Assembly (NCBI GenBank): GCA_018064525.1 | Contig: JAGHVB010000033.1 | Coordinates: 1-64,000 of the forward strand | Source: Candidatus Treponema merdequi | GTDB lineage: Bacteria; Spirochaetota; Spirochaetia; Treponematales; Treponemataceae | DNA: 64,000 nt | Direction: 5' to 3' | Shown here: one piece after another, positions 1 through 64,000 of the stretch | Numbering within the stretch: position 1 is the first letter of the stretch | How the letters are laid out: every line of letters begins with the position of its first letter | Notes under the pieces: model-generated | Database searches by the model: none | The model's input: the letters and a program-made list of their open reading frames with translations, nothing else | Told to the model about the DNA's origin: nothing | Program-made: the position numbers and the translations under genes

Positions 1-2
1 TT

Positions 3-3000
3 ATTGTAACATCTATTTTTATATTATTTGTAATAACAATTACACTTTCTTGTCTTTCTGTTATTTACATTCAGTCAAAACACGCCTGCTGGGGAAGACT
101 TGCCTCTCATGCTACCATTACCGAAGTCAAAACGAGATCATTAATTTATGCATACGAAAACAGCCTTAAGAGCATTGCTTCAGTTTTTGATTCTTCAGAT
201 TCCATACATCAATCAAATTATCTGAAGAAAATTCAAAACATCAGACTTTATGATCTTCATTCACCAGTAAGAATTTATTTTAAAAACAAAAAAGCTGTTA
301 CAGAAGATCAGTTTTATGATGATGTTTCAGAATTTATTGATTATGATAAGATTGAAAGTACAGAACCTTATGTAACTCTTGTATATAAAGATCCTTTTCA
401 TCCTGAAAATATGATTACAGAAGTCAGGACTCCAATTATCTGTAATAATGAAATAATTGGAATGGCAGCAAGTGTTGTAGATCTTAAAAAACTGGAAAAA
501 TTTATTTCCGAAGCTTCCGCACCTGGTAATGCTTATGTCTATCTTTTAGACAGAAGAGACGACACACTTTTTGTTGATACAGAGCATAAAGAAATCATTA
601 ACATTCATAATTTTGAAAACAGAACGCCTGTAAAAGGATATTCATCAAAAACTTTTTTAGAAGATATCTATCACTGCAGGCCTTCAAAACTCGCATTACA
701 CAGTCTTAGTGATAATAAAGTAAAATTTTTTTATTCAGTACCATCATCAGTACAGGATATTTCTGTCATCATTGGAATGAATAAAGAAAATTTATTTCAG
801 GATATGACATTTATCAGAAAAGTTTTCATTTCGCTGATAGTTACTGTAAATATTGCATTTATCTTTTATCTTATTATTCTGACCAAAATTACAAGAAAGC
901 AGTTTTCAGAACAGAATTTTGAATATTCTGAAATTGCAAAAGCATTAAGTAATTCTTTTGACTGTATTTATTTTGTAAATATAGTTAATGACACTTTCAA
1001 AATTTTTAATGAACATGCTACCTATTCAAAACTTAATTTAAAGATTGAATGTAAAGATTTCTTTAAGGAATCTCTTAATAATATTTCAAAAGTTGTTCAT
1101 GAAAATGATATTGAATTAGTAAGACAATTCATTGACAAGCGTAGTATACTGAACAAATTAAAAACAGGAGAAGTAGTTTCTCAGGTTTACAGGCTCATGA
1201 TTGAAAATACCCCTGTTTATTACAGAATGAAAGTTATGAAACTTATTTCAGATTCTGAACATATTGTTGTTGCTACAGAAAACGTTAACGATGAAGTATT
1301 AAGAGAACATGAAGAACAGCTCAGAAGCATAAAAATTATTCAGGCGCTTTCTGATAACTTTGAGACAATTTATTATGTCGATTCAAATTCAGAAAAATAT
1401 GAAACACATAGTGTAAATCCAGAATTTACTAAATCAGTACTTACTCAAATAACACAAGGTGAAAATTTCTTTGATGACGTTATAGTAAATACAAGTAATA
1501 TTGTTGTAGATGATGATAGAGTTAAATTCCTTGAATATTTTAACCGCAGTTATTTTTCTACAAAATTAACACAGGATTCTGACATCAATCTTGATATCCG
1601 TCTTTTAATTTCAAATACCCCTGTCTGGTACAGAATCAAAGCCGTATTAATAAAAGATGCCAATAACAATTCAAAATATATTATTGGTTTAAAGAATATA
1701 TTAAATGAAAAGAAAAAAGAAATTGAAATTTCAAGAAACTCAGAAATTATTAAAATCCTTGCATCTGAATATTCTGCTGTTTTCTATATCGATCTCGATA
1801 CAGAAGATGTTATTCCATATTCATTAAATGAATATACAATTTCTAATTTCGGACGATATTTTAAAACCGGTGTTAAATATTCAGAAGCATTTGAAAATTT
1901 CGTAAACACAAATATAAGTCCATCAGACAGAGAAGCGATGCTTAAATTAGCAAGCACTGAAACTATAAAATCTATTCTTCAAAAACAGAAATCCTATAAT
2001 ACCACTTATCTTGGTTATAATGATGGAATTGCACATTACTGCGAAATTAAAATTGTAAAATTTGGTGATGAAAAAGAAACTCCTGTCGGAGTAGCAATTG
2101 GATTTTCTGATCGTGATGATGAGATTTTAGCACATTATGTTGACTCAAAACTTTATCAGGATTACTTTGGTATTTACTTTGTAAACCTTGATACTGACAG
2201 TGTAAGAATTATCAAACAGGATTTAACAAATAATATTTCAAATTTCAAATCAAATGAATTATTCCTGCCTCAAATGGCGTCATACACTTACTATATTGAT
2301 CCTAAATTCAGAGATGATGTAGTTAAATTCTGTAATAAACAATATTTGAGTGATTTCTTTATAAATGAAGATAAACGAGAATATACTTATCAGACAATCA
2401 ACGGTTTATGGCACAGATGTACCGGGTTCGTTGTAGAAAGGGAAAGCAATTTACCAAAAAACATCATTTTAGCTTTTATGAATATTGATAATGCCTCAGG
2501 TCAGAAAATTGAACTTACAGAAAAAATTTCTGAACAGAAGAAAGCTCTTGAAGAGCAGCAGATTCTTCTTGAACAGGCTCTCGTAAAAGCAAATGCAGCA
2601 AGCAGTGCAAAAACTGCATTCTTAAGCAATATGTCACATGATATCAGAACTCCTATGAATGCTATTACAGGTTTTACAAATCTTGCACTGGAACACATCA
2701 ATGAAACTGAAAAAGTAAAAAACTATCTCGAAAAAGTTGCAACTTCATCAAATCACCTTCTCTCTCTGATTAATGACGTTCTTGATATGAGCCGCATCGA
2801 AGCTGGAAAAATCATGCTTGATCTTGAACCTGAAAATCTTTTGAATATTATAAATTATATAAAAGATATTCTTACACCTGAGATTTCCCTTAAACAGCAG
2901 AATTTTATCATTAACACAGATGAATTAATTCACCAGGATGTAGTCTGTGACAGACTTCGTCTTAACAGAGTTTTACTCAACATTATTTCAAATTCCATCA

Positions 3001-3749
3001 AATATACACAAAAAAACGGGTCAATTTCCATTACCGTTTCAGAACAGGATAGTACAAAAGAAAATTACAAACGATTTACATTTATCATCGAAGATAATGG
3101 AATGGGTATGAACGAAGAATTCCTTAAAACGATTTTTGAACCGTTCACCCGCGAACGAAATTCAACTGTTTCCGGTATTCAGGGAACAGGTCTTGGAATG
3201 GCAATTACAAAAAATCTTATTGATATCATGAATGGAACAATTAATATTGAAAGTCATGAACACAAAGGTACTAAAACCACTATCTGTCTTGAATTACAGC
3301 TATCTGACAATAATACAGCAATTAACGATAAAGCTCTTGAAACAACAGAAAAAATTTCATTTTCTGGAACAAAGATTCTTCTTGTTGATGACAATGACTT
3401 TAACAGAGAAATTGCAAACCTTATATTAACTGATGAAGGAATTATCGTCGAAGAAGCAACAAATGGGCTTGAAGCTGTTGAAAAAATCGCCTCGTCAAAA
3501 CCCGGAAGCATTAACTTAATCTTAATGGATATTCAAATGCCTGGAATGAATGGATATGAAGCTGCTAAAAACATCCGTGCACTTGAAAATAAAGAGCTTT
3601 CTGAAATTCCAATTATTGCCATGACTGCAAATGCTTTTGAAGAAGACCGCGCTCTTGCTTTCAGTGCAGGAATGAATGAGCATATTTCGAAACCATTAAA
3701 TCTTGCAAAACTTATGGAAGTACTTGGAAAATTCCTTAAAAAAGAATAA
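3..3749 (+). CDS. Hybrid sensor histidine kinase with tandem PAS-like modules, 5' end outside window
   Basis: The reading frame is open from base 3, so the true start lies upstream; the first in-window Met is at 411. Order: a transmembrane stretch at the very start, an extracytoplasmic sensor, a second hydrophobic segment near bases 815-890, then four related PAS-like modules beginning near 950, 1357, 1768 and 2158 (about 133 residues apart), a coiled linker, a HisKA domain with SNMSHDIRTPMNA (phospho-His codon 2637-2639), an ATPase domain with DNGMGM and GTGLGMAI, and a receiver with LILMDIQMPG (Asp codon 3528-3530). There is no Hpt domain. It probably passes phosphate to a separate Hpt protein; a stand-alone Hpt gene lies at 4682-5038. 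The signal sensed is unknown. Confidence 0.93.
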   Translation: MVTSIFILFVITITLSCLSVIYIQSKHACWGRLASHATITEVKTRSLIYAYENSLKSIASVFDSSDSIHQSNYLKKIQNIRLYDLHSPVRIYFKNKKAVTEDQFYDDVSEFIDYDKIESTEPYVTLVYKDPFHPENMITEVRTPIICNNEIIGMAASVVDLKKLEKFISEASAPGNAYVYLLDRRDDTLFVDTEHKEIINIHNFENRTPVKGYSSKTFLEDIYHCRPSKLALHSLSDNKVKFFYSVPSSVQDISVIIGMNKENLFQDMTFIRKVFISLIVTVNIAFIFYLIILTKITRKQFSEQNFEYSEIAKALSNSFDCIYFVNIVNDTFKIFNEHATYSKLNLKIECKDFFKESLNNISKVVHENDIELVRQFIDKRSILNKLKTGEVVSQVYRLMIENTPVYYRMKVMKLISDSEHIVVATENVNDEVLREHEEQLRSIKIIQALSDNFETIYYVDSNSEKYETHSVNPEFTKSVLTQITQGENFFDDVIVNTSNIVVDDDRVKFLEYFNRSYFSTKLTQDSDINLDIRLLISNTPVWYRIKAVLIKDANNNSKYIIGLKNILNEKKKEIEISRNSEIIKILASEYSAVFYIDLDTEDVIPYSLNEYTISNFGRYFKTGVKYSEAFENFVNTNISPSDREAMLKLASTETIKSILQKQKSYNTTYLGYNDGIAHYCEIKIVKFGDEKETPVGVAIGFSDRDDEILAHYVDSKLYQDYFGIYFVNLDTDSVRIIKQDLTNNISNFKSNELFLPQMASYTYYIDPKFRDDVVKFCNKQYLSDFFINEDKREYTYQTINGLWHRCTGFVVERESNLPKNIILAFMNIDNASGQKIELTEKISEQKKALEEQQILLEQALVKANAASSAKTAFLSNMSHDIRTPMNAITGFTNLALEHINETEKVKNYLEKVATSSNHLLSLINDVLDMSRIEAGKIMLDLEPENLLNIINYIKDILTPEISLKQQNFIINTDELIHQDVVCDRLRLNRVLLNIISNSIKYTQKNGSISITVSEQDSTKENYKRFTFIIEDNGMGMNEEFLKTIFEPFTRERNSTVSGIQGTGLGMAITKNLIDIMNGTINIESHEHKGTKTTICLELQLSDNNTAINDKALETTEKISFSGTKILLVDDNDFNREIANLILTDEGIIVEEATNGLEAVEKIASSKPGSINLILMDIQMPGMNGYEAAKNIRALENKELSEIPIIAMTANAFEEDRALAFSAGMNEHISKPLNLAKLMEVLGKFLKKE

Positions 3750-3794
3750 CTTAAATTAATTTATACCCCGCAGAAACTGCGTAAGGAGTTTTTT

Positions 3795-4670
3795 ATGATT
3801 AATGACCTCAATCTGCTGAATGTTTTTTATCAGGTAGCTGTTCTGTCCTCAATCTCCAAAGCAGCAGAAAAACTCCATGTCTCTCAGCCGGCAATCAGCC
3901 AGCATATCAAGACACTTGAACGCGAAACAGGTTTTAAACTCTTTATCAGAAGTAAAAAAGGCGTAAAACTAACAAGTGAATCACAGGAACTTTTTAATTA
4001 CTGTAAAACAATTTTTAAGCAGATAGATTCAATCAACCAGACACTTCAGGATTTTACTACACTTGATTCCGGAATATTAAACATCGGTGCATCAGATACA
4101 ATCTGTAAGTATTATTTAATTGATAAGTTAAAAGGATTTGAAAAGCTTTATCCAAAAATCAAATACAGAATTACAAACTGTACTACAAGTGAATCATTAA
4201 ACCTGTTAAAAAACCGTGATGTTGATATTGCATTTGTACATGCACCTGTTCAGAATAATGATTTTTCTTTTCATGAATGTCTTGTGCTCGAAGATTATTT
4301 TGTATGCGCTTATGATTTTGACTGTTCTAAAATTAAAAACCTTTCTGACCTTACAAAGTACAGAACTCTGCTTCTCGAAGAATCTTCTTATTCAAGAAAA
4401 TTTCTTGACCGAAATCTTGCACAATACGGCGTCCAACTGCATCCAAAATTTGAACTTGCTTCTCTTGATCTACTGATAGAATTCTGCAAAAAAAACATGG
4501 GAATTATCTGCGTTTCAAAACAATACATCAAACAGGAACTAAAAAATAAAGAATTGAAAATAATAAAAATACCAGAAAAACTAGACACACGGACTATTTC
4601 TCTGGCATACGATAACGACTACGTTTCAAACGCAGCAAAAAAATTTATTGAATATTCATTAAAGCATTAA
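3795..4670 (+). CDS. LysR-family transcriptional regulator
   Basis: A 291-residue protein of normal LysR length. The N-terminal winged helix-turn-helix is clear (AAEKLHVSQPAISQHIKTLE, about residues 19-38), followed by a linker helix and a two-lobed effector-binding domain of about 200 residues. It starts 45 bases after the kinase on the same strand, with an AAGGAG ribosome binding site just before the ATG, so the two genes are probably co-transcribed. A small CGCAG-AAA-CTGCG hairpin lies just upstream of that site. The target genes and ligand cannot be read from the sequence. It converges with the Hpt gene, with 11 bases between the two ends. Confidence 0.92.
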   Translation: MINDLNLLNVFYQVAVLSSISKAAEKLHVSQPAISQHIKTLERETGFKLFIRSKKGVKLTSESQELFNYCKTIFKQIDSINQTLQDFTTLDSGILNIGASDTICKYYLIDKLKGFEKLYPKIKYRITNCTTSESLNLLKNRDVDIAFVHAPVQNNDFSFHECLVLEDYFVCAYDFDCSKIKNLSDLTKYRTLLLEESSYSRKFLDRNLAQYGVQLHPKFELASLDLLIEFCKKNMGIICVSKQYIKQELKNKELKIIKIPEKLDTRTISLAYDNDYVSNAAKKFIEYSLKH

Positions 4671-4681
4671 ATCTTTTAAAT

Positions 4682-5038
4682 TTATGAAAGCTGGCTGAAA
4701 ATATTTTTATTTTTTTCATATTCAACTTTAATTTCATCAAAAAGTCTTTTTGCTTCTGCAGGATCTTTTATTTCACGACCTCTTACATATTCAACTAAAT
4801 CAGAAATCTTTTTTGTTAAAACATTAAATCCGATATTAAGACAATTTCCTTTCATTGTATGCGAAATTTCAAATGTAAGATTTGGATCATTTTTTTCAAC
4901 AGCGTCTTTTAATGAATCTATATCACCAGTTGTAAAAAACATTTTTGAAAATTTTGCTATTCTTTCTTCTTTTCCAAGTCTTTCAAAAACTTCATTATAA
5001 TCACTATTTATTGCCTCATAGCATTCTCTAACTGTCAT
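4682..5038 (-). CDS. Stand-alone Hpt phosphotransfer protein
   Basis: A 118-residue protein consisting of one histidine phosphotransfer domain. The signature SHTMKGNCLNIG carries the phospho-His at residue 60 with the usual HxxKG spacing, inside an alpha-helical protein. The start at 5038 is chosen because AAAGGAG lies just upstream; a longer reading would run into the previous gene. It is the second gene of an operon after the REC-HD-GYP gene, with a gap of 16 bases. It could relay phosphate from a hybrid kinase that lacks an Hpt domain, such as the one ending at 3749, to the HD-GYP receiver. That partnership is inferred from position only. Confidence 0.88.
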   Translation of the reverse strand: MTVRECYEAINSDYNEVFERLGKEERIAKFSKMFFTTGDIDSLKDAVEKNDPNLTFEISHTMKGNCLNIGFNVLTKKISDLVEYVRGREIKDPAEAKRLFDEIKVEYEKNKNIFSQLS

Positions 5039-5054
5039 TATTAACTCCTTTTTA

Positions 5055-6161
5055 TTAACTAACAGATTCCATATCACGGATCATATATTGATTTTTTAAT
5101 CTTACTTCTTCCATAAGTCTTGTTTTTAAATTTGGTCCAATTTCTTTTATACATTTTACAAGAAGAGAATTGAATACACCGCATTCATCATTTGAAATCA
5201 TTCTTATAGCTTCTTCATGTGTAAATGCTTTTTTATAACAGCGCTCACTTGTAAGAGCATCAAAAACATCTGCCAGTGCAACAACCTGAGCTTCAATTGG
5301 AATATCATCACCTTTAAGACCATTAGGATAACCTCTTCCATCATAACGCTCATGATGCCAGAGACAGATTTTATATGCCAGCTTTACAAGAGGTTCATCT
5401 TTATAAATACCTGTTGATTCAAGCATCTGACTGCCAATTACAGTATGTTTTTTCATGAATTCAAATTCTTCAGGAGTAAGTTTTCCAGGTTTATTTAATA
5501 TCTCATCTGGAATAGAAACTTTTCCAAGATCATGAAGTGCAGCTGCCCTTGAAATAAGAGCGATTTCTTTTTTTGAAAAATTATATTTATCTGATTTTTC
5601 ATTAATGTATTCAAGAAAGATTTTTGTCAAAAGAGAAACATTTTCAATATGATCATTACTCTCTTTATTTCTAAATTCAACTGTATGACCTAATATTGAA
5701 ATCATCATATCACTGAGACGGTCATTTTCGTGAATCTGTTCAATTACCATTCCGGCAAGTTTTTTCTGATTTTCATAAAGTCCGACAATATTATTGATTC
5801 GCTTTTTTACAACAATTTCGTCAAAAGGTCTTAAAATATAATCCGAAGCACCAAGTGTATAACTTCGTCTGATAGCATCAGGGGAATATTCTGCAGAAAT
5901 AACAATTACAGGTAATGACTTAATCCAGTTACGCTCGTTCATAATCTGCATAACCTGAAAACCATTCATATTGGCCATTGTCAGATCAAGAAGAACACAT
6001 GCAAGTTCTGATTTTCGCTGTTCCATAATTGTAATGGCAGTCGATCCATTTGAAGCTTCGATGATTCTGAAAGAATCCTGAATAATTTCTGTCAGTAAAT
6101 CTCTGTTGTATGCAGAATCATCAACAATTAAAATAAGTGGCAACTTTTTTTTAGTTTCCAT
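5055..6161 (-). CDS. Response regulator with HD-GYP domain (c-di-GMP phosphodiesterase type)
   Basis: A 368-residue protein. Residues 1-125 form a receiver with acidic DD at 14-15 and phospho-Asp 59 (VLLDLT). The usual KPF lysine near the end of the receiver is replaced by Arg (LRPF). The C-terminal half is an HD-GYP domain with HDLGK, a conserved HH pair and GRGYP, which in this family hydrolyses cyclic di-GMP; the metal and GYP motifs look intact. The start at 6161 (METKKK) is preferred over an upstream in-frame Met because the longer form would run through the divergent promoter region; a weak GAGAGAAAG site precedes it. It is followed by the Hpt gene in the same operon. Confidence 0.92.
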   Translation of the reverse strand: METKKKLPLILIVDDSAYNRDLLTEIIQDSFRIIEASNGSTAITIMEQRKSELACVLLDLTMANMNGFQVMQIMNERNWIKSLPVIVISAEYSPDAIRRSYTLGASDYILRPFDEIVVKKRINNIVGLYENQKKLAGMVIEQIHENDRLSDMMISILGHTVEFRNKESNDHIENVSLLTKIFLEYINEKSDKYNFSKKEIALISRAAALHDLGKVSIPDEILNKPGKLTPEEFEFMKKHTVIGSQMLESTGIYKDEPLVKLAYKICLWHHERYDGRGYPNGLKGDDIPIEAQVVALADVFDALTSERCYKKAFTHEEAIRMISNDECGVFNSLLVKCIKEIGPNLKTRLMEEVRLKNQYMIRDMESVS

Positions 6162-6234
6162 AAACTTTCTCTCTATAAATTTTATTTTAACACAGTATTT
6201 CAAATAAAGCAAACTTGATATAAAATATTCATTT

Positions 6235-6792
6235 ATGAGGAACATAATAATTCTTATATTTCTGTTATTTTCATATTCCCTCTTATTCTCACAGCAGAGT
6301 CCGGCTCTACCCCAGACAGACAACACTGAAACTCAAGACTTAAAACCAAACTGGTGGTCACTCATAATTTATCGTCCTGAAAATACAGAAAGAATGAATG
6401 ATGTACGATGCTGGATAAAATTCGAAGATATGGAAACCGGACAAGATGTAACCTATACAAAATTAAAAGCAGATTATGCATGGGTTTCAACACCCGGCTG
6501 GAGACACAAATATCAGAAAACTTATTATCTTTCCGGCGGAATGTGCATGCACATAAACTTAAAACGCGGTAAATATAAAATAACAGTTTATACTCCAAAA
6601 GAAAAAAACAACAGATTCAAAACAGAAAATAATGGTGACTGGACTTCCAACGACTTTTATTATGACACAGAAAATCCAGCAAATGTAATCTGGGTTGTAC
6701 CTACTGCAAATGAAAACGGATTTTATAACGGCGGCTGGCTGATTACAGGAAAAAGCCCGCAGTATTACAAATTTGCTAAACCTGTTTTTTAA
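6235..6792 (+). CDS. Secreted protein of unknown function
   Basis: A 185-residue protein with a typical signal peptide: Met-Arg, a hydrophobic core of about 15 residues, and a probable cleavage near SLLFSQQS. The rest is hydrophilic and rich in Trp, Tyr and Asn, suggesting a beta-rich periplasmic or surface protein. I do not recognise the family. No ribosome binding site is visible; a TAAAAT box ends 8 bases before the ATG, so a leaderless mRNA is possible. Its last 17 bases overlap the end of the convergent EamA transporter gene. It is divergent from the HD-GYP gene. Confidence 0.75.
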   Translation: MRNIIILIFLLFSYSLLFSQQSPALPQTDNTETQDLKPNWWSLIIYRPENTERMNDVRCWIKFEDMETGQDVTYTKLKADYAWVSTPGWRHKYQKTYYLSGGMCMHINLKRGKYKITVYTPKEKNNRFKTENNGDWTSNDFYYDTENPANVIWVVPTANENGFYNGGWLITGKSPQYYKFAKPVF

Positions 6793-7714
6793 TCATCACT
6801 TCACGAAAGATTACTGAAATAATAATTAAAATTCCGCCTGTAATACAAAGAATGCCCGGAATCTCGTGAACAAAAATCAAAACCCAGACAGGGTTCATAA
6901 GAGGTTCAATCATTGTAATTAAAGATGCGGACAGTGCATTTACTTTCTTAATTCCGATTGAATAAGTAATATTTGCAAGTCCCATCTGAATGCTTCCAAG
7001 AAGAATTAAAAAAATAAATGACTGCAGATCAGGAATACCATCCGGTTTTGCAAAAATAAACGGTAGTCCAAAAATTGCAGTAATCAGCTGCGCAAGCATA
7101 AATGAATCAAAAGAAGTGTTGTCGCCTGGAGTATAAAGCGATTGCTTTCTCTGAAAAATAGTACAGCCGGCAAAAGAAATTCCTGAAATAAAAGCAATTA
7201 TATTTCCAAGAAGTTTTGTTTCTGAAAATTTTCCATCAGACGGAGCAAAAATATTTTCTGCAAAAAACAAAAACATTCCGATACATACACCAAGAATTGT
7301 AATGTAATCAATTTTTGTATTTCTTTCTTTTAAGATTAAAGGACCAAATGCTATAATCCATATCGGAAAAGTATACTGTAAAAGAACAGCATTTGCAGAA
7401 TATGTAAGTTTATTTGCAAGACAGAATAATATCATTGTAACGGCATAACTTATTGCACTGAGCCATAGATATAAAGTTCCAAAGCCGTCAACTTTTTTAA
7501 CTTTTGCATTCTGTAAAAGTTTTTCATCATCCGTTTTAAAAAGAACTAGACGCGGAAATCTTTTTGCAAAAACTGCAATCGTAATAAAAGCAAAGGTACT
7601 TCTAAAACCAGCTACTGCAAAAGAATTTATATTTACATATTTCATAAATACGCCGGCAAGACTCCAGCAGAATGCACATACAACAAGTGCAAAAGCACCA
7701 TCAATTTTTTTCAT
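6776..7714 (-). CDS. EamA/DMT-superfamily transporter
   Basis: A 312-residue membrane protein with about ten hydrophobic segments arranged as two EamA repeats, the normal size for drug/metabolite transporters of this superfamily. Family members export or import small metabolites such as amino acids and nucleosides; the substrate is not predictable here. A long cytoplasmic loop near residues 55-75 is rich in Lys and Asp. A GAGG site lies 7 bases before the ATG. It follows the radical SAM gene by 26 bases and is probably co-transcribed with it. Confidence 0.88.
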   Translation of the reverse strand: MKKIDGAFALVVCAFCWSLAGVFMKYVNINSFAVAGFRSTFAFITIAVFAKRFPRLVLFKTDDEKLLQNAKVKKVDGFGTLYLWLSAISYAVTMILFCLANKLTYSANAVLLQYTFPIWIIAFGPLILKERNTKIDYITILGVCIGMFLFFAENIFAPSDGKFSETKLLGNIIAFISGISFAGCTIFQRKQSLYTPGDNTSFDSFMLAQLITAIFGLPFIFAKPDGIPDLQSFIFLILLGSIQMGLANITYSIGIKKVNALSASLITMIEPLMNPVWVLIFVHEIPGILCITGGILIIISVIFREVMIKKQV

Positions 7715-7740
7715 ATTCCAGCCTCATTTTATAAATCAAA

Positions 7741-9477
7741 TTAACGTTTTTGAGATTCATATTTAATAAGAAGTTCAGTTGTTTTTTTATTTTCAGACGG
7801 AACTTCTTTACTTACATCAAAATCAAAGACTTCATATTCAGTAAGTGCAAACGCAAGTCTTGTGCTGTGCAGAAGACCTTTCTGCTCAAGAAGTATCCTG
7901 TGTCTTTCTTTATCATAACGATGATCGTACCACGAAGGAAAACCGCCTTTCTTTCCTGTAAGGACAAAGTCATACCGTAAAAGATTTGAAATAAGTAAAA
8001 GATCAAGTTTTTCAAATGAATTGAATTTTGAAAAATATTCATTTAAAAATTCAAACCAGTAATAATCTTTTCTTGCCTGATTTAAAGAACCTTTCTGTTT
8101 TGCAAAATTGCAAATGCTTTCAAAAAAAGCAAACGGACTTATATTATCAAAAACATATTTTACTGTATTATCAAAAATATGCTTATTCCAGAATTCATCA
8201 ACTAGAACTTCTATATCTTTTAAAAACATCATTTCATCAAAACTCATAAATGGAGTTGACAGAGTTTCATAAACTGCATTTGTCTGCCATTTATAATCAT
8301 TTTCGGATGCGTACTTATGCATTAAAGTTCCATTTAATACTTTTAAAAATCCAAACTGAAGTGCATCAGGACGAAGTGACATTACGAAATCGAAACTTTT
8401 TTCAAATGAAGAAAGATCCTCATACGGAAGACCTGCGATTAAATCAAGATGCTGATGTATTGTTTTTGGAATCTGTTTTATATTTTCTGCAAGTTTTTCT
8501 ATATTATCAGAACGGTTGATTGCCCTTAATGTTTTTTTATTTGAAGACTGAACACCGACTTCAAACTGCATTACATTACACGGAACTGTCTGTAAAAATT
8601 CGAGAGCTTCTTTTGAAAGATATTCTGCTTCAATTTCAAAATGGAACATTGTCTTACCGTTATGATTTTTCAAAATATATTTCCATATTGAAATATAACG
8701 TTCTGGATTTATGTTATAAGTACGGTCAACAAATTTTACAAGTTTGACATTCGCATCAAGAAATATTTTTAGCTCTGAAAAAACTTTTTCTGTCGATTTA
8801 AATCGGACTGATTTATCGATACTCGAAAGACAATAAGAACAGCTGTAAGGACAACCGCGGGAAGATTCATAATAATAAATTTTATTATCCTGTTCAAAAC
8901 AGTCTGTTAAAAGTTCCGGATATCCAAACGTAAGACTATCAAGATTTTCTATCAGCTGACGCGGAGAAGTGAATACAATTTTTTCAGAATTCTGTCTATA
9001 ATAAACACCGGAAACTGTTTTTAATACTTCAGCAAAGTCTTTTGAAGAAGCAGTTTTATTTTCTAAAAATATATTCCTGTTAAGTTTTGAAAGAAGTTCT
9101 AAAACAGTCTGTTCGCCTTCTCCAGAAATTATAAAATCAAGATCAGAAAGCGTGCTAAGATATTTTTCTGCAGCATATCCAAACTCCGGCCCGCCGGCAC
9201 CAACAAGAGAACAGCTTAAAACCTTTTTAATATCACTGATAAGATTTTTACAGACTTCTGCATTCCAGATATAAGTTGAAAAAAGAACAATATCGGCATG
9301 TGTTTGAGCAATTTTACGGATAATTTCACCATGAGGCTCGTTAATCGTATATTCACCGCACGAAAGCTCAATACCGCTTTGAGAAGGCAGATTTGCCCTC
9401 ACAAACGATTCTATCGAACGAATTGCGAGACAAGTGTGCATATAGCTTGCATTTACAGCTGCAAAATGAACTTTCAT
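7741..9477 (-). CDS. B12-binding-domain radical SAM protein (DUF4080 type)
   Basis: A 578-residue protein. The N-terminal part (about residues 1-150) resembles a cobalamin-binding Rossmann domain. A radical SAM core follows with the 4Fe-4S motif in RGCPYSCSYC (CxxxCxxC) and the SAM-binding elements expected of this class. The C-terminal extension of about 200 residues is the kind annotated as DUF4080. Substrate and product are unknown; relatives methylate unreactive carbons or act on tRNA. There is no ribosome binding site. An extended -10 (TG then TATAAT, 9485-9490) ends 7 bases before the ATG, so the mRNA is probably leaderless. Confidence 0.88.
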   Translation of the reverse strand: MKVHFAAVNASYMHTCLAIRSIESFVRANLPSQSGIELSCGEYTINEPHGEIIRKIAQTHADIVLFSTYIWNAEVCKNLISDIKKVLSCSLVGAGGPEFGYAAEKYLSTLSDLDFIISGEGEQTVLELLSKLNRNIFLENKTASSKDFAEVLKTVSGVYYRQNSEKIVFTSPRQLIENLDSLTFGYPELLTDCFEQDNKIYYYESSRGCPYSCSYCLSSIDKSVRFKSTEKVFSELKIFLDANVKLVKFVDRTYNINPERYISIWKYILKNHNGKTMFHFEIEAEYLSKEALEFLQTVPCNVMQFEVGVQSSNKKTLRAINRSDNIEKLAENIKQIPKTIHQHLDLIAGLPYEDLSSFEKSFDFVMSLRPDALQFGFLKVLNGTLMHKYASENDYKWQTNAVYETLSTPFMSFDEMMFLKDIEVLVDEFWNKHIFDNTVKYVFDNISPFAFFESICNFAKQKGSLNQARKDYYWFEFLNEYFSKFNSFEKLDLLLISNLLRYDFVLTGKKGGFPSWYDHRYDKERHRILLEQKGLLHSTRLAFALTEYEVFDFDVSKEVPSENKKTTELLIKYESQKR

Positions 9478-9484
9478 AATGCAG

Positions 9485-9490
9485 ATTATA
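9485..9490 (-). promoter_or_regulatory. -10 box of the radical SAM gene
   Basis: A perfect TATAAT read on the minus strand, preceded by TG in the extended -10 position, ends 7 bases before the start codon at 9477. No Shine-Dalgarno sequence fits between them. No good -35 is seen. Confidence 0.5.
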
Positions 9491-9567
9491 TCATTTTGCA
9501 GAAGTTTTCACACCACCCGGCGACTTTTATAAAAATTGAACACACTTTCTGACCGATTTCTGCCTAC

Positions 9568-9596
9568 TTGATTAAACTACTGTTTTTATATATTAT
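9568..9596 (+). promoter_or_regulatory. Probable rpsU promoter
   Basis: TTGATT at 9568-9573 and TATTAT at 9591-9596 are separated by 17 bases, giving a start point about 40 bases upstream of the rpsU ATG. The leader contains a small CGG-AATTA-CCG inverted repeat and then AGGAGGTGA. Confidence 0.45.
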
Positions 9597-9643
9597 TACT
9601 ATGTTTTTACGGAATTACCGAAGAAAAGGAGGTGACTTACACT

Positions 9644-9850
9644 ATGGCAACAATCAGCGTTGACGAAACAGAAAACCTTGAAAAAGCTATTAAACGTTTC
9701 AAACGTATGGTAGAAAAAGAAGGCATCATTCGCGAATACAAAAAACGTGAATATTTCGAAAAACCATCTTCTATTCTTCATCAGAAAAAAACAACTCTTG
9801 AAAGAAAACTCTTGAACAAAAAGAGAAAGACTGAAAAGAAAGATTTCTAG
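9644..9850 (+). CDS. rpsU: 30S ribosomal protein S21
   Basis: A 68-residue basic protein with the S21 pattern: a short beta start (ATISVDE), a helix rich in Lys and Arg (AIKRFKRMVEKEG), the REYKKREYFEKPS segment and a lysine-rich tail. S21 binds the small subunit near the anti-Shine-Dalgarno end of 16S rRNA. The ATG at 9644 is chosen because it lies 8 bases after a strong AGGAGGTGA site; an upstream in-frame GTG is part of that site. It is monocistronic, with its own promoter and a strong terminator. Confidence 0.96.
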   Translation: MATISVDETENLEKAIKRFKRMVEKEGIIREYKKREYFEKPSSILHQKKTTLERKLLNKKRKTEKKDF

Positions 9851-9860
9851 TTTTCGATAC

Positions 9861-9893
9861 AAAGCTCTGACTTAAGTTCAGAGCTTTTTTATT
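9861..9893. terminator. Bidirectional intrinsic terminator after rpsU
   Basis: A perfect 10-bp stem (9861-9870 with 9878-9887), a 7-base loop and a run of T on the plus strand. It ends rpsU and lies just after the end of the convergent oxidoreductase gene, so it may serve both. Confidence 0.88.
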
Positions 9894-9910
9894 TTAGAAT
9901 TACATAAGTT

Positions 9911-10972
9911 TTAAAATGAATTTTTAATTTCTTCAAGAACTTTAAGCGCATTTAATCCTGTCTGTAAAGTTGATTTCAAAGTCGCTTTGCCGTCTAAAAA
10001 ATCAACAGCATTCTGAATCATGTTTGCAAAATATTTTGTCTTGTGTGGAACTTTTACAACTGATGTCTTTTCAAGTGAATAAAAACCTGTATAAAGTTTT
10101 GATTCTTTTCTGAGATAAAATTCATTATGTCCGTTACCGATTGAAATTTTTCCTTCTGTTCCTAAAACTTCAACTTCAAATCCAAAAAAGCGGCTTCTGC
10201 CGGACATCATAATTGAAATATCAGGAACTTTTCTGGTTGAAAAATTTGCAGTAAGAGAACGGATTACTTTTTTATCTTTGGGATCCTTATAAAGTCCTGT
10301 TATGACAGGAGAAGACAATTTTTTTTCTCCAAGAGCTTCAAGTAAAAATAATACCACATCAACAAGATGTGTTCCGTCATGTAAAAGACTGTAACCTCCA
10401 TCTTTTTCATGACGCGGATCATACAGCCGCATTCCGGAATACAGACTTGCACTTATTTTCTGGACATCACCAATTCTGGTAATAAAGTCATACGCTGCAT
10501 TATAATCAAGAGCAAATCTTCTCTCGTGATTCACAAGAACCGGAACAGAATATTTTTTTGAAGCCTTTTCAATAAGACTTCCTTCTTTTGAGTTTAATGC
10601 AACTGGTTTTTCAAGAATAATGAGACGAGGGTTTTTTGAAATTACTTTCAGCGCAACAGAAAGATGACTGTCTTCATTTACGGCAATTGTTACGATATCG
10701 GGTTTGCAATTATTAAAAAGTTCATCAATATCAGAAAAAATCTGTACGCGTTTTCTTGAATTAAATGAAAACTGTGAAAAATGAAAATCTACAAAATTTT
10801 TCCATAGCTTAAGAGAATCTTGATCAGTATCACAGCCTGCAATAATTCTTACACAGGGATTTGCAAGAAGAGCCATTGTATGACTTGCAGGCTGTTCCCG
10901 CTTTTTATCAAAACCAAGTGTAAAACCGATGCGACCGGTTCCTATTACACACGCAGTATATTTCTGTTTCAT
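9911..10972 (-). CDS. Gfo/Idh/MocA-family oxidoreductase
   Basis: A 353-residue protein with an N-terminal Rossmann fold (VIGTGRIG, residues 9-16), the family motif EKPVALN and a C-terminal alpha/beta dimerisation domain with DGTHLVDV. Members are NAD(P)-dependent dehydrogenases or isomerases of sugars and related compounds; the substrate is unknown. Its start is 5 bases after the end of the outer-membrane protein gene, so it is translated from the same mRNA. Its pairing with cell-envelope genes suggests a role in sugar modification for the envelope, but this is a guess. Confidence 0.88.
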   Translation of the reverse strand: MKQKYTACVIGTGRIGFTLGFDKKREQPASHTMALLANPCVRIIAGCDTDQDSLKLWKNFVDFHFSQFSFNSRKRVQIFSDIDELFNNCKPDIVTIAVNEDSHLSVALKVISKNPRLIILEKPVALNSKEGSLIEKASKKYSVPVLVNHERRFALDYNAAYDFITRIGDVQKISASLYSGMRLYDPRHEKDGGYSLLHDGTHLVDVVLFLLEALGEKKLSSPVITGLYKDPKDKKVIRSLTANFSTRKVPDISIMMSGRSRFFGFEVEVLGTEGKISIGNGHNEFYLRKESKLYTGFYSLEKTSVVKVPHKTKYFANMIQNAVDFLDGKATLKSTLQTGLNALKVLEEIKNSF

Positions 10973-10977
10973 AAATC

Positions 10978-12105
10978 TCAGTAAGTTACACCGATAAAAA
11001 GTCCTGCGTTAAGGCAAGGTGAACTTCCAGGTTCAAGACCAAGTTCCTTACCATACATTGAAAGATCAATCTTGAATTTTCCAAACGCAAGACCAATTCC
11101 AGCAGCAGGATACATTTCGTTTATACCTAGTCTTATTGAAAGCATATCAAACAGAACAATTTCTGTTCCTGCACTGATTTCAAGCAGCGGATTTCTGCTG
11201 AACTTTTTAAATACTGTAAATATATTCTGATAGTCAGCCATAATCCTGAATGAACTTATCAGGCCGCGTGTTGATGCAACTGGAATTTTATAACAGATTC
11301 CGGCAGAAAGTTTTGATTCAAGTCTATTACCTTGATTGAAATTAAAGGAAAAGACATCCGGTATTGAAACTTTTGAGACCCATGCCTGAGACCATGGATC
11401 ATGATAAACAATGGCAAAATCAAGAGCATTACAAAGGCTGTAATAAATTCCAATATCAAAACCAAATCCAACAGCAGAATTCAATGAAATATTTTTTACT
11501 TCAAAATCCTTAATCTTTTGAGCTACAGAAAGAACACCATCATTTAATGAAGTTGAAAGCTGATAAAAACCTTTTGCTGTAGCTCCAATTGATAAAAGAT
11601 GATTATCTGTATTGATTAAAGGAAAACCAAATCCGGCTGTTAATACTGATTCTATTCCTGCCTGTATATCAGATCTTGTCAAACCAGGAATCGATGCATT
11701 TACAAATATATTTGTATTAAATGCCCATCCGAATCCCCATTCTGTCGTATGTCCAAAAGACAATAACGGTTCAATATGTGTACCTAATTTTATTCCGTTA
11801 TTTTTTCTTAAAATATCCGAAAGTAAATTAACATCCTGATTTGTCAAAGCTTTAAAAAAATCAGGGATGTCTGCTATAGGGCCTGCACAATTAAAACCAA
11901 ATCCAGGATACAATGAATGTTTTTTTCTTTTTCCAAGCATTGCAGGATTAGAATAAATTCCATAAAAATTATCAACATCTGTTGTATAAAATCCACCAAA
12001 CCCCTGCTGTCTTACAGAAGGAGAAATATGTAATTCCGGTTTAAAGTTATCTGCAAATACTAAAGCTGACGAACAGAAAAACAATACTGCAAAAAATTTC
12101 TTCAT
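10978..12105 (-). CDS. Outer-membrane beta-barrel protein (PorV/FadL-like, UPF0164-like)
   Basis: A 375-residue protein with a signal peptide (cleavage near LVFADN) and many short amphipathic strands with glycine-aromatic patterns. The early segment GGFYTTDVDNFYGIYSNPAML resembles the N-terminus of treponemal FadL-like/UPF0164 proteins and of PorV/TraF-type barrels. It probably resides in the outer membrane. AAGGAG precedes the start. It lies between a lipoprotein gene upstream (12-base gap) and the oxidoreductase downstream. Family assignment is by pattern only. Confidence 0.72.
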   Translation of the reverse strand: MKKFFAVLFFCSSALVFADNFKPELHISPSVRQQGFGGFYTTDVDNFYGIYSNPAMLGKRKKHSLYPGFGFNCAGPIADIPDFFKALTNQDVNLLSDILRKNNGIKLGTHIEPLLSFGHTTEWGFGWAFNTNIFVNASIPGLTRSDIQAGIESVLTAGFGFPLINTDNHLLSIGATAKGFYQLSTSLNDGVLSVAQKIKDFEVKNISLNSAVGFGFDIGIYYSLCNALDFAIVYHDPWSQAWVSKVSIPDVFSFNFNQGNRLESKLSAGICYKIPVASTRGLISSFRIMADYQNIFTVFKKFSRNPLLEISAGTEIVLFDMLSIRLGINEMYPAAGIGLAFGKFKIDLSMYGKELGLEPGSSPCLNAGLFIGVTY

Positions 12106-12117
12106 AACTCTTTCTCC

Positions 12118-12897
12118 TTATTCAGCTTTTCCAAATGAATCAAAAAGATTATCAACTGTCATATTTCCAATAGCAATTTCTTTTGCTCTTGCAGGATTAG
12201 TCTTAAAATAAATCGCACAATTAAGCGCTGCTGTAACAGAGTCTTTTGATTTTTCAGAAATATTTGAATTTGATGCAATAGCTTTTGAAATTGTCTGTTC
12301 AATTTTTTCAGGGGTATCAAGATCAGAAGGAGTTGAATTTGTATAGACATCAACAAATACAGACTGGAAATCTTTAAAAGTTTTTCCAGAGCCTTCATCT
12401 TTAGCTGCCTGTGCTAAAATACACATTGAAGTGAGACAGGAAGAAAGAGGATCCATCTGATCAAAAGATGTACCGTCGTTAAAAAGAGATACGACAGCTT
12501 TTGTATCTGCATCAGAGACAACTGTCAGAAGATCATCAAAAAAAGTTACAAGTTCTTTATCATTTTCAAGATTTTTAATTATTTTCATTGCGTCTGCAAG
12601 AGAATCTGATGTTATAGTCGAACCAATCATCAGATCAAGAACCATATTTTTCTGTTCACCGGAAAGTAAAGTAAGATTGTTCTTTCTTCCAAGCGCTTCA
12701 AGAATTTTAGCAGACTCCTTCTGGTCATTTATCACCTGTGAAGATGATGAAAGTTCAAGCAAATCAGAAGCACTTAATTTATCATATCTGTCTGCATTAT
12801 CCCTTGCAGCACCTTTAGCAATACTTGTTGTAAAAAAACTGCAGGAAGCTATTAAAATGGTCAATAAAGATAAAATTATAATGCGGTAAAATTTCAA
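12118..12897 (-). CDS. Lipoprotein of unknown function
   Basis: A 259-residue protein with a lipobox (LIASC, Cys at residue 19). The mature part is helical, acidic and Ser/Asp-rich, with no domain I recognise. The start codon is TTG at 12897, supported by GGAGG 7 bases upstream. It is first in a lipoprotein - outer-membrane protein - oxidoreductase operon. A good promoter lies just upstream, giving a leader of only about 16 bases. Confidence 0.8.
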   Translation of the reverse strand: MKFYRIIILSLLTILIASCSFFTTSIAKGAARDNADRYDKLSASDLLELSSSSQVINDQKESAKILEALGRKNNLTLLSGEQKNMVLDLMIGSTITSDSLADAMKIIKNLENDKELVTFFDDLLTVVSDADTKAVVSLFNDGTSFDQMDPLSSCLTSMCILAQAAKDEGSGKTFKDFQSVFVDVYTNSTPSDLDTPEKIEQTISKAIASNSNISEKSKDSVTAALNCAIYFKTNPARAKEIAIGNMTVDNLFDSFGKAE

Positions 12898-12917
12898 AAC
12901 GAACCTCCATTATAAAT

Positions 12918-12946
12918 ATTTTACTATTAATATGTTTTGTAGTCAA
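12918..12946 (-). promoter_or_regulatory. Promoter of the lipoprotein operon
   Basis: Read on the minus strand: TTGACT (12941-12946), a 17-base spacer and TAAAAT (12918-12923). It precedes the GGAGG site and TTG start at 12897, and lies back to back with the signals of the divergent MATE gene. Confidence 0.65.
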
Positions 12947-12964
12947 ATTAAAATAAAGGTTTAA

Positions 12965-12970
12965 TATAGT
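12965..12970 (+). promoter_or_regulatory. -10 box directly before the MATE gene
   Basis: TATAGT ends exactly 6 bases before the ATG at 12977, which would place the transcript start on the A of the start codon. No ribosome binding site is present at the right distance. The -35 is poor. Confidence 0.4.
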
Positions 12971-12976
12971 AGATGT

Positions 12977-14338
12977 ATGAATAAAAACCGTCAGATTGAT
13001 ATGACACAAGGTCCTATCCTCGGAAAATTTCTAGTTTTCTCACTTCCGATTATTGCATCAGGAATTCTTCAGCTGCTTTTTAATGCTGCAGATATTATTG
13101 TTGTAGGAAAATTTGCAGGAGATGAATCACTTGCTGCAGTTGGTTCCACAGGCTCTCTCATAAATCTTCTTGTAAACCTTTTTGTGGGACTCGCAATTGG
13201 TACAAATGTTGTTGCTGCAAATTTTTTTGGAGCCGGAAAGAAAAAAGAACTCGGTCTTACAGTTCATACTGCAATTTTAGTTAGTTTTATCAGTGGAATT
13301 ATACTCACCGCGATTGGAGTTGTATTTGCAAAAGAAATCTTAAAACTGATGAATTGTCCTCCGGAAGTTTTAAAACTTGCCGTACTTTATTTACAAATAT
13401 ATTTTGGCGGAATTACCGCAACAATGGTTTACAATTTTGGAAGCGCAATTCTAAGAGCAAAAGGAGATACTCAACGTCCTCTTTACATTCTTTTTCTGGC
13501 AGGAATAATTAATGTAATCTTAAATCTTGTTTTTGTAATATGTTTTAAAATGGGAGTCGCAGGTGTTGCTTTTGCAACGGTAATTTCACAGACAGTCTCT
13601 GCAGTTCTAATTGTCATTATTCTCATAAATGAAGATGAACCATTCAAACTTGATTTAAAAAAACTTGCTGTCGACCGTGGAATATTAATTAAAATCATCA
13701 AAATCGGAGTTCCGACAGGCTTTCAGGGAATGATGTTCTCTTTTTCAAATGTAATCATACAGTCATCTGTAAACTCTTTCGGTTCTCTAATCATAGCAGG
13801 AAACAGTGCAGCACAAAATATTGAAGGATTTGTATACATTTCAATGAACAGTTTTGCTCAGGGAACATTGACATTTGTCTCTCAGAATTACGGAGCAAAA
13901 AAATATGACAGAATCAAAAAAGTAACTGTCACTTCCCTTTTAACAATTCTCATAATCGGACTGTTACTTGGAAACCTCGTAGTCCTCTTTGCAAAACCAC
14001 TTGCTTCAATTTATTCAAAAAATCCTGAAACAATAAGGGCGGCAGTTATAAGGCTTCAGGTAATCTGTTCAATTTATTTTCTATGTGGAATTATGGATAC
14101 AATGGGGGCATCTATCCGGGGAATGGGACACAGCGTTTTACCAATGATTACAACAATGATCGGTGCCTGCGGAATCAGACTTATATGGCTTGCAACAATT
14201 TTCCAGATTAAGAAATTCCACACGCCTTTTGTTATTTATCTTTCATATCCTGTTTCATGGATAATTACTTTTATTACACAATTTATCTGCTTTGTCGTAA
14301 TTTTTAACAAATCAAGAAAATATGACTTTTGCGAATAA
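12977..14338 (+). CDS. MATE-family efflux transporter
   Basis: A 453-residue protein with about 12 membrane segments in two homologous halves, the size and layout of MATE (NorM/DinF-like) cation-coupled exporters. Family-typical stretches include GPILGKFLVFSLPIIASG at the start of the first half and a conserved-type SFAQGTLTFVSQNYGA in the second. Such proteins export drugs or metabolites using Na+ or H+ gradients; the substrate is unknown. The start has no ribosome binding site but a -10 box 6 bases away. galT follows 45 bases later with its own -10. Confidence 0.92.
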   Translation: MNKNRQIDMTQGPILGKFLVFSLPIIASGILQLLFNAADIIVVGKFAGDESLAAVGSTGSLINLLVNLFVGLAIGTNVVAANFFGAGKKKELGLTVHTAILVSFISGIILTAIGVVFAKEILKLMNCPPEVLKLAVLYLQIYFGGITATMVYNFGSAILRAKGDTQRPLYILFLAGIINVILNLVFVICFKMGVAGVAFATVISQTVSAVLIVIILINEDEPFKLDLKKLAVDRGILIKIIKIGVPTGFQGMMFSFSNVIIQSSVNSFGSLIIAGNSAAQNIEGFVYISMNSFAQGTLTFVSQNYGAKKYDRIKKVTVTSLLTILIIGLLLGNLVVLFAKPLASIYSKNPETIRAAVIRLQVICSIYFLCGIMDTMGASIRGMGHSVLPMITTMIGACGIRLIWLATIFQIKKFHTPFVIYLSYPVSWIITFITQFICFVVIFNKSRKYDFCE

Positions 14339-14371
14339 ACTATTTTTCTGATTGAATTTTCAAAACCGTGT

Positions 14372-14377
14372 TATAAT
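14372..14377 (+). promoter_or_regulatory. -10 box directly before galT
   Basis: A perfect TATAAT ends 6 bases before the galT ATG, so transcription is predicted to start at the first base of the start codon. There is no Shine-Dalgarno sequence. A TTGAAT lies upstream but the spacing is short. Confidence 0.55.
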
Positions 14378-14383
14378 TGTTTT

Positions 14384-15913
14384 ATGAATGTTTACCAGAA
14401 TATCAACAGATTAATTTCTTACGGATTAAAAACTTCTCTTATTACAAAAGAAGATATTGTTTACACACAAAACAGACTTCTTGAACTTTTTAAGCTTGAC
14501 GGTTTTGAATCAATGGAACAATCGGTAAAATTTGTTCCAGTCAAAGTTACAGACCTCAAGGTAATCTTATCAGAACTCATGGCATTTGGCGCTGCAACCG
14601 GTCTTTTTGAAAATGAAAGTATCGTTCACAGAGATTTATTTGATGCAAAAATTATGAGTTGTCTTGTTCCTCCGCCATCGGAAGTCATTGATATTTTTAA
14701 AACTCTCTATACTGAACATTCACCCCAAAAAGCGACAGACTGGTTTTATAAATTTTCACAGGACACAGATTATATAAGACGTTACAGAGTCTGCAAAGAT
14801 AAAAGATGGAAAACTTCTACAAAATATGGAAAACTCGACATTACAATAAATCTTTCAAAACCAGAAAAAGATCCAAAAGCAATTGCCACTGCAAAAAATG
14901 CAAAACCGTCTGCCTACCCGGAATGTGTTCTCTGCCGTGAAAACGAAGGCTACGCAGGAAGATTGAACAGTGCAGCAAGACAAAACCACAGATTGATTCC
15001 ACTTAAATTAAATGGTGATGACTGGTTTTTGCAATATTCCCCATACGTATATTACAACGAACATTGCATAGTTCTTAACAAAAAACATACACCGATGAAA
15101 ATCTCGCGAGAAACTTTCGAAAGACTTTTAGATTTTATAACACAGTTTCCACATTACATACTTGGATCTAATGCAGACCTTCCGATTGTCGGCGGTTCAA
15201 TTTTATCTCATGACCATTTTCAGGGAGGAAAATATAATTTTCCGATGGCTGATGCGAAAGAAGAATTTACTTTTAAAGTTAAAGGATTTTCAAATGTAAA
15301 ATGCGCTGTTATAAAATGGCCGCTTTCTGTTATCAGGCTTACCTCAGAAAAAAAAGAACCTCTCGTAAATCTTGCAGATAAAATTTTAAAAACCTGGCGA
15401 ACATATACAGACAAAGATGCGTTCATCTTTGCAAAAACAGATAAAATTCCACATAATACAATCACTCCGATTGCAAGAAGACGCGGTGAACTTTATGAAC
15501 TCGATTTAGTTTTGAGAAACAACATCACGACAGAAGAACATCCGCTCGGCGTCTTTCATCCGCATGAAGAACTATGGCACATAAAAAAAGAAAATATCGG
15601 ATTAATTGAAGTAATGGGTCTTGCCGTTTTACCATCGCGTCTTTACAAAGAACTTGATGTTCTTGCAGATGCAATTGTAAACAGAAAAGATATCAGTGCT
15701 GACGAGACTATTGCAAAACATGAACAATGGGTAAAACAATTCTGGCCTCGATATGAAAAGAAAAATATTTCATATTCAAAAGAAGATGTAGAAAAAATCA
15801 TCGAAAAAGAAACTGGCCTTATATTTGAAAAAGTTCTTGAACATGCCGGCGTTTACAAATGCACTCCTGAAGGAAGACAGGCATTTAGAAAGTTTATTGA
15901 AAAAATTAAATAA
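14384..15913 (+). CDS. galT: Galactose-1-phosphate uridylyltransferase, class II
   Basis: A 509-residue protein of the long (class II) GalT type found mainly in Firmicutes and some other bacteria. It contains SHDHFQGG with the histidine-rich active-site pattern, CVLCRENEGY near residue 183, and the C-terminal FHPHEELWHIKKENIGLIE block. GalT exchanges UMP between UDP-glucose and galactose-1-phosphate in the Leloir pathway. galE is in this window at 39489-40466 but galK is not. Predicted to be leaderless. Confidence 0.93.
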   Translation: MNVYQNINRLISYGLKTSLITKEDIVYTQNRLLELFKLDGFESMEQSVKFVPVKVTDLKVILSELMAFGAATGLFENESIVHRDLFDAKIMSCLVPPPSEVIDIFKTLYTEHSPQKATDWFYKFSQDTDYIRRYRVCKDKRWKTSTKYGKLDITINLSKPEKDPKAIATAKNAKPSAYPECVLCRENEGYAGRLNSAARQNHRLIPLKLNGDDWFLQYSPYVYYNEHCIVLNKKHTPMKISRETFERLLDFITQFPHYILGSNADLPIVGGSILSHDHFQGGKYNFPMADAKEEFTFKVKGFSNVKCAVIKWPLSVIRLTSEKKEPLVNLADKILKTWRTYTDKDAFIFAKTDKIPHNTITPIARRRGELYELDLVLRNNITTEEHPLGVFHPHEELWHIKKENIGLIEVMGLAVLPSRLYKELDVLADAIVNRKDISADETIAKHEQWVKQFWPRYEKKNISYSKEDVEKIIEKETGLIFEKVLEHAGVYKCTPEGRQAFRKFIEKIK

Positions 15914-15931
15914 AATGACGATAATAAATAT

Positions 15932-16168
15932 ATGAATTTTTCAAAAATATTACCAGTTGTTACATCAGTACTTCTCAACCCTTATGTAATAGGTGCCGCA
16001 GTAGCAGTAATTTTATACTGCAATTTTGTATGCTATATAGTACGTTATAAGAAAAAGCCGCCTCAGCCAAAACGAAAAAAAATTGTTGAAGCGCCCCCTG
16101 CTTCTGCTCCAGAAAATGCTGATGCAGATGGCAGTAATTCACAAGATGCAGGTACATCTGCAGAATAA
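15932..16168 (+). CDS. Small single-pass membrane protein, unknown
   Basis: 78 residues: one membrane helix (about residues 8-36), a basic stretch (RYKKKPPQPKRKK) that should stay in the cytoplasm, and an Ala/Pro/acidic disordered tail. No family recognised. It starts 18 bases after galT and has no clear ribosome binding site; a GATAAT ends 6 bases before the ATG. Codon use and the membrane-basic-tail order suggest a real gene, but evidence is limited. Confidence 0.6.
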   Translation: MNFSKILPVVTSVLLNPYVIGAAVAVILYCNFVCYIVRYKKKPPQPKRKKIVEAPPASAPENADADGSNSQDAGTSAE

Positions 16169-16173
16169 TTTAT

Positions 16174-17838
16174 TTAAAAGGTGATGTCTTTTACATCACC
16201 TTTTTTTACATACATAAGACGGTCTTTCCACCAGAAGCCGGCTTTTTTTATACTCCCCTCTTTTTCCAGCTGCGAGATTATCAGTTTTACATCACTTTGA
16301 GTCCACACATTTTTTCCAAAAAGTTTTCTTTTATCTTTATTGATTTTTTCTTTAACTACAGGAACAAGCTGCTTAAAAGTATATTCTTTTGAATGGAATT
16401 TAATAAAACCTAACACTTTATTCCTGTCTGGAGCATCTTTCAGACTCTTTAATTTTTCTTCTTTGCTTTTAGAAAGACAGACATCACAACCTTCACATAC
16501 AGCCTGTTCACCGCCAAGCGCATCAAGCAGAACCTGACGACGGCATGTTGTCGCTTCTGCAAAGTTTTTTATCACTCTTTCACGAGCTCCAATCGGAAAC
16601 TCATCAAATCTTCGGCTGTCATCATAGCTCCAGAGTAAAATTGCATTTGCAACACTTCTGTCTCTACCTCCTCGACCAGCTTCCTGAATATAACTTTCTG
16701 CCGTCGTACTTGCTTCCAGATGAATTACAGTTCTGATATCCGATTTATCTACCCCCATTCCAAATGCACAGGTCGAACACAAAATTGCATTCTTATGAGG
16801 AAAATACCATTTTTCAACTTTAGATTTTTCTTCACGAGTTAAACCTGCATGATAAAATCCTACATCATCTGGATTAAAATATGAACGAAGTTCCTTTGCC
16901 ATTTCTTCTGCTTTGTTTCTTGTTCCACAAAATACAAGAATTGGCCGTGGTTCAGTTTTACAAAGTTCAAAAACAGCTTTTGGTTTTGAATAGACATATT
17001 TTACAAAATAGTGAATATTTGGTCTGTCACTTTCTGAACGGACTACATGTGCATTGTTATTAAAAAGAACTTCTGCAATTCTTGATAAAACTTTTGGACT
17101 TGCAGTTGCTGTAAATGCTGTAACTATTTTTACATCAAGAGTTTCTATTACTTTTCCGAGTTCAAGATAAGCCGGTCTGAAACTGTCTCCCCATTCAGAA
17201 ACACAATGAGCTTCATCAATTGCAATATGAGAGATATTGCATTTTTTTAATCTCTGAACAAGACTTTCATTTTTTAATACTTCCGGATTTGCAAGAATTA
17301 TTTTTGCACCATTGTCAATTTTTTTAAAATTTTCTTCACGTTCTTTATCCGACTGTCCGCCCCTGAAAGTAACAGCCTCAATTGAACCGTCTTTCATTCG
17401 GCGTTCCTGATCTGACATCAGTGCTAGAAGAGGATAAATAATAAGAGTTGGTCCCGGCAGCATAATTGAAGGAACTAAAAAACACATTGATTTTCCGGCA
17501 CCAGTCGGAAGTAAAACTATCTGACGTCCAAGACAAAAAGCATCTGTAATTTCAACATCTTCCCCATGTTCCAGAGCCTTTACTTCAGGACTATGCTGGT
17601 CTTTATATGAATCAAGGATATTTGAAATTACAAGCCGCTGCCACGGAAAAAGATATTTAACATGAAAAGCTTTTTTGGCTGCAATTAAAGCAGGATCATC
17701 TTCTACAAAAATATGAGAAGCATTAAAATCTTCAACTTCTGAAAAAGATTTTGAATAATCCTCTTCATTTAAATTTAATAAGCTGTTTGAATTATTTTGA
17801 TTTTCTAAAATGTCAGATGACTTTTTGATTAATTCCAT
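16174..17838 (-). CDS. recQ: RecQ-family ATP-dependent DNA helicase
   Basis: A 554-residue protein with Walker A LPTGAGKSM, the DEAH box with the RecQ aromatic loop (DEAHCVSEWGDSFRPAY), TAFTATAS, and motif VI QEAGRGGRDR. A zinc-binding segment CRRQVLLDALGG...CEGCDVC follows, then a winged-helix-like C-terminus. The HRDC domain is absent, and the N-terminal 60 residues before the helicase core are acidic and unusual. It unwinds forked and recombination DNA. The last eight codons are part of a terminator hairpin. There is no ribosome binding site; TATTAT ends 6 bases before the ATG. Confidence 0.9.
   Translation of the reverse strand: MELIKKSSDILENQNNSNSLLNLNEEDYSKSFSEVEDFNASHIFVEDDPALIAAKKAFHVKYLFPWQRLVISNILDSYKDQHSPEVKALEHGEDVEITDAFCLGRQIVLLPTGAGKSMCFLVPSIMLPGPTLIIYPLLALMSDQERRMKDGSIEAVTFRGGQSDKEREENFKKIDNGAKIILANPEVLKNESLVQRLKKCNISHIAIDEAHCVSEWGDSFRPAYLELGKVIETLDVKIVTAFTATASPKVLSRIAEVLFNNNAHVVRSESDRPNIHYFVKYVYSKPKAVFELCKTEPRPILVFCGTRNKAEEMAKELRSYFNPDDVGFYHAGLTREEKSKVEKWYFPHKNAILCSTCAFGMGVDKSDIRTVIHLEASTTAESYIQEAGRGGRDRSVANAILLWSYDDSRRFDEFPIGARERVIKNFAEATTCRRQVLLDALGGEQAVCEGCDVCLSKSKEEKLKSLKDAPDRNKVLGFIKFHSKEYTFKQLVPVVKEKINKDKRKLFGKNVWTQSDVKLIISQLEKEGSIKKAGFWWKDRLMYVKKGDVKDITF
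16176..16207. terminator. Bidirectional terminator overlapping the end of recQ
   Basis: A perfect 12-bp stem (16176-16187 with 16193-16204), a 5-base loop and T runs on both strands. It lies 7 bases after the small membrane protein and contains the last eight recQ codons and part of its stop. Confidence 0.88.
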
Positions 17839-17844
17839 AACTAT

Positions 17845-17850
17845 ATAATA
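17845..17850 (-). promoter_or_regulatory. -10 box directly before recQ
   Basis: TATTAT on the minus strand ends 6 bases before the recQ start codon. A TTGATT lies 19 bases further upstream. No ribosome binding site is visible. Confidence 0.4.
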
Positions 17851-17881
17851 CGAATAATTATGAAAAATTAATCAAATAAAA

Positions 17882-18247
17882 CTAATAAATTAAATCCATC
17901 AATGCATCATAATATGCATTTGAATAATTATCTTTATTTTCAACAAAGTATTCAGAAATATAACCATCTGTAATACACAGTTTTTTCGGATTTCTAAAAC
18001 TGTCTATTGAATTAAAAACATAATAAGTTCCTTCTTCAATCGGAAGTTCTTCGATACTCGCTGAAGATTCATACTGTAATTCAGATTTATAATCGATTAA
18101 ATATTTTCTGTCAGAATAATCAATTTTATAATACCAGTTAAGTTCCTGAATCTGTTCAAAATGATCCGGACATGAATTTTTGAAAATATATAATTTACAA
18201 TTTAATTCTTTACTCTGTAAGTCTAAAAGCAAAGTTCCTGTCTGCAT
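17882..18247 (-). CDS. Hypothetical protein
   Basis: 121 residues, acidic, Tyr- and Asp-rich, no signal peptide or membrane segment. No family recognised. A clear AAGGAG lies 6 bases before the ATG, which supports translation. It ends 43 bases before recQ starts. The 246 bases upstream, up to the murD end, hold a long AT-rich inverted repeat and the murD terminator. Confidence 0.7.
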   Translation of the reverse strand: MQTGTLLLDLQSKELNCKLYIFKNSCPDHFEQIQELNWYYKIDYSDRKYLIDYKSELQYESSASIEELPIEEGTYYVFNSIDSFRNPKKLCITDGYISEYFVENKDNYSNAYYDALMDLIY

Positions 18248-18370
18248 TTTTTTTCTCCTTAAATAAATATTTTTAAATAAACTTTTTTAAATTATTTTAT
18301 AATAAAACTTTTTGTATTCACTTAAGTCTCTAATTTTCATCATGTGGAATTTTCACAACCGAAAAATAAT

Positions 18371-18422
18371 ATATATAAAAACATAAATCATGTCTTTACC
18401 CTTACGGGTAGTTTTTATATAT
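18371..18422. other. Two-stem inverted repeat in the intergenic region
   Basis: A 12-bp AT-rich outer stem (18371-18382 with 18411-18422) encloses a GC-rich inner hairpin, TACCC-TTAC-GGGTA (18397-18410). It could be a weak terminator, a small RNA or a repeat; nothing else decides. Confidence 0.4.
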
Positions 18423-18458
18423 TTTGAGAAAATATAACTATACAGATAATAAGGAAAT

Positions 18459-18485
18459 TAAAAACCCTGCATTTTTTCTGCAGGG
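18459..18485 (-). terminator. murD operon terminator
   Basis: Read on the minus strand: a 7-bp stem CCCTGCA/TGCAGGG (18465-18471 with 18479-18485) and then TTTTT. It lies 9 bases after the murD stop and ends the murE-ddl-murD unit. Confidence 0.85.
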
Positions 18486-18493
18486 CTTTGATC

Positions 18494-20035
18494 TTAAAAA
18501 TTCTTTTTTACGCCGTCCATAAACTTGTTTCCACGGTCAAACTCATTTGTAAACATTCCAAAACTTGTTGCACCCGGGGAAAAAACAACGATGTCAGTTT
18601 CTGGAGAATCTGCTGTTTTATCAAGTTCCACTTTAAGCGAAGCAAAAAGATCATCAAGGCTTGAATAAGGTCCGTTATATTTAACACCGTCACGGTCGAG
18701 AAGAGCTGTGAGCTTGTCAGTTCCGGTACCGGAAAGAAGCCAGAGAGAATCTGCTTTTGTGCAGTGCGATTTTTTATAGTTAAGAGTATCTGCGAGAATA
18801 TCAAACTCAAGGCCTTTATCGGTTCCGCCGGTGATGAAAATAACAGATTTTCCAAATGCCTGGCTTGCAGCGGCTGCGGCTTCCGGAACTGTAGCGCATG
18901 AGTCGTTGTAAAATTTATACTGTTTTCCGTTTGATGATCTGTATGTGTGAAAGTACTGAAGTCTGTGCGGAATGCCAGTCCATGTTGCAAGAATTGATTC
19001 GATTTTTTCTGGTTCCACTCCCATGAGAGCCATTACGAGAGCTGCATTCAAAGTGTTTGCCCTCATGTGGTTTCCAGGAACTTTCAATTTTGAGAGAACT
19101 TTTTTTGGAGCATTCCATGACGGAAGAAGAACGCGTCCTGAAAAAACATTGTCTTCATCAAAATGCCACCATGCGCCTGCTGTTCCCTTTGCGCGAGAAT
19201 TTATATCTATCTGTGAATAGCGGAGAACTTTTGCTTTTGTTTCTTTTGCAAAAAGATCGCCCCATGTTCCGCCGCATGATGGTCCTGTTCCGACTGCATC
19301 ACCATCGTAGTCAACGATTGTAAAATCTTCTGGTCCCTGGTCTGCGTAAATAAGGCGTTTGTCTGCAACATAGTCCCCCATGTTTTCATACCAGTTCTGA
19401 TGATCAGGAACGATTTTTGTGATGAGTGAAATATATGGCTTTAATAATTTTCTTCCGCGAAGGTCAGCAAGCTGCCAGCTTGAAAGTTCGAGAACTACAG
19501 TTGATTTTTCTGATGTCTCTTCTAAAAATGTCAAAGGACTTACTGTAATGTTTCCACCGAGAAATACTTCAAAGCCGGCTTCTTTAAGTCCGTAATAAAT
19601 TGCACTTACTGTACTTGATTTTCCTTTGCTTCCTGTAACTGCAATGATTTTTGCTTTTGTAAATTTCAAGAACAAACTGATGTCTGTTTCGATTGCTTTT
19701 GCAGCAGAAAGATATTTGTTTCCAGAAATCTTTACTCCGGGATTTTTTATTACACAATCAGCGTTTGAAAAATCTTCGATGCGATGTTCGCCGAGAATAT
19801 AAGTTAATTTTGAAGTGTCGAGAGTTTTATCTGATGCAAGTCTGTCGATTGTCGGTTTGAGCTGTTCTTCTGTTTTCATGTCAGTAACAGTTACAAACGC
19901 ACCGTGATTCAACAGAAATCTTACAGAAGCTTCTCCACCACCGTTTAAGCCGAGACCCATTACGGTAATGTGTTTATCTTTTATGTCATCGATTGAATTA
20001 AAAAAACATCCTTCAGGATAAACATGTGGTGTCAT
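18494..20035 (-). CDS. murD: UDP-N-acetylmuramoyl-L-alanine--D-glutamate ligase
   Basis: A 513-residue Mur ligase. The N-terminal domain has the MurD-type Rossmann motif VMGLGLNGGGEAS instead of the MurE fold, the central domain has the ATP loop TGSKGKSST, and the C-terminal domain carries NDSCATVPEA and ITGGTDKG, typical of MurD. It adds D-Glu to UDP-MurNAc-L-Ala in the cytoplasm. AAGGAG precedes the start. It is the last gene of murE-ddl-murD, after a gap of 89 bases in which nothing else is seen. Confidence 0.93.
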   Translation of the reverse strand: MTPHVYPEGCFFNSIDDIKDKHITVMGLGLNGGGEASVRFLLNHGAFVTVTDMKTEEQLKPTIDRLASDKTLDTSKLTYILGEHRIEDFSNADCVIKNPGVKISGNKYLSAAKAIETDISLFLKFTKAKIIAVTGSKGKSSTVSAIYYGLKEAGFEVFLGGNITVSPLTFLEETSEKSTVVLELSSWQLADLRGRKLLKPYISLITKIVPDHQNWYENMGDYVADKRLIYADQGPEDFTIVDYDGDAVGTGPSCGGTWGDLFAKETKAKVLRYSQIDINSRAKGTAGAWWHFDEDNVFSGRVLLPSWNAPKKVLSKLKVPGNHMRANTLNAALVMALMGVEPEKIESILATWTGIPHRLQYFHTYRSSNGKQYKFYNDSCATVPEAAAAASQAFGKSVIFITGGTDKGLEFDILADTLNYKKSHCTKADSLWLLSGTGTDKLTALLDRDGVKYNGPYSSLDDLFASLKVELDKTADSPETDIVVFSPGATSFGMFTNEFDRGNKFMDGVKKNF

Positions 20036-20124
20036 AATAAAACTCCTTAAAACTATATCACTTCAAAAATCCGCGGGCATTAAATATGATTTGTATCACT
20101 TCTCTGCCCGACAGTCTTTGCTTT

Positions 20125-21255
20125 TTATTTTGTTGTCAAAAGCTGCATCTTGAATTTATATTTTGCAACTGCTTCGTCCAAAAGATATTCGATACAGTCA
20201 GCATATTTCAATCCTGATGCTTCGCACATTTTCGGGAACATCGAAATCGGTGTAAAGCCCGGAAGTGTATTGATTTCATTCAAATAAATTGTGCCGTCAT
20301 CTTTGTCGATGAAAAAGTCTACGCGGCTTAAACCTGATGCATCAACTGCGCGGTATGCTTTTATTGCGATATCCTGAATGTTCTTGATTTCTGCTTCATT
20401 TAAGTTAGCTGGAATTTTCAAGGCAGCGCCATCCGGGTCGTTGTATTTTGCATCGTAATCGTAGAATGTGTGGCTTGGAATGATTTCGCCAGGGATATAT
20501 GCTTTGCAGATTGAACACGGCTGGTCTTCTACTTCGCAGGTGGAAATTCCAGTAACGCTGCATTCAATTTCGCGGGCATTAACTGCTTTTTCGATCAATA
20601 CTTTGTTGTCGTAATTAAAAGCATCAAGAAGAGCCATTGAAAATTCTTTTGGAGTTGATGCTTTATTTGCTCCGACTGAACTTCCGGCATTACAAGGTTT
20701 TACAAAAAGTGGAAGTCCAAGTTCTTTGATTGCTTTTTCAAATACGACATCATATTTTTTTGAATCACCCAAATCAGTTCTTGTCATTACGATATATGGA
20801 ACAACAGGAAGTCCTGCATCATGCCATACAGCCTTTGTCTTTTCTTTATCCATTGTAACGCCAGATGCCATACAACCGCATCCGACATAAGGAATGTCAC
20901 AGATATCCAAAAGTCCCTGAAGTGTTCCGTCTTCACAGAACTGTCCGTGAACAACAGGAAATACAACATCTGTTCTGAGTGATTTTCCGCCACAAGCAAA
21001 TGCGTTCATTCCCTGGGCAGGACAGATTGTAATTAAATTTTCTTCTTCTTCGTAAACTCTTAATGTTGCTTTTTCATTTTTGATTACGCGGTCAAGTTCA
21101 TCTTCCGGTGCCTTAAACCATCTTCCGTCGCGTGAAATTCCGATTAATACAACATTGTATTTTTCACGATTGATGTTTCTTACAACACCTGTTGCGCTTA
21201 CGAGTGAAACTTCGTGTTCACTTGATTTTCCGCCATAAAGAACTGCTACTGTCAT
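20125..21255 (-). CDS. ddl: D-alanine--D-alanine ligase
   Basis: A 376-residue ATP-grasp ligase. It starts with AVLYGGKSSEHEVSL, has the ATP-binding loop KPCNAGSSVGANKA, the omega-loop FYDYDAKY whose Tyr favours D-Ala over D-lactate, and the metal site RVDFF...NEINTLPGF. It makes the D-Ala-D-Ala dipeptide for peptidoglycan. The start lies 6 bases after murE, so the genes are translationally close. It is somewhat longer than short Ddl forms such as DdlB and nearer DdlA in size. Confidence 0.95.
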   Translation of the reverse strand: MTVAVLYGGKSSEHEVSLVSATGVVRNINREKYNVVLIGISRDGRWFKAPEDELDRVIKNEKATLRVYEEEENLITICPAQGMNAFACGGKSLRTDVVFPVVHGQFCEDGTLQGLLDICDIPYVGCGCMASGVTMDKEKTKAVWHDAGLPVVPYIVMTRTDLGDSKKYDVVFEKAIKELGLPLFVKPCNAGSSVGANKASTPKEFSMALLDAFNYDNKVLIEKAVNAREIECSVTGISTCEVEDQPCSICKAYIPGEIIPSHTFYDYDAKYNDPDGAALKIPANLNEAEIKNIQDIAIKAYRAVDASGLSRVDFFIDKDDGTIYLNEINTLPGFTPISMFPKMCEASGLKYADCIEYLLDEAVAKYKFKMQLLTTK

Positions 21256-21261
21256 TTTTAA

Positions 21262-23010
21262 TTATCCCCTCATTTCATGCAATGCTTTTTTTGCTTCGGC
21301 GATTTCGTCGTAAGGCATTGTATAATCTTTATATATAATGGAATTTTCGTGACCCTTTCCCAATAAAAGAACGATGTCACCTTTTTTTGCCATTGAAAAA
21401 ACTTTTCTGATTGCTTCTGGTCTGTCCGGATGAATGAACAGATCTATGTCATCTTTTTTGCCGGCATTGCGGCAGCCTTTTGCAATGTCTTCCAAAAGTG
21501 CACGGGGATCTTCTCCGCGAGGATCTTCATCAGAAAGCATTACTACATCGCACCACTTTCCTGCAATCTCACCCTGAAGAGGACGCTTTGTCAGATCACG
21601 TTCTCCACCACTTCCAAACAAAGCAAAAATTCTTCCTTCACATCTTTTCTTAAGCGGAGGAAAAATAGTTTCAAAACTTGACGGTGTATGAGCATAATCG
21701 ATGATGACTTCAAAATCCTGACCTTCATCAAGAGTAGTCATTCGTCCTGTAATCGGAACAAGTTTTGTAATATGTGGAGCAAGCATTTCAAAATCGCAGC
21801 CAGTCAAACCGCTCACTGCAATCAACGCTGCCATAATGTTGTATGCATTGAAACTTCCAGGAAGAGTTGCAGTTACATGAATCATTTTGTGTTCGCGCGG
21901 AAGTGCCGGATCTGCATTGATTGCAACAGCTGTTGATTTTGCACACGAATCAATTGAGAAAGAAATTCCAAAACGAGCTGATGCAATATTTTTTGCTTTC
22001 ATATATGGCATTCCGTCTGGAATTTTTGGAAGTGGAATTGCATTTGCTCCGGATTCACCGGCAGATTTTCCTGCCATTCCCTCTGTTGTAAAACCGAAAA
22101 CTTTCTGTTTTGTGCATGAAGCAAAAAACTGTGCTTCATTGTCTTCAAGATTTACAATTCCAAAAGACGGAATTATCTGTTTTACATTATTGATTGTCTT
22201 AACATGATCGTGTTCATCAAGTGCCCTGAAAAGATTTGCTTTATCATTTTTGTAAGTATCAAAGTCGTGATGAAACTCAAGATGTTCCAGAGTTACGTTT
22301 AAGAAAATTCCACAGTCAAAGCAGACATTACCGAGTCTGTTTAATTTTTTAGAAAGTCCGTGGCTTGAAGATTCCACTACTGCATACTCACATCCGTTCT
22401 GAACCATATCGTAAAGATGTTTCTGAACAATTGGTGCTTCAGGTGTTGTAGTATGCTGCGGATTAGGAAGAGCTTCTCCGCCGAGTGAATACTGAACTGT
22501 TGAAATAAAACCTGTCTTATGACCTGCAAGTCTCAAAAGCTGCCAGACAAAAGAAACTGTACTCGACTTTCCTTCTGTTCCGGTAATACCGATTACTGCA
22601 AGTTTTTTTGACGGTGAATCATAAAAAGCATCTGCAATCGGAGCCATCGATACCTGAGCGTTTTCTACTTTTAAGAAAACAGGAAGCGTAACACTTCCTT
22701 TATCAAGATTTTCAAGCTGGCGCTTTACGATATTCTTTGCAACTTTAACTGCATCGTCGTGAGCTATCTCACCTTCATATACGACAACATTGCAGCCTTT
22801 TTCAACAGCGTCTGCAATAAATTTATTTCCATCTGTATGATGACCCGGAAGCGCAAAAAACAATGCCCCCGGAGTAACAAGTCTTGAATCAAATACTAAA
22901 TCTGTTACCGGAGTAATTCCAATAACGTCCAAATCCAATGGCGTCTTTCCGTCTGCGGCCAGAGCCTGACATTTTACGGCAGAAAGAAGCGAAGAAAGTT
23001 TCTTTTCCAT
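21262..23010 (-). CDS. murE: UDP-MurNAc-tripeptide synthetase (MurE)
   Basis: A 582-residue Mur ligase with the MurE N-terminal domain (DSRLVTPGALFFALPG), the ATP loop GITGTEGKSST, HTTTPEA and C-terminal YAHTPSSFE. The amino-acid-selecting motif reads SDEDPRGEDP where diaminopimelate enzymes have DNPR. Spirochaete peptidoglycans of Treponema and Borrelia have been reported to use L-ornithine, so the third residue added may be ornithine; this is an inference. The gene has no ribosome binding site but a very good promoter 8 bases upstream. It heads murE-ddl-murD. Confidence 0.93.
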   Translation of the reverse strand: MEKKLSSLLSAVKCQALAADGKTPLDLDVIGITPVTDLVFDSRLVTPGALFFALPGHHTDGNKFIADAVEKGCNVVVYEGEIAHDDAVKVAKNIVKRQLENLDKGSVTLPVFLKVENAQVSMAPIADAFYDSPSKKLAVIGITGTEGKSSTVSFVWQLLRLAGHKTGFISTVQYSLGGEALPNPQHTTTPEAPIVQKHLYDMVQNGCEYAVVESSSHGLSKKLNRLGNVCFDCGIFLNVTLEHLEFHHDFDTYKNDKANLFRALDEHDHVKTINNVKQIIPSFGIVNLEDNEAQFFASCTKQKVFGFTTEGMAGKSAGESGANAIPLPKIPDGMPYMKAKNIASARFGISFSIDSCAKSTAVAINADPALPREHKMIHVTATLPGSFNAYNIMAALIAVSGLTGCDFEMLAPHITKLVPITGRMTTLDEGQDFEVIIDYAHTPSSFETIFPPLKKRCEGRIFALFGSGGERDLTKRPLQGEIAGKWCDVVMLSDEDPRGEDPRALLEDIAKGCRNAGKKDDIDLFIHPDRPEAIRKVFSMAKKGDIVLLLGKGHENSIIYKDYTMPYDEIAEAKKALHEMRG

Positions 23011-23018
23011 AATGGGAT

Positions 23019-23047
23019 ATTTTATCGCATATGAAAAATTTGTACAA
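23019..23047 (-). promoter_or_regulatory. murE operon promoter, leaderless type
   Basis: Read on the minus strand: TTGTAC (23042-23047), a 17-base spacer and TAAAAT (23019-23024). The -10 ends 8 bases before the murE ATG, giving a leader of about 2 bases and no room for a ribosome binding site. Confidence 0.65.
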
Positions 23048-23088
23048 TGTTTAAGGGATAAGTGGAATTTTTATAAACGGCTTCTTTA

Positions 23089-23117
23089 TTGTTAAAATTC
23101 CATTTTTACGCTATTCT
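23089..23117 (+). promoter_or_regulatory. hisH promoter, leaderless type
   Basis: TTGTTA (23089-23094), a 17-base spacer and TATTCT (23112-23117). The -10 ends exactly 6 bases before the hisH ATG, so +1 is predicted at the A of the start codon. No ribosome binding site is present. Confidence 0.62.
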
Positions 23118-23123
23118 ACTCTC

Positions 23124-23768
23124 ATGGTTGGAATAGTTGATTATAATGCCGGCAACATTAAGAGTGTTGAGCGGGCGCTTGAAAGTCTTAAAGTGCAGTA
23201 TGTGCTTTCTAAAAATCCGGGTGATTTTACCGGATGTGACAGACTGATTTTTCCTGGAGTTGGAGATGCAAAATATGCGATGGAACAGCTCCAGATTACA
23301 GGACTAGGTTCTTTTTTACGCGACTGGGCTCAGAGCAGAAAACCGCTTTTCGGAATATGCCTTGGTTCACAGATTATTTTTGACTATTCAGAAGAAGGTG
23401 ATACAAAATGTCTCGGTCTTGTAAAAGGAACAATCAGACATTTTGAAAACGTATGGGAAAAACCGGAACTTAAAGTTCCGCATATGGGATGGAATAACGT
23501 ACGCTTTACAAATGGCGGTTCGGAATTATTCCACTCAGTAAAAGACAACAGTGATTTTTATTTTGTACATTCATATTTGATTCAGCCGGATGACAAAACT
23601 GTAATCAAAGGTGTATGCGATTACGGTACAGAAGTTCCATCAACAATTCAGTCCGGAAACATCTATGCATGCCAGTTCCATCCTGAAAAATCAGCAGGAG
23701 CAGGACTTCAAATTTTGAAAAACTACTGCACAGCACAGATTCTGCAGAACGGAGAAATCAAATGTTAA
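23124..23768 (+). CDS. hisH: Imidazole glycerol phosphate synthase, glutaminase subunit
   Basis: A 214-residue class I glutamine amidotransferase with [12 protein letters not shown] at the start, the nucleophile in FGICLGSQ and the His-Glu pair in CQFHPEKS. It supplies ammonia to HisF for ring closure in histidine synthesis, releasing AICAR. It overlaps hisF by 7 bases. No other histidine genes are in the window. Predicted to be leaderless. Confidence 0.94.
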
Positions 23769-24526
23769 AAAAGAGAATCATCGTCTGTCTCGACGTTAAA
23801 GACGGACGCACAACTAAAGGCGTAAAATTTCAGAACAACATAGATATCGGCGATCCTGTCGAAATGGCAAAAGCTTATTACGAACAGGGAGTTGATGAAC
23901 TTGTTTTTTATGACATCATGGCAAGTGCAAGAGGCCGCGGCCCTATTCTCGATTTGATTTCACGCGTTGCATCACAGGTTTTCATTCCATTCTGTGTCGG
24001 CGGTGGAATCGGAACAATCGAAGACATCCGTTCAACAATTCTTGCCGGAGCTGAAAAAATCAGCCTCAATTCACAGGCTGTAAAAAATCCGGGTCTCATC
24101 ACAGAAGGAGCACGCGTTTTCGGAAACCAGTGCATCGTTCTCGGAATGGATGCAAAAAAAGATGAAACATGTCCTTCAGGATACCGCGTATACATCAACG
24201 GCGGAAGAGTTGCTACAGAATTTGATGCCCTCGACTGGGCAAAAAAAGCAGTATCACTCGGAGCCGGAGAAATCGTATTGAACTCAATCGATGCAGACGG
24301 AACAAAGCAGGGATATGAACTTACTCTGACAAAAATGATTGCCGACAATGTTCCGGTTCCGGTCATTGCATCAGGCGGCGGCGGAACAGTTGAGCATATG
24401 GCAGATGTTCTGACAAAAGCAAAAGCAGATGCAGCTCTCATTGCGACAATGGTTCACTCGGGCGCTTACACAGTCGGCGGTATTAAAAAAGATCTCGACA
24501 AGATGGGTGTTCCTGTAAGAATCTGA
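23762..24526 (+). CDS. hisF: Imidazole glycerol phosphate synthase, cyclase subunit
   Basis: A 254-residue (beta/alpha)8 barrel with both catalytic Asp positions in CLDVKDG and GMDAKKD, the phosphate loop VGGGIG and [10 protein letters not shown]. HisF uses ammonia from HisH to form imidazole glycerol phosphate. The ATG overlaps the hisH stop; GGAG lies 7 bases upstream in hisH. All key residues look intact. It converges with the antiporter gene; the 42 bases between hold no clear terminator. Confidence 0.95.
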
Positions 24527-24568
24527 TATTCTGCAGATCTGTGATTATCTTTGCAATAGTTATAATGA

Positions 24569-25786
24569 TTAATTCTTAAATGCCTTTTTCATCAGAATCG
24601 GAACGAGCATTGAAGAAACTATTATCAGAAGAATTACTGCAGTGAAATATTTTGAATCGATAAGTCCGACAGAAAGTCCTTTTGTTGCAACGATAAGTGC
24701 AACTTCTCCGCGGACCATCATTCCAAGTCCTATCTGATATGACTCACGCCACGAATATCCCATAAGCTTTGAAATTCCACCGCAACCGATTATCTTTGAA
24801 ATGCATCCGATGATTACAAATGCGATTGCAAACCACAAAAGACTCATATCAAGTCCTGAAAGATCTGTTTTTAATCCGATGCTTGCAAAAAATATCGGTG
24901 AAAAAAACATGTAAGAATTAATATCAACTTTTTCTTCCATGTATGAAGCATCACTTAAGCTGCATAAAACGATTCCTGCAATATAAGCTCCTGTGATATC
25001 TGCAATGTCAAAAAACTTTTCTGCAATGTAAGCAAAGATAAGTGCAACACCGAGAGCATAAATCGGAATTCTTCTTGAGTGAGGATGGCGGCGGTCATAC
25101 CATTTGAAAATTTTATAAACGATAAATCCACCGACTACAGCAGTAACAAAAAACAAAATTGTTTTAACAATAATTCCAAGATAACCACCCTTTCCTGAGC
25201 TTACACCAAGAACAATTGTCAAAACAATGATGCCGATTACATCATCAATGATTGCAGCACTGATGATTGTCTGACCGATGTCTGTTTTCATTTTGCCAAA
25301 CTCTTTTAAAACTGCAACTGAAATACTTACAGAAGTTGCAGTTATGATAGTTCCAATAAAAACACACTGATAAAAATGAAGCGTTCCCCAGCCGTCAAAA
25401 CCCCAGAAACAGAACGCAAGAACAGCACCCATCACAAGCGGAACAAAAACGCCGCAGCATGCAACCGCAGTTGCCTTTGGACCAGACTTAATGAGTGACT
25501 TTAAATTTGTACTGAGACCGGCAGAAAACATGATTAAAATGACACCGATTTCAGACATATATGAAATAAACTGATTTGCTTCATTGTAAATAAAGTTCGG
25601 ATCTGTTCCACCAAAATTGTGGAACCATGGAATAAAGCGCAGCAAAAGACCGGCTACTATCATTCCGGCTACCTGCGGAATTCCGATTTTTTTGACAAGA
25701 ACACCAAAGTACTTTGAGGCGATTACAATAACGCCGACAGACAATAAAATCTGTAAAATGATTTCTGAATTAGTTAACGGATTCAT
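24569..25786 (-). CDS. Cation:proton antiporter (CPA2/Kef type)
   Basis: A 405-residue membrane protein with about 12 segments and the monovalent cation:proton antiporter pattern, including AGMIVAGLLL, the conserved acidic pair region AIIDDVIGIIVL and the late GLGMMVRGEVALI. It has no TrkA-N domain, so it is a short NapA/KefB-core type. It probably exchanges Na+ or K+ for H+ at the inner membrane. A terminator-like hairpin lies only 11 bases before the ATG, and its right arm carries the only candidate ribosome binding site (AGAGG). Confidence 0.9.
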   Translation of the reverse strand: MNPLTNSEIILQILLSVGVIVIASKYFGVLVKKIGIPQVAGMIVAGLLLRFIPWFHNFGGTDPNFIYNEANQFISYMSEIGVILIMFSAGLSTNLKSLIKSGPKATAVACCGVFVPLVMGAVLAFCFWGFDGWGTLHFYQCVFIGTIITATSVSISVAVLKEFGKMKTDIGQTIISAAIIDDVIGIIVLTIVLGVSSGKGGYLGIIVKTILFFVTAVVGGFIVYKIFKWYDRRHPHSRRIPIYALGVALIFAYIAEKFFDIADITGAYIAGIVLCSLSDASYMEEKVDINSYMFFSPIFFASIGLKTDLSGLDMSLLWFAIAFVIIGCISKIIGCGGISKLMGYSWRESYQIGLGMMVRGEVALIVATKGLSVGLIDSKYFTAVILLIIVSSMLVPILMKKAFKN

Positions 25787-25797
25787 AAAAAAAATAA

Positions 25798-25814
25798 CCT
25801 CTAAAAATTAGAGG
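25798..25814 (-). terminator. Terminator of the double-glycine peptide operon, in the antiporter leader
   Basis: On the minus strand a 7-bp stem CCTCTAA/TTAGAGG with a 3-base loop is followed by TTATTTTTTTT. It lies after the last small-protein gene and immediately before the antiporter start codon. Confidence 0.7.
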
Positions 25815-25816
25815 CT

Positions 25817-25845
25817 ATTTTATTACATTGTAAAAAACGGTGCAA
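25817..25845 (-). promoter_or_regulatory. Antiporter promoter
   Basis: Read on the minus strand: TTGCAC (25840-25845), a 17-base spacer and TAAAAT (25817-25822). The predicted start point falls inside the left arm of the hairpin at 25798-25814. Confidence 0.6.
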
Positions 25846-25867
25846 GATACTTTTACAGTTTTGCATT

Positions 25868-26206
25868 CTATTTTCCAAGACGTTTTCTGACTTCTGCATC
25901 AATTCCCTGGTCAATCTTATCAAGATCAATTCCCATAAGTTTAAGACATCTTGTTCTCAGATTGAAAGTTGCCATATCATTTGCGATATATGCATCCATT
26001 CTTTCCTGCATTAAAGACTGAATGTTCAATGCTTTTCTTGAAGGCATCTTTGGCGTAAACTTATCAACGTAATGAATAATAATATCAGCCAAAGTCTTTC
26101 CAATTTCTGCATACGCACCTGCAGGAAGTGCAAATCCGGCAGAAACTTTTTCAAGCATTTCATCATCAAGTTTTACAACTTCTGTCTGTTTAACTGCATT
26201 ACTCAT
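25868..26206 (-). CDS. Small protein with a double-glycine-type leader
   Basis: 112 residues. The first 24 end in LDDEMLEKVSAG, which follows the class II bacteriocin leader pattern (L at -12, L at -7, V at -4, Ala-Gly at -2/-1). The predicted mature part of 88 residues starts FALPAGAY and is helical and basic, with little likeness to its two neighbours. Family unknown; it could be another exported peptide or an immunity or accessory protein. The start at 26206 is fixed by AAGGAGG just upstream. It is the third gene of the operon and is followed by a terminator. Confidence 0.8.
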   Translation of the reverse strand: MSNAVKQTEVVKLDDEMLEKVSAGFALPAGAYAEIGKTLADIIIHYVDKFTPKMPSRKALNIQSLMQERMDAYIANDMATFNLRTRCLKLMGIDLDKIDQGIDAEVRKRLGK

Positions 26207-26219
26207 ATTCACACCTCCT

Positions 26220-26555
26220 TTATTCATTGCAATACTGCAAACAGTTTCTAGCAAGGCTTGTAACTCTTTCGCCGCTTGAAAGATTGATATATGTTACCAT
26301 TCTTTCTGTATATTTTATGAAAAGAAATCTGTGAGGTTCTTCCCATACTTTTTCTACCATAACTTTTGACCAGTGATTACTTGTATGTGCACACTCGAAA
26401 GTAAAATCATTTCTCCAGTAAACCTGTCCTACCTGTAATTTATACTGATTTACGAAACCTCCGCAGCTGTCTGGAACATAATTATAACGTCCCTCATTTT
26501 TTCCGCCTGATATTGTATCAAGTTCTTTTTCATTAAGAATCATTGCTGTATTCAT
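26220..26555 (-). CDS. Double-glycine leader protein (bacteriocin-like), paralogue 1
   Basis: 111 residues. An 18-residue leader ends in LNEKELDTISGG, a near-perfect match to the double-glycine leaders (LSxxELxxIxGG) cut by C39-peptidase ABC exporters. The mature part would have 93 residues with four Cys and many aromatic residues. It is a paralogue of the gene at 26570-26881: both share a GG-x-V-x-QY segment, VGQ/PGQ followed by YW/YY, a central W with alternating hydrophobic residues, and four Cys. AAGGAGG precedes the start. Activity unknown. Confidence 0.85.
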   Translation of the reverse strand: MNTAMILNEKELDTISGGKNEGRYNYVPDSCGGFVNQYKLQVGQVYWRNDFTFECAHTSNHWSKVMVEKVWEEPHRFLFIKYTERMVTYINLSSGERVTSLARNCLQYCNE

Positions 26556-26569
26556 AATCTGCCTCCTTA

Positions 26570-26881
26570 TTATCGCTTAATGCTGTAAATAAGATTTTTC
26601 TTATTTATTGGAGATGAACATGGCTGTCCAGTTCCACAAACAATATAATCAGCTGTACGAATCGTGCAGTGATGCCATAAAATCCAGCCGTTATCAGCTT
26701 CATAAACTCTTGTTATTTTGATTTTAATCCACTGATCATAACCGCCTGATGTATAATGCATGTAATATTCCTGTCCAGGCTTTACATCGTACTGACCTAC
26801 ACAACCGCCTACGTCAGAAGGCTTACCGCCTCCGCATATATTTTCAAGTTCAAATTCATTCAATAAAAGTGCTTCACTCAT
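26570..26881 (-). CDS. Double-glycine leader protein (bacteriocin-like), paralogue 2
   Basis: 103 residues. An 18-residue leader ends in LNEFELENICGG, with the same length and spacing as its downstream paralogue. The 85-residue mature part is rich in Gly, Tyr, Trp and Ile and has four Cys, so disulfides are possible after export. The start at 26881 is chosen for AAGGAGG 6 bases upstream. It is the first gene of a three-gene operon with its own promoter. No ABC exporter, C39 peptidase or modification enzyme is in the window, so the exporter must be elsewhere if it exists. Confidence 0.85.
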   Translation of the reverse strand: MSEALLLNEFELENICGGGKPSDVGGCVGQYDVKPGQEYYMHYTSGGYDQWIKIKITRVYEADNGWILWHHCTIRTADYIVCGTGQPCSSPINKKNLIYSIKR

Positions 26882-26919
26882 ATAAGCCTCCTTGCAGAAC
26901 ATCATCTGCCTTACACCTA

Positions 26920-26949
26920 TTTATACGAAAGAAGCAAAAAAAGAGACAA
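26920..26949 (-). promoter_or_regulatory. Promoter of the double-glycine peptide operon
   Basis: Read on the minus strand: TTGTCT (26944-26949), an 18-base spacer and TATAAA (26920-26925), about 40 bases before the first start codon. A TGGAATTTT motif lies 20 bases beyond the -35. Confidence 0.6.
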
Positions 26950-26991
26950 TTATTTTTTTAGATTTTAAATGGAATTTTCGAAAGCCGCAGT

Positions 26992-28767
26992 CTATTCCCA
27001 TTCGACATCGACGCTGCGATGTTCAATATCAGGAATCCTTTTGTAAATGCGGCAGTCTTTTTTATGAACTGTAATTCCACGACCGCGGGAAACATAGCCG
27101 ACAATTTCATCCGGAAACTTTGGACAGCAGCATCCAGCAATCGTCATTACAAAATTTGAAGTATTTCCGACTTTTATTTTTCCAGAATGTTCAATGTGAG
27201 GCGCAGTGCGTTTTCTTTTTCCAGGCTTGTGAGCATGCTGTTCTTTTGGAGTTTCATCTTCTTCTGTTTTTTGAATTTCTGTTTTTGATGGAACTTGTTT
27301 AGCCTGCTCCGTTTTGTTTGCATTTAACCACGCATTGATTTTCTGTTTCGCTCTGTAAGTTACGACATACTGAAGCTGATTTTCTGTCGGATGATTCTGC
27401 GGGTTTGTGATGATTTCTATTATTTGAGTATTTTCAAGTGGAACTGATAAAGGAATGATTTTCCCGTCAGCTTTAGCAGCAGCGATTGTTTCTCCGATTC
27501 TCGAATGAATTGCATAAGCAAAATCGACTGCAGTTGCACCTTCAGGCAGCTGAATGATGTCACCATTTGGAGTAAATACAACAATTTTATCTTTTAGAAG
27601 TTCGTTTTTAAATTCTGCAAAAAGAGTTTCGTCTGTGAGATGTTCATCTTTAAGTTCCTGAAGCTGATTAACAATTGAAAGATTTTTTACATCGACAATA
27701 TCATTTGTCATTCCCTTTTTATAGAGCCAGTGACTTGCAACACCGTGTTCTGCAACATGATGCATTTCATTTGTACGAATCTGAATCTCAAGCGGTTTCC
27801 CTTCTGCCATTACAGTTGTATGAAGAGACTGATATCCGTTTGCTTTTGGCATTGCGATATAATCTTTAAATCTTCCTTCAAGAGGTTTCCAGAGCTGATG
27901 AACAATTCCTAAGAGTGTATAACATTCTGCATTCGTATTACAGAGAATACGGACTGCAAGAAGATCATAAAGTTCACCAGCCTCTTTGTTTCGCTTTTTC
28001 ATCTTCTGATAAATGGAATAGAAATGTTTTGCGCGGGCTGTAACTGTGATTTCGATGCCTGCTTTTAACGCTGCTTTATAAAGTGACTGCTTTGTTTTTT
28101 CAAGATAATCACTTCTTTCATCTTTTTTCTGAGAAACGATTGCTTTTATCTGCTGGTAAACATCAGGATTAAGATATTTTAAACTTAAATCTTCAAGTTC
28201 ATTCTTACCCTGCTTTATACCAAGTCTGTCTGCAAGAGGTGCCCAAATATCAAGTATTTCCTGACTTGCTGCTTTCTGATATTCTTCTGATTTTCCTTTT
28301 AAGTAACGCATGTAATCAATTCGCTCTGCAAGACGGATTAAAATAACGCGCATATCATCAGTCAATGCAAAGAACATATTTCTTACGGCATTTGCCTGAC
28401 TTTGAGTCTTTGCATTAACATGGACATTTGAAATTTTAAATTCCATTTGAACAAGTTTTAATATTTCTTCTCCGAAAAGACTTTTAATTTCTTCTTCTGT
28501 GACATTTTCGAATGAGAGGATATTATGCAGAAGCGCCGTAATGATTGAATCGCGGTCAGGAGAATATTCTGCGACAATCAATGAGACACGGTATGGATGT
28601 AAATAATACGGTGTCCCGCCGTCGTGAGTTTTATCTTTTGTTTTTTCTAGAAGAAAATTCCATGCAGAAATAATTTTCTGTTTGTCGTTCTCATCAAAGT
28701 ATTCAAACTTTTTGAAAAAATCTTCGATGAGAACTTGTGGATTTTCTGTAAAAACTTCCTGCTGCAT
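26992..28767 (-). CDS. RelA/SpoT-family (p)ppGpp synthetase with degenerate hydrolase domain
   Basis: A 591-residue protein. The N-terminal HD domain is degraded: where active enzymes have LLHDVVEDT this one has LLHNILSFE, and the usual LADRLHNMRT reads LAERIDYMRY. The synthetase domain looks intact (LYDLLAVRI, RFKDYIAMPKANGYQSLHT, EIQIRTNEMHHVAEHGVASHW). A TGS domain follows (VFTPNGDII to about residue 440), then a basic linker and a zinc-finger-like end with CCCPKFPDEIVGY. The ACT domain is missing; typical Rel proteins have about 730 residues. It probably makes but does not degrade the alarmone. Upstream CAGGA is a weak ribosome binding site. Confidence 0.9.
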   Translation of the reverse strand: MQQEVFTENPQVLIEDFFKKFEYFDENDKQKIISAWNFLLEKTKDKTHDGGTPYYLHPYRVSLIVAEYSPDRDSIITALLHNILSFENVTEEEIKSLFGEEILKLVQMEFKISNVHVNAKTQSQANAVRNMFFALTDDMRVILIRLAERIDYMRYLKGKSEEYQKAASQEILDIWAPLADRLGIKQGKNELEDLSLKYLNPDVYQQIKAIVSQKKDERSDYLEKTKQSLYKAALKAGIEITVTARAKHFYSIYQKMKKRNKEAGELYDLLAVRILCNTNAECYTLLGIVHQLWKPLEGRFKDYIAMPKANGYQSLHTTVMAEGKPLEIQIRTNEMHHVAEHGVASHWLYKKGMTNDIVDVKNLSIVNQLQELKDEHLTDETLFAEFKNELLKDKIVVFTPNGDIIQLPEGATAVDFAYAIHSRIGETIAAAKADGKIIPLSVPLENTQIIEIITNPQNHPTENQLQYVVTYRAKQKINAWLNANKTEQAKQVPSKTEIQKTEEDETPKEQHAHKPGKRKRTAPHIEHSGKIKVGNTSNFVMTIAGCCCPKFPDEIVGYVSRGRGITVHKKDCRIYKRIPDIEHRSVDVEWE

Positions 28768-28833
28768 AATCCTGTTTTAATAATTTATAAAAGTTAATAA
28801 TAAATCTTTGATTAATTTCTTTCTTTATTTAAT

Positions 28834-29724
28834 TTATTTCTTCAATTTGTTGAAAAGTTTTCTCAAGAGTCCGATCTTTCCAAAGAGAAGCCAGAAAAGA
28901 ACTGCTGCGATAGCAAGAATTGGAACTCCGAATACGATAAGGTAACAGATGAACATAAGCAATCCGGCAAAGAAATTGAGGATGGCTGAAGCGAAGTCCA
29001 GAAACTTTTCTTTCATGTCAGGCTTAATAAATCCTGTTGATGATGATGTATTATTTGGAAGTGTAAAATTAATTGTTATTGTCGAATAATTAATCTGATT
29101 ATCAAGATACTTCATTCTTCCTTCTGCCCTGTCAATTTCATACTGAACGTTATTGAGCTGCTTTTCAACTTCAAGAAGTTCCTTTACATCTTTTGCCTGT
29201 TTAAGATAGCCCTGATATTTTTCACGAAGAATCTTTTTTGTTTCAAGACGGGCCTGAGTATCATAGTATTCTTCAGTAACGTCACGTGCATTAATACTCT
29301 TTGAAACTATTTTTCCGAAGTCTCCGATTGAAGTAAGAACTTCATCAAATTTTCCTTGAGGAATTCTGATTTCATAATAGCAATTGTATTCTCCGTTTGT
29401 TGAAGATGAAATATAGCCATTATATTTATTTACAAGTGAATTAACTTTGTTATCAATTCCGTCAAATTTTTCAACCTGAATATTTACATTTGATGTTCTG
29501 ATAAGTTTTCTGTCTGTAATTTCTTTTCCAGAATCAGGTGACTTGGATTTAAGAACTACTTCCGATTCATTCATTACTTGCTCATCAAATTCTAAACATA
29601 CAGCATCTTCACACAATGTCATATTTTTGGATGATGCTGATCTTGGCAATTCATTTTTTGCTCCGCATGAAGAAACTGCACACATCAAAGCTACAGCTGC
29701 AAGAACATAAATCGCTTTTTTCAT
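28834..29724 (-). CDS. DUF4349-type membrane lipoprotein
   Basis: A 296-residue protein with lipobox AVSSC (Cys 20). Residues about 75-225 match the DUF4349 pattern: a beta-rich start (KLIRTSNVNIQVEKFD), an Asn-Gly-Tyr-Ile motif, a coiled-coil section rich in Lys, Glu and Leu, and INYSTITINFTLP. A membrane segment and a short basic tail follow. Function is not established for the family. AAGGAG precedes the start. A promoter about 60 bases upstream gives a longer leader than usual here. rel follows 66 bases later. Confidence 0.85.
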   Translation of the reverse strand: MKKAIYVLAAVALMCAVSSCGAKNELPRSASSKNMTLCEDAVCLEFDEQVMNESEVVLKSKSPDSGKEITDRKLIRTSNVNIQVEKFDGIDNKVNSLVNKYNGYISSSTNGEYNCYYEIRIPQGKFDEVLTSIGDFGKIVSKSINARDVTEEYYDTQARLETKKILREKYQGYLKQAKDVKELLEVEKQLNNVQYEIDRAEGRMKYLDNQINYSTITINFTLPNNTSSSTGFIKPDMKEKFLDFASAILNFFAGLLMFICYLIVFGVPILAIAAVLFWLLFGKIGLLRKLFNKLKK

Positions 29725-29783
29725 TCATATCTCCTTTTTTTATAAGTTCCATTTAAAAAACTTCGCTTATTACTGTATATAAT

Positions 29784-29812
29784 ATATTATAAAAAACTCC
29801 ATAAAACAACAA
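29784..29812 (-). promoter_or_regulatory. Probable promoter of the DUF4349 gene
   Basis: Read on the minus strand: TTGTTG (29807-29812), a 17-base spacer and TAATAT (29784-29789), the latter inside an AT-only palindrome. The leader would be about 50 bases. Confidence 0.5.
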
Positions 29813-29863
29813 AGTTACAGATTACACACTATACAAAAATATCGCATAAGTAATTATCAAAAC

Positions 29864-29892
29864 TCGACTAAACACAAAAAAAATCATAAAAT
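29864..29892 (+). promoter_or_regulatory. queD promoter, leaderless type
   Basis: TCGACT (29864-29869), a 17-base spacer and TAAAAT (29887-29892). The -10 ends exactly 6 bases before the queD ATG. No ribosome binding site is present. Confidence 0.55.
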
Positions 29893-29898
29893 GCAGAC

Positions 29899-30279
29899 AT
29901 GTACAAAGTAAGAATTGAAGACAGTTTTGCAGCCGCACACTTTTTACGCGACTATCACGGAAAATGTGAAAACCTTCACGGACACAATTACAAAGTTTAT
30001 GTTTATCTGAAAGGTGAAAATTTAAACGAAGGTGGAATGCTTTATGATTTCACATACTTAAAAAAAGATTTGAAAACTGTTCTTGATAAAATCGATCATA
30101 CAAATTTGAATGACCTTACAGAAAACGGAAAAGAAGTCTTTGACCAGAATCCAAGTGCAGAACGGATTGCAAAATATATTTTTGATAAATTAATTGAAGC
30201 TTCAGAAAATCTCAATTCACTGCTCTATCGGGTTGATGTTTTTGAAACTGAAAAAAACAGAGCAACCTACGAACGATAG
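29899..30279 (+). CDS. queD: 6-carboxytetrahydropterin synthase
   Basis: A 126-residue protein of the PTPS/QueD family. Zinc ligands His14, His27 and His29 (AAAHF, LHGHNY) and the catalytic Cys23 in GKCENLHGH are present; the Cys/His spacing is that of QueD rather than of eukaryotic sepiapterin-pathway enzymes. It converts dihydroneopterin triphosphate to carboxytetrahydropterin in queuosine synthesis. The other queuosine genes are not in the window. Monocistronic, predicted leaderless. Confidence 0.93.
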   Translation: MYKVRIEDSFAAAHFLRDYHGKCENLHGHNYKVYVYLKGENLNEGGMLYDFTYLKKDLKTVLDKIDHTNLNDLTENGKEVFDQNPSAERIAKYIFDKLIEASENLNSLLYRVDVFETEKNRATYER

Positions 30280-30315
30280 AAAATTAAAGCAGCTGTAAAA
30301 ATTTTTTATCCCGAT

Positions 30316-31008
30316 TTACCATCTGTATCCAGCACTGATTCTGAAATCGGTGCTGTCATATCTTGCAGAAAGACAGATTATATCAATAAACCGTGAAACA
30401 ACTTCTGATTTTAATGAAAGACCAAAATTAAATGTATACTCTGCCCCAAGTGTAAATGATGCACTTGAAAAAAGCATATATCTGAAAAGTTCACAGTTAG
30501 AAGCCTGAAGATAAATATTAAGATTTTCTACTGGTTCAAATTGAGTTCTACAGAAAAGATAGACTGAATTATTACAGATCCATTCATTTCCAAATTTTCT
30601 TAAAGTAATAATTTCAGAGCAAGGTCTTAAATATCCGGCCTTTACATTTACTTTAAACCATTTTACAGGTTTGAAAAATATATCAAATCCAAGAATAATG
30701 TCGTGTTCATTAAAAGTATTGTCATAAGTTTTAAAATGATATACTCCATTAAATCCTGCACCAAATTTTTCTAAATTAATAAAATAAATTGAAAAATCAG
30801 TTGCCAGTTCAAAATTATTTTCTGAAACTAAAAAGCCTGCTGTTGCATCAATTGACTTTGCACTGTACTGGTAAGAAGCTGAAAATGCCTGAGAAGAATA
30901 ATCAAGCTGATTATAAAAATTAGCATTGTAAGTTACATATGCAGTCTGAACCGGAGCCGGATTATAAAACCCGCAAAGAAAAGCAAGACAGAAAGCCTGA
31001 AATGTCAT
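30316..31008 (-). CDS. Putative outer-membrane beta-barrel protein
   Basis: A 230-residue protein with a short hydrophobic N-terminus that may be a signal peptide, followed by alternating amphipathic strands rich in Tyr, Phe and Asn and ending in FRISAGYRW, the aromatic C-terminus usual for barrels. Its ATG overlaps the stop of the phosphoesterase gene (ATGA), so the pair is translationally coupled. No family recognised; probably an outer-membrane protein found in spirochaetes. Confidence 0.65.
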   Translation of the reverse strand: MTFQAFCLAFLCGFYNPAPVQTAYVTYNANFYNQLDYSSQAFSASYQYSAKSIDATAGFLVSENNFELATDFSIYFINLEKFGAGFNGVYHFKTYDNTFNEHDIILGFDIFFKPVKWFKVNVKAGYLRPCSEIITLRKFGNEWICNNSVYLFCRTQFEPVENLNIYLQASNCELFRYMLFSSASFTLGAEYTFNFGLSLKSEVVSRFIDIICLSARYDSTDFRISAGYRW

Positions 31009-31871
31009 AAGTTAATTTCCTCCCATGTAACTGTTTTTAAAGTCTGATTAATATGGAAAAGAAGAGCTTTTCCTGATACACACAAAGCATAATAATTCAA
31101 ATCATAAAATGCTTTAAAATCTGTAGAAAGATTTTTATGGGTATGACCTGATATGAAAGCAGATACATTATTATCTGCAAAAAGGCCAATAAGTTTATTT
31201 CTCTCTGTCAAATCCTGCAGTCTGAAATATAAATCACCTTCGCCATAAAGTGGAAAATGAGAAAATATAATTTTCTTTTTAGGATCGCTGCTAAATGCTT
31301 TTTTTAGATTTTCATATTGAACTTTTCCAGCGCAACCACTTGCCGTATCAATTGAATAAAATGAAAATGCATCAGTTTCAAATTTATAAAACGAAGAATA
31401 AGGATAGACATATTTTATATAATTTGACCATCCGGAATTATACAGATCGTGATTTCCAACTGAACAATAAAGCTGAACACCAGTTTCATTTTTCATTTTA
31501 TCTGTATAAGCTTTATAAAGTTTATATTCATTTTCCAGACCGTGATCTGCTATATCACCAAGACACATGCAGAAAAGTGGATTTTTATACTGATTGCCCT
31601 GATTATCTTTTATCCATTGTATTAATTTTTCTTCATAAGAAGTGCGGTCATCTTTTCCAAAATGAATATCAGCAAAAACTAAGATATTAAAAGTATCCGG
31701 ATAAACTGAAGCAGGAACTTCTGAACTGTTCAAAATTTTTAATGAAGAAGTTCTTTTATCTACATCATCAGGTCTTCCAAAAACTTCGTGCACACCATAA
31801 GAACAGCCAGTAACTAATCCGGCTGCTAAACTGAAAAAAAGAAAGCTATAGATAAGACTGATTTTTTTCAT
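31005..31871 (-). CDS. Calcineurin-like metallophosphoesterase lipoprotein
   Basis: A 288-residue protein with lipobox LVTGC followed by a metallophosphoesterase domain: FADIHFG, CLGDIADHG, SVGNHDLY, FSHFPLYGEGD and SGHTHKN supply the metal ligands in the usual order. It is an anchored periplasmic or surface phosphoesterase; the substrate is unknown. The start at 31871 is chosen because GGAG lies upstream and it puts a normal signal peptide first. It starts 36 bases after the U32 gene and is coupled to the barrel gene. Confidence 0.88.
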   Translation of the reverse strand: MKKISLIYSFLFFSLAAGLVTGCSYGVHEVFGRPDDVDKRTSSLKILNSSEVPASVYPDTFNILVFADIHFGKDDRTSYEEKLIQWIKDNQGNQYKNPLFCMCLGDIADHGLENEYKLYKAYTDKMKNETGVQLYCSVGNHDLYNSGWSNYIKYVYPYSSFYKFETDAFSFYSIDTASGCAGKVQYENLKKAFSSDPKKKIIFSHFPLYGEGDLYFRLQDLTERNKLIGLFADNNVSAFISGHTHKNLSTDFKAFYDLNYYALCVSGKALLFHINQTLKTVTWEEINL

Positions 31872-31906
31872 CTCAAAACTCCGAAATAATAAATTCAATA
31901 TATTTA

Positions 31907-33442
31907 TCAGCGTCCGGTATCTCTTACCTGACCCGAAACATAACCATTATCTTTTGTTCTCAAAAGAGTTCCAGACTGCAAGTCATATTCTGTGTAAAGC
32001 ACGCACTTATGTCCGTTACAAACCCAGTTTCTGACAGTTCCAGTTTCTGGATCGACTAAAAGCCATTTTCCCTTTTCTGCTTTTACACTTACGACATCGG
32101 GACTTACAAATTCAAGTTCGCTCGAATAGTCAACCATATTTAAAGGTTCGTAGCTGTACATAAACCAGCCGTCTTTTTTTTCAACTGGAATTATTTTTCT
32201 GTCTGGATTTTTTTCAAGATCACGGAGTCTTGCTTCTTTTGCCATCGGATGCATAGCATTAAATTCTTCTTCGATTTTTTTTCTGGTGGAATCTGCAAGT
32301 CCATAAACTTTTTCAGCTTCGTCCTCTGTAAGCTTATTTCCGATTGTCGCACAAAGATCATATGCGCTGTCAGAAGCTCCCTGCGTTGTTTTATCTGCAT
32401 CTGCTCTTGAATAATAAAAACCTGTAGTCGATTCTCTGTGGCTTACGTTTTCAAGTTCATCAATAAAAGGTTTTGCATCCTGCTCAGAAATTTTTCCGTC
32501 CAAAGCATCAAGTGCTTTTCTGTAAGCGCGGGTAACAAGTGCAACATAATATGTTGATTTCATTCTTCCCTCAATCTTTAGGGAATCAAGACCTGCATCT
32601 TTCATATCTTTAAGATGCTCAATCATGCGGATATCTTTGCTTGAAAGGATTGCCGTAAAGTCATCGCCTTCGTAAATCGGAAAATATTCACCACGTCTGG
32701 AATGTTCTTCTACAGCAAGTCTTCCGCTCTGAGCAATTTTAACGGCATCTTCCGGAGTAATTATTTTAGAACCAGAATTATTACAATCTTTTTTATCACA
32801 ACCAAAGTCGTCGGCGTTTGAAGTTCCACCAGAACATTTCAAATCATAATCCCATCGGCAGGTGTGAGAACAGAAACCGCTCTGCGCACTTCTTCCTGTC
32901 AAAAGAGAACTCATTAAACATCGACCGCTGTAAGCAATGCACATCGCTCCGTGAACAAAAGCTTCAAGTTCCATATCAGGAACAGCATCTTTAATTTCAC
33001 GGATTTCTTTTAAGCTTGCTTCACGACCGAGAACAACGCGTTTAAAACCGAGAGACTTGTACATTTTTACAGCTTCGCGGTTAATGCAGCTTGCCTGAGT
33101 ACTTACATGAAGTGCAGCCTCCGGAAAATTTTTCTGGAGAATCGGAACGATTCCAAGATCCTGAACGATGAAAGCATCAATCGGGTACTGTTTAAAATAA
33201 TCTATGTCACGGATAAAATTATCAATGTCTCTGTTATGAAAACAGATGTTTAAAGCACAGTGAAGTTTACGGCCGGGAAATTTATTTTTTAATTCGATAA
33301 CTTTTTTATATTCATCTTCGTAAAAGTTATCAGCTTTAATTCTGAGTGAAAACTTTTTTAAACCGATATACGCAGCATCAGCTCCGTATGCATAAGCGTA
33401 ATAAAGTTTTTCAACATTTCCTGCCGGTGATAAAAGTTCCAT
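31907..33442 (-). CDS. U32-family protein (TrhP/RlhA-like)
   Basis: A 511-residue peptidase U32-family protein: ELLSPAGNVEKL and GADAAYIGLKKFSLR at the start, VQDLG, LHVSTQASC, the signature EAFVHGAMCIAYSGRCLMSS, and CRWDY with further Cys. Despite the name, characterised members (TrhP, RlhA) use prephenate in RNA hydroxylation, at tRNA uridine 34 or in 23S rRNA. The C-terminal extension is closer to TrhP-like forms. Its start follows the upstream gene by 4 bases with GAGG before it. Confidence 0.85.
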   Translation of the reverse strand: MELLSPAGNVEKLYYAYAYGADAAYIGLKKFSLRIKADNFYEDEYKKVIELKNKFPGRKLHCALNICFHNRDIDNFIRDIDYFKQYPIDAFIVQDLGIVPILQKNFPEAALHVSTQASCINREAVKMYKSLGFKRVVLGREASLKEIREIKDAVPDMELEAFVHGAMCIAYSGRCLMSSLLTGRSAQSGFCSHTCRWDYDLKCSGGTSNADDFGCDKKDCNNSGSKIITPEDAVKIAQSGRLAVEEHSRRGEYFPIYEGDDFTAILSSKDIRMIEHLKDMKDAGLDSLKIEGRMKSTYYVALVTRAYRKALDALDGKISEQDAKPFIDELENVSHRESTTGFYYSRADADKTTQGASDSAYDLCATIGNKLTEDEAEKVYGLADSTRKKIEEEFNAMHPMAKEARLRDLEKNPDRKIIPVEKKDGWFMYSYEPLNMVDYSSELEFVSPDVVSVKAEKGKWLLVDPETGTVRNWVCNGHKCVLYTEYDLQSGTLLRTKDNGYVSGQVRDTGR

Positions 33443-33446
33443 TTTA

Positions 33447-34451
33447 CTATGCCTCTGAATGAAGACTGCTTTCCAAAACAGGAGCGCGTGTCAAAGTAAG
33501 CTCATCAATCTTTTCTTCATGATAAGTTATTAATTTTCCGATCCGTTCTATTGCAACATGAGCTTCTTCAAGATATTCATGTGCCATCTGAAACATAAAC
33601 ATCATATCAGGACAAATATCTATCTGACAGACACAACCTGCATCATGAAGATTTCTCTGAAGCTGTTTAACATCTTCAAGAAGAATTTCTTTTTCTCCAA
33701 TCTGAACATAGACCGGCGGAAAGCCTGCAAGCTGTTCCTGTGTCGCAAGAACTGGTGACACAAGCGGATTTGAAAGATTTGTTTCGTAAGTATAAATATC
33801 TGCACTTCGTCTAAGACAATCTCCGGACATAACTTCATCATGAACTTTTTTCTCTGTAATAAGAGGTGAATCAGAAGTTAAATTTAACCATGGAGAAAGT
33901 AAAATCACGCGGCTGATGCATTCACGATATCGTTCACGAAGATTAAGAAGAAGTGCCATTGCCATTGACGCACCAGAACCGTCTGCAGCAATAATAATTT
34001 CCGGCTGCTCTGGTTTTTTAGGATTTGTTGAATCAAGAGAACGGGCAACCTGTTCTTCTGTAAAAACTGCTCTGAATACAAGCTGAAGATCTTCTATTCC
34101 TGCCGGAAATGTATAAGTCGGTGCAAGTCTGAAATCCGGAACTACAATGCGGCATGAAGTTGCATTTGCCAGAGTCGCGCAGAAACTTCTGTATGCTTTT
34201 TTTGAACCGCCGACAAAAGAACCTCCATGTACATAAATCATGATTTTATCTGTTGAATAAATTTCCGGCATTAAAACATCACATGGAATATTTGCATATT
34301 TATGTTCTGTACATTCTACATGATTTGGAAGAACAGGTTCATAAAAATTCTTTTCAATATTTTTTCTAAATACATCGAGATCCTGTTTTGTGGAATATAC
34401 GAGAGATTTTAATTTTTTAACTGCATTTTTTCGGTCATGAGAACTATTCAT
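33447..34451 (-). CDS. Alpha/beta-hydrolase of the HSL type with altered catalytic residues
   Basis: A 334-residue alpha/beta-hydrolase-fold protein with the hormone-sensitive-lipase oxyanion motif YVHGGSFVGGS and VVPDFRLAP. The nucleophile region reads AADGSGASM instead of the usual GDSAGG, and the late histidine block (normally like PHVF) reads MFMFQMAH, so the Ser and His of the triad look lost or moved. It may be a pseudoenzyme. No ribosome binding site is seen; an AT-rich -10-like region lies 5-10 bases upstream. First gene of an operon with U32, phosphoesterase and barrel genes. Confidence 0.75.
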   Translation of the reverse strand: MNSSHDRKNAVKKLKSLVYSTKQDLDVFRKNIEKNFYEPVLPNHVECTEHKYANIPCDVLMPEIYSTDKIMIYVHGGSFVGGSKKAYRSFCATLANATSCRIVVPDFRLAPTYTFPAGIEDLQLVFRAVFTEEQVARSLDSTNPKKPEQPEIIIAADGSGASMAMALLLNLRERYRECISRVILLSPWLNLTSDSPLITEKKVHDEVMSGDCLRRSADIYTYETNLSNPLVSPVLATQEQLAGFPPVYVQIGEKEILLEDVKQLQRNLHDAGCVCQIDICPDMMFMFQMAHEYLEEAHVAIERIGKLITYHEEKIDELTLTRAPVLESSLHSEA

Positions 34452-34488
34452 ATTAGATAATAGTATAGCAAAGAATATCTGTTTATGC

Positions 34489-34494
34489 TATATT
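34489..34494 (+). promoter_or_regulatory. -10 box directly before metA
   Basis: TATATT ends 7 bases before the metA ATG at 34502. There is no ribosome binding site and no good -35. Confidence 0.4.
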
Positions 34495-34501
34495 TTTGTA
34501 C

Positions 34502-35410
34502 ATGCCTATTAAGATTAAGTCAGATTTACCTGCAGTAAAAGTACTCGAAAGCGAAAACATCTTCGTAATGACAGACGAACGTGCCGTATCACAGGATATT
34601 CGTCCGCTTAAAATTGCAATTGTCAATTTGATGCCTACAAAAGTTACGACAGAAACTCAGCTTTTACGCCTCCTCGGAAACACCCCGCTTCAGACAGAAA
34701 TTTCACTTGTTCAGATGGAAGGGCATGTTTCAAAAAACACAGGAGCTGAACACCTTGAAAAATTTTATATAAGTTCAAAAGATGTTTTTAAGCATAAATT
34801 TGACGGAATGATCATCACCGGTGCTCCTGTTGAGCAGATGGAATTTGAAAAAGTTGATTACTGGAAAGAACTCTGCGACATCATGGACTATGCAAAAACA
34901 AATGTTTATTCAACTCTCTACATCTGCTGGGGTGCACAGGCTGGACTTTACCATCACTTTGGAATTCCAAAATACACGCTCGACAAAAAAATGTTCGGAA
35001 TCTTCAAAAATAAACGCTCGGCAGGACCTGATCCTCTTCTTCGCGGATTTGATGACCGCTTTCCAATTCCACAGTCGCGCCACACAACAATCAAAAAAGA
35101 AGATATCCTAAAGCACAGCGACCTCACTATTCTTGCAGAAAGCGATGAAATCGGACCTGCAATCATCAAGACAAAAGATAACCGCGCAATTTTCATGACA
35201 GGACATCTTGAATACGACACAGAAACACTTGCGACAGAATATTTCCGCGATGTAAATAAAGGTCTCAAAATCGAAGTTCCACAGAACTATTTTCCATCTG
35301 ATGACCCGAACAATGAACCTGTTTCAAACTGGAGAAGTACAGCTCACCTCTTCTATTCAAACTGGCTCAATTATTACGTATATCAGGAAACTCCATTCAA
35401 CTTCGTATAA
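34502..35410 (+). CDS. metA: Homoserine O-acyltransferase, MetA family (probably acetyl-CoA type)
   Basis: A 302-residue MetA-family protein: [16 protein letters not shown] start, [21 protein letters not shown], the nucleophile in [19 protein letters not shown] and GHLEYD. MetA acylates homoserine for methionine synthesis. The residue after GAPV is Glu, as in enzymes shown to prefer acetyl-CoA, where E. coli MetA has Gly and uses succinyl-CoA. The ATG at 34502 is chosen over an upstream TTG because it gives the conserved N-terminus. Predicted to be leaderless. Confidence 0.92.
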
Positions 35411-35416
35411 AATCAA

Positions 35417-35456
35417 TTCAAAGAATGCATCCTTTTCAGAGCCTGCATTCTTTGAA
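35417..35456 (+). other. Perfect 13-bp inverted repeat between metA and aroA
   Basis: 35417-35429 pairs perfectly with 35444-35456 around a 14-base loop. It starts 6 bases after the metA stop. No long T run follows, so it may be an mRNA-stabilising or attenuating structure rather than a full terminator. Confidence 0.65.
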
Positions 35457-35485
35457 CTTAAAATTATTTCAACAGGATTTTAAAA

Positions 35486-36856
35486 ATGACAATAAAATCT
35501 TTCAAGTCAGAAAATTTCGGAAAATCAAAATCAATCCGCGTACCAGGTTCAAAAAGCCACACAATCAGAGCACTCATTCTTGCGTCACTTTGCGACGGAG
35601 AAACAAAAATCTTCAATCCGTTAAAAAGTCAGGATGCACTTGCAACTGCCGAAGCCGTAAATGAGATTGGTGCCAAAGTTGAATTTCATGATGAGGAAAA
35701 TTTCTGGCTTGTAAAAGGAGCAGGCATTAAACTTCATCTTCCGGAAAAAGAAATCAATGTTCAGAACTCAGGTTCACTCATGTATTTTCTGACTCCGGTT
35801 CTTGCAACACTTGAAGGCCGCTGTGTAATCACAGGGGACGAATCCATTCAGAAGCGTCCTGTTGATCATCTTATCGATGCACTCTGCCAGCTTGGAGCAG
35901 ATGCCCGCTGTTTAAATGAAAAAAGTCAGACACCGCCATTTGAATTTACAGGTCCTATTTCAAATGAAGGAATTTTATTTACAAAAGGAAAACTTTCACA
36001 ATACATTTCCGGATTTATGATGGCAGCAACAAGAATGAACGGTCTGACACAGATCATGCTTACAAATCCGCAGGAAACTCCTTATCTTTCAATGACAAAA
36101 TACTGGCTTGATAAATATGGAGTTCAATCTGTAATTTCTGAAGATTATAAATGTATCTGTGTTTCTGGTCCTGCAAGACTTGATGCGCAGGATGTAATTA
36201 TTCCTTCTGACTGGGAAGCAGTTGCTTTTCCTGTTATTGCTGCGATCTGTGCCGGAGAAAATATTACCGTTACTGATATTGATGACAGTGGAACTCAGGG
36301 TGATGAAAAGATTGTTGATATTCTCAAAGACTATGGCGCTGATATTGAGTGGAACAGAGAAAAAAAAATCATCGAAGTGAATAAAAATAAATACAATAAA
36401 AATTCTTCTGATACAAATTCCACAAACATTCTTAAAGTAAAAGGCGATAAAAAAACTATTTCAATGAAAGATTATCCTGATGCAATCTGTGCACTCTGCA
36501 TAACAGCATGCGCTGCAGAAGGTCTTACTGTTTTTACAGACATCGATATCTGCCGTAAAAAAGAAACTGACAGAATTAAAGCGATGACTGAAATTTTATC
36601 TTCACTTGGCGCAGACATAAAAGATAAAGGAGACACTCTCGAAATAAACGGAAAAGGTCTTTCATTTTTGCACGGTGGTAAAGTTGAAAGTTTTAAAGAT
36701 CACCGAATTGCAATGAGTCTTGCGTGCCTTGGTCTTGCATTTGAAAAAGAAAATGCCGTTGAAATTAAAGATGCAGAATGCTGTGCCGTTTCATTTCCTG
36801 ATTTTTATAATGTTATGAACAGTGAGCTTGGAACTTCTTTTGAAAAAGCAGACTGA
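35486..36856 (+). CDS. aroA: 3-phosphoshikimate 1-carboxyvinyltransferase (EPSP synthase)
   Basis: A 456-residue protein with both lobes of EPSP synthase: PGSKSHTIRALILAS, NSGSLMYFLTPVL, SQYISGFMMAA, KETDRIKAM and DHRIAMSLACLGL. It transfers enolpyruvate from PEP to shikimate-3-phosphate in chorismate synthesis. A stretch rich in Asn and Lys near residue 300 is an insert relative to short forms. It starts 75 bases after metA, with CAGGA as ribosome binding site, and converges with a lipoprotein gene. Confidence 0.94.
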   Translation: MTIKSFKSENFGKSKSIRVPGSKSHTIRALILASLCDGETKIFNPLKSQDALATAEAVNEIGAKVEFHDEENFWLVKGAGIKLHLPEKEINVQNSGSLMYFLTPVLATLEGRCVITGDESIQKRPVDHLIDALCQLGADARCLNEKSQTPPFEFTGPISNEGILFTKGKLSQYISGFMMAATRMNGLTQIMLTNPQETPYLSMTKYWLDKYGVQSVISEDYKCICVSGPARLDAQDVIIPSDWEAVAFPVIAAICAGENITVTDIDDSGTQGDEKIVDILKDYGADIEWNREKKIIEVNKNKYNKNSSDTNSTNILKVKGDKKTISMKDYPDAICALCITACAAEGLTVFTDIDICRKKETDRIKAMTEILSSLGADIKDKGDTLEINGKGLSFLHGGKVESFKDHRIAMSLACLGLAFEKENAVEIKDAECCAVSFPDFYNVMNSELGTSFEKAD

Positions 36857-36885
36857 TTTTTTTCTGAAAACCGGAATTACAAAAA

Positions 36886-38217
36886 TTATTTCTGACAGAC
36901 AGACTCAAGTAAATTAAGCTGTCCTTTTTTTGCATGATAATTTTCCAAAAGCTGGGAATATAAAATCTTATGTCCCTTATTATAATAATTAATCTTAATA
37001 TTATAAATTCCATCAGGAACTGTAAGACCTGCAATACTTGCTGTTCCAGGAAAATATCTGCAGATTCTTACATCTGCTCTTTCAGTAGCTTCTGTCGCAA
37101 CCTGAGAAACCATGCTTAAAGCTCCAAAGAGAAATTTCATCTGAGACTGTCTTGAAAGAGCAGAAGCAGTAGAAAGAGCTCCGGAACCGACAGATTTTCC
37201 AATCGAACGGAGCATTGATCTGCAGTAAATTGAACCGAGATGCTGTTTATAAGTATCACAGACAATATTATCAATCGGTTCAAGTTTTTTAAGGGAAGCT
37301 TTATATTGCTTTTGATTTTTTGTATCTGTCATAACAATCTGAACTGCAGAAATTATGCTTTCTCTTTTTACCATAACAGGAAGTGCCTGCTTATAATATG
37401 CTCCCCGGAAAGGAAGTCTTATCTCAACTTCCTGTTTTAAAGGACTGAATCCTGTAAAAGTAATAAAATTTACGCGTGCCATATTTGAAGGCGGCTCAAT
37501 ATCATCTTTTATACATTCGGGAATATTAAAATTATAAATTTCTTTCTGAAGCAAAAATGCATCCTGAATTTTTTTATAATCTACATTCGCATTTGAACTG
37601 TCACCATCTGCACGATAAAGCAAAAGACTCAGATATCTTGCTAAAGCACTGTTATGAAATTTTACCTCTGTATCAACAGAAGAAAAATCATTTTTTTCCA
37701 GTTTTGATTTCTGCACTTCAAGAACAGATTCATATTCTGTTCCAACAAGTTTCATTTTATTATCAAATCGTTTGATTTCTACAAAAGCATCATCAAACTT
37801 TTTCATATGAAGATAATTTAAACACATAAAAATATTTGTATACAAATCTTCATAAGTTTCACCAGGATAATCCTGAACAGTGTCATTTATAATTCCGGTT
37901 GCAATGGTCTGTGAAATACTTTTTGTGAAATTTCTTTCTATTTCTTTTTCAGCAAGAGAAAAATTTTCATTGCTTTCTTTAAAGTTTCCGGAAAAATGTT
38001 TTAATAATCCCTGATCAAGATACAAAAGCACATTCTCTTTCTTTGTGTAATAATATTCCTTACCGGATTCGAGAGATGCTGAAGCTGTTGCATAGTCATT
38101 GTTTCTGATTGCTGTATCAACAGCAGTAAAATTTTTATCTGCCATTGTAGTACATGAAACAGATAAGAAAATTAAAAGCGAGAAAAATATCAGGATTTTA
38201 ATAATAATTTTTTGCAT
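36886..38217 (-). CDS. Lipoprotein of the COG3014-like type
   Basis: A 443-residue protein with lipobox LSVSC (Cys 22). The first half is helical and repeat-like (pairs of helices with TPR-like spacing); the second half contains KQEVEIRLPF and a Gly/Ser-rich segment with hydrophobic character. The pattern resembles COG3014-type bacterial lipoproteins of unknown function. It starts 13 bases after the M20 peptidase gene without a clear ribosome binding site. Confidence 0.72.
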   Translation of the reverse strand: MQKIIIKILIFFSLLIFLSVSCTTMADKNFTAVDTAIRNNDYATASASLESGKEYYYTKKENVLLYLDQGLLKHFSGNFKESNENFSLAEKEIERNFTKSISQTIATGIINDTVQDYPGETYEDLYTNIFMCLNYLHMKKFDDAFVEIKRFDNKMKLVGTEYESVLEVQKSKLEKNDFSSVDTEVKFHNSALARYLSLLLYRADGDSSNANVDYKKIQDAFLLQKEIYNFNIPECIKDDIEPPSNMARVNFITFTGFSPLKQEVEIRLPFRGAYYKQALPVMVKRESIISAVQIVMTDTKNQKQYKASLKKLEPIDNIVCDTYKQHLGSIYCRSMLRSIGKSVGSGALSTASALSRQSQMKFLFGALSMVSQVATEATERADVRICRYFPGTASIAGLTVPDGIYNIKINYYNKGHKILYSQLLENYHAKKGQLNLLESVCQK

Positions 38218-38230
38218 AATTTTAATAATT

Positions 38231-39463
38231 TTATTTGGACATCAAAACTGCAATCGTAACTGCATCCCTGATGATATTTTCAATTATACAGTATTCATTC
38301 GGCATATGAGCTGTTTCGTCCATTGTGCTCCATACAACGCAGTCAAAACCTTTGTTGCGAAGTTCTGCACCTACTGTTCCTCCACCGATTCCGATTATTT
38401 TTGAGTCAATGTCATGAGCTTCTTTAATGGAATCTGAAAGTAACGACACCACTTTAGAATTTTTTGGAGTTGCACGCGACTGCGCTTTCTGTAAGATTTT
38501 ATAACTTACAGTCACACCAAATTTTCTTTCAATTTTTTTACATTGTTTTTCAACTTCTGATAAAACTTTTTCACATGAATAACATGGAAGAATTCTCATA
38601 TCCATATAAAAGACATCACGTCCCGGAATAATATTTACGCCTTCGACATTTGCCTTTCGCATTGTCGGTTCAAAAGTTGAATAACACGGAGTAAAAAGAA
38701 AATCTTTTTTATTAAACTTCTTTTTAAGTTCAGAATTCAATTTAACAGAAAGTGTACTTGCGGCAAGGCAGGCATTTTTTCCTTCATCAGGACGAGAGCC
38801 GTGACACTGCTTTCCGTTGACTGTAAACTCAAGCCAGAGAATATTCTTTTCTGCAACTTCAATTGTCTCACCTTTCGGATCTCCTCCGTCAGGAATGATA
38901 ATCAAATCTTCTTTTGAAAAAAGTTCAGGATGATTTTCAAGAAGCCAGATGATTCCATATTTACTGCCGACTTCTTCATCTGCTTCGAATAAAAGTTTTA
39001 CGGTGTGCTTTGGTTTTAACCCGTTTTTGACATAAGCCCAGACAGCAGCAAAGGCCGAAACAAGTCCCTGCTGGTTATCTTCGACTCCGCGGCCGAAAAG
39101 CTTTCCATCTTTTTCAACAACTTTCCACGGATCTGTATTCCACAAAGATAAATCTCCCGTCGGAACGACATCAAGATGAGCCATCACCCAGATTGAATAA
39201 TCGTCTGACTCACCTTCGATTGTTGCAATAAGATTTGGTCTTATGGAATTTTTAGCCCTTGAATCAGGAGCGTCATAACGGGAAAGCTCTGTAATTCCAT
39301 GTTCTTTTAAAAATGACTGCAATGCTTCACATTTATCTAATTCACCGTCTCCTCCATTTTCTGGAGCAAGAGCTTTATGCGATGTCAAAAGCGTTTCAAG
39401 CTTAATGTATTCTGCACGGTTTTCAAAAATAAATTTTTTTAATGTTTCAATATTGCAAGTCAT
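38231..39463 (-). CDS. M20-family metallopeptidase (dipeptidase-like)
   Basis: A 410-residue M20/ArgE/DapE-family hydrolase with the metal-site motifs MAHLDVVPTGD, GRGVEDNQQG and EADEEVGSKYG, followed by PDGGDP and, near the end, IGGGTVGAELRNKGFD and TAHMPNE. The pattern fits Sapep/PepV-like dipeptidases that cleave small peptides in the cytoplasm. ATG at 39463 is preferred; an in-frame GTG is 12 bases upstream. It follows galE by 25 bases. Confidence 0.88.
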   Translation of the reverse strand: MTCNIETLKKFIFENRAEYIKLETLLTSHKALAPENGGDGELDKCEALQSFLKEHGITELSRYDAPDSRAKNSIRPNLIATIEGESDDYSIWVMAHLDVVPTGDLSLWNTDPWKVVEKDGKLFGRGVEDNQQGLVSAFAAVWAYVKNGLKPKHTVKLLFEADEEVGSKYGIIWLLENHPELFSKEDLIIIPDGGDPKGETIEVAEKNILWLEFTVNGKQCHGSRPDEGKNACLAASTLSVKLNSELKKKFNKKDFLFTPCYSTFEPTMRKANVEGVNIIPGRDVFYMDMRILPCYSCEKVLSEVEKQCKKIERKFGVTVSYKILQKAQSRATPKNSKVVSLLSDSIKEAHDIDSKIIGIGGGTVGAELRNKGFDCVVWSTMDETAHMPNEYCIIENIIRDAVTIAVLMSK

Positions 39464-39488
39464 TTTTAATTCCACTTAAAACGAAAAA

Positions 39489-40466
39489 TTATTTTTTAAG
39501 AAATTTTTTATAAGCTTTGTATGTTGAATCAATCAAAGTGTCAATGTCAGAATACTTAGCTTTCCAGCCTAAAAGTTCTTCTGCTTTTTTTGCAGACGCA
39601 ACGAGATTTGCAGGATCTCCAGGACGGCGTTCAACATAATCTGCAGGAATCGGGTGACCTGTAATTCTTCTCGCTGCTTCAACCATTTCTGTAACTGTTG
39701 TTCCTGTTTCACTTCCAAGGTTAACAGTAATGCTTTCATTTTTAGAAGAAATATATTCAAGAGCTTTAACATGCGCAGAAGCAAGATCATTAACATGAAC
39801 ATAATCACGGATACAGGTTCCGTCGCGTGTATCATAATCATTTCCGAAGATTTTCATTTTTTCGCGCATACCGCATGCAACTTCCATTACGATTGGAAGA
39901 AGGTTTGCAGGATTCTGTTCAAGGCCGTACAGAATTCCATCAACATCATAACCTGCAGCGTTGAAATAACGGAGTGCTGCAAACTTAAGTCCTTTGAGTT
40001 TGTCATACCATGCCATGAACTCTTCGATTTTAAGTTTTGTAAATCCATAATAATTTTCCGGATTTTTCGGATGATTTTCATCGATAGGAAGATACTGAGG
40101 TTCGCCGAATGTTGCAGCACTTGAAGAGAAAACCATGTACTTGCAGTCGTGTTCAACTGCGCTGTTGAGAATATTCAAAGTTCCTGTGATGTTGTTAACA
40201 GAATATTTTTCAGGTTTAATCATTGATTCGCCAGCTGCCTTGAATGCTGCAAGATGAATGAATGCATCAAAACCTTTTGAGAATGCTTTATCGAGCTGTT
40301 TCTTATTAAGAATGTCGCCTTTAATAAATCCGTTTTCCTTAAAAAGATTCTGTTTAAGTCCAGAAGAAAGATTATCAAATACAGTTACTTTATGTCCCTT
40401 TGACATCAATTCTTTGACAACATGACTTCCAATATATCCGGCACCGCCGATTACGAGTACTTTCAT
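39489..40466 (-). CDS. galE: UDP-glucose 4-epimerase
   Basis: A 325-residue short-chain dehydrogenase-type epimerase: NAD motif GGAGYIGSHVV, FDNLSSG, FSSSAATFG, the Tyr-x-x-x-Lys catalytic pair in YYGFTKLK, YFNAAG and RDYVHVNDLA. It interconverts UDP-glucose and UDP-galactose. GAGG lies before the start. The promoter carries an inverted repeat over the -10 box. With galT elsewhere in the window it supports galactose use or envelope sugar supply. Confidence 0.95.
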   Translation of the reverse strand: MKVLVIGGAGYIGSHVVKELMSKGHKVTVFDNLSSGLKQNLFKENGFIKGDILNKKQLDKAFSKGFDAFIHLAAFKAAGESMIKPEKYSVNNITGTLNILNSAVEHDCKYMVFSSSAATFGEPQYLPIDENHPKNPENYYGFTKLKIEEFMAWYDKLKGLKFAALRYFNAAGYDVDGILYGLEQNPANLLPIVMEVACGMREKMKIFGNDYDTRDGTCIRDYVHVNDLASAHVKALEYISSKNESITVNLGSETGTTVTEMVEAARRITGHPIPADYVERRPGDPANLVASAKKAEELLGWKAKYSDIDTLIDSTYKAYKKFLKK

Positions 40467-40479
40467 AGCTAAACCTCAC

Positions 40480-40507
40480 GGTATAATAATTTGACAGATA
40501 TTATACC
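40480..40507 (-). promoter_or_regulatory. galE promoter with overlapping inverted repeat
   Basis: On the minus strand a TATAAT (40500-40505) with a TG extended -10 is preceded 17 bases upstream by TTTTCA. The 9-bp arms GGTATAATA and TATTATACC (40480-40488, 40499-40507) include the -10 box, a possible operator. Confidence 0.5.
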
Positions 40508-40560
40508 ATAAAGTGTTACTTTTGAAAATGCAGGCAGTTTATTATTGAATTTTATTATTG

Positions 40561-42561
40561 TTAATTTTCTGATCTGAAAACAAATTCTGATTCCGGATTA
40601 TATGATTCTAATACATAAATCTGAGGCTCATTCTGAAGAGGAGCATAAGTCCAGGATTCACATTTAATTACATCACTATCAATATTTCTGAAACAATTAT
40701 AAACAGTGTTCTTAGCCCTGTCATAAAAACATCCGGTAAAATCATCATCAGTGTAAGGATTTGCAGAATTTAAATCCTGAATAAAGTCTGCAAAAATGTA
40801 CAGTCTGCCTTCTTTTCCGGTATAAAGACAGACATTCTGTTTATCAGAATCTGAAATCCGTTCATAAATTTCAATTACAGGATATTCCTCTTTTGAATCC
40901 GGATTTATATGTGATTTAACTACAATCTCTGAAATATTATTGTAAACATTTGTTCCGGGTAAAAAAAGTTCTTCAGACTGTCCCTTTGAGTTTACAAATG
41001 CCATACCGCATATTTTTTTAGATGAATTATTTCCAAGTTCTTCAGCTACAGTACAGTTGACTTTGCAGTTTACTATCGGATTATGTAAAACAGATCCGTT
41101 AAAATCTTCATAAACTGCATTTGCTATATCCATGGAATTTATAACGCCTGTTCTTCCTTTTTCTGTTCTTACAATACAATAAGGAAAGATGCATCCATTT
41201 TCAATTTTTACCATTTCTTTATCTGAATAATCAAAATAGTCAATTATATAAATATGTTCATTCGGATTTAAAACTTCTTCTGAAAGATCCTGATAAATTA
41301 TTTTTGAAGGACATCTTGTATACGCATTTTCATACTGCATATCAAAAATATAATTATTTTCTTCTGTTGCATCATAAAACGGTTTTACTGGCACCTGAAC
41401 AAAAACAAAATCACCAAAAACCCATCCTTCTATATTTTCAGATGAACGGATTTTTACCCATTCAGAAGAAACTCCGTCAATTACAGTTTTTTCCGGTGTC
41501 ATATCAAGAACAGTTACAATTGAATTATTATAAACGGCTCCTGCTTTTTCAGATTCAACATCAGGCAAAGTCCGGATATTGATTTTAGTATTTGAATCTG
41601 CTTTTATAAATGCATTTTCGAAATAATAATTTTTAATGATATCATCTGATGAATTGAAATATCTGCAGACATTCCAATCATATTTTTTATCTTTTGGTTC
41701 TTCTTTTATGTTCTGAAATTTCTTAACGGCATCTGTAAAATTAAAATAAACAGTCGGAACATCAAGAAGTTCTGAATACTTTGGATTTTCAGACTGCTTT
41801 GCTAGCTGACCGTAAGTCAATCCGTTTCCGGAATCCCAGTCTGAAATAAAACCATGGACGGACATAAGATATTCAAAAACTTCATAAGAATCATTTTTAA
41901 CAGCACACGCAAGAAGTGTTTCTTCTTCCGGATAATAAACAGTATCCAGGTCTGTTTCAATATAACCGTTCAGATATTTTAAAAGTTTTTTATAATTATA
42001 TTTTGCTGCGAAATATAATGGTGAATTTGTTTTAAATTCATCATAATCAGTATATTCATTGGGAGACATGATTAAATCAAGAGCGTTTATAATTTTCTGT
42101 TCATCAATCTTTTTTTCATGTGCTGTTTCAATTATTTTTTTTATAAGAAGATGACAGTCTTCCAGTTTGATACTATGCTGCTGATTAAAAAAAAGTCCGG
42201 TATAAGAAAGTCCGGCAAGAAAATCAGCGGCAAGTTTTTCATAATCAGATGGAAGAAGATTTACATCAGAAATATAGCACCAACCTGCACTCTTTCTTTT
42301 ATTTTCATCTGTACATAAAACTTTTAAAACAAAAGTATCAGAACATTTTCGTATTTCACGAATTTCAATTTTACTGTTTTCATCAATACTGCATACACTT
42401 TCTTTCATATCAGAAAGATCATAAATCAAAAATTCAGATGAAGACGGAACAGCATTAAGTCCAATTACTTTTTCAAAACCTATTTTTTTAGTCCTATTAT
42501 TTTGACATGAACACAAAACAGATATTAAAATGAATATAAAAGAGAAAGATATTTTTTTCAT
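40561..42561 (-). CDS. Large lipoprotein with ankyrin-like and SH3-like regions
   Basis: A 666-residue protein with lipobox VLCSC. Around residues 175-270 are ankyrin-like repeats (SPLYFAAKYNYKKLLKYL, ETLLACAVKNDSYEVFEYL). About residues 330-400 form an SH3b-like domain (NIRTLPDVESEKAG, EGWVFGDFVFV). The rest is unrecognised and Tyr/Asp-rich. It probably sits in the periplasm, tethered to a membrane. The start at 42561 is taken for AAAAGG 8 bases upstream. It follows the hybrid kinase gene by 36 bases. Confidence 0.78.
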   Translation of the reverse strand: MKKISFSFIFILISVLCSCQNNRTKKIGFEKVIGLNAVPSSSEFLIYDLSDMKESVCSIDENSKIEIREIRKCSDTFVLKVLCTDENKRKSAGWCYISDVNLLPSDYEKLAADFLAGLSYTGLFFNQQHSIKLEDCHLLIKKIIETAHEKKIDEQKIINALDLIMSPNEYTDYDEFKTNSPLYFAAKYNYKKLLKYLNGYIETDLDTVYYPEEETLLACAVKNDSYEVFEYLMSVHGFISDWDSGNGLTYGQLAKQSENPKYSELLDVPTVYFNFTDAVKKFQNIKEEPKDKKYDWNVCRYFNSSDDIIKNYYFENAFIKADSNTKINIRTLPDVESEKAGAVYNNSIVTVLDMTPEKTVIDGVSSEWVKIRSSENIEGWVFGDFVFVQVPVKPFYDATEENNYIFDMQYENAYTRCPSKIIYQDLSEEVLNPNEHIYIIDYFDYSDKEMVKIENGCIFPYCIVRTEKGRTGVINSMDIANAVYEDFNGSVLHNPIVNCKVNCTVAEELGNNSSKKICGMAFVNSKGQSEELFLPGTNVYNNISEIVVKSHINPDSKEEYPVIEIYERISDSDKQNVCLYTGKEGRLYIFADFIQDLNSANPYTDDDFTGCFYDRAKNTVYNCFRNIDSDVIKCESWTYAPLQNEPQIYVLESYNPESEFVFRSEN

Positions 42562-42597
42562 TTTCAAAACCTTTTTTCTAATTATTTAACTGAAATA

Positions 42598-44982
42598 TTA
42601 AAGAAATCTTACCAGTGTTTCAAGAAGTTTCTGCATATCAAGCGGCTTTGAAAGATGTTCATCCATTCCTGCGGCAAATGCATTCTTACGGTCTTCTTCA
42701 AATGCATTTGCTGTCATTGCAATTACCGGAACACGAACGTTGTATTCTCTTGCAGTTTTTTTAATAAGTTTAGTAGCTTCGTAACCGTTCATCTTAGGCA
42801 TCTGAACATCCATTAAAATAAAGTCATAATAATGAAGCCTGTCATTTTTAAGAGCATTCTGATACATTTCTACAGCAATATCACCATCACAGGCTTCTTC
42901 AATAATCAGACCATAATCCTCAAGAAGATCTTTTGCGATTTCACGGTTCATTTCATTATCTTCTACAAGAAGAACTCTGCGTCCGTTAAATGAAAAATCA
43001 GTAATATTTGGAACATTCGGCTTTGATGCATTTTTATCTTTATCAATTTTAAGGTCAAATGTAATTTCAAATTTTGTTCCTTTACCAGGAGAAGAAGTTA
43101 CATCAATTGTTCCACCCATAAGATCAACAAGACTTTTTACAATCGACATTCCAAGTCCCGTTCCCTGAATTTTACTTACAGTAGAATTGCTTTCGCGTGA
43201 AAAAGGTTCAAAAAGAACTTTAAGAAATTCTTCACTCATTCCAATTCCATTATCAGAAATTGTAAGAACATAAGTCGCATAATCCTGTTTTCTTGGTGGA
43301 ATTTCTTTAATGTGGAATTCAACAGTACCGCCTTCCGGTGTATACTTGATTGCATTTCCGGCAACATTAAGCGTAATTGAACTCATTCTCGCTTCATCAG
43401 CAAAAACATATTCATGTTCAATATCATCAATCGAATAATTAAATGTTAAACCTTTTGATTTTGCCTGTCCCGAAAGAACTGCAATCTTACTTGTAAATTT
43501 GTCACGGATATTAACAGCAGTTTCATTGAATTCAATTCTGCCGGACTCAATTCTTGACATTTCAAGAATCTGATTTATCAGAACAAGAAGTTCTTTGCTT
43601 GACAGATCAATTTTTTCAAGATATTCAAAAAGACGTTTTTTATTGTCAGCATATTTTTTTGCCATTGCCGTAAAACCAGTGATTGCATTCATCGGAGTAC
43701 GGATGTCATGCGACATGCTGAAAAGAAAATTGGTCTTTGATTTATTTGCAAGCTCTGCAGCCTTATATGCCTGTTGAATTTTTTTCTGCTGCTCTTCACG
43801 TTCAGCACTGAATGAATCTATTAAACTGAATGCAAGGATAAACATAGCCGGCGTTCCGTCTTCATGACGCGATCCGACGATTCCTGTTGCATTTCCCCAT
43901 TTTTCCTGCTCAGAAACAACTGTCTTATATGTGTATGTTGCCTTGTTTTCATTTCTGAATCTTTCTTTAAGATAATTGACATCTTTAATTCTCAAAAAGA
44001 AATCTTTCGTTTCGCCTTCATACAGATCTGCAATAAACTGAATGACCGGCTCATAGGCTGCAACTTCCCCGATCTTTCCAAACGCAAACTGCGGATCACC
44101 TTTAATAAACTGAACAAGTCCGTCATCAAGATCTACGGCAAAAATTGCAAAATATTCTGATTCGAGTTTTTCAAACATAAGTCTATTTGCAAAACCGATG
44201 TCATTCTGCCTGAAACTCTGCAAAACTTCTGTATCAGAAAATTTTACGACACGCATTTCAAAATAATGTTTAACTGAACTTGAAATATCTCTGTATTCAA
44301 CTACATATTCTCCGTCTTTCTGCACACGGTCAAGCATATATTCTGGTGAAGTTACTTTACGCATTATTTCGCGGTCTTCTGGAAATACACAGTTATTTAC
44401 ATAATTTGCAATTGAAGAAGTATAAGGTTCTGTATCGCTGTAATTAGCTCTGCCGTCACATCTGTCATGAACTGTTTTTCTGATATTTTTTTTACAGTCG
44501 ATTATAAAAAGGCCTTCATCACTTGCCATTTTATTGATAAGGTTCTGATGAAAATTATTTCGTTCTACGTTGGTAATTTCTTTTTTAAATTCTTCTGAAA
44601 TGTTGAGATAAAGAAGAACCGCATGATCTTCATCTTCACCGCGTATTACAATTCCACGGAACATTTCTCCGTTTCCGTTTTCATTTTCGCGAAAGTTGAA
44701 AGTATAACTGTCTCTGTCCTTTAATGCCTTTCTTGCATATTCAAGACTGAGATTTTTTGCAACAAGTTCCCTGTCTTCTTCATGGACATAATTCTGAACA
44801 TAAAATCCGACAGCATCATCAAATGAATATACCATTCTGCCAAGTTCAGCATCATTCATCATCGCATCCTGCAGAACCTGCACAGTTTTGTCAGAAATAT
44901 TCACATAAAATGCAGTCGCGCACATTCCGATTACATAATTTGCAATTGCAGAACTTGCCCCTGCAGTCAACTTATCAACCAT
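42598..44982 (-). CDS. Cytoplasmic hybrid sensor histidine kinase
   Basis: A 794-residue protein without membrane segments. The first 380 residues hold PAS-like modules related to those of the kinase at 3-3749 (for example EYFAIFAVDLDDG with SVKHYFEMRVVKF, and a YTYKTV...GNATGIV unit). Then a coiled linker, HisKA with FSMSHDIRTPMNA (His 425), an ATPase domain with DNGIGM and GTGLGMSI, and a receiver with ILMDVQMPK (Asp 725). No Hpt and no output domain. GGAGAG precedes the start and a consensus promoter lies upstream. It may share the Hpt protein encoded at 4682-5038. Confidence 0.92.
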   Translation of the reverse strand: MVDKLTAGASSAIANYVIGMCATAFYVNISDKTVQVLQDAMMNDAELGRMVYSFDDAVGFYVQNYVHEEDRELVAKNLSLEYARKALKDRDSYTFNFRENENGNGEMFRGIVIRGEDEDHAVLLYLNISEEFKKEITNVERNNFHQNLINKMASDEGLFIIDCKKNIRKTVHDRCDGRANYSDTEPYTSSIANYVNNCVFPEDREIMRKVTSPEYMLDRVQKDGEYVVEYRDISSSVKHYFEMRVVKFSDTEVLQSFRQNDIGFANRLMFEKLESEYFAIFAVDLDDGLVQFIKGDPQFAFGKIGEVAAYEPVIQFIADLYEGETKDFFLRIKDVNYLKERFRNENKATYTYKTVVSEQEKWGNATGIVGSRHEDGTPAMFILAFSLIDSFSAEREEQQKKIQQAYKAAELANKSKTNFLFSMSHDIRTPMNAITGFTAMAKKYADNKKRLFEYLEKIDLSSKELLVLINQILEMSRIESGRIEFNETAVNIRDKFTSKIAVLSGQAKSKGLTFNYSIDDIEHEYVFADEARMSSITLNVAGNAIKYTPEGGTVEFHIKEIPPRKQDYATYVLTISDNGIGMSEEFLKVLFEPFSRESNSTVSKIQGTGLGMSIVKSLVDLMGGTIDVTSSPGKGTKFEITFDLKIDKDKNASKPNVPNITDFSFNGRRVLLVEDNEMNREIAKDLLEDYGLIIEEACDGDIAVEMYQNALKNDRLHYYDFILMDVQMPKMNGYEATKLIKKTAREYNVRVPVIAMTANAFEEDRKNAFAAGMDEHLSKPLDMQKLLETLVRFL

Positions 44983-45019
44983 ACACTCTCTCCAATAGAC
45001 ACTTTTTGCCTATTTTTTA

Positions 45020-45048
45020 AGTTTAAGTCTGATTTAGCCCTATGTCAA
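45020..45048 (-). promoter_or_regulatory. Promoter of the cytoplasmic hybrid kinase
   Basis: Read on the minus strand: a perfect TTGACA (45043-45048), a 17-base spacer and TAAACT (45020-45025). The start point is about 30 bases before the ATG and the leader has a GGAGAG site. Confidence 0.65.
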
Positions 45049-45072
45049 TTTTTATAAGTGGAATTTGCCCGT

Positions 45073-45100
45073 CCAGCGTTAGCGTACTCATCCGTGTGGC
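45073..45100. repeat. Solo end of the 144-bp inverted-repeat element
   Basis: A 28-base stretch ending in ATCCGTGTGGC is the same as the right end of the elements at 52236-52379 and 52786-52929, apart from a 2-base gap. It lies just after umuC. Confidence 0.75.
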
Positions 45101-45111
45101 CTAAAAACTTC

Positions 45112-46362
45112 TTACCTCACCCGCGGAATGTCATCAATTCTGGTAGTCCAGCACGGGCTCAGATAATCGCGTTTCATTCCCCAGTTTTCATCGGTTATCG
45201 CTTTTGCAACATGCAGCACCTGTCTGCCGTAGGACGCCGAAAGTGAATCAAGACTTTTCATGAAATTTCGTTTTTTTATATCAGAAAGCGGATCTATCCA
45301 GAGTTCCCCCTGAAAAGCTTCAGGATATAAATCGCAGAGAGTTACCAAAATCGTTTTGTAGCCGTAGCCTTCACGAAAGATTCGCGGAAGTGCAAGTTCT
45401 GCAGCCCGTACGATGTCCGGTGAAAAACTTGTGAGCCGTGGAAGAACGACCATCATTCCGTTTGAATACTGGGAAGCTTCGTCGTCTGAATAATAGTTGC
45501 AGGTTGAAATGTAAATCTGAACTGCCTTACATTCCGAGTGCTGCTGCCTTAATCGTTCGACTGCAAGTTCTGTGTACTGAACGAGGGCAACTTCAAGCGT
45601 CTTGATGTCGTAGATTTTTTTTGAAAACTGGCGGCTTGATGTGATGACTTCTTTTTTGTTTCTCGTAATTTTATCAATCATCCGCTTTCCGTTCAGTTCT
45701 TCAACAGTAGCGTAGCCTTGAATTGTCAGAAGTTTTTTTGCGTCGCGGAGGTTTAAATGCTTGAGCTGAAGTGCGTTGCAGATGGAATGTGACCGCAGTT
45801 TTGATGCGCGCGCAGGGCCTATTCCCCAGATGGTACCAACATCAGTTTCTTCTAAAAGAGAATCAACTTTGTCTTTTTCGTAAACGTAAACTCCGCCGTG
45901 TTTTTTGGCATTTTTATTGTAAAGCTTTGCGAGAGTTTTTGTCGGAGCAATTCCTACACAGATCGGCATTCCTACTTCTTTGTAAATGCGCCTTTTAAGT
46001 TCCATTCCGATATCATAAAACTCACGCACAGAAAAACTGCAGCCGTCAAAAAAAAGAAACGACTCATCAATCGAATATTCCTCAATATCAGGCGCATATT
46101 CCAGATATATGGAAGTAATCCGTCTGGAAATATCTGCGTACAAAGTATAATTGCTCGAAAAAACTGCAACATCATGTTGACGGCAGACCGCTTCGACTTT
46201 GAAAAACGGATCGCCGCGTTTTATTCCGATGGCTTTTGCTTCTTTGTTGAGGGCAATGATAATTCCATCATTATTGGAAAGAACTGCAACAGGTTTTCCG
46301 CGAAGATCGGGACGATAAATCTGCTCGCACGAAGCATAAAAACTGTTGCCGTCTGCGTGCAT
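45112..46362 (-). CDS. umuC: Y-family DNA polymerase, UmuC-like
   Basis: A 416-residue UmuC-type translesion polymerase: HADGNSFYASCEQIYRPDL with the catalytic Asp, VVLSNNDG-like AVLSNNDGIIIA, YSIDESFLFFDG with the catalytic Asp-Glu, then GIAPTKTLAKLYNKNAKK and the C-terminal UmuC domain. With a UmuD' partner it would form Pol V for bypass of DNA damage. The ATG at 46362 lies 2 bases after the umuD'-like stop; a GTG two codons earlier overlaps that stop. A fragment of a dispersed repeat follows the gene. Confidence 0.92.
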   Translation of the reverse strand: MHADGNSFYASCEQIYRPDLRGKPVAVLSNNDGIIIALNKEAKAIGIKRGDPFFKVEAVCRQHDVAVFSSNYTLYADISRRITSIYLEYAPDIEEYSIDESFLFFDGCSFSVREFYDIGMELKRRIYKEVGMPICVGIAPTKTLAKLYNKNAKKHGGVYVYEKDKVDSLLEETDVGTIWGIGPARASKLRSHSICNALQLKHLNLRDAKKLLTIQGYATVEELNGKRMIDKITRNKKEVITSSRQFSKKIYDIKTLEVALVQYTELAVERLRQQHSECKAVQIYISTCNYYSDDEASQYSNGMMVVLPRLTSFSPDIVRAAELALPRIFREGYGYKTILVTLCDLYPEAFQGELWIDPLSDIKKRNFMKSLDSLSASYGRQVLHVAKAITDENWGMKRDYLSPCWTTRIDDIPRVR

Positions 46363-46364
46363 TA

Positions 46365-46670
46365 TCACTGTTCGCGCACCTTGTGAATGACATAAGAAAT
46401 TGTCCCTGTTATCGAAGCTTCGCCCTTGATGTTGAAAACGCGGCCGAGAACAAAATGTCCGTCTTCTTCGTAGACGACGAGGCTGTTTTTATTTACAGGG
46501 CGCGCGCGGTCGATGACGAGAAGATCGCCATTGTAGATTCCCATTTTGGTATAACGGGTCGACTCGATCTGCATAAAGACTGTCGCCGACGGATGAGAAA
46601 TGAGAAGTGTATTTAAGTCAATTGAACTGTCTTCGTAGCCCTGTGCCGGGCTTGGAAATCCTGTAATCAC
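46365..46670 (-). CDS. umuD: UmuD'-like protein, already truncated and without the protease dyad
   Basis: 101 residues aligning with E. coli UmuD from residue 25: ITGFPSPAQGYEDSSIDLNTLLISHPSA matches GFPSPAADYV...IDLNQLLIQHPSA. The self-cleaved N-terminal arm is absent from the gene: an in-frame stop lies six codons upstream of the GTG, with GGAG between. The serine of GDSM (Ser60) aligns with Arg in ESTRYTKMGI, and Lys97 aligns with Gly in HFVLGRV, so the protease dyad is gone. It would be born in the active UmuD' form. It overlaps or abuts umuC. Confidence 0.88.
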   Translation of the reverse strand: MITGFPSPAQGYEDSSIDLNTLLISHPSATVFMQIESTRYTKMGIYNGDLLVIDRARPVNKNSLVVYEEDGHFVLGRVFNIKGEASITGTISYVIHKVREQ

Positions 46671-46687
46671 TCGAAACTCCGCTTTTT

Positions 46688-46729
46688 ATGTATAGTGTAC
46701 ATATTAACAGAGTTTTGAGTTTAAAGCAA
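46688..46729 (-). promoter_or_regulatory. umuD'C promoter with palindromic operator
   Basis: Read on the minus strand: TTGCTT (46724-46729), a 17-base spacer and TAATAT (46701-46706). A palindrome ATGTA-N5-TACAT (46688-46702) overlaps the end of the -10 box and the start point, the place expected for an SOS-type repressor site. It does not match a known LexA box exactly. Confidence 0.55.
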
Positions 46730-46773
46730 GAGTTTTGTATAGTAAATAAAAATCAAGTATTCATGCGTTTTTA

Positions 46774-48267
46774 TTATTTCTGAACAAGCTTAAAACGCAT
46801 CACGTTCCATGAAACAGGTTTTAATGGAATGTGATAAACCGCGTCATCTGACTGAATGAGCTGTGCACTCTGCGGTTTTACGGCATCCGGTTTTTCAAGG
46901 GAATTCTTTGCGTTCAAATCTGTACCGGTAAGTTCTGTTCTGTAGAACATTTCTGATTTTTCAAACGAGCGTAAATCAATTTCTGTTTCAGAAATTTCTG
47001 TTTTGCTTGTATTCAATGCAAAAACTGTCAGTTCACTTTCATCTTCTGAAAGAATTGCTGCAAAAATAACTGCCGGAACATCGCCATACTTTGTAATTTT
47101 ATTTTCTGTCCTGCAGACCGGAGTTAAAGAAGTTCCACGGCCATAAAGACTCATATCCTGATAAGGATAGTAAATTGTCTGCTTGAAAGAACCTTTTCCA
47201 GGTTCTGTAAAAATCGGAGCAATTACATTTACAAGCTGTGCAAGGCAGCTGACTTTTACGCGGTCAACATGACGCAGAAGTGTAATACACATTCCGCCGA
47301 ATGCAAGAGCATCAAGAAGACTGTACTGGTCTTCAAGAAGACGCGGAGCTTTGTGCCATGGATGAGGTTTCTGATTCTGCTGGTACCAGATGTTCCATTC
47401 ATCAAAAGAAAGCATCATTGTTTTTTTACTTCGCTTTACGGCTTTGACATAATCACATGTAGCGGCTGCTGTCTTAATAAAATTATCCATGTCTGCAAAA
47501 CTTGCTAAAAAGTCATCATCATTGTTGAAGTTTTCAAAATAGCGGTGAATTGAAATATAATCTGCATAATCGTAAGTATGTTCAAGAACAGTTCTGTCCC
47601 ATGAAGGATATGTAGGCATCTCGCTCGAAGCAGAACCGCAGACAACACATTTGATTGAATCGTCTGTCCATTTTAAAAGTTTGATTGTTTCGAGAGCTTT
47701 TTTTCCGTATTCGTCTGCATCAAGATGACAGATCTGCCACGGGCCGTCCATTTCGTTTCCAATGCACCATGTCTTGATGTTATATGGTTTTTCATGTCCG
47801 TTTGCACGGCGTAAATCTGACCAGTAAGTTCCTTTTTCGAAATTTGTATATTCGATTAAATCGGCAGCATCCTGTGGAGTTCCTGTTCCCATGTTGACAG
47901 CTCCAAGAATTTCAGTTCCGGTTTTCTGAGTCCAGTCGTAAAATTCATCGATTCCGATTTCGTTTGTTTCAATTGTGTGCCATGCACGGTCAAGTCTTGT
48001 CGGGCGTTTGTCGCGGGGACCTATTGCATCTTTCCAGTTGTAGCCTGACAGAAAATTTCCGCCCGGATATCTGATGAGTTTTACGCGAAGGTCTTTTACA
48101 AGCTGAATTACATCTTTTCGGAATCCCTGCTCATCACTTTGTGGATGTCCTGGCTCGTAAATTCCATTATAAACTGCGCGGCCAAGCTGTTCGATAAAAG
48201 AGCTGAATAAAGTGTCTTCAACTTTTCCGATTTCAAATTCTTTAACGATAGAAACTTTTGTTTTCAT
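46774..48267 (-). CDS. abfA: Alpha-L-arabinofuranosidase, GH51
   Basis: A 497-residue GH51 enzyme: SFIEQLGRAVYNGIYEP, RYPGGNFLSGYNWKD, the acid/base Glu in CIGNEMDGPWQ and the nucleophile Glu in SFDEWNIWY. There is no signal peptide, so it acts in the cytoplasm on arabino-oligosaccharides from plant hemicellulose or pectin. The start lies just after a terminator hairpin with only about 13 bases between, and no ribosome binding site is seen. Confidence 0.93.
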   Translation of the reverse strand: MKTKVSIVKEFEIGKVEDTLFSSFIEQLGRAVYNGIYEPGHPQSDEQGFRKDVIQLVKDLRVKLIRYPGGNFLSGYNWKDAIGPRDKRPTRLDRAWHTIETNEIGIDEFYDWTQKTGTEILGAVNMGTGTPQDAADLIEYTNFEKGTYWSDLRRANGHEKPYNIKTWCIGNEMDGPWQICHLDADEYGKKALETIKLLKWTDDSIKCVVCGSASSEMPTYPSWDRTVLEHTYDYADYISIHRYFENFNNDDDFLASFADMDNFIKTAAATCDYVKAVKRSKKTMMLSFDEWNIWYQQNQKPHPWHKAPRLLEDQYSLLDALAFGGMCITLLRHVDRVKVSCLAQLVNVIAPIFTEPGKGSFKQTIYYPYQDMSLYGRGTSLTPVCRTENKITKYGDVPAVIFAAILSEDESELTVFALNTSKTEISETEIDLRSFEKSEMFYRTELTGTDLNAKNSLEKPDAVKPQSAQLIQSDDAVYHIPLKPVSWNVMRFKLVQK

Positions 48268-48278
48268 AATTTACCACA

Positions 48279-48311
48279 TAAAAAAAGCTTTCAGCATTGA
48301 AAACTGAAAGC
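48279..48311 (-). terminator. Terminator after the GntP-type permease
   Basis: On the minus strand an 8-bp stem GCTTTCAG/CTGAAAGC (48304-48311 with 48287-48294) is followed by TTTTTT. It separates the electron-transfer/permease unit from abfA. Confidence 0.82.
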
Positions 48312-48321
48312 CTTCGATTTT

Positions 48322-49704
48322 TTAAACAATTCCAGTTAACAGATATAGAATAACACACAAATACGGAACTGCAAACTTTAAAAGCATAATCATCAACAAA
48401 TCAAAATAGCTTTCTTTATGCGAAAGTCCGCAGATTGCAAACATTGTTACGAGAGCACCGCACTGTGGAGCAGGATCGATTCCGGCACCGGCAAGTGTAA
48501 TTATTCTGTGGAATGCATCAAGAGAAATTCCGTTTGCGATTGCCATGTTCTTCCAGAGTTCGCCGAATTTTGAAAGGGCGATTGTGATTCCACTTGATGC
48601 AGAGCCTGTGATTCCGCCTGTGATGTTTGTCGTTAAAACTGCTGACCAGAGCGGGTTTCCGTTTGATGACAATTTCATGAGTGCATCTTCGATTACTGCA
48701 AAACCGATTACGCTTGTTACTACGCATCCGAAAGCAAAACCTGATGCAACATTGAAGACTGCAGTTCCTGAAGAAATTGCAGAGCCGTTGATTGTCTTTA
48801 TGAGTTTTGATTTTTCATTTTTTTCGTGTGCAGTTAAAATATTTTTTCTTCCGATAATGACTGTGATGACTGATGCAGCGATTGTTGCAATCGAAACAGC
48901 CCAGAGTGAAGAAATCTGCCAGCGTTTTGCAAAGTTCCAGCCAAAAGGATTGCTCAAGAAAATGTTCAAAAAGATTACGAGCAAAAGTGGAATTAACGAA
49001 AGACGCCAGTCAGGTAAGAGAGCTGCGTCTGGTTCGAGGTTTCCTTCGTTCGGATGATTTCCGTAGCCCTCACCTTTTGCGTTTAATAATTTTGTTCTGT
49101 AGCCGACCCAGAGAAGACCGATTGCGATGAAACAAGCTGTTGCAAAAAGTCCGAGTCCGATTCCAGACCATGTTGAAGTTCCGAAATATTCTGTCGGAAT
49201 GATGTTCTGTGTCTGTGGAGTTCCAGGAAGAGCAACCATTGCAAAAGTAAAAATGCCGACCCAGAGGGCAGCAGGTAAAAGTCTTTTTGGAATTCCAGCT
49301 TTTCTGAAAAGAACCGCACCAAACGGATACATTACAAATGCAACAACAAATACACTGAGGCCGCCGTATGTCAAAATTCCACAGCCGATAATTACTGCAA
49401 GAACTGCACGCTTTGCACCGAGCACATCAGAAATTTTATTTGCAATCGAAGCTGCAAGTCCGCCTTCTTCCATAAGTTTTGCAAAAATTGCACCGAACAA
49501 AAAGACAGGAAAAAACTTTCCGATATATTCTGCAGCCTTGATAAAGTAAACGCTTCCCAAAACATCAAGAATCGGTTTACCGCATCCGACTGCAGCAACA
49601 ACTGCCATTACAGGTGCAATCAAAATAATCGACACACCGCGATAAGCAAGATACATAAGTCCAGCGATTGCTACAAAAATAAAAATTGTACTTAAGATAT
49701 TCAT
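48322..49704 (-). CDS. GntP-type permease
   Basis: A 460-residue membrane protein with about 12-13 segments. PGTPQTQNIIPTEYFGTS and the late GGITGSASSGITIALSKFG fit GntP-family H+ symporters of sugar acids and other organic acids. Its place 18 bases after frdA, with AAGG before the start, suggests transport of a carboxylic acid linked to fumarate/succinate metabolism, but the substrate is not shown by the sequence. Confidence 0.8.
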   Translation of the reverse strand: MNILSTIFIFVAIAGLMYLAYRGVSIILIAPVMAVVAAVGCGKPILDVLGSVYFIKAAEYIGKFFPVFLFGAIFAKLMEEGGLAASIANKISDVLGAKRAVLAVIIGCGILTYGGLSVFVVAFVMYPFGAVLFRKAGIPKRLLPAALWVGIFTFAMVALPGTPQTQNIIPTEYFGTSTWSGIGLGLFATACFIAIGLLWVGYRTKLLNAKGEGYGNHPNEGNLEPDAALLPDWRLSLIPLLLVIFLNIFLSNPFGWNFAKRWQISSLWAVSIATIAASVITVIIGRKNILTAHEKNEKSKLIKTINGSAISSGTAVFNVASGFAFGCVVTSVIGFAVIEDALMKLSSNGNPLWSAVLTTNITGGITGSASSGITIALSKFGELWKNMAIANGISLDAFHRIITLAGAGIDPAPQCGALVTMFAICGLSHKESYFDLLMIMLLKFAVPYLCVILYLLTGIV

Positions 49705-49722
49705 ATTAAACCTTCAATAAAA

Positions 49723-51345
49723 TTAATTCTTCTTTTCAAACACTGGGTTTCCGTGAGTGTATGTCGGGAGAACTTTTGGCGAAACCAAATCTGTTTTGAT
49801 TCCGGCCTTTTCTCTTTCGTTTTCAAAATCTTTTACAAAGTCGAGAGTAATTTCTTTTGCAAGTTCTGTTGTTTTGCAGATCTTTGCAGCTTCGATTCCG
49901 GCAACGCGACCGAATACTACGACATCAAGAAGTGAGTTTCCCATCAAACGGTTAGTTCCATGAACGCCGCCTGTTGCTTCTCCTGCAACAAGAAGATTAC
50001 CTACACCTGAATGACAATTGCGGTCGATTTCAATTCCACCGTTCTGATAATGCAATGTCGGATAAACCAAAATCGGTTCTTTTGTAATGTCGATTCCGTA
50101 TTTGATGAACATGTTGTACATCGCTGGAATACGTTTTAAAATTGTTCCTTCTCCGTGAATTTTTTCAATCATCGGAGTGTCGAGCCAGACTGCGTCACAG
50201 ATTTCTGTTTTGATTCCGTTTCCGTTTCTGCATTCGCGGATGATTCCAGATGCGTTAACGTCGCGTGTTTCAAGCGGATGAATGTAAACTTCACCTTTTG
50301 CGTTTACAAGTTTTGCTCCGAGCGAGCGGACTTTTTCTGTAACGAGCTTTCCGAGAATCTGTGAAGGATAAGCAGCGCCAGTCGGATGATACTGAAGTGA
50401 ATCCTGGTACATAAGTTTTGCGCCTGCTCTGTAAGCCATCACAAGTCCGTCGGCTGTTGCACCATAATGGTTCGATGTCGGAAATCCCTGATAGTGCATG
50501 CGGCCTGCTCCGCCTGTTGCAAGAATTACAACTTTTGCTTTTGCGATCATGATTTCGTTTGTTTCGATATTCATGAGAACAGCACCAGCTGCATTTCCTT
50601 TTTTATCTTTTATGATTTCAATTGCAGCAGTAAAGTCTACGACTATAATGGAATTTTTACGATTGAATGTTTCATCACGGAGTGTACGCATGATTTCGGC
50701 ACCTGAATAGTCTTTGCATGCGTGCATTCGTTTACGGCTTGTTCCGCCACCATGAGTTGTTACCATTGTTCCGTCTGCTTCTTTGTCAAACTCAACGCCG
50801 AGTTCATTGAGCCATTTGATTGCAGAAGGCGCATTGTTTGTAAGTGTATAAACGAGTTCCGGTTTTCCGTCAAAGTGTCCGCCGCCGAATGCATCAAGGT
50901 AATGCTGCGCCGGGCTGTCATTAGGTTTGTCAGCTGCCTGAATTCCACCTTCTGCCATCATTGTGTTTGCGTCGCCTACTCTGAGTTTTGTAACGAGCAA
51001 AACTTTTGCACCTGCATTGCTTGCTTCGATTGCAGCAGAACATCCGGCACCGCCTCCACCAATTACGAGAACATCAGTTTCATAATTTATTTTTGAAAGG
51101 TCAATCTGATCTGGCTCGAGACGAGGTTTTGCTTCAAGCATGTCGACAAGTTCGAGCGGCGCTTTCTGTCCTTTGTTCGGACCGATTTTAATTTCTTTAA
51201 ACTGTTCTTTGATTCTGTCAGGATGGAATTTCAAAAGAAGTTCATCTTTTTCTTCTGCAGTAAGACGAGCTGGTTCATATTTCATGTTGCGTTCGCGGTT
51301 TGCTTCTACAACTTTTGCTTCTTCGTCTAAATAATTTCCGTACAT
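49723..51345 (-). CDS. frdA: FrdA-like flavoprotein (fumarate reductase), short form
   Basis: A 540-residue flavoprotein with the FAD motif VIGGGGAGCSAAIEA, MMAEGGIQA, QYHPTG, TEKVRS, TRDV, LHYQNGGI and HGTNRLMGNSLLD, so the fumarate-binding His and Arg residues are all in place. The His that links FAD covalently in E. coli FrdA (SHT) is Asn here (ANT). The C-terminal helical domain is much shorter than in E. coli FrdA (about 600 residues). The start at 51345 follows AAGGAG; a longer reading enters a repeat. It probably reduces fumarate to succinate in the cytoplasm. Confidence 0.88.
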   Translation of the reverse strand: MYGNYLDEEAKVVEANRERNMKYEPARLTAEEKDELLLKFHPDRIKEQFKEIKIGPNKGQKAPLELVDMLEAKPRLEPDQIDLSKINYETDVLVIGGGGAGCSAAIEASNAGAKVLLVTKLRVGDANTMMAEGGIQAADKPNDSPAQHYLDAFGGGHFDGKPELVYTLTNNAPSAIKWLNELGVEFDKEADGTMVTTHGGGTSRKRMHACKDYSGAEIMRTLRDETFNRKNSIIVVDFTAAIEIIKDKKGNAAGAVLMNIETNEIMIAKAKVVILATGGAGRMHYQGFPTSNHYGATADGLVMAYRAGAKLMYQDSLQYHPTGAAYPSQILGKLVTEKVRSLGAKLVNAKGEVYIHPLETRDVNASGIIRECRNGNGIKTEICDAVWLDTPMIEKIHGEGTILKRIPAMYNMFIKYGIDITKEPILVYPTLHYQNGGIEIDRNCHSGVGNLLVAGEATGGVHGTNRLMGNSLLDVVVFGRVAGIEAAKICKTTELAKEITLDFVKDFENEREKAGIKTDLVSPKVLPTYTHGNPVFEKKN

Positions 51346-51360
51346 ACTTTTTCTCCTTAG

Positions 51361-51476
51361 GGGCACGCCCCTAAAACCCTGTTCTTGGGGGAGGACAACC
51401 CCTCTACTCAGAAGCGGGGGTTTTCCTCCCCCAAACCCCTTTCTTTCCCCAGCACTGTTTAAGGCTCCGCCTTAAA
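51361..51476. repeat. GC-rich block of three stem-loops
   Basis: The 160-base gap upstream of frdA holds GGGC-AC-GCCC (51361-51370), an 18-bp stem with one mismatch (51385-51402 with 51417-51434, 14-base loop) and an 8-bp stem with a 3-base loop (51458-51476). Its G+C is far above that of the flanking genes, so it looks like an inserted intergenic repeat rather than a leader. Confidence 0.75.
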
Positions 51477-51505
51477 AATCCGTAAGTTAAACAGGTAGAT
51501 CTTTT

Positions 51506-52195
51506 TTATTTTTCAATTTCTCTATTGTTATACATATCTTTGATTTTATCCAAATCATTCAATGACATTTCCATCATCTTTACGATGTCTGCTTCGCATT
51601 TTCCATCTTCAATTTCTTTAACGCGGTCCATAAGATGCTGAGCAAGCGGCTGAATATATTTTCCGTTCAAACGGCGTGCAAGTTCTGCAACCTGCGGATG
51701 AGAAATACCAGCAGGACATCTTGAAGAACAGCAGCCGCACATAACGCAGTCAAAAGAAAGTTCTGCACACTTTGCAAAGTCGCCACGCTGAGCCATTGCG
51801 ATGTACTGCATTGTCTTTAATCCCTGAGGGCAGGCGCGTGTACATGCATTGCATCCGACGCACGAATAAATCTCAGGATAAAGCTGCATCATAACAGACT
51901 GTTCCGGTTTTATTTTTTCAATATCATAAATCTGTTTTACAAGCGGAAAGAATGGAAGTGTTGCGATGAACATTCCCTCTTCAACTTTCTTCGAACACGC
52001 AAGACAAGTCATAAGCTGATTCTGTCCTTCGATTCGATAAATCGTAGCACATGCACCACAAAATCCGTTTCTGCATCCGCATCCGCGCTTAAGCTGATAT
52101 CCCGCATATTCCATCGCATTCATAATCGTCAGCTCCGACGGAACCATATATTTCTTTCCAAAAAGATAAATCGCAACCATAGTTTTTTCTGGCAT
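51506..52195 (-). CDS. Iron-sulfur protein joining a 2Fe-2S domain to a HdrC-like dicluster domain
   Basis: 229 residues. The N-terminal part has a 2Fe-2S pattern (GCGCRNGFCGAC, then a later Cys in MTCLAC). The C-terminal part has two 4Fe-4S sets, CVGCNACTRACP and CVMCGCCSSRCP, each with four Cys. It resembles FrdB in outline, but the cluster motifs are HdrC-like and the usual FrdB 3Fe-4S set (with a missing Cys) is absent. It probably carries electrons to the FrdA-like protein made from the next gene. AAGGAG precedes the start. Confidence 0.85.
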   Translation of the reverse strand: MPEKTMVAIYLFGKKYMVPSELTIMNAMEYAGYQLKRGCGCRNGFCGACATIYRIEGQNQLMTCLACSKKVEEGMFIATLPFFPLVKQIYDIEKIKPEQSVMMQLYPEIYSCVGCNACTRACPQGLKTMQYIAMAQRGDFAKCAELSFDCVMCGCCSSRCPAGISHPQVAELARRLNGKYIQPLAQHLMDRVKEIEDGKCEADIVKMMEMSLNDLDKIKDMYNNREIEK

Positions 52196-52235
52196 TGTAA
52201 TCTCCTTTCAATTTTATTTGTCACAAGTTTTTTTT

Positions 52236-52379
52236 GCCACACGGATTAGTCCGCTACGCTGGTCGGGCTACGCCCTCCCCCTAAAGATTTAAACCACTTC
52301 TATTAATTTAAATTGAAGTGACTATGGGTTTGGGTGGCGACGTAGTCGCCACAGCGTTAGCGTACTCATCCGTGTGGCC
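52236..52379. repeat. 144-bp inverted-repeat element, copy 1
   Basis: It begins GCCACACGGAT and ends ATCCGTGTGGC; the imperfect terminal repeats extend over about 27 bases. Inside are TGGCGAC-GTA-GTCGCCA and CACTTC/GAAGTG stems. It differs from copy 2 at two positions. It has no coding capacity; a MITE- or REP-like element. Confidence 0.9.
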
Positions 52380-52386
52380 ACATTAT

Positions 52387-52767
52387 TTACACATCCTCAA
52401 ATTTAGAAATTCTTTCCCATTTCAAAGTACTTACTCCAAAATTAAACAATAACCCAACTTGATTATGTGTTGCTGATAGATAATTTAACACTTGAGCCTT
52501 ATGCTCTTTTACTAAATTATTTACAGCTTTTAATTCCACAACAATTTTATCATAACAAAGAAAATCAACTATATATTCTTTATCAAGTTTTTGTCCTTTA
52601 TAAAAAATATTAAGTTTCTTTTCTCGTTCATAAGGAATTTTTTGTAATTGGAATTCTTTTTCCAAGGCTTCCTGGTAAACTGGTTCCAAAAAACCATTAC
52701 CTAACTCTTTATGAACTTCTAAGCAAGCATTAATTATTTTTGAAGTTTCTTCTTCAAATAATAACAT
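52387..52767 (-). CDS. GxxExxY-family protein (PD-(D/E)XK-like fold)
   Basis: 126 residues with the family signature GFLEPVYQEAL (GxxExxY) and a likely nuclease-type core D-FLCYDKIVVELK. The family is common and scattered in several phyla and has no settled function; it is assigned to a PD-(D/E)XK nuclease-like superfamily. AAGGAG precedes the start. The gene sits alone between two 144-bp repeats in the same orientation, inside the electron-transfer operon, and its Lys/Asn-rich composition differs from the flanking genes. Confidence 0.88.
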   Translation of the reverse strand: MLLFEEETSKIINACLEVHKELGNGFLEPVYQEALEKEFQLQKIPYEREKKLNIFYKGQKLDKEYIVDFLCYDKIVVELKAVNNLVKEHKAQVLNYLSATHNQVGLLFNFGVSTLKWERISKFEDV

Positions 52768-52785
52768 TCATACTCCTTTTTTTTT

Positions 52786-52929
52786 GCCACACGGATTAGT
52801 CCGCTACGCTGGTCGGGTTACGCCCTCCCCCTAAAGATTTAAACCACTTCTATTAATTTAAATTGAAGTGATTATGGGTTTGGGTGGCGACGTAGTCGCC
52901 ACAGCGTTAGCGTACTCATCCGTGTGGCC
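52786..52929. repeat. 144-bp inverted-repeat element, copy 2
   Basis: Same orientation and length as copy 1 with two base differences, and also preceded by a run of T. The two copies are 406 bases apart and flank the GxxExxY gene. Confidence 0.9.
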
Positions 52930-52974
52930 TCTATATTTCCTGCAAAAAAATATCTCCCTCTTACCACACCCTCA

Positions 52975-53805
52975 TCAATACTCCGGTGGTAATTCCCCTA
53001 ATTCGTCAAAGCTGAAAACAGGGCCGTCCTTGCAGACAAACTTGTCACCGATATTACAGCGCCCGCATTTTCCGATTCCACATTTCATGCGCATTTCCAT
53101 TGTTGTAAAAATCTGTTCTTTCTTGAAGCCGAGCTTGATAAGTGCATCGAGTGAAAGATGAATCAAAACCGGAGGACCGCACATGATTACTGTCATCGAT
53201 GGATCAGGATTTAATTCTGTTACGAAAGGAGGAACAAAACCTACGTGACCGTTCCAGCCTTCTTCTTCGCGGTCGATTGTCAAATCAATCGAGCAGTTCG
53301 GCTGCTTCATCCAAACGTTTTTCATTTCATCAAGACGAACTAAATCTGCAACAGAGCGGCTTCCGTAGATTACCTGAATCTTTCCGTAATCACTTCTTTT
53401 ATCCATCATGTAATTTACAACAGAGTGAACAGGCGCAATTCCGATTCCACCTGCAATTACAAGAATGTCTTTTCCTTTCAATTTTGTATCAACAGGAAAA
53501 CCGTTGCCGATAGGACCGCGCACACAGATTTCCTGACCGACTTCTGCAGCATGGAGCCACTCAGTTACACAGCCGCATCTCTTGATTGAAAATTCCATAT
53601 AATCTTTTTCTGTCGGACTTGATGTAATCGAAATCATCGACTCACCGACACCAGGAACAATAAGCATCGCGCACTGACCGGGAATATGTTCAAATAATTT
53701 TTTTCCGTCGAGGCCGACAACACGAAAAGTTTTTACATCAGGAGTTTCTTCTTTGATGTCAATAATTTTTCCTACGTAAGGAATAAAGCTTTCTGTGTTT
53801 TCCAT
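52975..53805 (-). CDS. flxA: FlxA-like FAD/NAD(P)H-binding reductase
   Basis: A 276-residue ferredoxin-NADP reductase-type protein: a FAD domain with SITSSPTE, an NAD domain with AGGIGIAPVHS and CGPP, and a C-terminal 2Fe-2S-type cysteine set MKCGIGKCGRCNIGDKFVCKDG. In the Flx complexes of sulfate reducers this subunit oxidises NADH. The ATG at 53805 lies 2 bases after the flxB stop, with GAGGAA upstream. Also resembles HydG/AsrB proteins, so the exact name rests on context. Confidence 0.85.
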   Translation of the reverse strand: MENTESFIPYVGKIIDIKEETPDVKTFRVVGLDGKKLFEHIPGQCAMLIVPGVGESMISITSSPTEKDYMEFSIKRCGCVTEWLHAAEVGQEICVRGPIGNGFPVDTKLKGKDILVIAGGIGIAPVHSVVNYMMDKRSDYGKIQVIYGSRSVADLVRLDEMKNVWMKQPNCSIDLTIDREEEGWNGHVGFVPPFVTELNPDPSMTVIMCGPPVLIHLSLDALIKLGFKKEQIFTTMEMRMKCGIGKCGRCNIGDKFVCKDGPVFSFDELGELPPEY

Positions 53806-53807
53806 AA

Positions 53808-54845
53808 TCAAAATTCCTCATTGAGCATTTTTATAACTTTTACAATGTTCATATTTACAGGACAGCTTTCAAGACAGCGTCCGCATCCGACACATGCAAA
53901 AACATTTTCTTTTGCCATCGGATAATATTTAAGCTTATGCATAAAACGCTGTCTGCTTCTTTCTTTCTGCGTAGTTCTTGGATTTGCCGCAGCCATCTGA
54001 GTAAAATCAGAATACATGCAGCTGTCGTAGCATCTGACCTGTTCAATTTTTTTTCCGTTGTCATAATCGCGCACATCAAAACACATGCATGTCGGACAGA
54101 CATAAGTACATGTTCCGCAGCCGAGACATGGCTCTGCAATTTTATCCCAAGCTTTTGCATTGAACATTTCGAGCATCGGAAGCTTTTTGATTTTTTCAAG
54201 ATCAAGAGATGCAAATGGAACTTCAGAAATTTTGTTTCTGATATCTTTCTGTACCTCTTTTATTTTTTCTTCTGTGGAATTTTCAAAAACCGTTTTTACG
54301 CTTTCTAAAAACTTTTTTCCCTTTTCTGTTTTTGCATCAAAGAAAAATTTACCGTCACAGTTCCATGAAAAAACATCTCCTGCATTTTCAGAAGTTTCAA
54401 GGCTCGGATCAATTCCATAAACAGAACAGAAACAAGTTCTTTCCGGATTATTGCATGCAAGAGTGATGACTGTTCCGTGGTCGCGGCGATTTTTGTAATA
54501 TGTATCAACAGGAGTCTGATTTAAGTAAACGCTGTCGATGATGTTGAAAGATGCTGCATCACATGCGCGCACTCCGAATACTACAAAATCTTTTACATCT
54601 TTTCTCGGATCTTCAATTTTAAAAGACTTTCCTTCTTTGATGTAATTTACAAGATTTTCTGCTTTTGGAAAAAAGAAATCTTTTGCACTTCTTACAGTTT
54701 TAAGACATGACGAAAGTTTTTTTCCGCTTTCGTATTTTTCAAAATTGGTTTTTCCGCTTGAATTTTCTACAGGAATGTAAACTTCCTGAAGTTCAGAAGC
54801 TTTTTCAAAAAATAAATTTATTTTATCTTCGCTAATTGAATACAT
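53808..54845 (-). CDS. flxB: FlxB-like iron-sulfur protein
   Basis: 345 residues. The first two thirds resemble the 4Fe-4S dehydrogenase beta/AsrA-like type (VFGVRACDAASFNIID, TLACNNPERTCFC). The C-terminal third has two 4Fe-4S motifs (CLGCGTCTYVCPTC and CVGCGRCLESCP). It probably moves electrons from the NADH-oxidising subunit. It starts on the last base of flxC's stop, which suggests tight translational coupling. Confidence 0.84.
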   Translation of the reverse strand: MYSISEDKINLFFEKASELQEVYIPVENSSGKTNFEKYESGKKLSSCLKTVRSAKDFFFPKAENLVNYIKEGKSFKIEDPRKDVKDFVVFGVRACDAASFNIIDSVYLNQTPVDTYYKNRRDHGTVITLACNNPERTCFCSVYGIDPSLETSENAGDVFSWNCDGKFFFDAKTEKGKKFLESVKTVFENSTEEKIKEVQKDIRNKISEVPFASLDLEKIKKLPMLEMFNAKAWDKIAEPCLGCGTCTYVCPTCMCFDVRDYDNGKKIEQVRCYDSCMYSDFTQMAAANPRTTQKERSRQRFMHKLKYYPMAKENVFACVGCGRCLESCPVNMNIVKVIKMLNEEF

Positions 54846-55597
54846 CACACTTCCTCATCATCTTCTTTAAAAGTCAACATTGGAGGCTTTGTTTCCAGAT
54901 CGCTTCCAGCCTGATATTCACCGTATATTTCATTTATGTCTTTGATAAATTTTCTGTTCAACAGATAAAGCGGAATATGTTCAGGACATACTCTTGAGCA
55001 CTCACCGCAGTCAGTACAGCGGCCAGCAACATGCCATGCGCGGATAATATGATAAAGCGATTCTTCAAAAGAAGTCTGTGCAACTTTCTGTGATGTGTAA
55101 AGACTGTTGTTGTCAAACACACATTTCTCGCAGGTACACGCAGGACATACATCGCGGCATGCATTGCATCTGATGCAGCGTGAAAATTCTTTTTTCCAGA
55201 ACTCGTGCCGTTCGTCAGCACTCATCGCTTCAATTTCTTTGACCCGTTCAAATCTGTCTTCTTCGGCTTTTGTATTTTCAGGTAGATCAAGAACAATAAC
55301 TTCTTCTGCTTTAATGCGGTTTTCTTTAATCATTTCGTTCAAAGAAAAAACATATTTTGGAGTCAAAAAGACTGCAGTCTTGTGACCTTTCTGTTTTAAA
55401 AGATACTTGCAGAGATTTCCGCAGTAATTTTCATCGTATGTAAAATCTTTTTCAAATTCTTCTGCGCTTTCAAAAACACAAGGCGTAATGTCATCTTCAA
55501 AAAGACCTTTCTTCCAGCCTAAAACTTTTTCAGCAGTTCCACTTTTGAGAACTTCTTCTGCTTTTTCAATCAGCTTTAAAACTAATTCTTTCTGCAT
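54845..55597 (-). CDS. flxC: FlxC-like iron-sulfur protein
   Basis: 250 residues with two 4Fe-4S motifs (CIRCNACRDVCPAC and CTDCGECSRVCP). The N-terminal part is helical without recognised motifs. It fits the third subunit of the Flx module. Its first 16 bases overlap the flxD gene, and GAGG precedes the start. Confidence 0.82.
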   Translation of the reverse strand: MQKELVLKLIEKAEEVLKSGTAEKVLGWKKGLFEDDITPCVFESAEEFEKDFTYDENYCGNLCKYLLKQKGHKTAVFLTPKYVFSLNEMIKENRIKAEEVIVLDLPENTKAEEDRFERVKEIEAMSADERHEFWKKEFSRCIRCNACRDVCPACTCEKCVFDNNSLYTSQKVAQTSFEESLYHIIRAWHVAGRCTDCGECSRVCPEHIPLYLLNRKFIKDINEIYGEYQAGSDLETKPPMLTFKEDDEEV

Positions 55598-56025
55598 CTT
55601 ACGTCCTCCAGTTTTTTACATTCACCAAGTTCAGTAATCTTCTGAACAAAATCATTCATGATTCCGGCAAAGCGAACGCCTTCTGCTGCACTGCACCATT
55701 CCACTCTTGTACGCGCTTTTTCAATTCCAAGAAAATCAAGCATATTAAAAAGAAGCTTCATTCGTCTTCGCGCAAAATAGTTTCCAGTTGAATAATGACA
55801 GTCGCCTGGATGACATCCGCAGAGAATTACACCGTCAGCACCGCGCTGAAATGCACGGAGAATAAAAAGCGGATTCAAACGGCAGCTGCATGGAATGCGG
55901 ATAATTTTTACATTCGCAGGATATTCAAGTCTGTTGTTTCCCGCAAGATCCGCTCCCGCATAAGAACACCAGTTACAGCAGAACGCAACAATCTTCGGCG
56001 TCCAAGTTCCATTTTCTAAAGACAT
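55582..56025 (-). CDS. mvhD: FlxD/MvhD-like iron-sulfur subunit
   Basis: 147 residues of the MvhD family: FCCNWCSYAGADLAG, RIPCSCRLNP and GVILCGCHPGDCHYSTGN with the family's conserved Cys. In methanogens MvhD links a hydrogenase to HdrA; here and in Flx clusters it links the NADH-oxidising part to HdrA. Its first ten bases overlap the end of hdrA; GGAGG precedes the start. Confidence 0.92.
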   Translation of the reverse strand: MSLENGTWTPKIVAFCCNWCSYAGADLAGNNRLEYPANVKIIRIPCSCRLNPLFILRAFQRGADGVILCGCHPGDCHYSTGNYFARRRMKLLFNMLDFLGIEKARTRVEWCSAAEGVRFAGIMNDFVQKITELGECKKLEDVRCRKN

Positions 56026-58028
56026 GCATCAACCTCCGCTAAAATCTGTTTATTGCTGAATCCGTTCAAATCCATTGCACCGCTCGGACATGCAACCGTA
56101 CATGCACCGCAGCCCTGACACATTGCCGTATTTACCTGACTTATATGTCTTGTAATTGTCGTACGGTTTGGTCCTCTGAAATCTTTGTCGATATAAGTAA
56201 TCGCGCCGTAAGGACAGACATTTGCACACTGACCGCAGCCGTTACAGAGAAGTTCATCAGAGTGAGCCGTACACGGATTGTTTTTAAGTTCATCTTTTAC
56301 AAGAAGACAGATTGCTTTTGCAGCAGCGCCTGATGACTGTGCAACAGTTTCAGGAATGTCTTTCGGTCCCTGACAGCATCCTGCAAGAAAGATTCCTGCA
56401 GTCGGAGATTCAACCGGGCGAAGTTTTGTATGTGCTTCTAAGAAGAAGTCGTTTGTATCCATTGAAGTTGTAAGAAGCGTTGCAAGAGGTCGCGCTGTTT
56501 TGTCTGCTTCAATTGAAGCTGCAAGAACTACCATATCTGCCTTGATGTGAACCTGTTTATTCAGAATCAGATCAGAGCCCTGAACATCAAGAGTTCCGTC
56601 AGACTGCGGCGAAACTTTTCCAACCTGCCCTTTAATATAATGAACTCCATACTGTTCAACTGCGCGGCGGTAAAACTCATCAAAGTTTTTACCAGGAGTT
56701 CTGACATCGATATAGAAAACATAGCATTCAGTATCAGGATAATGATCGCGGGTAAGCATCGCATGTTTTGCCGTATACATACAGCAGATTTTTGAACAGT
56801 ACTCGTGACCTTTATTTGAATCAGCAGAACAGCGGGAGCCGACACACTGAATGAAAACAATTGTCTTTGGTTCTTTTCCATCTGACGGTCTTAAAAGATG
56901 TCCGTTTGTCGGACCTGATGCATTTGAAAGTCTTTCAAACTCAAGTGAAGAAACAACATCAGGCGAAGTATTGTAAGCGTATTCATCAAACTTAGACAAA
57001 TCAATCGGATTGTAACCTGTTGCTACGATGATTGCGCCATATTTTTCTGTAATGATTTCTTCTTTCTGATTAAAGTTGATTGCACCGGCTCCGCATGCTT
57101 TTTCGCAGAGACCGCAGATATTGTCTTTTCCGTTTGAGAGTCCCTTCATGTGAAGACAATATGAAGAATCAATTGCAGCAACTTTTGGAACTGCCTGTGC
57201 AAACGGAATGTTGATTGCTTTTCTGTTATTTAGATTGCAGTTGAATTCATTTGGAACTTTTGCATTCGGACATTTTTCGATACATGCGCCGCATCCCGTA
57301 CATTTTGTTTCATCAACAAAACGCGGATGACGTTTGATGTCGATTGTAAAATTTCCGATGTATCCTTTTACTCCGCACACTTCGCTGTACGAATAAATTT
57401 TAATGTTCGGATTCTGACTTACTTCTGTCATCTTTGGAGTTACGATACAGGATGCGCAGTCCAGAGTCGGAAAAGTTTTATCAAGCATCGCCATCTTTCC
57501 GCCGATTGAAACAGTTTTTTCAACGATATCAACGGCAAAACCTGCATCAGCAATATCAAGCGCTGCAGTCATTCCCGCAATTCCACCGCCGATTACTAAA
57601 GCGCGTTTTGTAACTGGAGTTGTTCCTGGTGTGAGCGGTGTATCTAAAATTGATTTTGCAACTGCGGCTTTTCCAAGAGCAATTGCTTTTTCTGTTGCTT
57701 TTTCAATATCTTTCATTACCCACGAATCCTGTTCGCGGATATTTGCAACTTCTACTTTATACGGATTAAGTCCTGCGCGTTCTGCACAGGCACGGAAAGT
57801 TTTTTCATGCATTCGCGGTGAGCACGAACAAAGCACTACTCCAGTGAGTTTATCATTTTTAATATGCTCTTCAATCATTGCCTGACCTTGAGAAGAACAC
57901 ATGTAAGTATAATGAGTTGAATAAACTACGCCGTTTACTTTTGCAAGTTCTTCAGCGACTTTTTCTACATCAACTGTCCCTGCAATGTTAGTACCACAGT
58001 GACAAACAAATACACCAATTCGTTCCAT
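56016..58028 (-). CDS. hdrA: HdrA, flavin subunit of a heterodisulfide reductase-type complex
   Basis: A 670-residue HdrA: N-terminal VCHCGTNI domain with VVLCSCSPRMHE, FAD-binding thioredoxin-reductase-like domain (VIGGGIAGMTAA, IGGKMAMLDKTFPTLDC), an inserted ferredoxin domain CTGCGACIEKCPN, and C-terminal CNGCGQCANVCPYG and CQGCGACTVACPSG clusters. The flavin of HdrA bifurcates electrons in characterised complexes, sending one to ferredoxin and one to HdrBC. All signature Cys are present. Confidence 0.95.
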   Translation of the reverse strand: MERIGVFVCHCGTNIAGTVDVEKVAEELAKVNGVVYSTHYTYMCSSQGQAMIEEHIKNDKLTGVVLCSCSPRMHEKTFRACAERAGLNPYKVEVANIREQDSWVMKDIEKATEKAIALGKAAVAKSILDTPLTPGTTPVTKRALVIGGGIAGMTAALDIADAGFAVDIVEKTVSIGGKMAMLDKTFPTLDCASCIVTPKMTEVSQNPNIKIYSYSEVCGVKGYIGNFTIDIKRHPRFVDETKCTGCGACIEKCPNAKVPNEFNCNLNNRKAINIPFAQAVPKVAAIDSSYCLHMKGLSNGKDNICGLCEKACGAGAINFNQKEEIITEKYGAIIVATGYNPIDLSKFDEYAYNTSPDVVSSLEFERLSNASGPTNGHLLRPSDGKEPKTIVFIQCVGSRCSADSNKGHEYCSKICCMYTAKHAMLTRDHYPDTECYVFYIDVRTPGKNFDEFYRRAVEQYGVHYIKGQVGKVSPQSDGTLDVQGSDLILNKQVHIKADMVVLAASIEADKTARPLATLLTTSMDTNDFFLEAHTKLRPVESPTAGIFLAGCCQGPKDIPETVAQSSGAAAKAICLLVKDELKNNPCTAHSDELLCNGCGQCANVCPYGAITYIDKDFRGPNRTTITRHISQVNTAMCQGCGACTVACPSGAMDLNGFSNKQILAEVDACL

Positions 58029-58045
58029 AAACTTTTTGTCACTCC

Positions 58046-58441
58046 TTACCGTTTATACTTTCGAAATGCAGACACCAGAGCCTGCTGCGGAATCTCTTCA
58101 TCAAGAGATTTCGGAACATCATTCGGATCAAGATGATGCGGACCTCTCTGACCTTCAACAACCTCTCGAACTGCTTCAATTACTTTTGTCGGTTCAACCT
58201 GACGCGGACATCGTTCAAGACATGCAAAACACGAAAGACATGAATAAATTGATTTCGATTTTAAAAGCTTTTCAATCTCGCCGTTTTCTACCATCTGGAT
58301 AAACTGATGCGGATGATATTCCATCGAATCATAATTCGGACAAGTTGCACTGCACTTTCCGCATACCATGCATTTTTTCGTATCAGTTCCGCTCATCTCT
58401 TTTATCATAAGTTTCAAATTTTCAATTTCACTTTTAAGCAT
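58046..58441 (-). CDS. hdrC: HdrC iron-sulfur subunit
   Basis: 131 residues with two 4Fe-4S motifs, CMVCGKCSATCPN and CLSCFACLERCPRQ, as in HdrC, which wires HdrA to HdrB. It overlaps hdrB by 8 bases and is 17 bases from hdrA. GGGGG precedes the start. Confidence 0.93.
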   Translation of the reverse strand: MLKSEIENLKLMIKEMSGTDTKKCMVCGKCSATCPNYDSMEYHPHQFIQMVENGEIEKLLKSKSIYSCLSCFACLERCPRQVEPTKVIEAVREVVEGQRGPHHLDPNDVPKSLDEEIPQQALVSAFRKYKR

Positions 58442-59261
58442 CGAGTCCCCCTTTTATTCCGAGAGCATTTGCTAAAATTTCTGAAAAATAAATTACATCA
58501 AGTTTTTCTTCACTCTGATTTTTTATCAGATTGTAACGGCAGAGAGGACAGCTTGTGATCAAAAACTCTGCGCCAAAATCTTTTGCGTTTGTTATTATTT
58601 TTTTAGTTCTGTTCTGTGGAATTTTCTCATCCTCAAACATCGTATATGCGCCGCAGCATTCATTCCGCTCGGCATAAATCACAGGAACCGCACCAAGCGC
58701 TTTAATAAAGTCTTCTAAAATTTCTGGATTTTCAGGATCGTCAAACTGCATCACTTTTGAAGGACGAAGCAGAAGGCATCCGTAATAAGCTCCGATTTTT
58801 TTATTGAAGAACGGAGAATTTTTTATGTCGCCGCCGTTTGCTTTTGCAACTGCTTCTTTAACTTTTTCAAAGCCGATTGTGTCACGCAAAACTTCGAGAT
58901 AATGAATTACTTTTGTTTCACCGTGATATTCATAACCGTCAGCTTTTAAATAATTATTTACTTTGAAGGCAACATTTTCATCGCCTGAGATTTCGGCATT
59001 AACCTGCTTTAAAACATTGTAGCAGGCAGAACAGAGAGTCACTAAATCCTGATTTGATTTTCTGGAATCTGCGAGTGCACGCACGCTTGAGAGCTTCGGC
59101 GCAATCTCATTTTTCGCGGTCTGGTAAGTTCCACCACAACACTGCCACTCAGATAACTCACAAAGCTCAAAACCAAGCACTTTTGCACTCTCCCGCGCAA
59201 AATAATCTAACTCTTTTGCCTTATTTTTGAGAGTACAGCCTGGATAATACGAATATGTCAT
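58434..59261 (-). CDS. hdrB: HdrB, disulfide-reducing-type subunit
   Basis: 275 residues with two CCG domains: PGCTL, CCGGTY and CSAC in the first half, then YGC, CCGAYTM and SCPLC in the second. These Cys hold the two noncubane 4Fe-4S clusters in the methanogen enzyme. The physiological partner in non-methanogens is uncertain (a thiol protein or another oxidoreductase). It is the first gene of the unit, with GGAG before the start. Confidence 0.94.
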   Translation of the reverse strand: MTYSYYPGCTLKNKAKELDYFARESAKVLGFELCELSEWQCCGGTYQTAKNEIAPKLSSVRALADSRKSNQDLVTLCSACYNVLKQVNAEISGDENVAFKVNNYLKADGYEYHGETKVIHYLEVLRDTIGFEKVKEAVAKANGGDIKNSPFFNKKIGAYYGCLLLRPSKVMQFDDPENPEILEDFIKALGAVPVIYAERNECCGAYTMFEDEKIPQNRTKKIITNAKDFGAEFLITSCPLCRYNLIKNQSEEKLDVIYFSEILANALGIKGGLDA

Positions 59262-59427
59262 ATGCGTGCTCCGAAACGAAGTTCTACTATATTATTATGA
59301 TTTATTGTGCATATATTACACTATTTTACGGTTTTTGGGAATATTATGAAAAAGTGGAATTTTATAAAACTGCAAATCTTACATTTTTCAAAAATCAAGT
59401 TTTTAACATTAAATTCTTTTTATGTGA

Positions 59428-59433
59428 TATAAT
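59428..59433 (+). promoter_or_regulatory. Extended -10 before the response regulator gene
   Basis: A TG dinucleotide one base upstream of TATAAT forms an extended -10 that ends 8 bases before the ATG at 59442. No ribosome binding site. A TGGAATTTT motif lies 65 bases further up. Confidence 0.55.
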
Positions 59434-59441
59434 TTATTTCT

Positions 59442-60227
59442 ATGGAAAACAACGAAAAAATTCTTTACATAGCAAATTTCAGCGAAAAAACAAACAAACT
59501 TTTTGATAAAATCAACGAAATACGTCCGGCAAAATTCATTCATTACGACATCAACCAGATAAAAGCCTATGCCGAAGAATCATATCCAGAACTTGTAATC
59601 ATCTGTGTTTCAGGACTTTCATACGAAGAACAGCACACAATAAATCTTTTTCTTCAGTTCCGCCCGGAGTTCAGATACATCCTCTATGGAACAAAAGAAG
59701 AATGCAAAGATTTTCATGGAAAATTCAACGCAAAAATCATCAGATATATTTTAACTCCTGTCGTTGAATCAGATTTCATAAACTCGATTTCAGAAGAAAT
59801 TAATAAAATCGAAGGCATCAATCCTTCCGAAGAAAAACCAAAAACGCCTGCCGATGAAAGAAAAAAACTTTTGATCGTCGACGATGATACAATTTTTCTC
59901 CGCACACTGATGAATTTCTTCAAAGACAAATACAGAGTTTCAGTTGCGAAGTCCGGTGCAGAAGCACTCGCTTCACTTGAAAAAGTTTCACCGGACCTGA
60001 TTCTTCTCGATTACGAAATGCCTGTAACAAACGGACCTCAGACTCTTCAGATGATAAGACAGAACAAAGATTTTGAAAAAGTTCCTGTCTTTTTCTTAAC
60101 CGGAGTTTCTGATCCAGAACAGGTTAAAGCAGCACTTGCCTTAAAACCAGAAGGATATCTTTTAAAAACTTCGGGCCAGCTGGAACTGGTTTCCCGAATC
60201 GACGGATTTTTTGCCGCAAAAAAATAA
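59442..60227 (+). CDS. Response regulator with an N-terminal pseudo-receiver
   Basis: 261 residues. The C-terminal 120 are a receiver (LLIVDDDTIF, LILLDYEMP, FFLTGV; the usual Lys is in LLKTSG). The first 125 residues look like a second receiver fold with the same strand spacing (KILYIANF, PELVIICVSG, RYILTPV) but without the acidic pocket or phospho-Asp. No output domain. It is 14 bases upstream of a hybrid kinase gene and probably works with it. Confidence 0.85.
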   Translation: MENNEKILYIANFSEKTNKLFDKINEIRPAKFIHYDINQIKAYAEESYPELVIICVSGLSYEEQHTINLFLQFRPEFRYILYGTKEECKDFHGKFNAKIIRYILTPVVESDFINSISEEINKIEGINPSEEKPKTPADERKKLLIVDDDTIFLRTLMNFFKDKYRVSVAKSGAEALASLEKVSPDLILLDYEMPVTNGPQTLQMIRQNKDFEKVPVFFLTGVSDPEQVKAALALKPEGYLLKTSGQLELVSRIDGFFAAKK

Positions 60228-60241
60228 AGCACAGGGTTTTT

Positions 60242-63235
60242 ATGAAAAACAGAAAAATTTCCTCAATTTTTTATCGTTGGCTTGCAGTAAGTATGTTTAT
60301 ATTTTTTACAATTACTGCTTTTTTAAATTTTTCAATTCAAAACAAAATCGATAAAAAAGTAATTAACAATCTTCTCATTCAAAACCTTACGGACATAACA
60401 GAATCAATTCAGACAATTTCTGATGAATATCTTATCTCTACGGCATATGTAATTTCAAATCAGATCAAAACGATTAATAAATACGAAGAAATAACAATAC
60501 CAATATTGCAGGAAATTGCCAGAGAGAATTCTGCAGAAGAAGTCAACATCATCAACAATAAGGGAATTATCGTCAATTCAAGTTTTTTACCACAAATCAA
60601 CTTTGACTTAAAATCAGGAGAACAGTCACGGTATTTCATGCAGATGACAGAAAACTGTGATTCACTGATTCAAAACTATCAGCCGATTTCGCTGAACAAT
60701 TCCATCTCGAGAAAATATGTAGCAGTAAAACTTGATGAAAATAATTTCATCACCGTGGGTTACTCAATGCAGAACCTTCTGGATCTTTTACATACAATTG
60801 CAGCAGCTTCTGTAGAACACGAACATGTCGGTGAAAACGGATTTTATCTTATTACAGACATAAACTTAAATGTCTTGAATTCACCGGATGATAATATAAA
60901 TTATACGGAAATTCTGAAAAAAAATTTTCAATCCGATTTAAATCCTTTCCAGGCTTTTAATTTTAAATATGACGGAACAGTCTATGACAGCATGTATTCT
61001 AAATCTGACTGTTTCTATATTTTTTCAATTCTTTTTGAAAACGAAATTAAAAAAGGAAGAAACCTTTCGCTTTGTTTCACTCTATTAATAACATTTTTTA
61101 CTTTTTCTCTTGTTTTTATTCTCATTTCAATTCTTGTCAATAAACTTGTAATCAGCAACATCAGACAGTTGAATTTTTCACTCAACGATATCGTTCAAAG
61201 CAATTTTAATCATGACATTCAGTCAAATGCAGATACAGAAGAATTTGTTTCGCTTACAAATGACATCAACAGAACATTAAATACCCTTCACGACTTTCAG
61301 ATAAAATCAGAATACGAAAACAAAATGAAATCACTGTTTCTTGCAAACATGAGTCACGAAATCAGAACTCCGATGAATGCAATTCTTGGAATGTCCGAAC
61401 TTGCACTTGATTTAAAAAACATAACCCCGGAAGCAAGAAGTTACATCGGTCAGATTCATAATTCATCAGTCAATCTTCTTCATATCATCAATGACATTCT
61501 TGATTTTTCAAAACTGGAATCCGGCAAGATGCAGATCATAAATGCAGACTATGATCTTTTTAAATGCATTTATGAAGTTCTGAATGTCATTAAAGTAAAA
61601 ATAGGAGGAAAGCCAGTTAAACTTCTCCTCGAAACAGATCCAGCACTTCCGTCAATTATTAACGGTGATGACATAAGAATAAGTCAGATACTTTTAAATA
61701 TTGCAGGAAACGCTGCAAAATTTACTGAAAAAGGTTCAATCACAATTAAAGTTGAAGACCTTTTAAAATATGAAAACCGTACCGGATTGTTAATCAATAT
61801 TATTGATACTGGAATCGGAATAAAACCTGAAGATCTTTCAAAACTTTTTGCAGCTTTCCAGCAGGTTGATATGAAAGTCACACGTAAACAGGAAGGCACA
61901 GGGCTTGGTCTCGTAATTTCAAAATCATTTGCAGAACTTATGGGCGGTTCCATAAATGTAAAAAGTGAATATGGAAAAGGTTCTGATTTTATCATTACAA
62001 TTCCACAGACTCCTGTTGACAATAATCCTGTCAGCGTAAAATACAGAAACATTTTTGAAAAAGCAGAAAAGATTTCAGGTTCATCATTGGTACGCTTTGA
62101 TACTTCTGATATTCTGAACAAAAAAGAATTTTCAAATTACTTTCAGGAAAAAAGTTTTTCAATCAATTTTAAAGCTCCAGAAGCAAAAATTCTTGTTGTT
62201 GACGACAATCAGGTTAATCTTGAAGTTGCAAAAGGAATGCTTTCAAAGTTTCAGGTTCAGTTTACAAGTGCTGCATCAGGATACGAAGCTCTTAACCGCA
62301 TTGTAAAAAATAAAGAAAAATATGACATCATTTTTATGGATCATATGATGCCAGGTCTTGATGGAATTGAAACACAAAAACGAATTAGAAAATCAGAAAC
62401 ACCTGATTCAAAAAATATTATCATTGCTCTGAGTGCAAATGCAGTTTCAGAAGCGCAGGCACTTTTTAAAGCAACAGGATTCAATGACTTTATAGCAAAG
62501 CCTGTTCAGGTAAAGGATTTTGCAAACGCACTTACAAAGTGGTTAAAGAAAGAACTCATTGTTCCTTTTGACAATTCACAACCAGAAGAAAACAGCAGCG
62601 AAAATTCCATTCCTGATGATTTTCCAAAACCTGATAAAGTAAAAATTAATCCAGATTCAATTAAAAAAGCAGGTGGTTTTAACATCTGGTTAATTACAGT
62701 AAAATCATTTTTCAAATCAATTGATAAAACCGCAGATGACATAATCAGCTGCTTTACTTCAAAAGATGTAAAAAATTATACGATTCATGTTCACGCATTA
62801 AAAAGCAGTTCAAGAATTATCGGAGCTGAAAAACTTTCTTTAATTTCAGAACAATGTGAAAAGCTTGGAAAAATTTTTCAAAGTTCCGAAAATCTTGAAC
62901 AGAAGAAAGAGCTTGTCACAAAAATGAAAGATTTGACACAAAAACTTATTCCTCTGTTAAAATCCTACAAAACCGTTTTACAGCCATGTGCTGAATATGG
63001 AGAAATGAACAGCAGCACGAAAACAGAGATTTCTTCAGACACTTTAATTTCACTTGCATCTTCAATTCTTGAAGCCGCAAAATTAAATGAACTTGATAAA
63101 ATTGATGAAATCATCTCAGAACTCAAGACAAAAAAAATACCTCAAGAAAAACTCGAGGTATTTAACAATCTGTGCAATGCCGTTGACAGCATAGACTTTG
63201 AACAAATTACAGAACTTGCTCAAAAATTAATCTGA
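60242..63235 (+). CDS. Hybrid sensor kinase with receiver and Hpt domains
   Basis: 997 residues. A membrane segment near residues 13-30, a periplasmic sensor of about 240 residues, a second segment near 280-305, and a HAMP-like linker precede HisKA (LANMSHEIRTPMNA, His 372), the ATPase domain (DTGIGI, GTGLGLVIS), a receiver (IIFMDHMMPG, Asp 700) and a C-terminal Hpt domain (VHALKSSSR, His 851). It contains all steps of a phosphorelay except the final receiver, which may be the protein from the upstream gene. The signal is unknown. Confidence 0.93.
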   Translation: MKNRKISSIFYRWLAVSMFIFFTITAFLNFSIQNKIDKKVINNLLIQNLTDITESIQTISDEYLISTAYVISNQIKTINKYEEITIPILQEIARENSAEEVNIINNKGIIVNSSFLPQINFDLKSGEQSRYFMQMTENCDSLIQNYQPISLNNSISRKYVAVKLDENNFITVGYSMQNLLDLLHTIAAASVEHEHVGENGFYLITDINLNVLNSPDDNINYTEILKKNFQSDLNPFQAFNFKYDGTVYDSMYSKSDCFYIFSILFENEIKKGRNLSLCFTLLITFFTFSLVFILISILVNKLVISNIRQLNFSLNDIVQSNFNHDIQSNADTEEFVSLTNDINRTLNTLHDFQIKSEYENKMKSLFLANMSHEIRTPMNAILGMSELALDLKNITPEARSYIGQIHNSSVNLLHIINDILDFSKLESGKMQIINADYDLFKCIYEVLNVIKVKIGGKPVKLLLETDPALPSIINGDDIRISQILLNIAGNAAKFTEKGSITIKVEDLLKYENRTGLLINIIDTGIGIKPEDLSKLFAAFQQVDMKVTRKQEGTGLGLVISKSFAELMGGSINVKSEYGKGSDFIITIPQTPVDNNPVSVKYRNIFEKAEKISGSSLVRFDTSDILNKKEFSNYFQEKSFSINFKAPEAKILVVDDNQVNLEVAKGMLSKFQVQFTSAASGYEALNRIVKNKEKYDIIFMDHMMPGLDGIETQKRIRKSETPDSKNIIIALSANAVSEAQALFKATGFNDFIAKPVQVKDFANALTKWLKKELIVPFDNSQPEENSSENSIPDDFPKPDKVKINPDSIKKAGGFNIWLITVKSFFKSIDKTADDIISCFTSKDVKNYTIHVHALKSSSRIIGAEKLSLISEQCEKLGKIFQSSENLEQKKELVTKMKDLTQKLIPLLKSYKTVLQPCAEYGEMNSSTKTEISSDTLISLASSILEAAKLNELDKIDEIISELKTKKIPQEKLEVFNNLCNAVDSIDFEQITELAQKLI

Positions 63236-63267
63236 AAATAAGAAATTCAAACAATTTTCTTATTTTT
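63235..63267. terminator. AT-rich bidirectional terminator
   Basis: An 11-bp stem (63235-63245 with 63256-63266) of A, T and a single G-C pair, with T runs on the plus strand. It lies between the kinase gene and fumC and covers the fumC stop codon. Confidence 0.55.
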
Positions 63268-64000
63268 GCGGGAATGCCATCTGTTCTGGTTTGAAAACTT
63301 CATCAAATTTTTCTGAAGTCAAAAAGCCAAGTCCAACGCAGGCCTCTTTCAATGAAATATTTTCTTCAAAAGCTTTGTGTGCAGTCTTTGCAGCATTTTC
63401 ATAACCGATATACGGATTAAGTGCTGTAACAAGCATCAGGGAATTGTAAAGATTATCATGCATCTTTTCTTTATTTGCAGTAATTCCAGAAGCACAGTTT
63501 TTATTGAAGCTTATCATGGATTCTGCAAGCAGTCTTGCACTCTGAATAAAATTATATGCAATGACAGGCATAAAAACATTCAGTTCAAAGTTACCCTGAC
63601 TTGCAGCAAATCCGACTGCAGCATCATTTCCCATTACCTGAACAGCAACCATAGTTACTGCTTCACACTGAGTAGGATTTACTTTTCCAGGCATAATAGA
63701 ACTGCCCGGTTCATTTTCAGGAATATGAATTTCACCAAGCCCGTCACGAGGACCGGAAGCAAGCCATCTTACATCGTTTGCAATTTTCATCATATCACAG
63801 GCAAGAGCCTTGATTGCACCGTGAGCAAAAACAAGTTCATCCTTTGAAGTGAGTGCATGAAATTTATTCGGTGCTGTAACAAAATCTTTTCCAGTCAATT
63901 TTGAAACTGCTTCTGCAACTTTTTCATCAAAACCTTTCGGAGCATTAAGTCCTGTTCCAACAGCAGTTCCTCCAAGGGCAAGCTGCTTTAGATAAGGCAA
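63260..64000 (-). CDS. fumC: Class II fumarase, C-terminal part
   Basis: 246 residues from the C-terminal half; the 5' end lies beyond the window. The superfamily signature [16 protein letters not shown] is followed by NFELNVFMP and [15 protein letters not shown], matching FumC better than aspartate ammonia-lyase. It converts malate to fumarate, which the nearby FrdA-like protein could reduce to succinate. Confidence 0.9.

Follow-up and report, generated by a model that had tools for sequence, protein, structure and literature searches.

The operon of three small genes with double-glycine-type leaders carried by the window (the whole 64-kb stretch of DNA analysed) is probably, at roughly three chances in four as judged from the sequences, a transcription unit belonging to a dispersed regulon for peptide secretion that a single NHLM-type exporter serves. 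In the proposed mechanism, a special promoter would switch on about nine scattered units, which together encode about 14 precursors, and would most likely be read by the ECF sigma factor that heads the exporter operon; control by this particular sigma factor is fairly likely. The precursor leaders, ending in the motif [LI]-x3-E-L-x2-[IV]-x-GG, would be recognised by the C39 peptidase of the exporter and cut after GG (AG or AA in a minority), while homology suggests that the mature part would be pushed out by ABC1/ABC2, a HlyD-like adaptor and TolC. Export and cleavage by the NHLM-type system are, on sequence grounds, highly probable. Outside the cell, ORF1 and ORF2 would be small proteins of 85 and 93 residues, held by putative disulfide bonds and free of lanthionine, and ORF3 an 88-residue helical partner. 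The features concerned are the following.

26918..26949, minus strand: regulon promoter TTGTCTCTTTTT-N9-TCGTATAAATA, of ECF-like layout (TTGTCT, 16 bases, CGTAT), with a leave-one-out PSSM score of 31.1 bits.
26570..26881, minus strand: ORF1, 103 aa; leader MSEALLLNEFELENICGG (26881-26828), mature part of 85 aa with 4 Cys; E 0.0015 with the held-out leader profile.
26220..26555, minus strand: ORF2, 111 aa, paralogue of ORF1; leader MNTAMILNEKELDTISGG (26555-26502), mature part of 93 aa with 4 Cys; E 0.003 with the same profile.
25868..26206, minus strand: ORF3, 112 aa, unrelated to ORF1 and ORF2; probable leader MSNAVKQTEVVKLDDEMLEKVSAG, mature part of 88 aa with 1 Cys.
25849..26950, no strand: segment of about 1.1 kb not found at the same junction in the sister genome G007; breakpoints placed to within some tens of bases.
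25787..25846, minus strand: downstream antiporter gene, its promoter (TTGCAC..TAATAAAAT) and its leader hairpin, kept in G007.

The original prediction had described three consecutive genes with double-glycine leaders, two of them of 18 residues, followed by mature parts of 93 and 85 residues with four Cys each. These ORFs are present, the recount gives the same lengths, and an (A)AAGGAGG ribosome site lies 5-8 bases 5' of each ATG, in agreement with the AAGGAGG announced ahead of every gene. The leaders measure 18 residues in ORF1 (ending ..LLNEFELENICGG), 18 in ORF2 (..ILNEKELDTISGG) and 24 in ORF3 (..LDDEMLEKVSAG). Those of ORF1 and ORF2 have hydrophobic residues at -12, -7 and -4 and an acidic residue at -8, as in the GG leader of class II bacteriocins and microcins; ORF3 has Met at -8 and ends in AG.

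In single-protein scans all leader matches fell below threshold (TIGR01847, the lactococcin G models and Bacteriocin_IIc), with ORF1 and ORF3 under the family cut-offs; ORF2 reached 14.6 of 15.7 bits against the bacteriocin family model as a protein and passed that cut-off, with 16.4 bits, in the genome search, the model spanning the leader only. The leaders were therefore tested across the whole genome (2.70 Mb, 99.8% complete), one protein of which shares 70% identity with its match in an uncultured Treponema sp., making Treponema or a near relative the likely host. A profile built from nine leaders of other loci, the leaders of the window operon being left out, recovered those of ORF1 and ORF2 at the E values listed above, and both satisfy a strict leader pattern which, applied to small ORFs preceded by a ribosome site, gave no match in a further 1.48 Mb of this genome; the stretch scans with this pattern and with the promoter covered about 60% of the genome. 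TIGR01847 had five matches over its cut-off in this genome and at most one in each of the other 199 genus members, and among 14 control genomes only Lactococcus lactis gave any. As far as sequence can tell, the leaders of ORF1 and ORF2 are genuine C39-type leaders. The leader of ORF3 was recovered only if ORF3 itself was placed in the training set; with its AG end, Met at -8 and no Glu it is a probable leader, backed mainly by the operon context and by the AAG-ending leaders found at the NHLM loci of relatives.

The search for further genes with the same leader, which the original prediction had proposed, led to seven other loci: C51, C18, C2, C56 (two genes), C14 (two paralogues), C70 and C10 (three genes). 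Together with the window operon the set comprises about 14 genes at eight dispersed loci, in nine transcription units, with mature parts of 30-93 residues that are mostly unrelated to one another. At C10, two of the three precursors have 49-residue leaders ending in LDMVNAAG, and this leader type ('LFDFqkF...AAG') also occurs in precursors beside the NHLM clusters of relatives, which have much the same gene order as the cluster described below and in which precursors adjoin the exporter. Across 200 genus genomes, ABC1 of the NHLM system is present in 9 of the 13 leader-positive genomes and in 18 of the 187 leader-negative ones (Fisher p 2e-6; p 1e-5 with the genome under study removed); four leader-positive genomes have no NHLM ABC1 over the cut-off.

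Some features of these precursor loci are recorded separately. A recurrent leader of 45-50 residues (LFDFqgF ... NAAG/AAG), in which no named leader family was recognised, is found in precursors beside NHLM exporters at L133 14565-14765, L131 8176-8427 and L132 3939-4145, and at L079 4765-3724, which corresponds to C10. At L131 8481-9813 and L132 2829-3876 precursors are arranged in tandem; their leaders have 42 residues (MELTGKLKEDVAKCETREEAK..VAGG), and their cores are short and variable, several of them with SEGRRRKF at the end. Just behind the two paralogous precursors of C14 (L078 5484-7280) is the gene of a 598-aa lipoprotein that reads like an S41-type protease.

An exporter had been reported missing from the window, with the advice to look for a C39-ABC transporter or a HlyD partner in the rest of the genome; exactly one C39 peptidase match was found, on another contig (C43), within a complete NHLM/NHLP-type operon whose order is ECF sigma factor, HlyD-like protein, C39-ABC, ABC, branched-chain-type binding protein and TolC. 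The C39-ABC protein scores 1003.6 bits against TIGR03796 (cut-off 853.3), the second ABC protein 787.9 bits against TIGR03797 (cut-off 709.4) and the HlyD-like protein 305.1 bits against TIGR03794 (cut-off 156.2), the NHLP/NHLM export cluster being defined by these three families (Haft et al. 2010, PMC2887384). No precursor adjoins the exporter in this genome. The C39 domain aligns with LahT150 (6mpz) at E 4e-49, with the catalytic Cys, His and Asp aligned and conserved. LahT150 reads leader positions -12, -8, -7 and -4 and tolerates very different cores, the residue requirements having been established for LahT150 and ComA (PMC6363468). The short leaders of the genome have L/I at -12, E/D at -8, L/I at -7, I/V at -4 and GG at -2/-1, with ORF3 as the sole exception. 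A branched-chain-amino-acid-type binding lipoprotein (L002 14038-15240 here) is constant in the genus NHLM operons inspected, which include L130, L131, L132 and L133; it may help to sense or capture what is exported.

In the sister genome G007, whose antiporter is 98% identical, the antiporter gene comes immediately after relA, with no operon between them. The 9.3-kb exporter operon is missing there as well, leuB and malQ being 53 bases apart; G007 gave no leader match and no TIGR03796 match at E 1e-100. The sister species thus has neither the operon nor the exporter, at clean empty sites, and the pattern reflects either gain in the present lineage or loss in the other. G+C content gave no sign of foreign origin (0.359 for the operon, 0.360 for the window). 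The same comparison disposes of the terminator that had been assigned to the operon: the hairpin at 25821-25791 sits downstream of the antiporter's own promoter, and since promoter and hairpin are both conserved in the operon-free G007, the hairpin belongs to the antiporter. This hairpin (minus strand) has a T-run, ends directly at the antiporter ATG and contains the likely ribosome site AGAGG; its conservation in G007 suggests that it may control translation or transcription of the antiporter.

The promoter proposed for the operon, TTGTCT, 18 bases and TATAAA, is right in letters and positions (26949-26944 and 26925-26920), while its reading as an ordinary sigma-70 promoter has been replaced by that of a longer regulon promoter. 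Alignment of the upstream regions revealed a near-identical motif, TTGTcCTTTTTT-N9-TCGTATAAATA, before eight of the nine transcription units, C56 having a weaker form; since it is shared so widely, the element appears to be a special promoter and not a housekeeping one. The distance from the end of the -35 element to the ATG is about 60-140 bases in the precursor units. With a PSSM made from the other loci, the next best site in the 64-kb window reaches 14.7 bits, and in 1.56 Mb of DNA of this genome outside the other leader loci the only sites above 24 bits are that of the window operon and one at L002:3082. The motif also stands ahead of leader genes in relatives that possess the exporter; among relatives, 114 kb of leader loci contain 15 sites of at least 20 bits, whereas no such site occurs in control loci (138.5 kb) or in reversed sequence (336 kb).

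In its layout (TTGTCT, 16 bases, CGTAT) the element resembles an ECF promoter more closely, although TTGTCT-18-TATAAA could also act as a sigma-70 promoter with an activator. In the relative G024, the motif, a 66-aa precursor with an AAG leader and the gene of an ECF sigma factor (49% identity to that heading the present exporter operon) are consecutive on one strand. The exporter operon itself does not carry the motif, so the link between sigma factor and motif is indirect. Across all GTDB contigs the promoter pattern has 52 matches, the majority scattered and probably due to chance; a few in treponemes precede proteins with Sec signals, and for this reason the motif alone is not proof of the regulon.

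Several further observations concern the promoter. The stretch L002 3082-3290 (plus strand), which precedes the exporter operon by about 4.7 kb, holds a 28.7-bit promoter copy and, after it, a ribosome site, an ORF of 4 codons and a terminator-like hairpin; it is either a precursor cassette, empty or decayed, or a small RNA. In other treponeme genomes (L151, L158, L189) the pattern lies ahead of small Sec-signal proteins, and this promoter class may therefore serve a different secreted set in some treponemes. A rumen Firmicute (Butyrivibrio MAG RUI559, L178, about 4038-3727, minus strand) has an exact copy of the pattern upstream of a gene for a 70-aa GG-leader peptide, by chance or by transfer. 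The sequence GAAAATTCCAT is found upstream of three cassettes (window 26979, minus strand; L031 3904; L079 4877), twice inside TGGAAAATTCCA; AAAATTCCAT, considered as an insertion target ahead of these three cassettes, was rejected, as GAAAATTCCAT occurs 33 times in 1.62 Mb.

The mature parts of ORF1 and ORF2 are paralogues, as had been stated, with 30-33% identity (blastp 1.4e-10; tblastn E 2e-5 over the whole genome). They had been assigned to no recognised family, and the profile searches that had been suggested matched none: homologues of the mature parts were found neither in Pfam, NCBIfam, PHROGs and PDB sequences, nor in 118-200 genus genomes, 394 genomes of the order, GTDB genome contigs and viral contigs, nor in plasmids (searched with the mature part of ORF2) or phages (searched with that of ORF3). 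The structure model of ORF2 is beta-rich (pLDDT 63) and had no PDB match below E 0.8; ORF3 is predicted to be helical, at low confidence (pLDDT 48). The suggestion of a secreted bacteriocin- or signal-like system with a promoter and terminator of its own is supported as regards secretion, by the leaders and the C39 exporter, loses its terminator and has its promoter reassigned. As to the extracellular role, interbacterial antagonism is placed first, as a tentative choice; a role other than antagonism or signalling is placed second and is conceivable, and signalling comes third, as a rather unlikely one.

Among other explanations, the one that best withstands these data is a classical bacteriocin operon, in which ORF1 and ORF2 would form a two-peptide bacteriocin or a class II microcin (GG leader, 7-10 kDa, disulfides) and ORF3 would be an immunity or accessory protein. 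It is a possible but not the favoured account. In size, 18-aa leader, Cys content and pairing of paralogues, ORF1 and ORF2 are similar to class II microcins and two-peptide bacteriocins, and the sub-threshold similarity of the leader to TIGR01847, the lactococcin G models and Bacteriocin_IIc points the same way; however, ORF3 begins with a leader-like sequence of its own and shows no obvious membrane segment, ORF1 and ORF2 have hydrophilic cores (GRAVY -0.54 and -0.66), and inspection of the ORFs beside the operon and beside the other precursor loci inspected recognised no immunity gene or immunity-like partner. Moreover, GG-leader proteins of T. denticola were found in the culture supernatant with no bactericidal activity detected (PMC11879956). 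The term bacteriocin is thus unproven for these products, neither an immunity gene, nor a modification enzyme, nor a known family having been found.

A doubtful alternative is that the precursors are secreted signals, pheromones or contact signals sensed by the producer or by its neighbours, with the ECF sigma factor in a feedback loop. ComC-type pheromones use GG leaders, many precursors are under tight common regulation, and the ECF sigma gene lies beside the exporter or, in G024, directly behind a motif-driven precursor; nevertheless, 85-93 aa and four Cys make large cores for pheromones, a single receptor would hardly suit about 14 cores that are mostly unrelated, and no receptor or histidine kinase was seen beside the precursors. 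It is improbable that the products are RiPP precursors of NHLP/Nif11-like type, modified by enzymes before export. The exporter family was indeed defined with modified NHLP/Nif11 precursors (PMC2887384), the cores contain Cys, and long AAG-ending leaders occur at C10 and in relatives; yet the LANC_like domain (PF05147) has no match in the genome, and no modification enzyme was noted among the ORFs adjoining the precursors or within the exporter operon. Finally, that ORF1-3 are small proteins of the ordinary cytoplasmic kind, with N-termini that fit the pattern by chance, as the single-protein scores of ORF1 and ORF3 could suggest, is very improbable against the held-out profile matches, the empty pattern scan, the common promoter, the co-occurrence with the exporter and the joint absence in G007.

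The reading as a dispersed regulon with one NHLM-type exporter, if true, would give spirochaetes, in which small secreted proteins are poorly known, a further export route and a defined regulon. Promoter and leader together would point to each cargo gene wherever it is located, which makes prediction simple. With about 14 mostly unrelated cores to be accepted by a single peptidase, the system would be a natural test of cargo tolerance in leader-guided exporters; since cargo and exporter are jointly absent from the sister species, the gain or loss of such a system can be traced. A more speculative proposal, held to be unlikely as it stands, is a spirochaete-specific layout in which many unrelated small secreted proteins would move, as compact promoter-plus-gene cassettes, into different intergenic sites, united only by the ECF-type promoter and the export tag; their gain or loss would go along with that of one exporter-plus-sigma operon, so as to form a modular, expandable secretome served in trans.

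Among known systems, class II microcins such as microcin V belong to Gram-negative bacteria and combine a short GG leader with an unmodified core of 80-90 aa exported by ABC/HlyD/TolC. In the present case there is no adjacent immunity gene, the exporter is unlinked, and Pfam and NCBIfam scans found no sequence relation to them. The NHLM/NHLP systems (proteusin, Nif11; PMC2887384) share with it the exporter trio over all three cut-offs, multiple dispersed GG precursors and C39-cut leaders, here predicted; in contrast, the leaders are here generally of 16-30 aa, ORF1-3 have no NCBIfam match to the NHLP (TIGR03793) or Nif11 (TIGR03798) leader domain, there is no LanC-type enzyme, the cores reach 93 aa, and the operon includes an ECF sigma factor, a binding protein and TolC, with a promoter common to the precursors. 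For Spirochaetes, no NHLP/Nif11 cluster was among those listed in a 2014 survey of anaerobes (PMC4289311).

GG-leader proteins and C39 exporters were already known in treponemes from T. denticola (PMC4947327, PMC11879956), whose bacteriocin-type signal domain proteins likewise have GG at residues 17-18 and adjoin a C39-ABC/HlyD pair. These proteins (TDE_0416/0422/0424) differ in being of 167-614 aa and clustered with lipoproteins next to the exporter (PMC11879956); no NHLM trio or common promoter is reported for them. The nearest solved C39 domain is that of LahT from the lah cluster of Lachnospiraceae C6A11 (PMC6363468), which also resembles the present system in the use of one peptidase for very different cores and in the leader positions read, but has clustered lanthipeptide precursors, Nif11 leaders and a Gram-positive host. 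In comparison with all of these, what is new is an NHLM exporter in the genus, with short-leader unmodified cargo and a dispersed regulon under one promoter.

Follow-up and report, generated by a model that had tools for sequence, protein, structure and literature searches.

A long Rel of Treponema with a degenerate hydrolase site and no ACT domain, and a candidate small alarmone hydrolase beside valS

Introduction

Long RelA/SpoT homologues (RSHs) that are hydrolase-dead and work beside a separate hydrolase are a known kind, of which RelA/SpoT is the example. In gammaproteobacterial RelA (E. coli, 5iqr) an inactive HD domain stands beside an intact synthetase, and hydrolysis is left to another protein. 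This pseudo-HD domain modulates synthesis in E. coli, according to a passage of PMC8012599, and the synthetase domain of gammaproteobacterial RelA carries an EXDD motif (passage in PMC3153485). The ACT/RRM domain of long RSHs is described in part of PMC7058999 as near-universal; the same source reports that RRM/ACT deletion is toxic in E. coli RelA and B. subtilis Rel, with (p)ppGpp overproduced via misregulated ribosome activation.

Among Spirochaetes, a passage of PMC3153485 (Atkinson 2011) lists mainly Rel, with T. denticola as the case that has small enzymes only. In the portion of PMC10434055 drawn on here, T. denticola is described as having no bifunctional long RSH, and long RSHs are said to be apparently present elsewhere in Treponema, with T. 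pallidum, T. putidum and T. pedis as exceptions. Its ActSpo2 hydrolase TDE1690 (205 aa, His73-Asp74, crystal structure solved) hydrolyses (pp)pGpp and (p)ppApp in a Mn-dependent manner, and activity is undetectable in D74A (same portion). No prior description of a hydrolase-dead treponemal long Rel was found in the open-licence literature as covered by titles, abstract openings and passages.

The rel gene of the window

The window is the whole stretch of 64,000 nucleotides that was analysed, and rel lies on its reverse strand. Site numbers follow B. subtilis Rel (6yxa); the alignment is free of gaps here, and the site number is the query number minus 4. The gene and its parts are:

26992..28767 (-), rel gene, an open frame for a long RSH of 591 aa, hydrolase-degenerate and without ACT
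26992-26994 (-), stop codon of rel
28198..28701 (-), HD (pseudo-hydrolase) domain, residues 23-190, a fold predicted with good confidence
28597..28599 (-), H57, the kept metal ligand H53 (alignment)
28510..28527 (-), H81-N82-I83-L84-S85-F86 in place of H77-D78-x-x-E81-D82 (alignment)
28312..28332 (-), L146-A147-E148-R149-I150-D151-Y152 in place of LADRLHN, with D144->E and N148->Y (alignment)
27673..28185 (-), synthetase domain, residues 195-365, RFKD (RXKD-type) motif intact
27406..27585 (-), TGS domain, residues 395-454 (Pfam)
27187..27399 (-), expected place of the AH region, residues 457-527, mostly predicted disordered and with no AH_RIS match
26995..27186 (-), zinc-finger-like C-terminal part, residues 528-591 (CCCP...H...C; alignment)

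Its sequence marks the product as a long RelA/SpoT homologue in which the synthetase site is intact, the hydrolase residues are altered, and a TGS domain and a zinc-finger-like C-terminus follow. Pfam places HD_4 (35-184), RelA_SpoT (245-352) and TGS (395-454) above cut-off and in the order of a long RSH, and TIGR00691 is matched at 552.3 bits (cut-off 499.2). The C-terminus, where no Pfam model matches, aligns with the zinc-finger/CC part of ribosome-bound RelA (residues 536-590 to 8fr8, domain E 1e-4; 524-590 to 5iqr, 3e-7). In a PDB search the closest solved sequence is bifunctional Rel 6yxa (E 5e-112), not RelA. An AlphaFold2 model (mean pLDDT 73, pTM 0.52) has a confident HD domain and predicted disorder between TGS and zinc finger (pLDDT <50 at 486-526). 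The structures that resemble it come from Rel, RelA, SpoT and small alarmone hydrolases (SAHs): 6yxa (Z 37.3, rmsd 9.7, 422 aligned), 7oiw (Z 36.3, rmsd 2.3, 324 aligned) and, for the HD part, 7qod (Z 17.4, rmsd 3.2, 170 aligned) and 7p1y (Z 17.1, rmsd 3.0, 167 aligned). A shortfall of about 140 residues from the usual Rel had been noted by the sequence-only reading, and it agrees with 591 aa vs 744 for the E. coli RelA chain 5iqr and 715 for the Rel open frame of order member G045.

Hydrolase and synthetase sites

We take H53, H77, D78 and D144 to be metal ligands, E81/D82 the catalytic pair and N148 a pocket residue. Against 6yxa the changes are R44->H48, K45->D49, D78->N82, E81->S85, D82->F86, D144->E148, H147->D151 and N148->Y152; H53 (H57) and H77 (H81) are kept. 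Two of these seven hydrolase residues (H53, H77, D78, E81, D82, D144, N148) are thus present, and the set of a bifunctional Rel is incomplete. The sequence-only reading had seen HN for the HD pair, SFE where ED should follow and LAERIDY for LADRLHN, and the 6yxa alignment bears out each of them (D78N; E81S and D82F; D144E, H147D and N148Y). It was also right that the synthetase motifs are intact: RAKH, the D of the DLL motif, RFKDY, and the E and Q of EIQIRT are identical in 97/97 aligned Rels, this one among them. The EXDD motif was not found in these Rels, all 97 of which have RFKD. Because metal ligand D78, the catalytic E81/D82 and pocket residue N148 are gone, this Rel would be unable to hydrolyse (p)ppGpp, and we infer from its residues that it has no hydrolase activity of its own. 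The nearest relative (93%) has the identical N/S/F/E/Y set; together with the degenerate site across the genus set described below, this means that the changes are neither chance nor local error.

How does this Rel compare with the described systems? It shares with E. coli RelA the D144->E change (LAERI in E. coli). Unlike RelA, it keeps H53 and H77 (R and F in E. coli, as read from the alignment), has RFKD (RXKD) where RelA has EXDD, is without ACT/RRM, and its partner is a putative small hydrolase rather than SpoT. With bifunctional Rel (B. subtilis 6yxa, S. equisimilis 1vj7) it shares the HD-SYN-TGS order and the RXKD motif, but hydrolase residues and ACT are lost and the AH region has no Pfam match and is predicted disordered. 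The source genome also resembles T. denticola, for which part of PMC10434055 describes SAS-TPR (TDE1711) and the ActSpo2 SAH (TDE1690): it encodes a SAS with TPRs and a SAH homologue. T. denticola has no long Rel, whereas the source genome keeps one, apparently synthesis-only, as a third component.

Rel across the genus and order

Relatives were searched for in 59 genomes including the source genome (54 with a match) and in 200 Treponema genomes. The alignment holds 97 Rels, 20 from the same order and 77 from the genus; these 77 are the best-scoring from the 200 genomes, a sample that favours well-matching domains. One genus Rel (L083) is incomplete at the hydrolase site, hence 76 are readable there. 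None of the 76 keeps all seven hydrolase residues. D78 is found in 1/76, D82 in 0/76 and N148 in 0/77 (Arg in 72/77); H53 and H77 are present in 76/76, and D144 in 73/77, with E in the other four, the window Rel among them. E81 adjoins an alignment gap, and its count (E in 24/76) is not relied on. In the order, all seven residues are kept in 3/20 (G036, G045, G053). Of two further groups of eight rows, one (f3) keeps HD, has the E81-D82 pair in none and N148->Ser in all; the other (f4) has HH or HQ instead of HD.

A tree built from the synthetase-TGS part of 22 genus and 20 order rows, all from Treponematales, recovers the genus as one clade (100/100), joined with the intact-site G036 (97/91). 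The degenerate state also occurs in the named strains Ca. T. scatequi (the nearest, 92-93%), T. saccharophilum DSM 2985 and two T. socranskii, and the complete genome of T. ruminis RU1 has a Rel in the same state as that of the window. Residue patterns thus indicate that hydrolase-site loss is common to the whole genus and is not special to the source genome; gut and oral treponemes probably have a Rel able only to make (p)ppGpp.

ACT and AH regions

The sequence-only reading was correct in finding no ACT domain: Pfam gives none in the window Rel, in which only 19 residues follow the last Cys of the zinc finger. Tails past the zinc finger are 19-55 residues long in 72/72 readable genus Rels (of 77 rows) vs 99-105 residues in 20/20 order Rels. 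With tails of only 19-55 residues, these 72 genus Rels have no room for ACT. ACT families (Pfam) match 0/17 genus Rels with whole C-termini and 11/20 order Rels; an ACT count on 24 proteins, which gave none, was set aside as a genus test because 23 of the rows end where the match to the window Rel ends. RelA_AH_RIS (Pfam) has no match in the window Rel. It matches 2/17 genus Rels and 6/20 order Rels, and genus-wide complete loss of the AH region is rejected on account of those two.

A candidate hydrolase beside valS

Which protein might then clear the (p)ppGpp? The source genome (G000; 2.70 Mb, 87 contigs, 99.77% complete) has a single match to Pfam HD_4 at E up to 1e-3, the window Rel itself. 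Searching at E up to 10 with a profile built from five treponemal SAHs of the Mesh1-like kind gives one further match (E 0.04, G000:C10), a 216-aa HD protein at L121:1318-1968 (+) with intact FRHQ, HDTVED and CADRISN motifs. Its ORF immediately follows valS (NCBIfam valine--tRNA ligase, E 1e-98), and it scores 22.2 bits against Pfam HD_4, below the 27.2 cut-off. The best PDB match is 7p1y (phmmer E 1.3e-77, residues 29-211), followed by SpoT 7qps (1.8e-6) and then SpoT 7qpr and Lmo0812 4yf1 (3.8e-5). The 7p1y entry bears the title 'A small alarmone hydrolase TdActApo2 mutant - T78N'; its chain has 232 residues, with the HD pair at 100-101 and an Asn four places past the Asp (alignment count). 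As the HD position fits a 27-residue tag and the Asn position fits T78N, 7p1y would be the T. denticola enzyme TDE1690. A separate hydrolase had been predicted to exist elsewhere, and a genome search for another one had been proposed; that search led to this homologue of the T. denticola (pp)pGpp hydrolase, a SAH candidate with all catalytic motifs present. The motifs and homology make it very likely that the L121 protein clears (p)ppGpp in the source organism.

SAHs of the L121 type are found in 187/200 genus genomes, a count that includes the weak matches of G143 (1.2e-8) and G164 (4.6e-5) and is 185 without them, and in 84/85 good genus genomes (completeness >=90%, contamination <=5%; the exception is G014). 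In other families of the order they occur in 21/23 genomes (22/24 with the source genome), no match being seen in G036 and G043. The former has an intact Rel site and a genome 83% complete; the latter, without a detected SAH, has a partly degraded Rel site. Absence in G043 and G014 could be due to assembly gaps. Eight genomes in one or two contigs (G060, G063, G065, G066, G067, G069, G071, G222) have the L121-type SAH in 8/8 and no Mesh1-like SAH seen. Motifs are conserved, with HDTVED and CADRISN in 30/30 genus rows and HDxxED and ADRIxN in 22/22 order rows. The SAH also co-occurs with intact-site Rels (G045, G053) and is thus not confined to genomes with the loss.

The valS -> SAH neighbourhood is itself conserved (L121:124-1968 in the source genome), and the SAH is possibly co-expressed with the tRNA synthetase. 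Order-wide, the SAH is preceded within 1 kb by a valS match in the same orientation in 47/52 loci. Of the five exceptions, three show no valS in the roughly 1.45 kb ahead of the SAH, one has just 2 bases of sequence there, and one is a second copy (G052).

Other alarmone enzymes and neighbours of rel

Two synthetase domains were found in the source genome, one in the window Rel and one in a 424-aa SAS with TPRs (L118:2351-3622). Order genomes without a detected Rel (G039, G042, G056) have one synthetase domain, in frames of 414-446 aa, and a SAH of the L121 type, like T. denticola. Mesh1-like SAHs occur in 27/200 genus genomes (best match 5.5e-43 or stronger, the four profile-source genomes counted) and in about 13/85 good ones (read from a rounded table); the profile search found none in the source genome. 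A Mesh1-like SAH as general replacement is rejected, given its presence in only 27/200 and absence from the source genome. Fusions are also seen. In G035 (L113:3-1778) an intact Mesh1-like hydrolase domain is fused behind HAMP and a SpoIIE-type phosphatase, possibly a signal-controlled hydrolase; in G002 (L115:223-1695) and G004 (L117:1507-2979) an APH-type phosphotransferase domain is joined with an intact HD_4 hydrolase domain, and other Mesh1-like matches include open frames of comparable length (about 450-524 aa).

Downstream of rel, at 25868-26905 (-), three small ORFs of 128, 111 and 111 aa stand in a row. They start with double-glycine-like leaders (LNEKELDTISGG, LNEFELENICGGG, LDDEMLEKVSAG) and have no Pfam match; the middle one scores 14.6 bits against the TIGR01847 bacteriocin signal, just below the 15.7 cut-off. 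Directly upstream of rel is a DUF4349 lipoprotein-like gene (28834-29724, -).

Discussion

The reading preferred here, with a probability of roughly 0.85, is that this long Rel lacks ACT, can only synthesise, differs from proteobacterial RelA and would leave its product to be cleared in trans by an older small hydrolase. An RXKD-type, ACT-less Rel paired with ActSpo2 appears to be new.

Is the HD domain still under selection? Mean pairwise identity is 0.547 for HD vs 0.752 for SYN, and dN/dS in a single pair, the two closest genomes (G000 vs G007), is 0.123 for HD, 0.049 for SYN and 0.043 for TGS. These values are what a domain simply decaying without function might give, a reading we find improbable: a dN/dS of 0.12 in that pair is still low, 18/168 HD columns, H53 and H77 among them, show no variation across the genus set, and the fold is predicted with good confidence. 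By these comparisons the HD domain is less constrained than the synthetase yet still selected, as expected of a regulatory pseudo-hydrolase.

A tentative idea, which we regard as doubtful, is that two lesions otherwise made in the laboratory coincide naturally genus-wide, loss of the hydrolase site and of ACT/RRM, and that the pocket has been remodelled, perhaps into a metal or alarmone sensor that replaces ACT as a check on the synthetase. The pattern behind it is the two invariant His ligands, the nearly invariant Asp144 and Arg at N148 in 72/77. A remodelled HD pocket and strong in-trans hydrolysis are both candidates for how treponemal Rel might avoid the toxicity of ACT-less enzymes.

The same residues bear on whether Rel is still bifunctional, its HD site working with an altered metal site and altered catalytic residues (H53, H77, D144/E, N/S at 78). 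Three metal ligands persist in most members: within the genus set H53 and H77 do not vary and D144 hardly does, against a far lower domain median of 0.67, and residual or different chemistry is possible. Against this stand the loss of D78, D82 and N148 in all members or all but one, with unrelated replacements, and the likely presence of a competent hydrolase in trans; the equivalent Asp mutation, D74A, left the T. denticola SAH without detectable activity (part of PMC10434055). Continued bifunctionality is therefore judged very improbable. Least credible is that another enzyme (Nudix or Mesh1-type) clears the alarmone and the valS-linked HD protein has a different substrate: this protein does occur with intact-site Rels (G045, G053), and some members of the genus have Mesh1-like small hydrolases, but these were found in 27/200 genomes and not in the source genome, and the valS-linked protein is an apparent orthologue of a measured (pp)pGpp hydrolase with all motifs kept.

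On the preferred reading, a synthesis-only Rel with clearing in trans, Rel would bind stalled ribosomes that have deacylated tRNA in the A site, via TGS and zinc finger, and starved ribosomes would thereby activate it to make (p)ppGpp. As in E. coli RelA, the inactive HD domain may stay folded beside the synthetase as its regulatory partner. The (p)ppGpp would be removed in trans by the small HD hydrolase adjoining valS (L121), the putative orthologue of the T. denticola enzyme. SAS-TPR would be a second alarmone source, and the small hydrolase may clear both products.

How might this arrangement have originated? The SAH is probably older than the loss of the Rel site, as it is present also where Rel is intact; for the same reason (G045, G053) its acquisition as a new, compensating enzyme is rejected. 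Likely the small hydrolase came first, the Rel hydrolase became dispensable and the site would then have decayed. If loss is irreversible, the residue states suggest three or more separate decays of the Rel site within the order as sampled (the genus, the f3+f4 clade and G048); parsimony with free reversal gives only two changes of Rel state.

A genus without any hydrolase, as suggested by the Pfam HD_4 search, is ruled out by the ActSpo2-type protein. As this hydrolase falls below the HD_4 cut-off, surveys that use that cut-off can wrongly call these genomes hydrolase-less. The Treponema arrangement also suggests a possible route by which T. denticola came to lack Rel: a small hydrolase and SAS at the outset, then decay of the Rel hydrolase, then loss of Rel. 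An ACT-less, apparently hydrolase-dead Rel throughout a genus would constitute a natural test of the roles of the ACT domain and the HD site.
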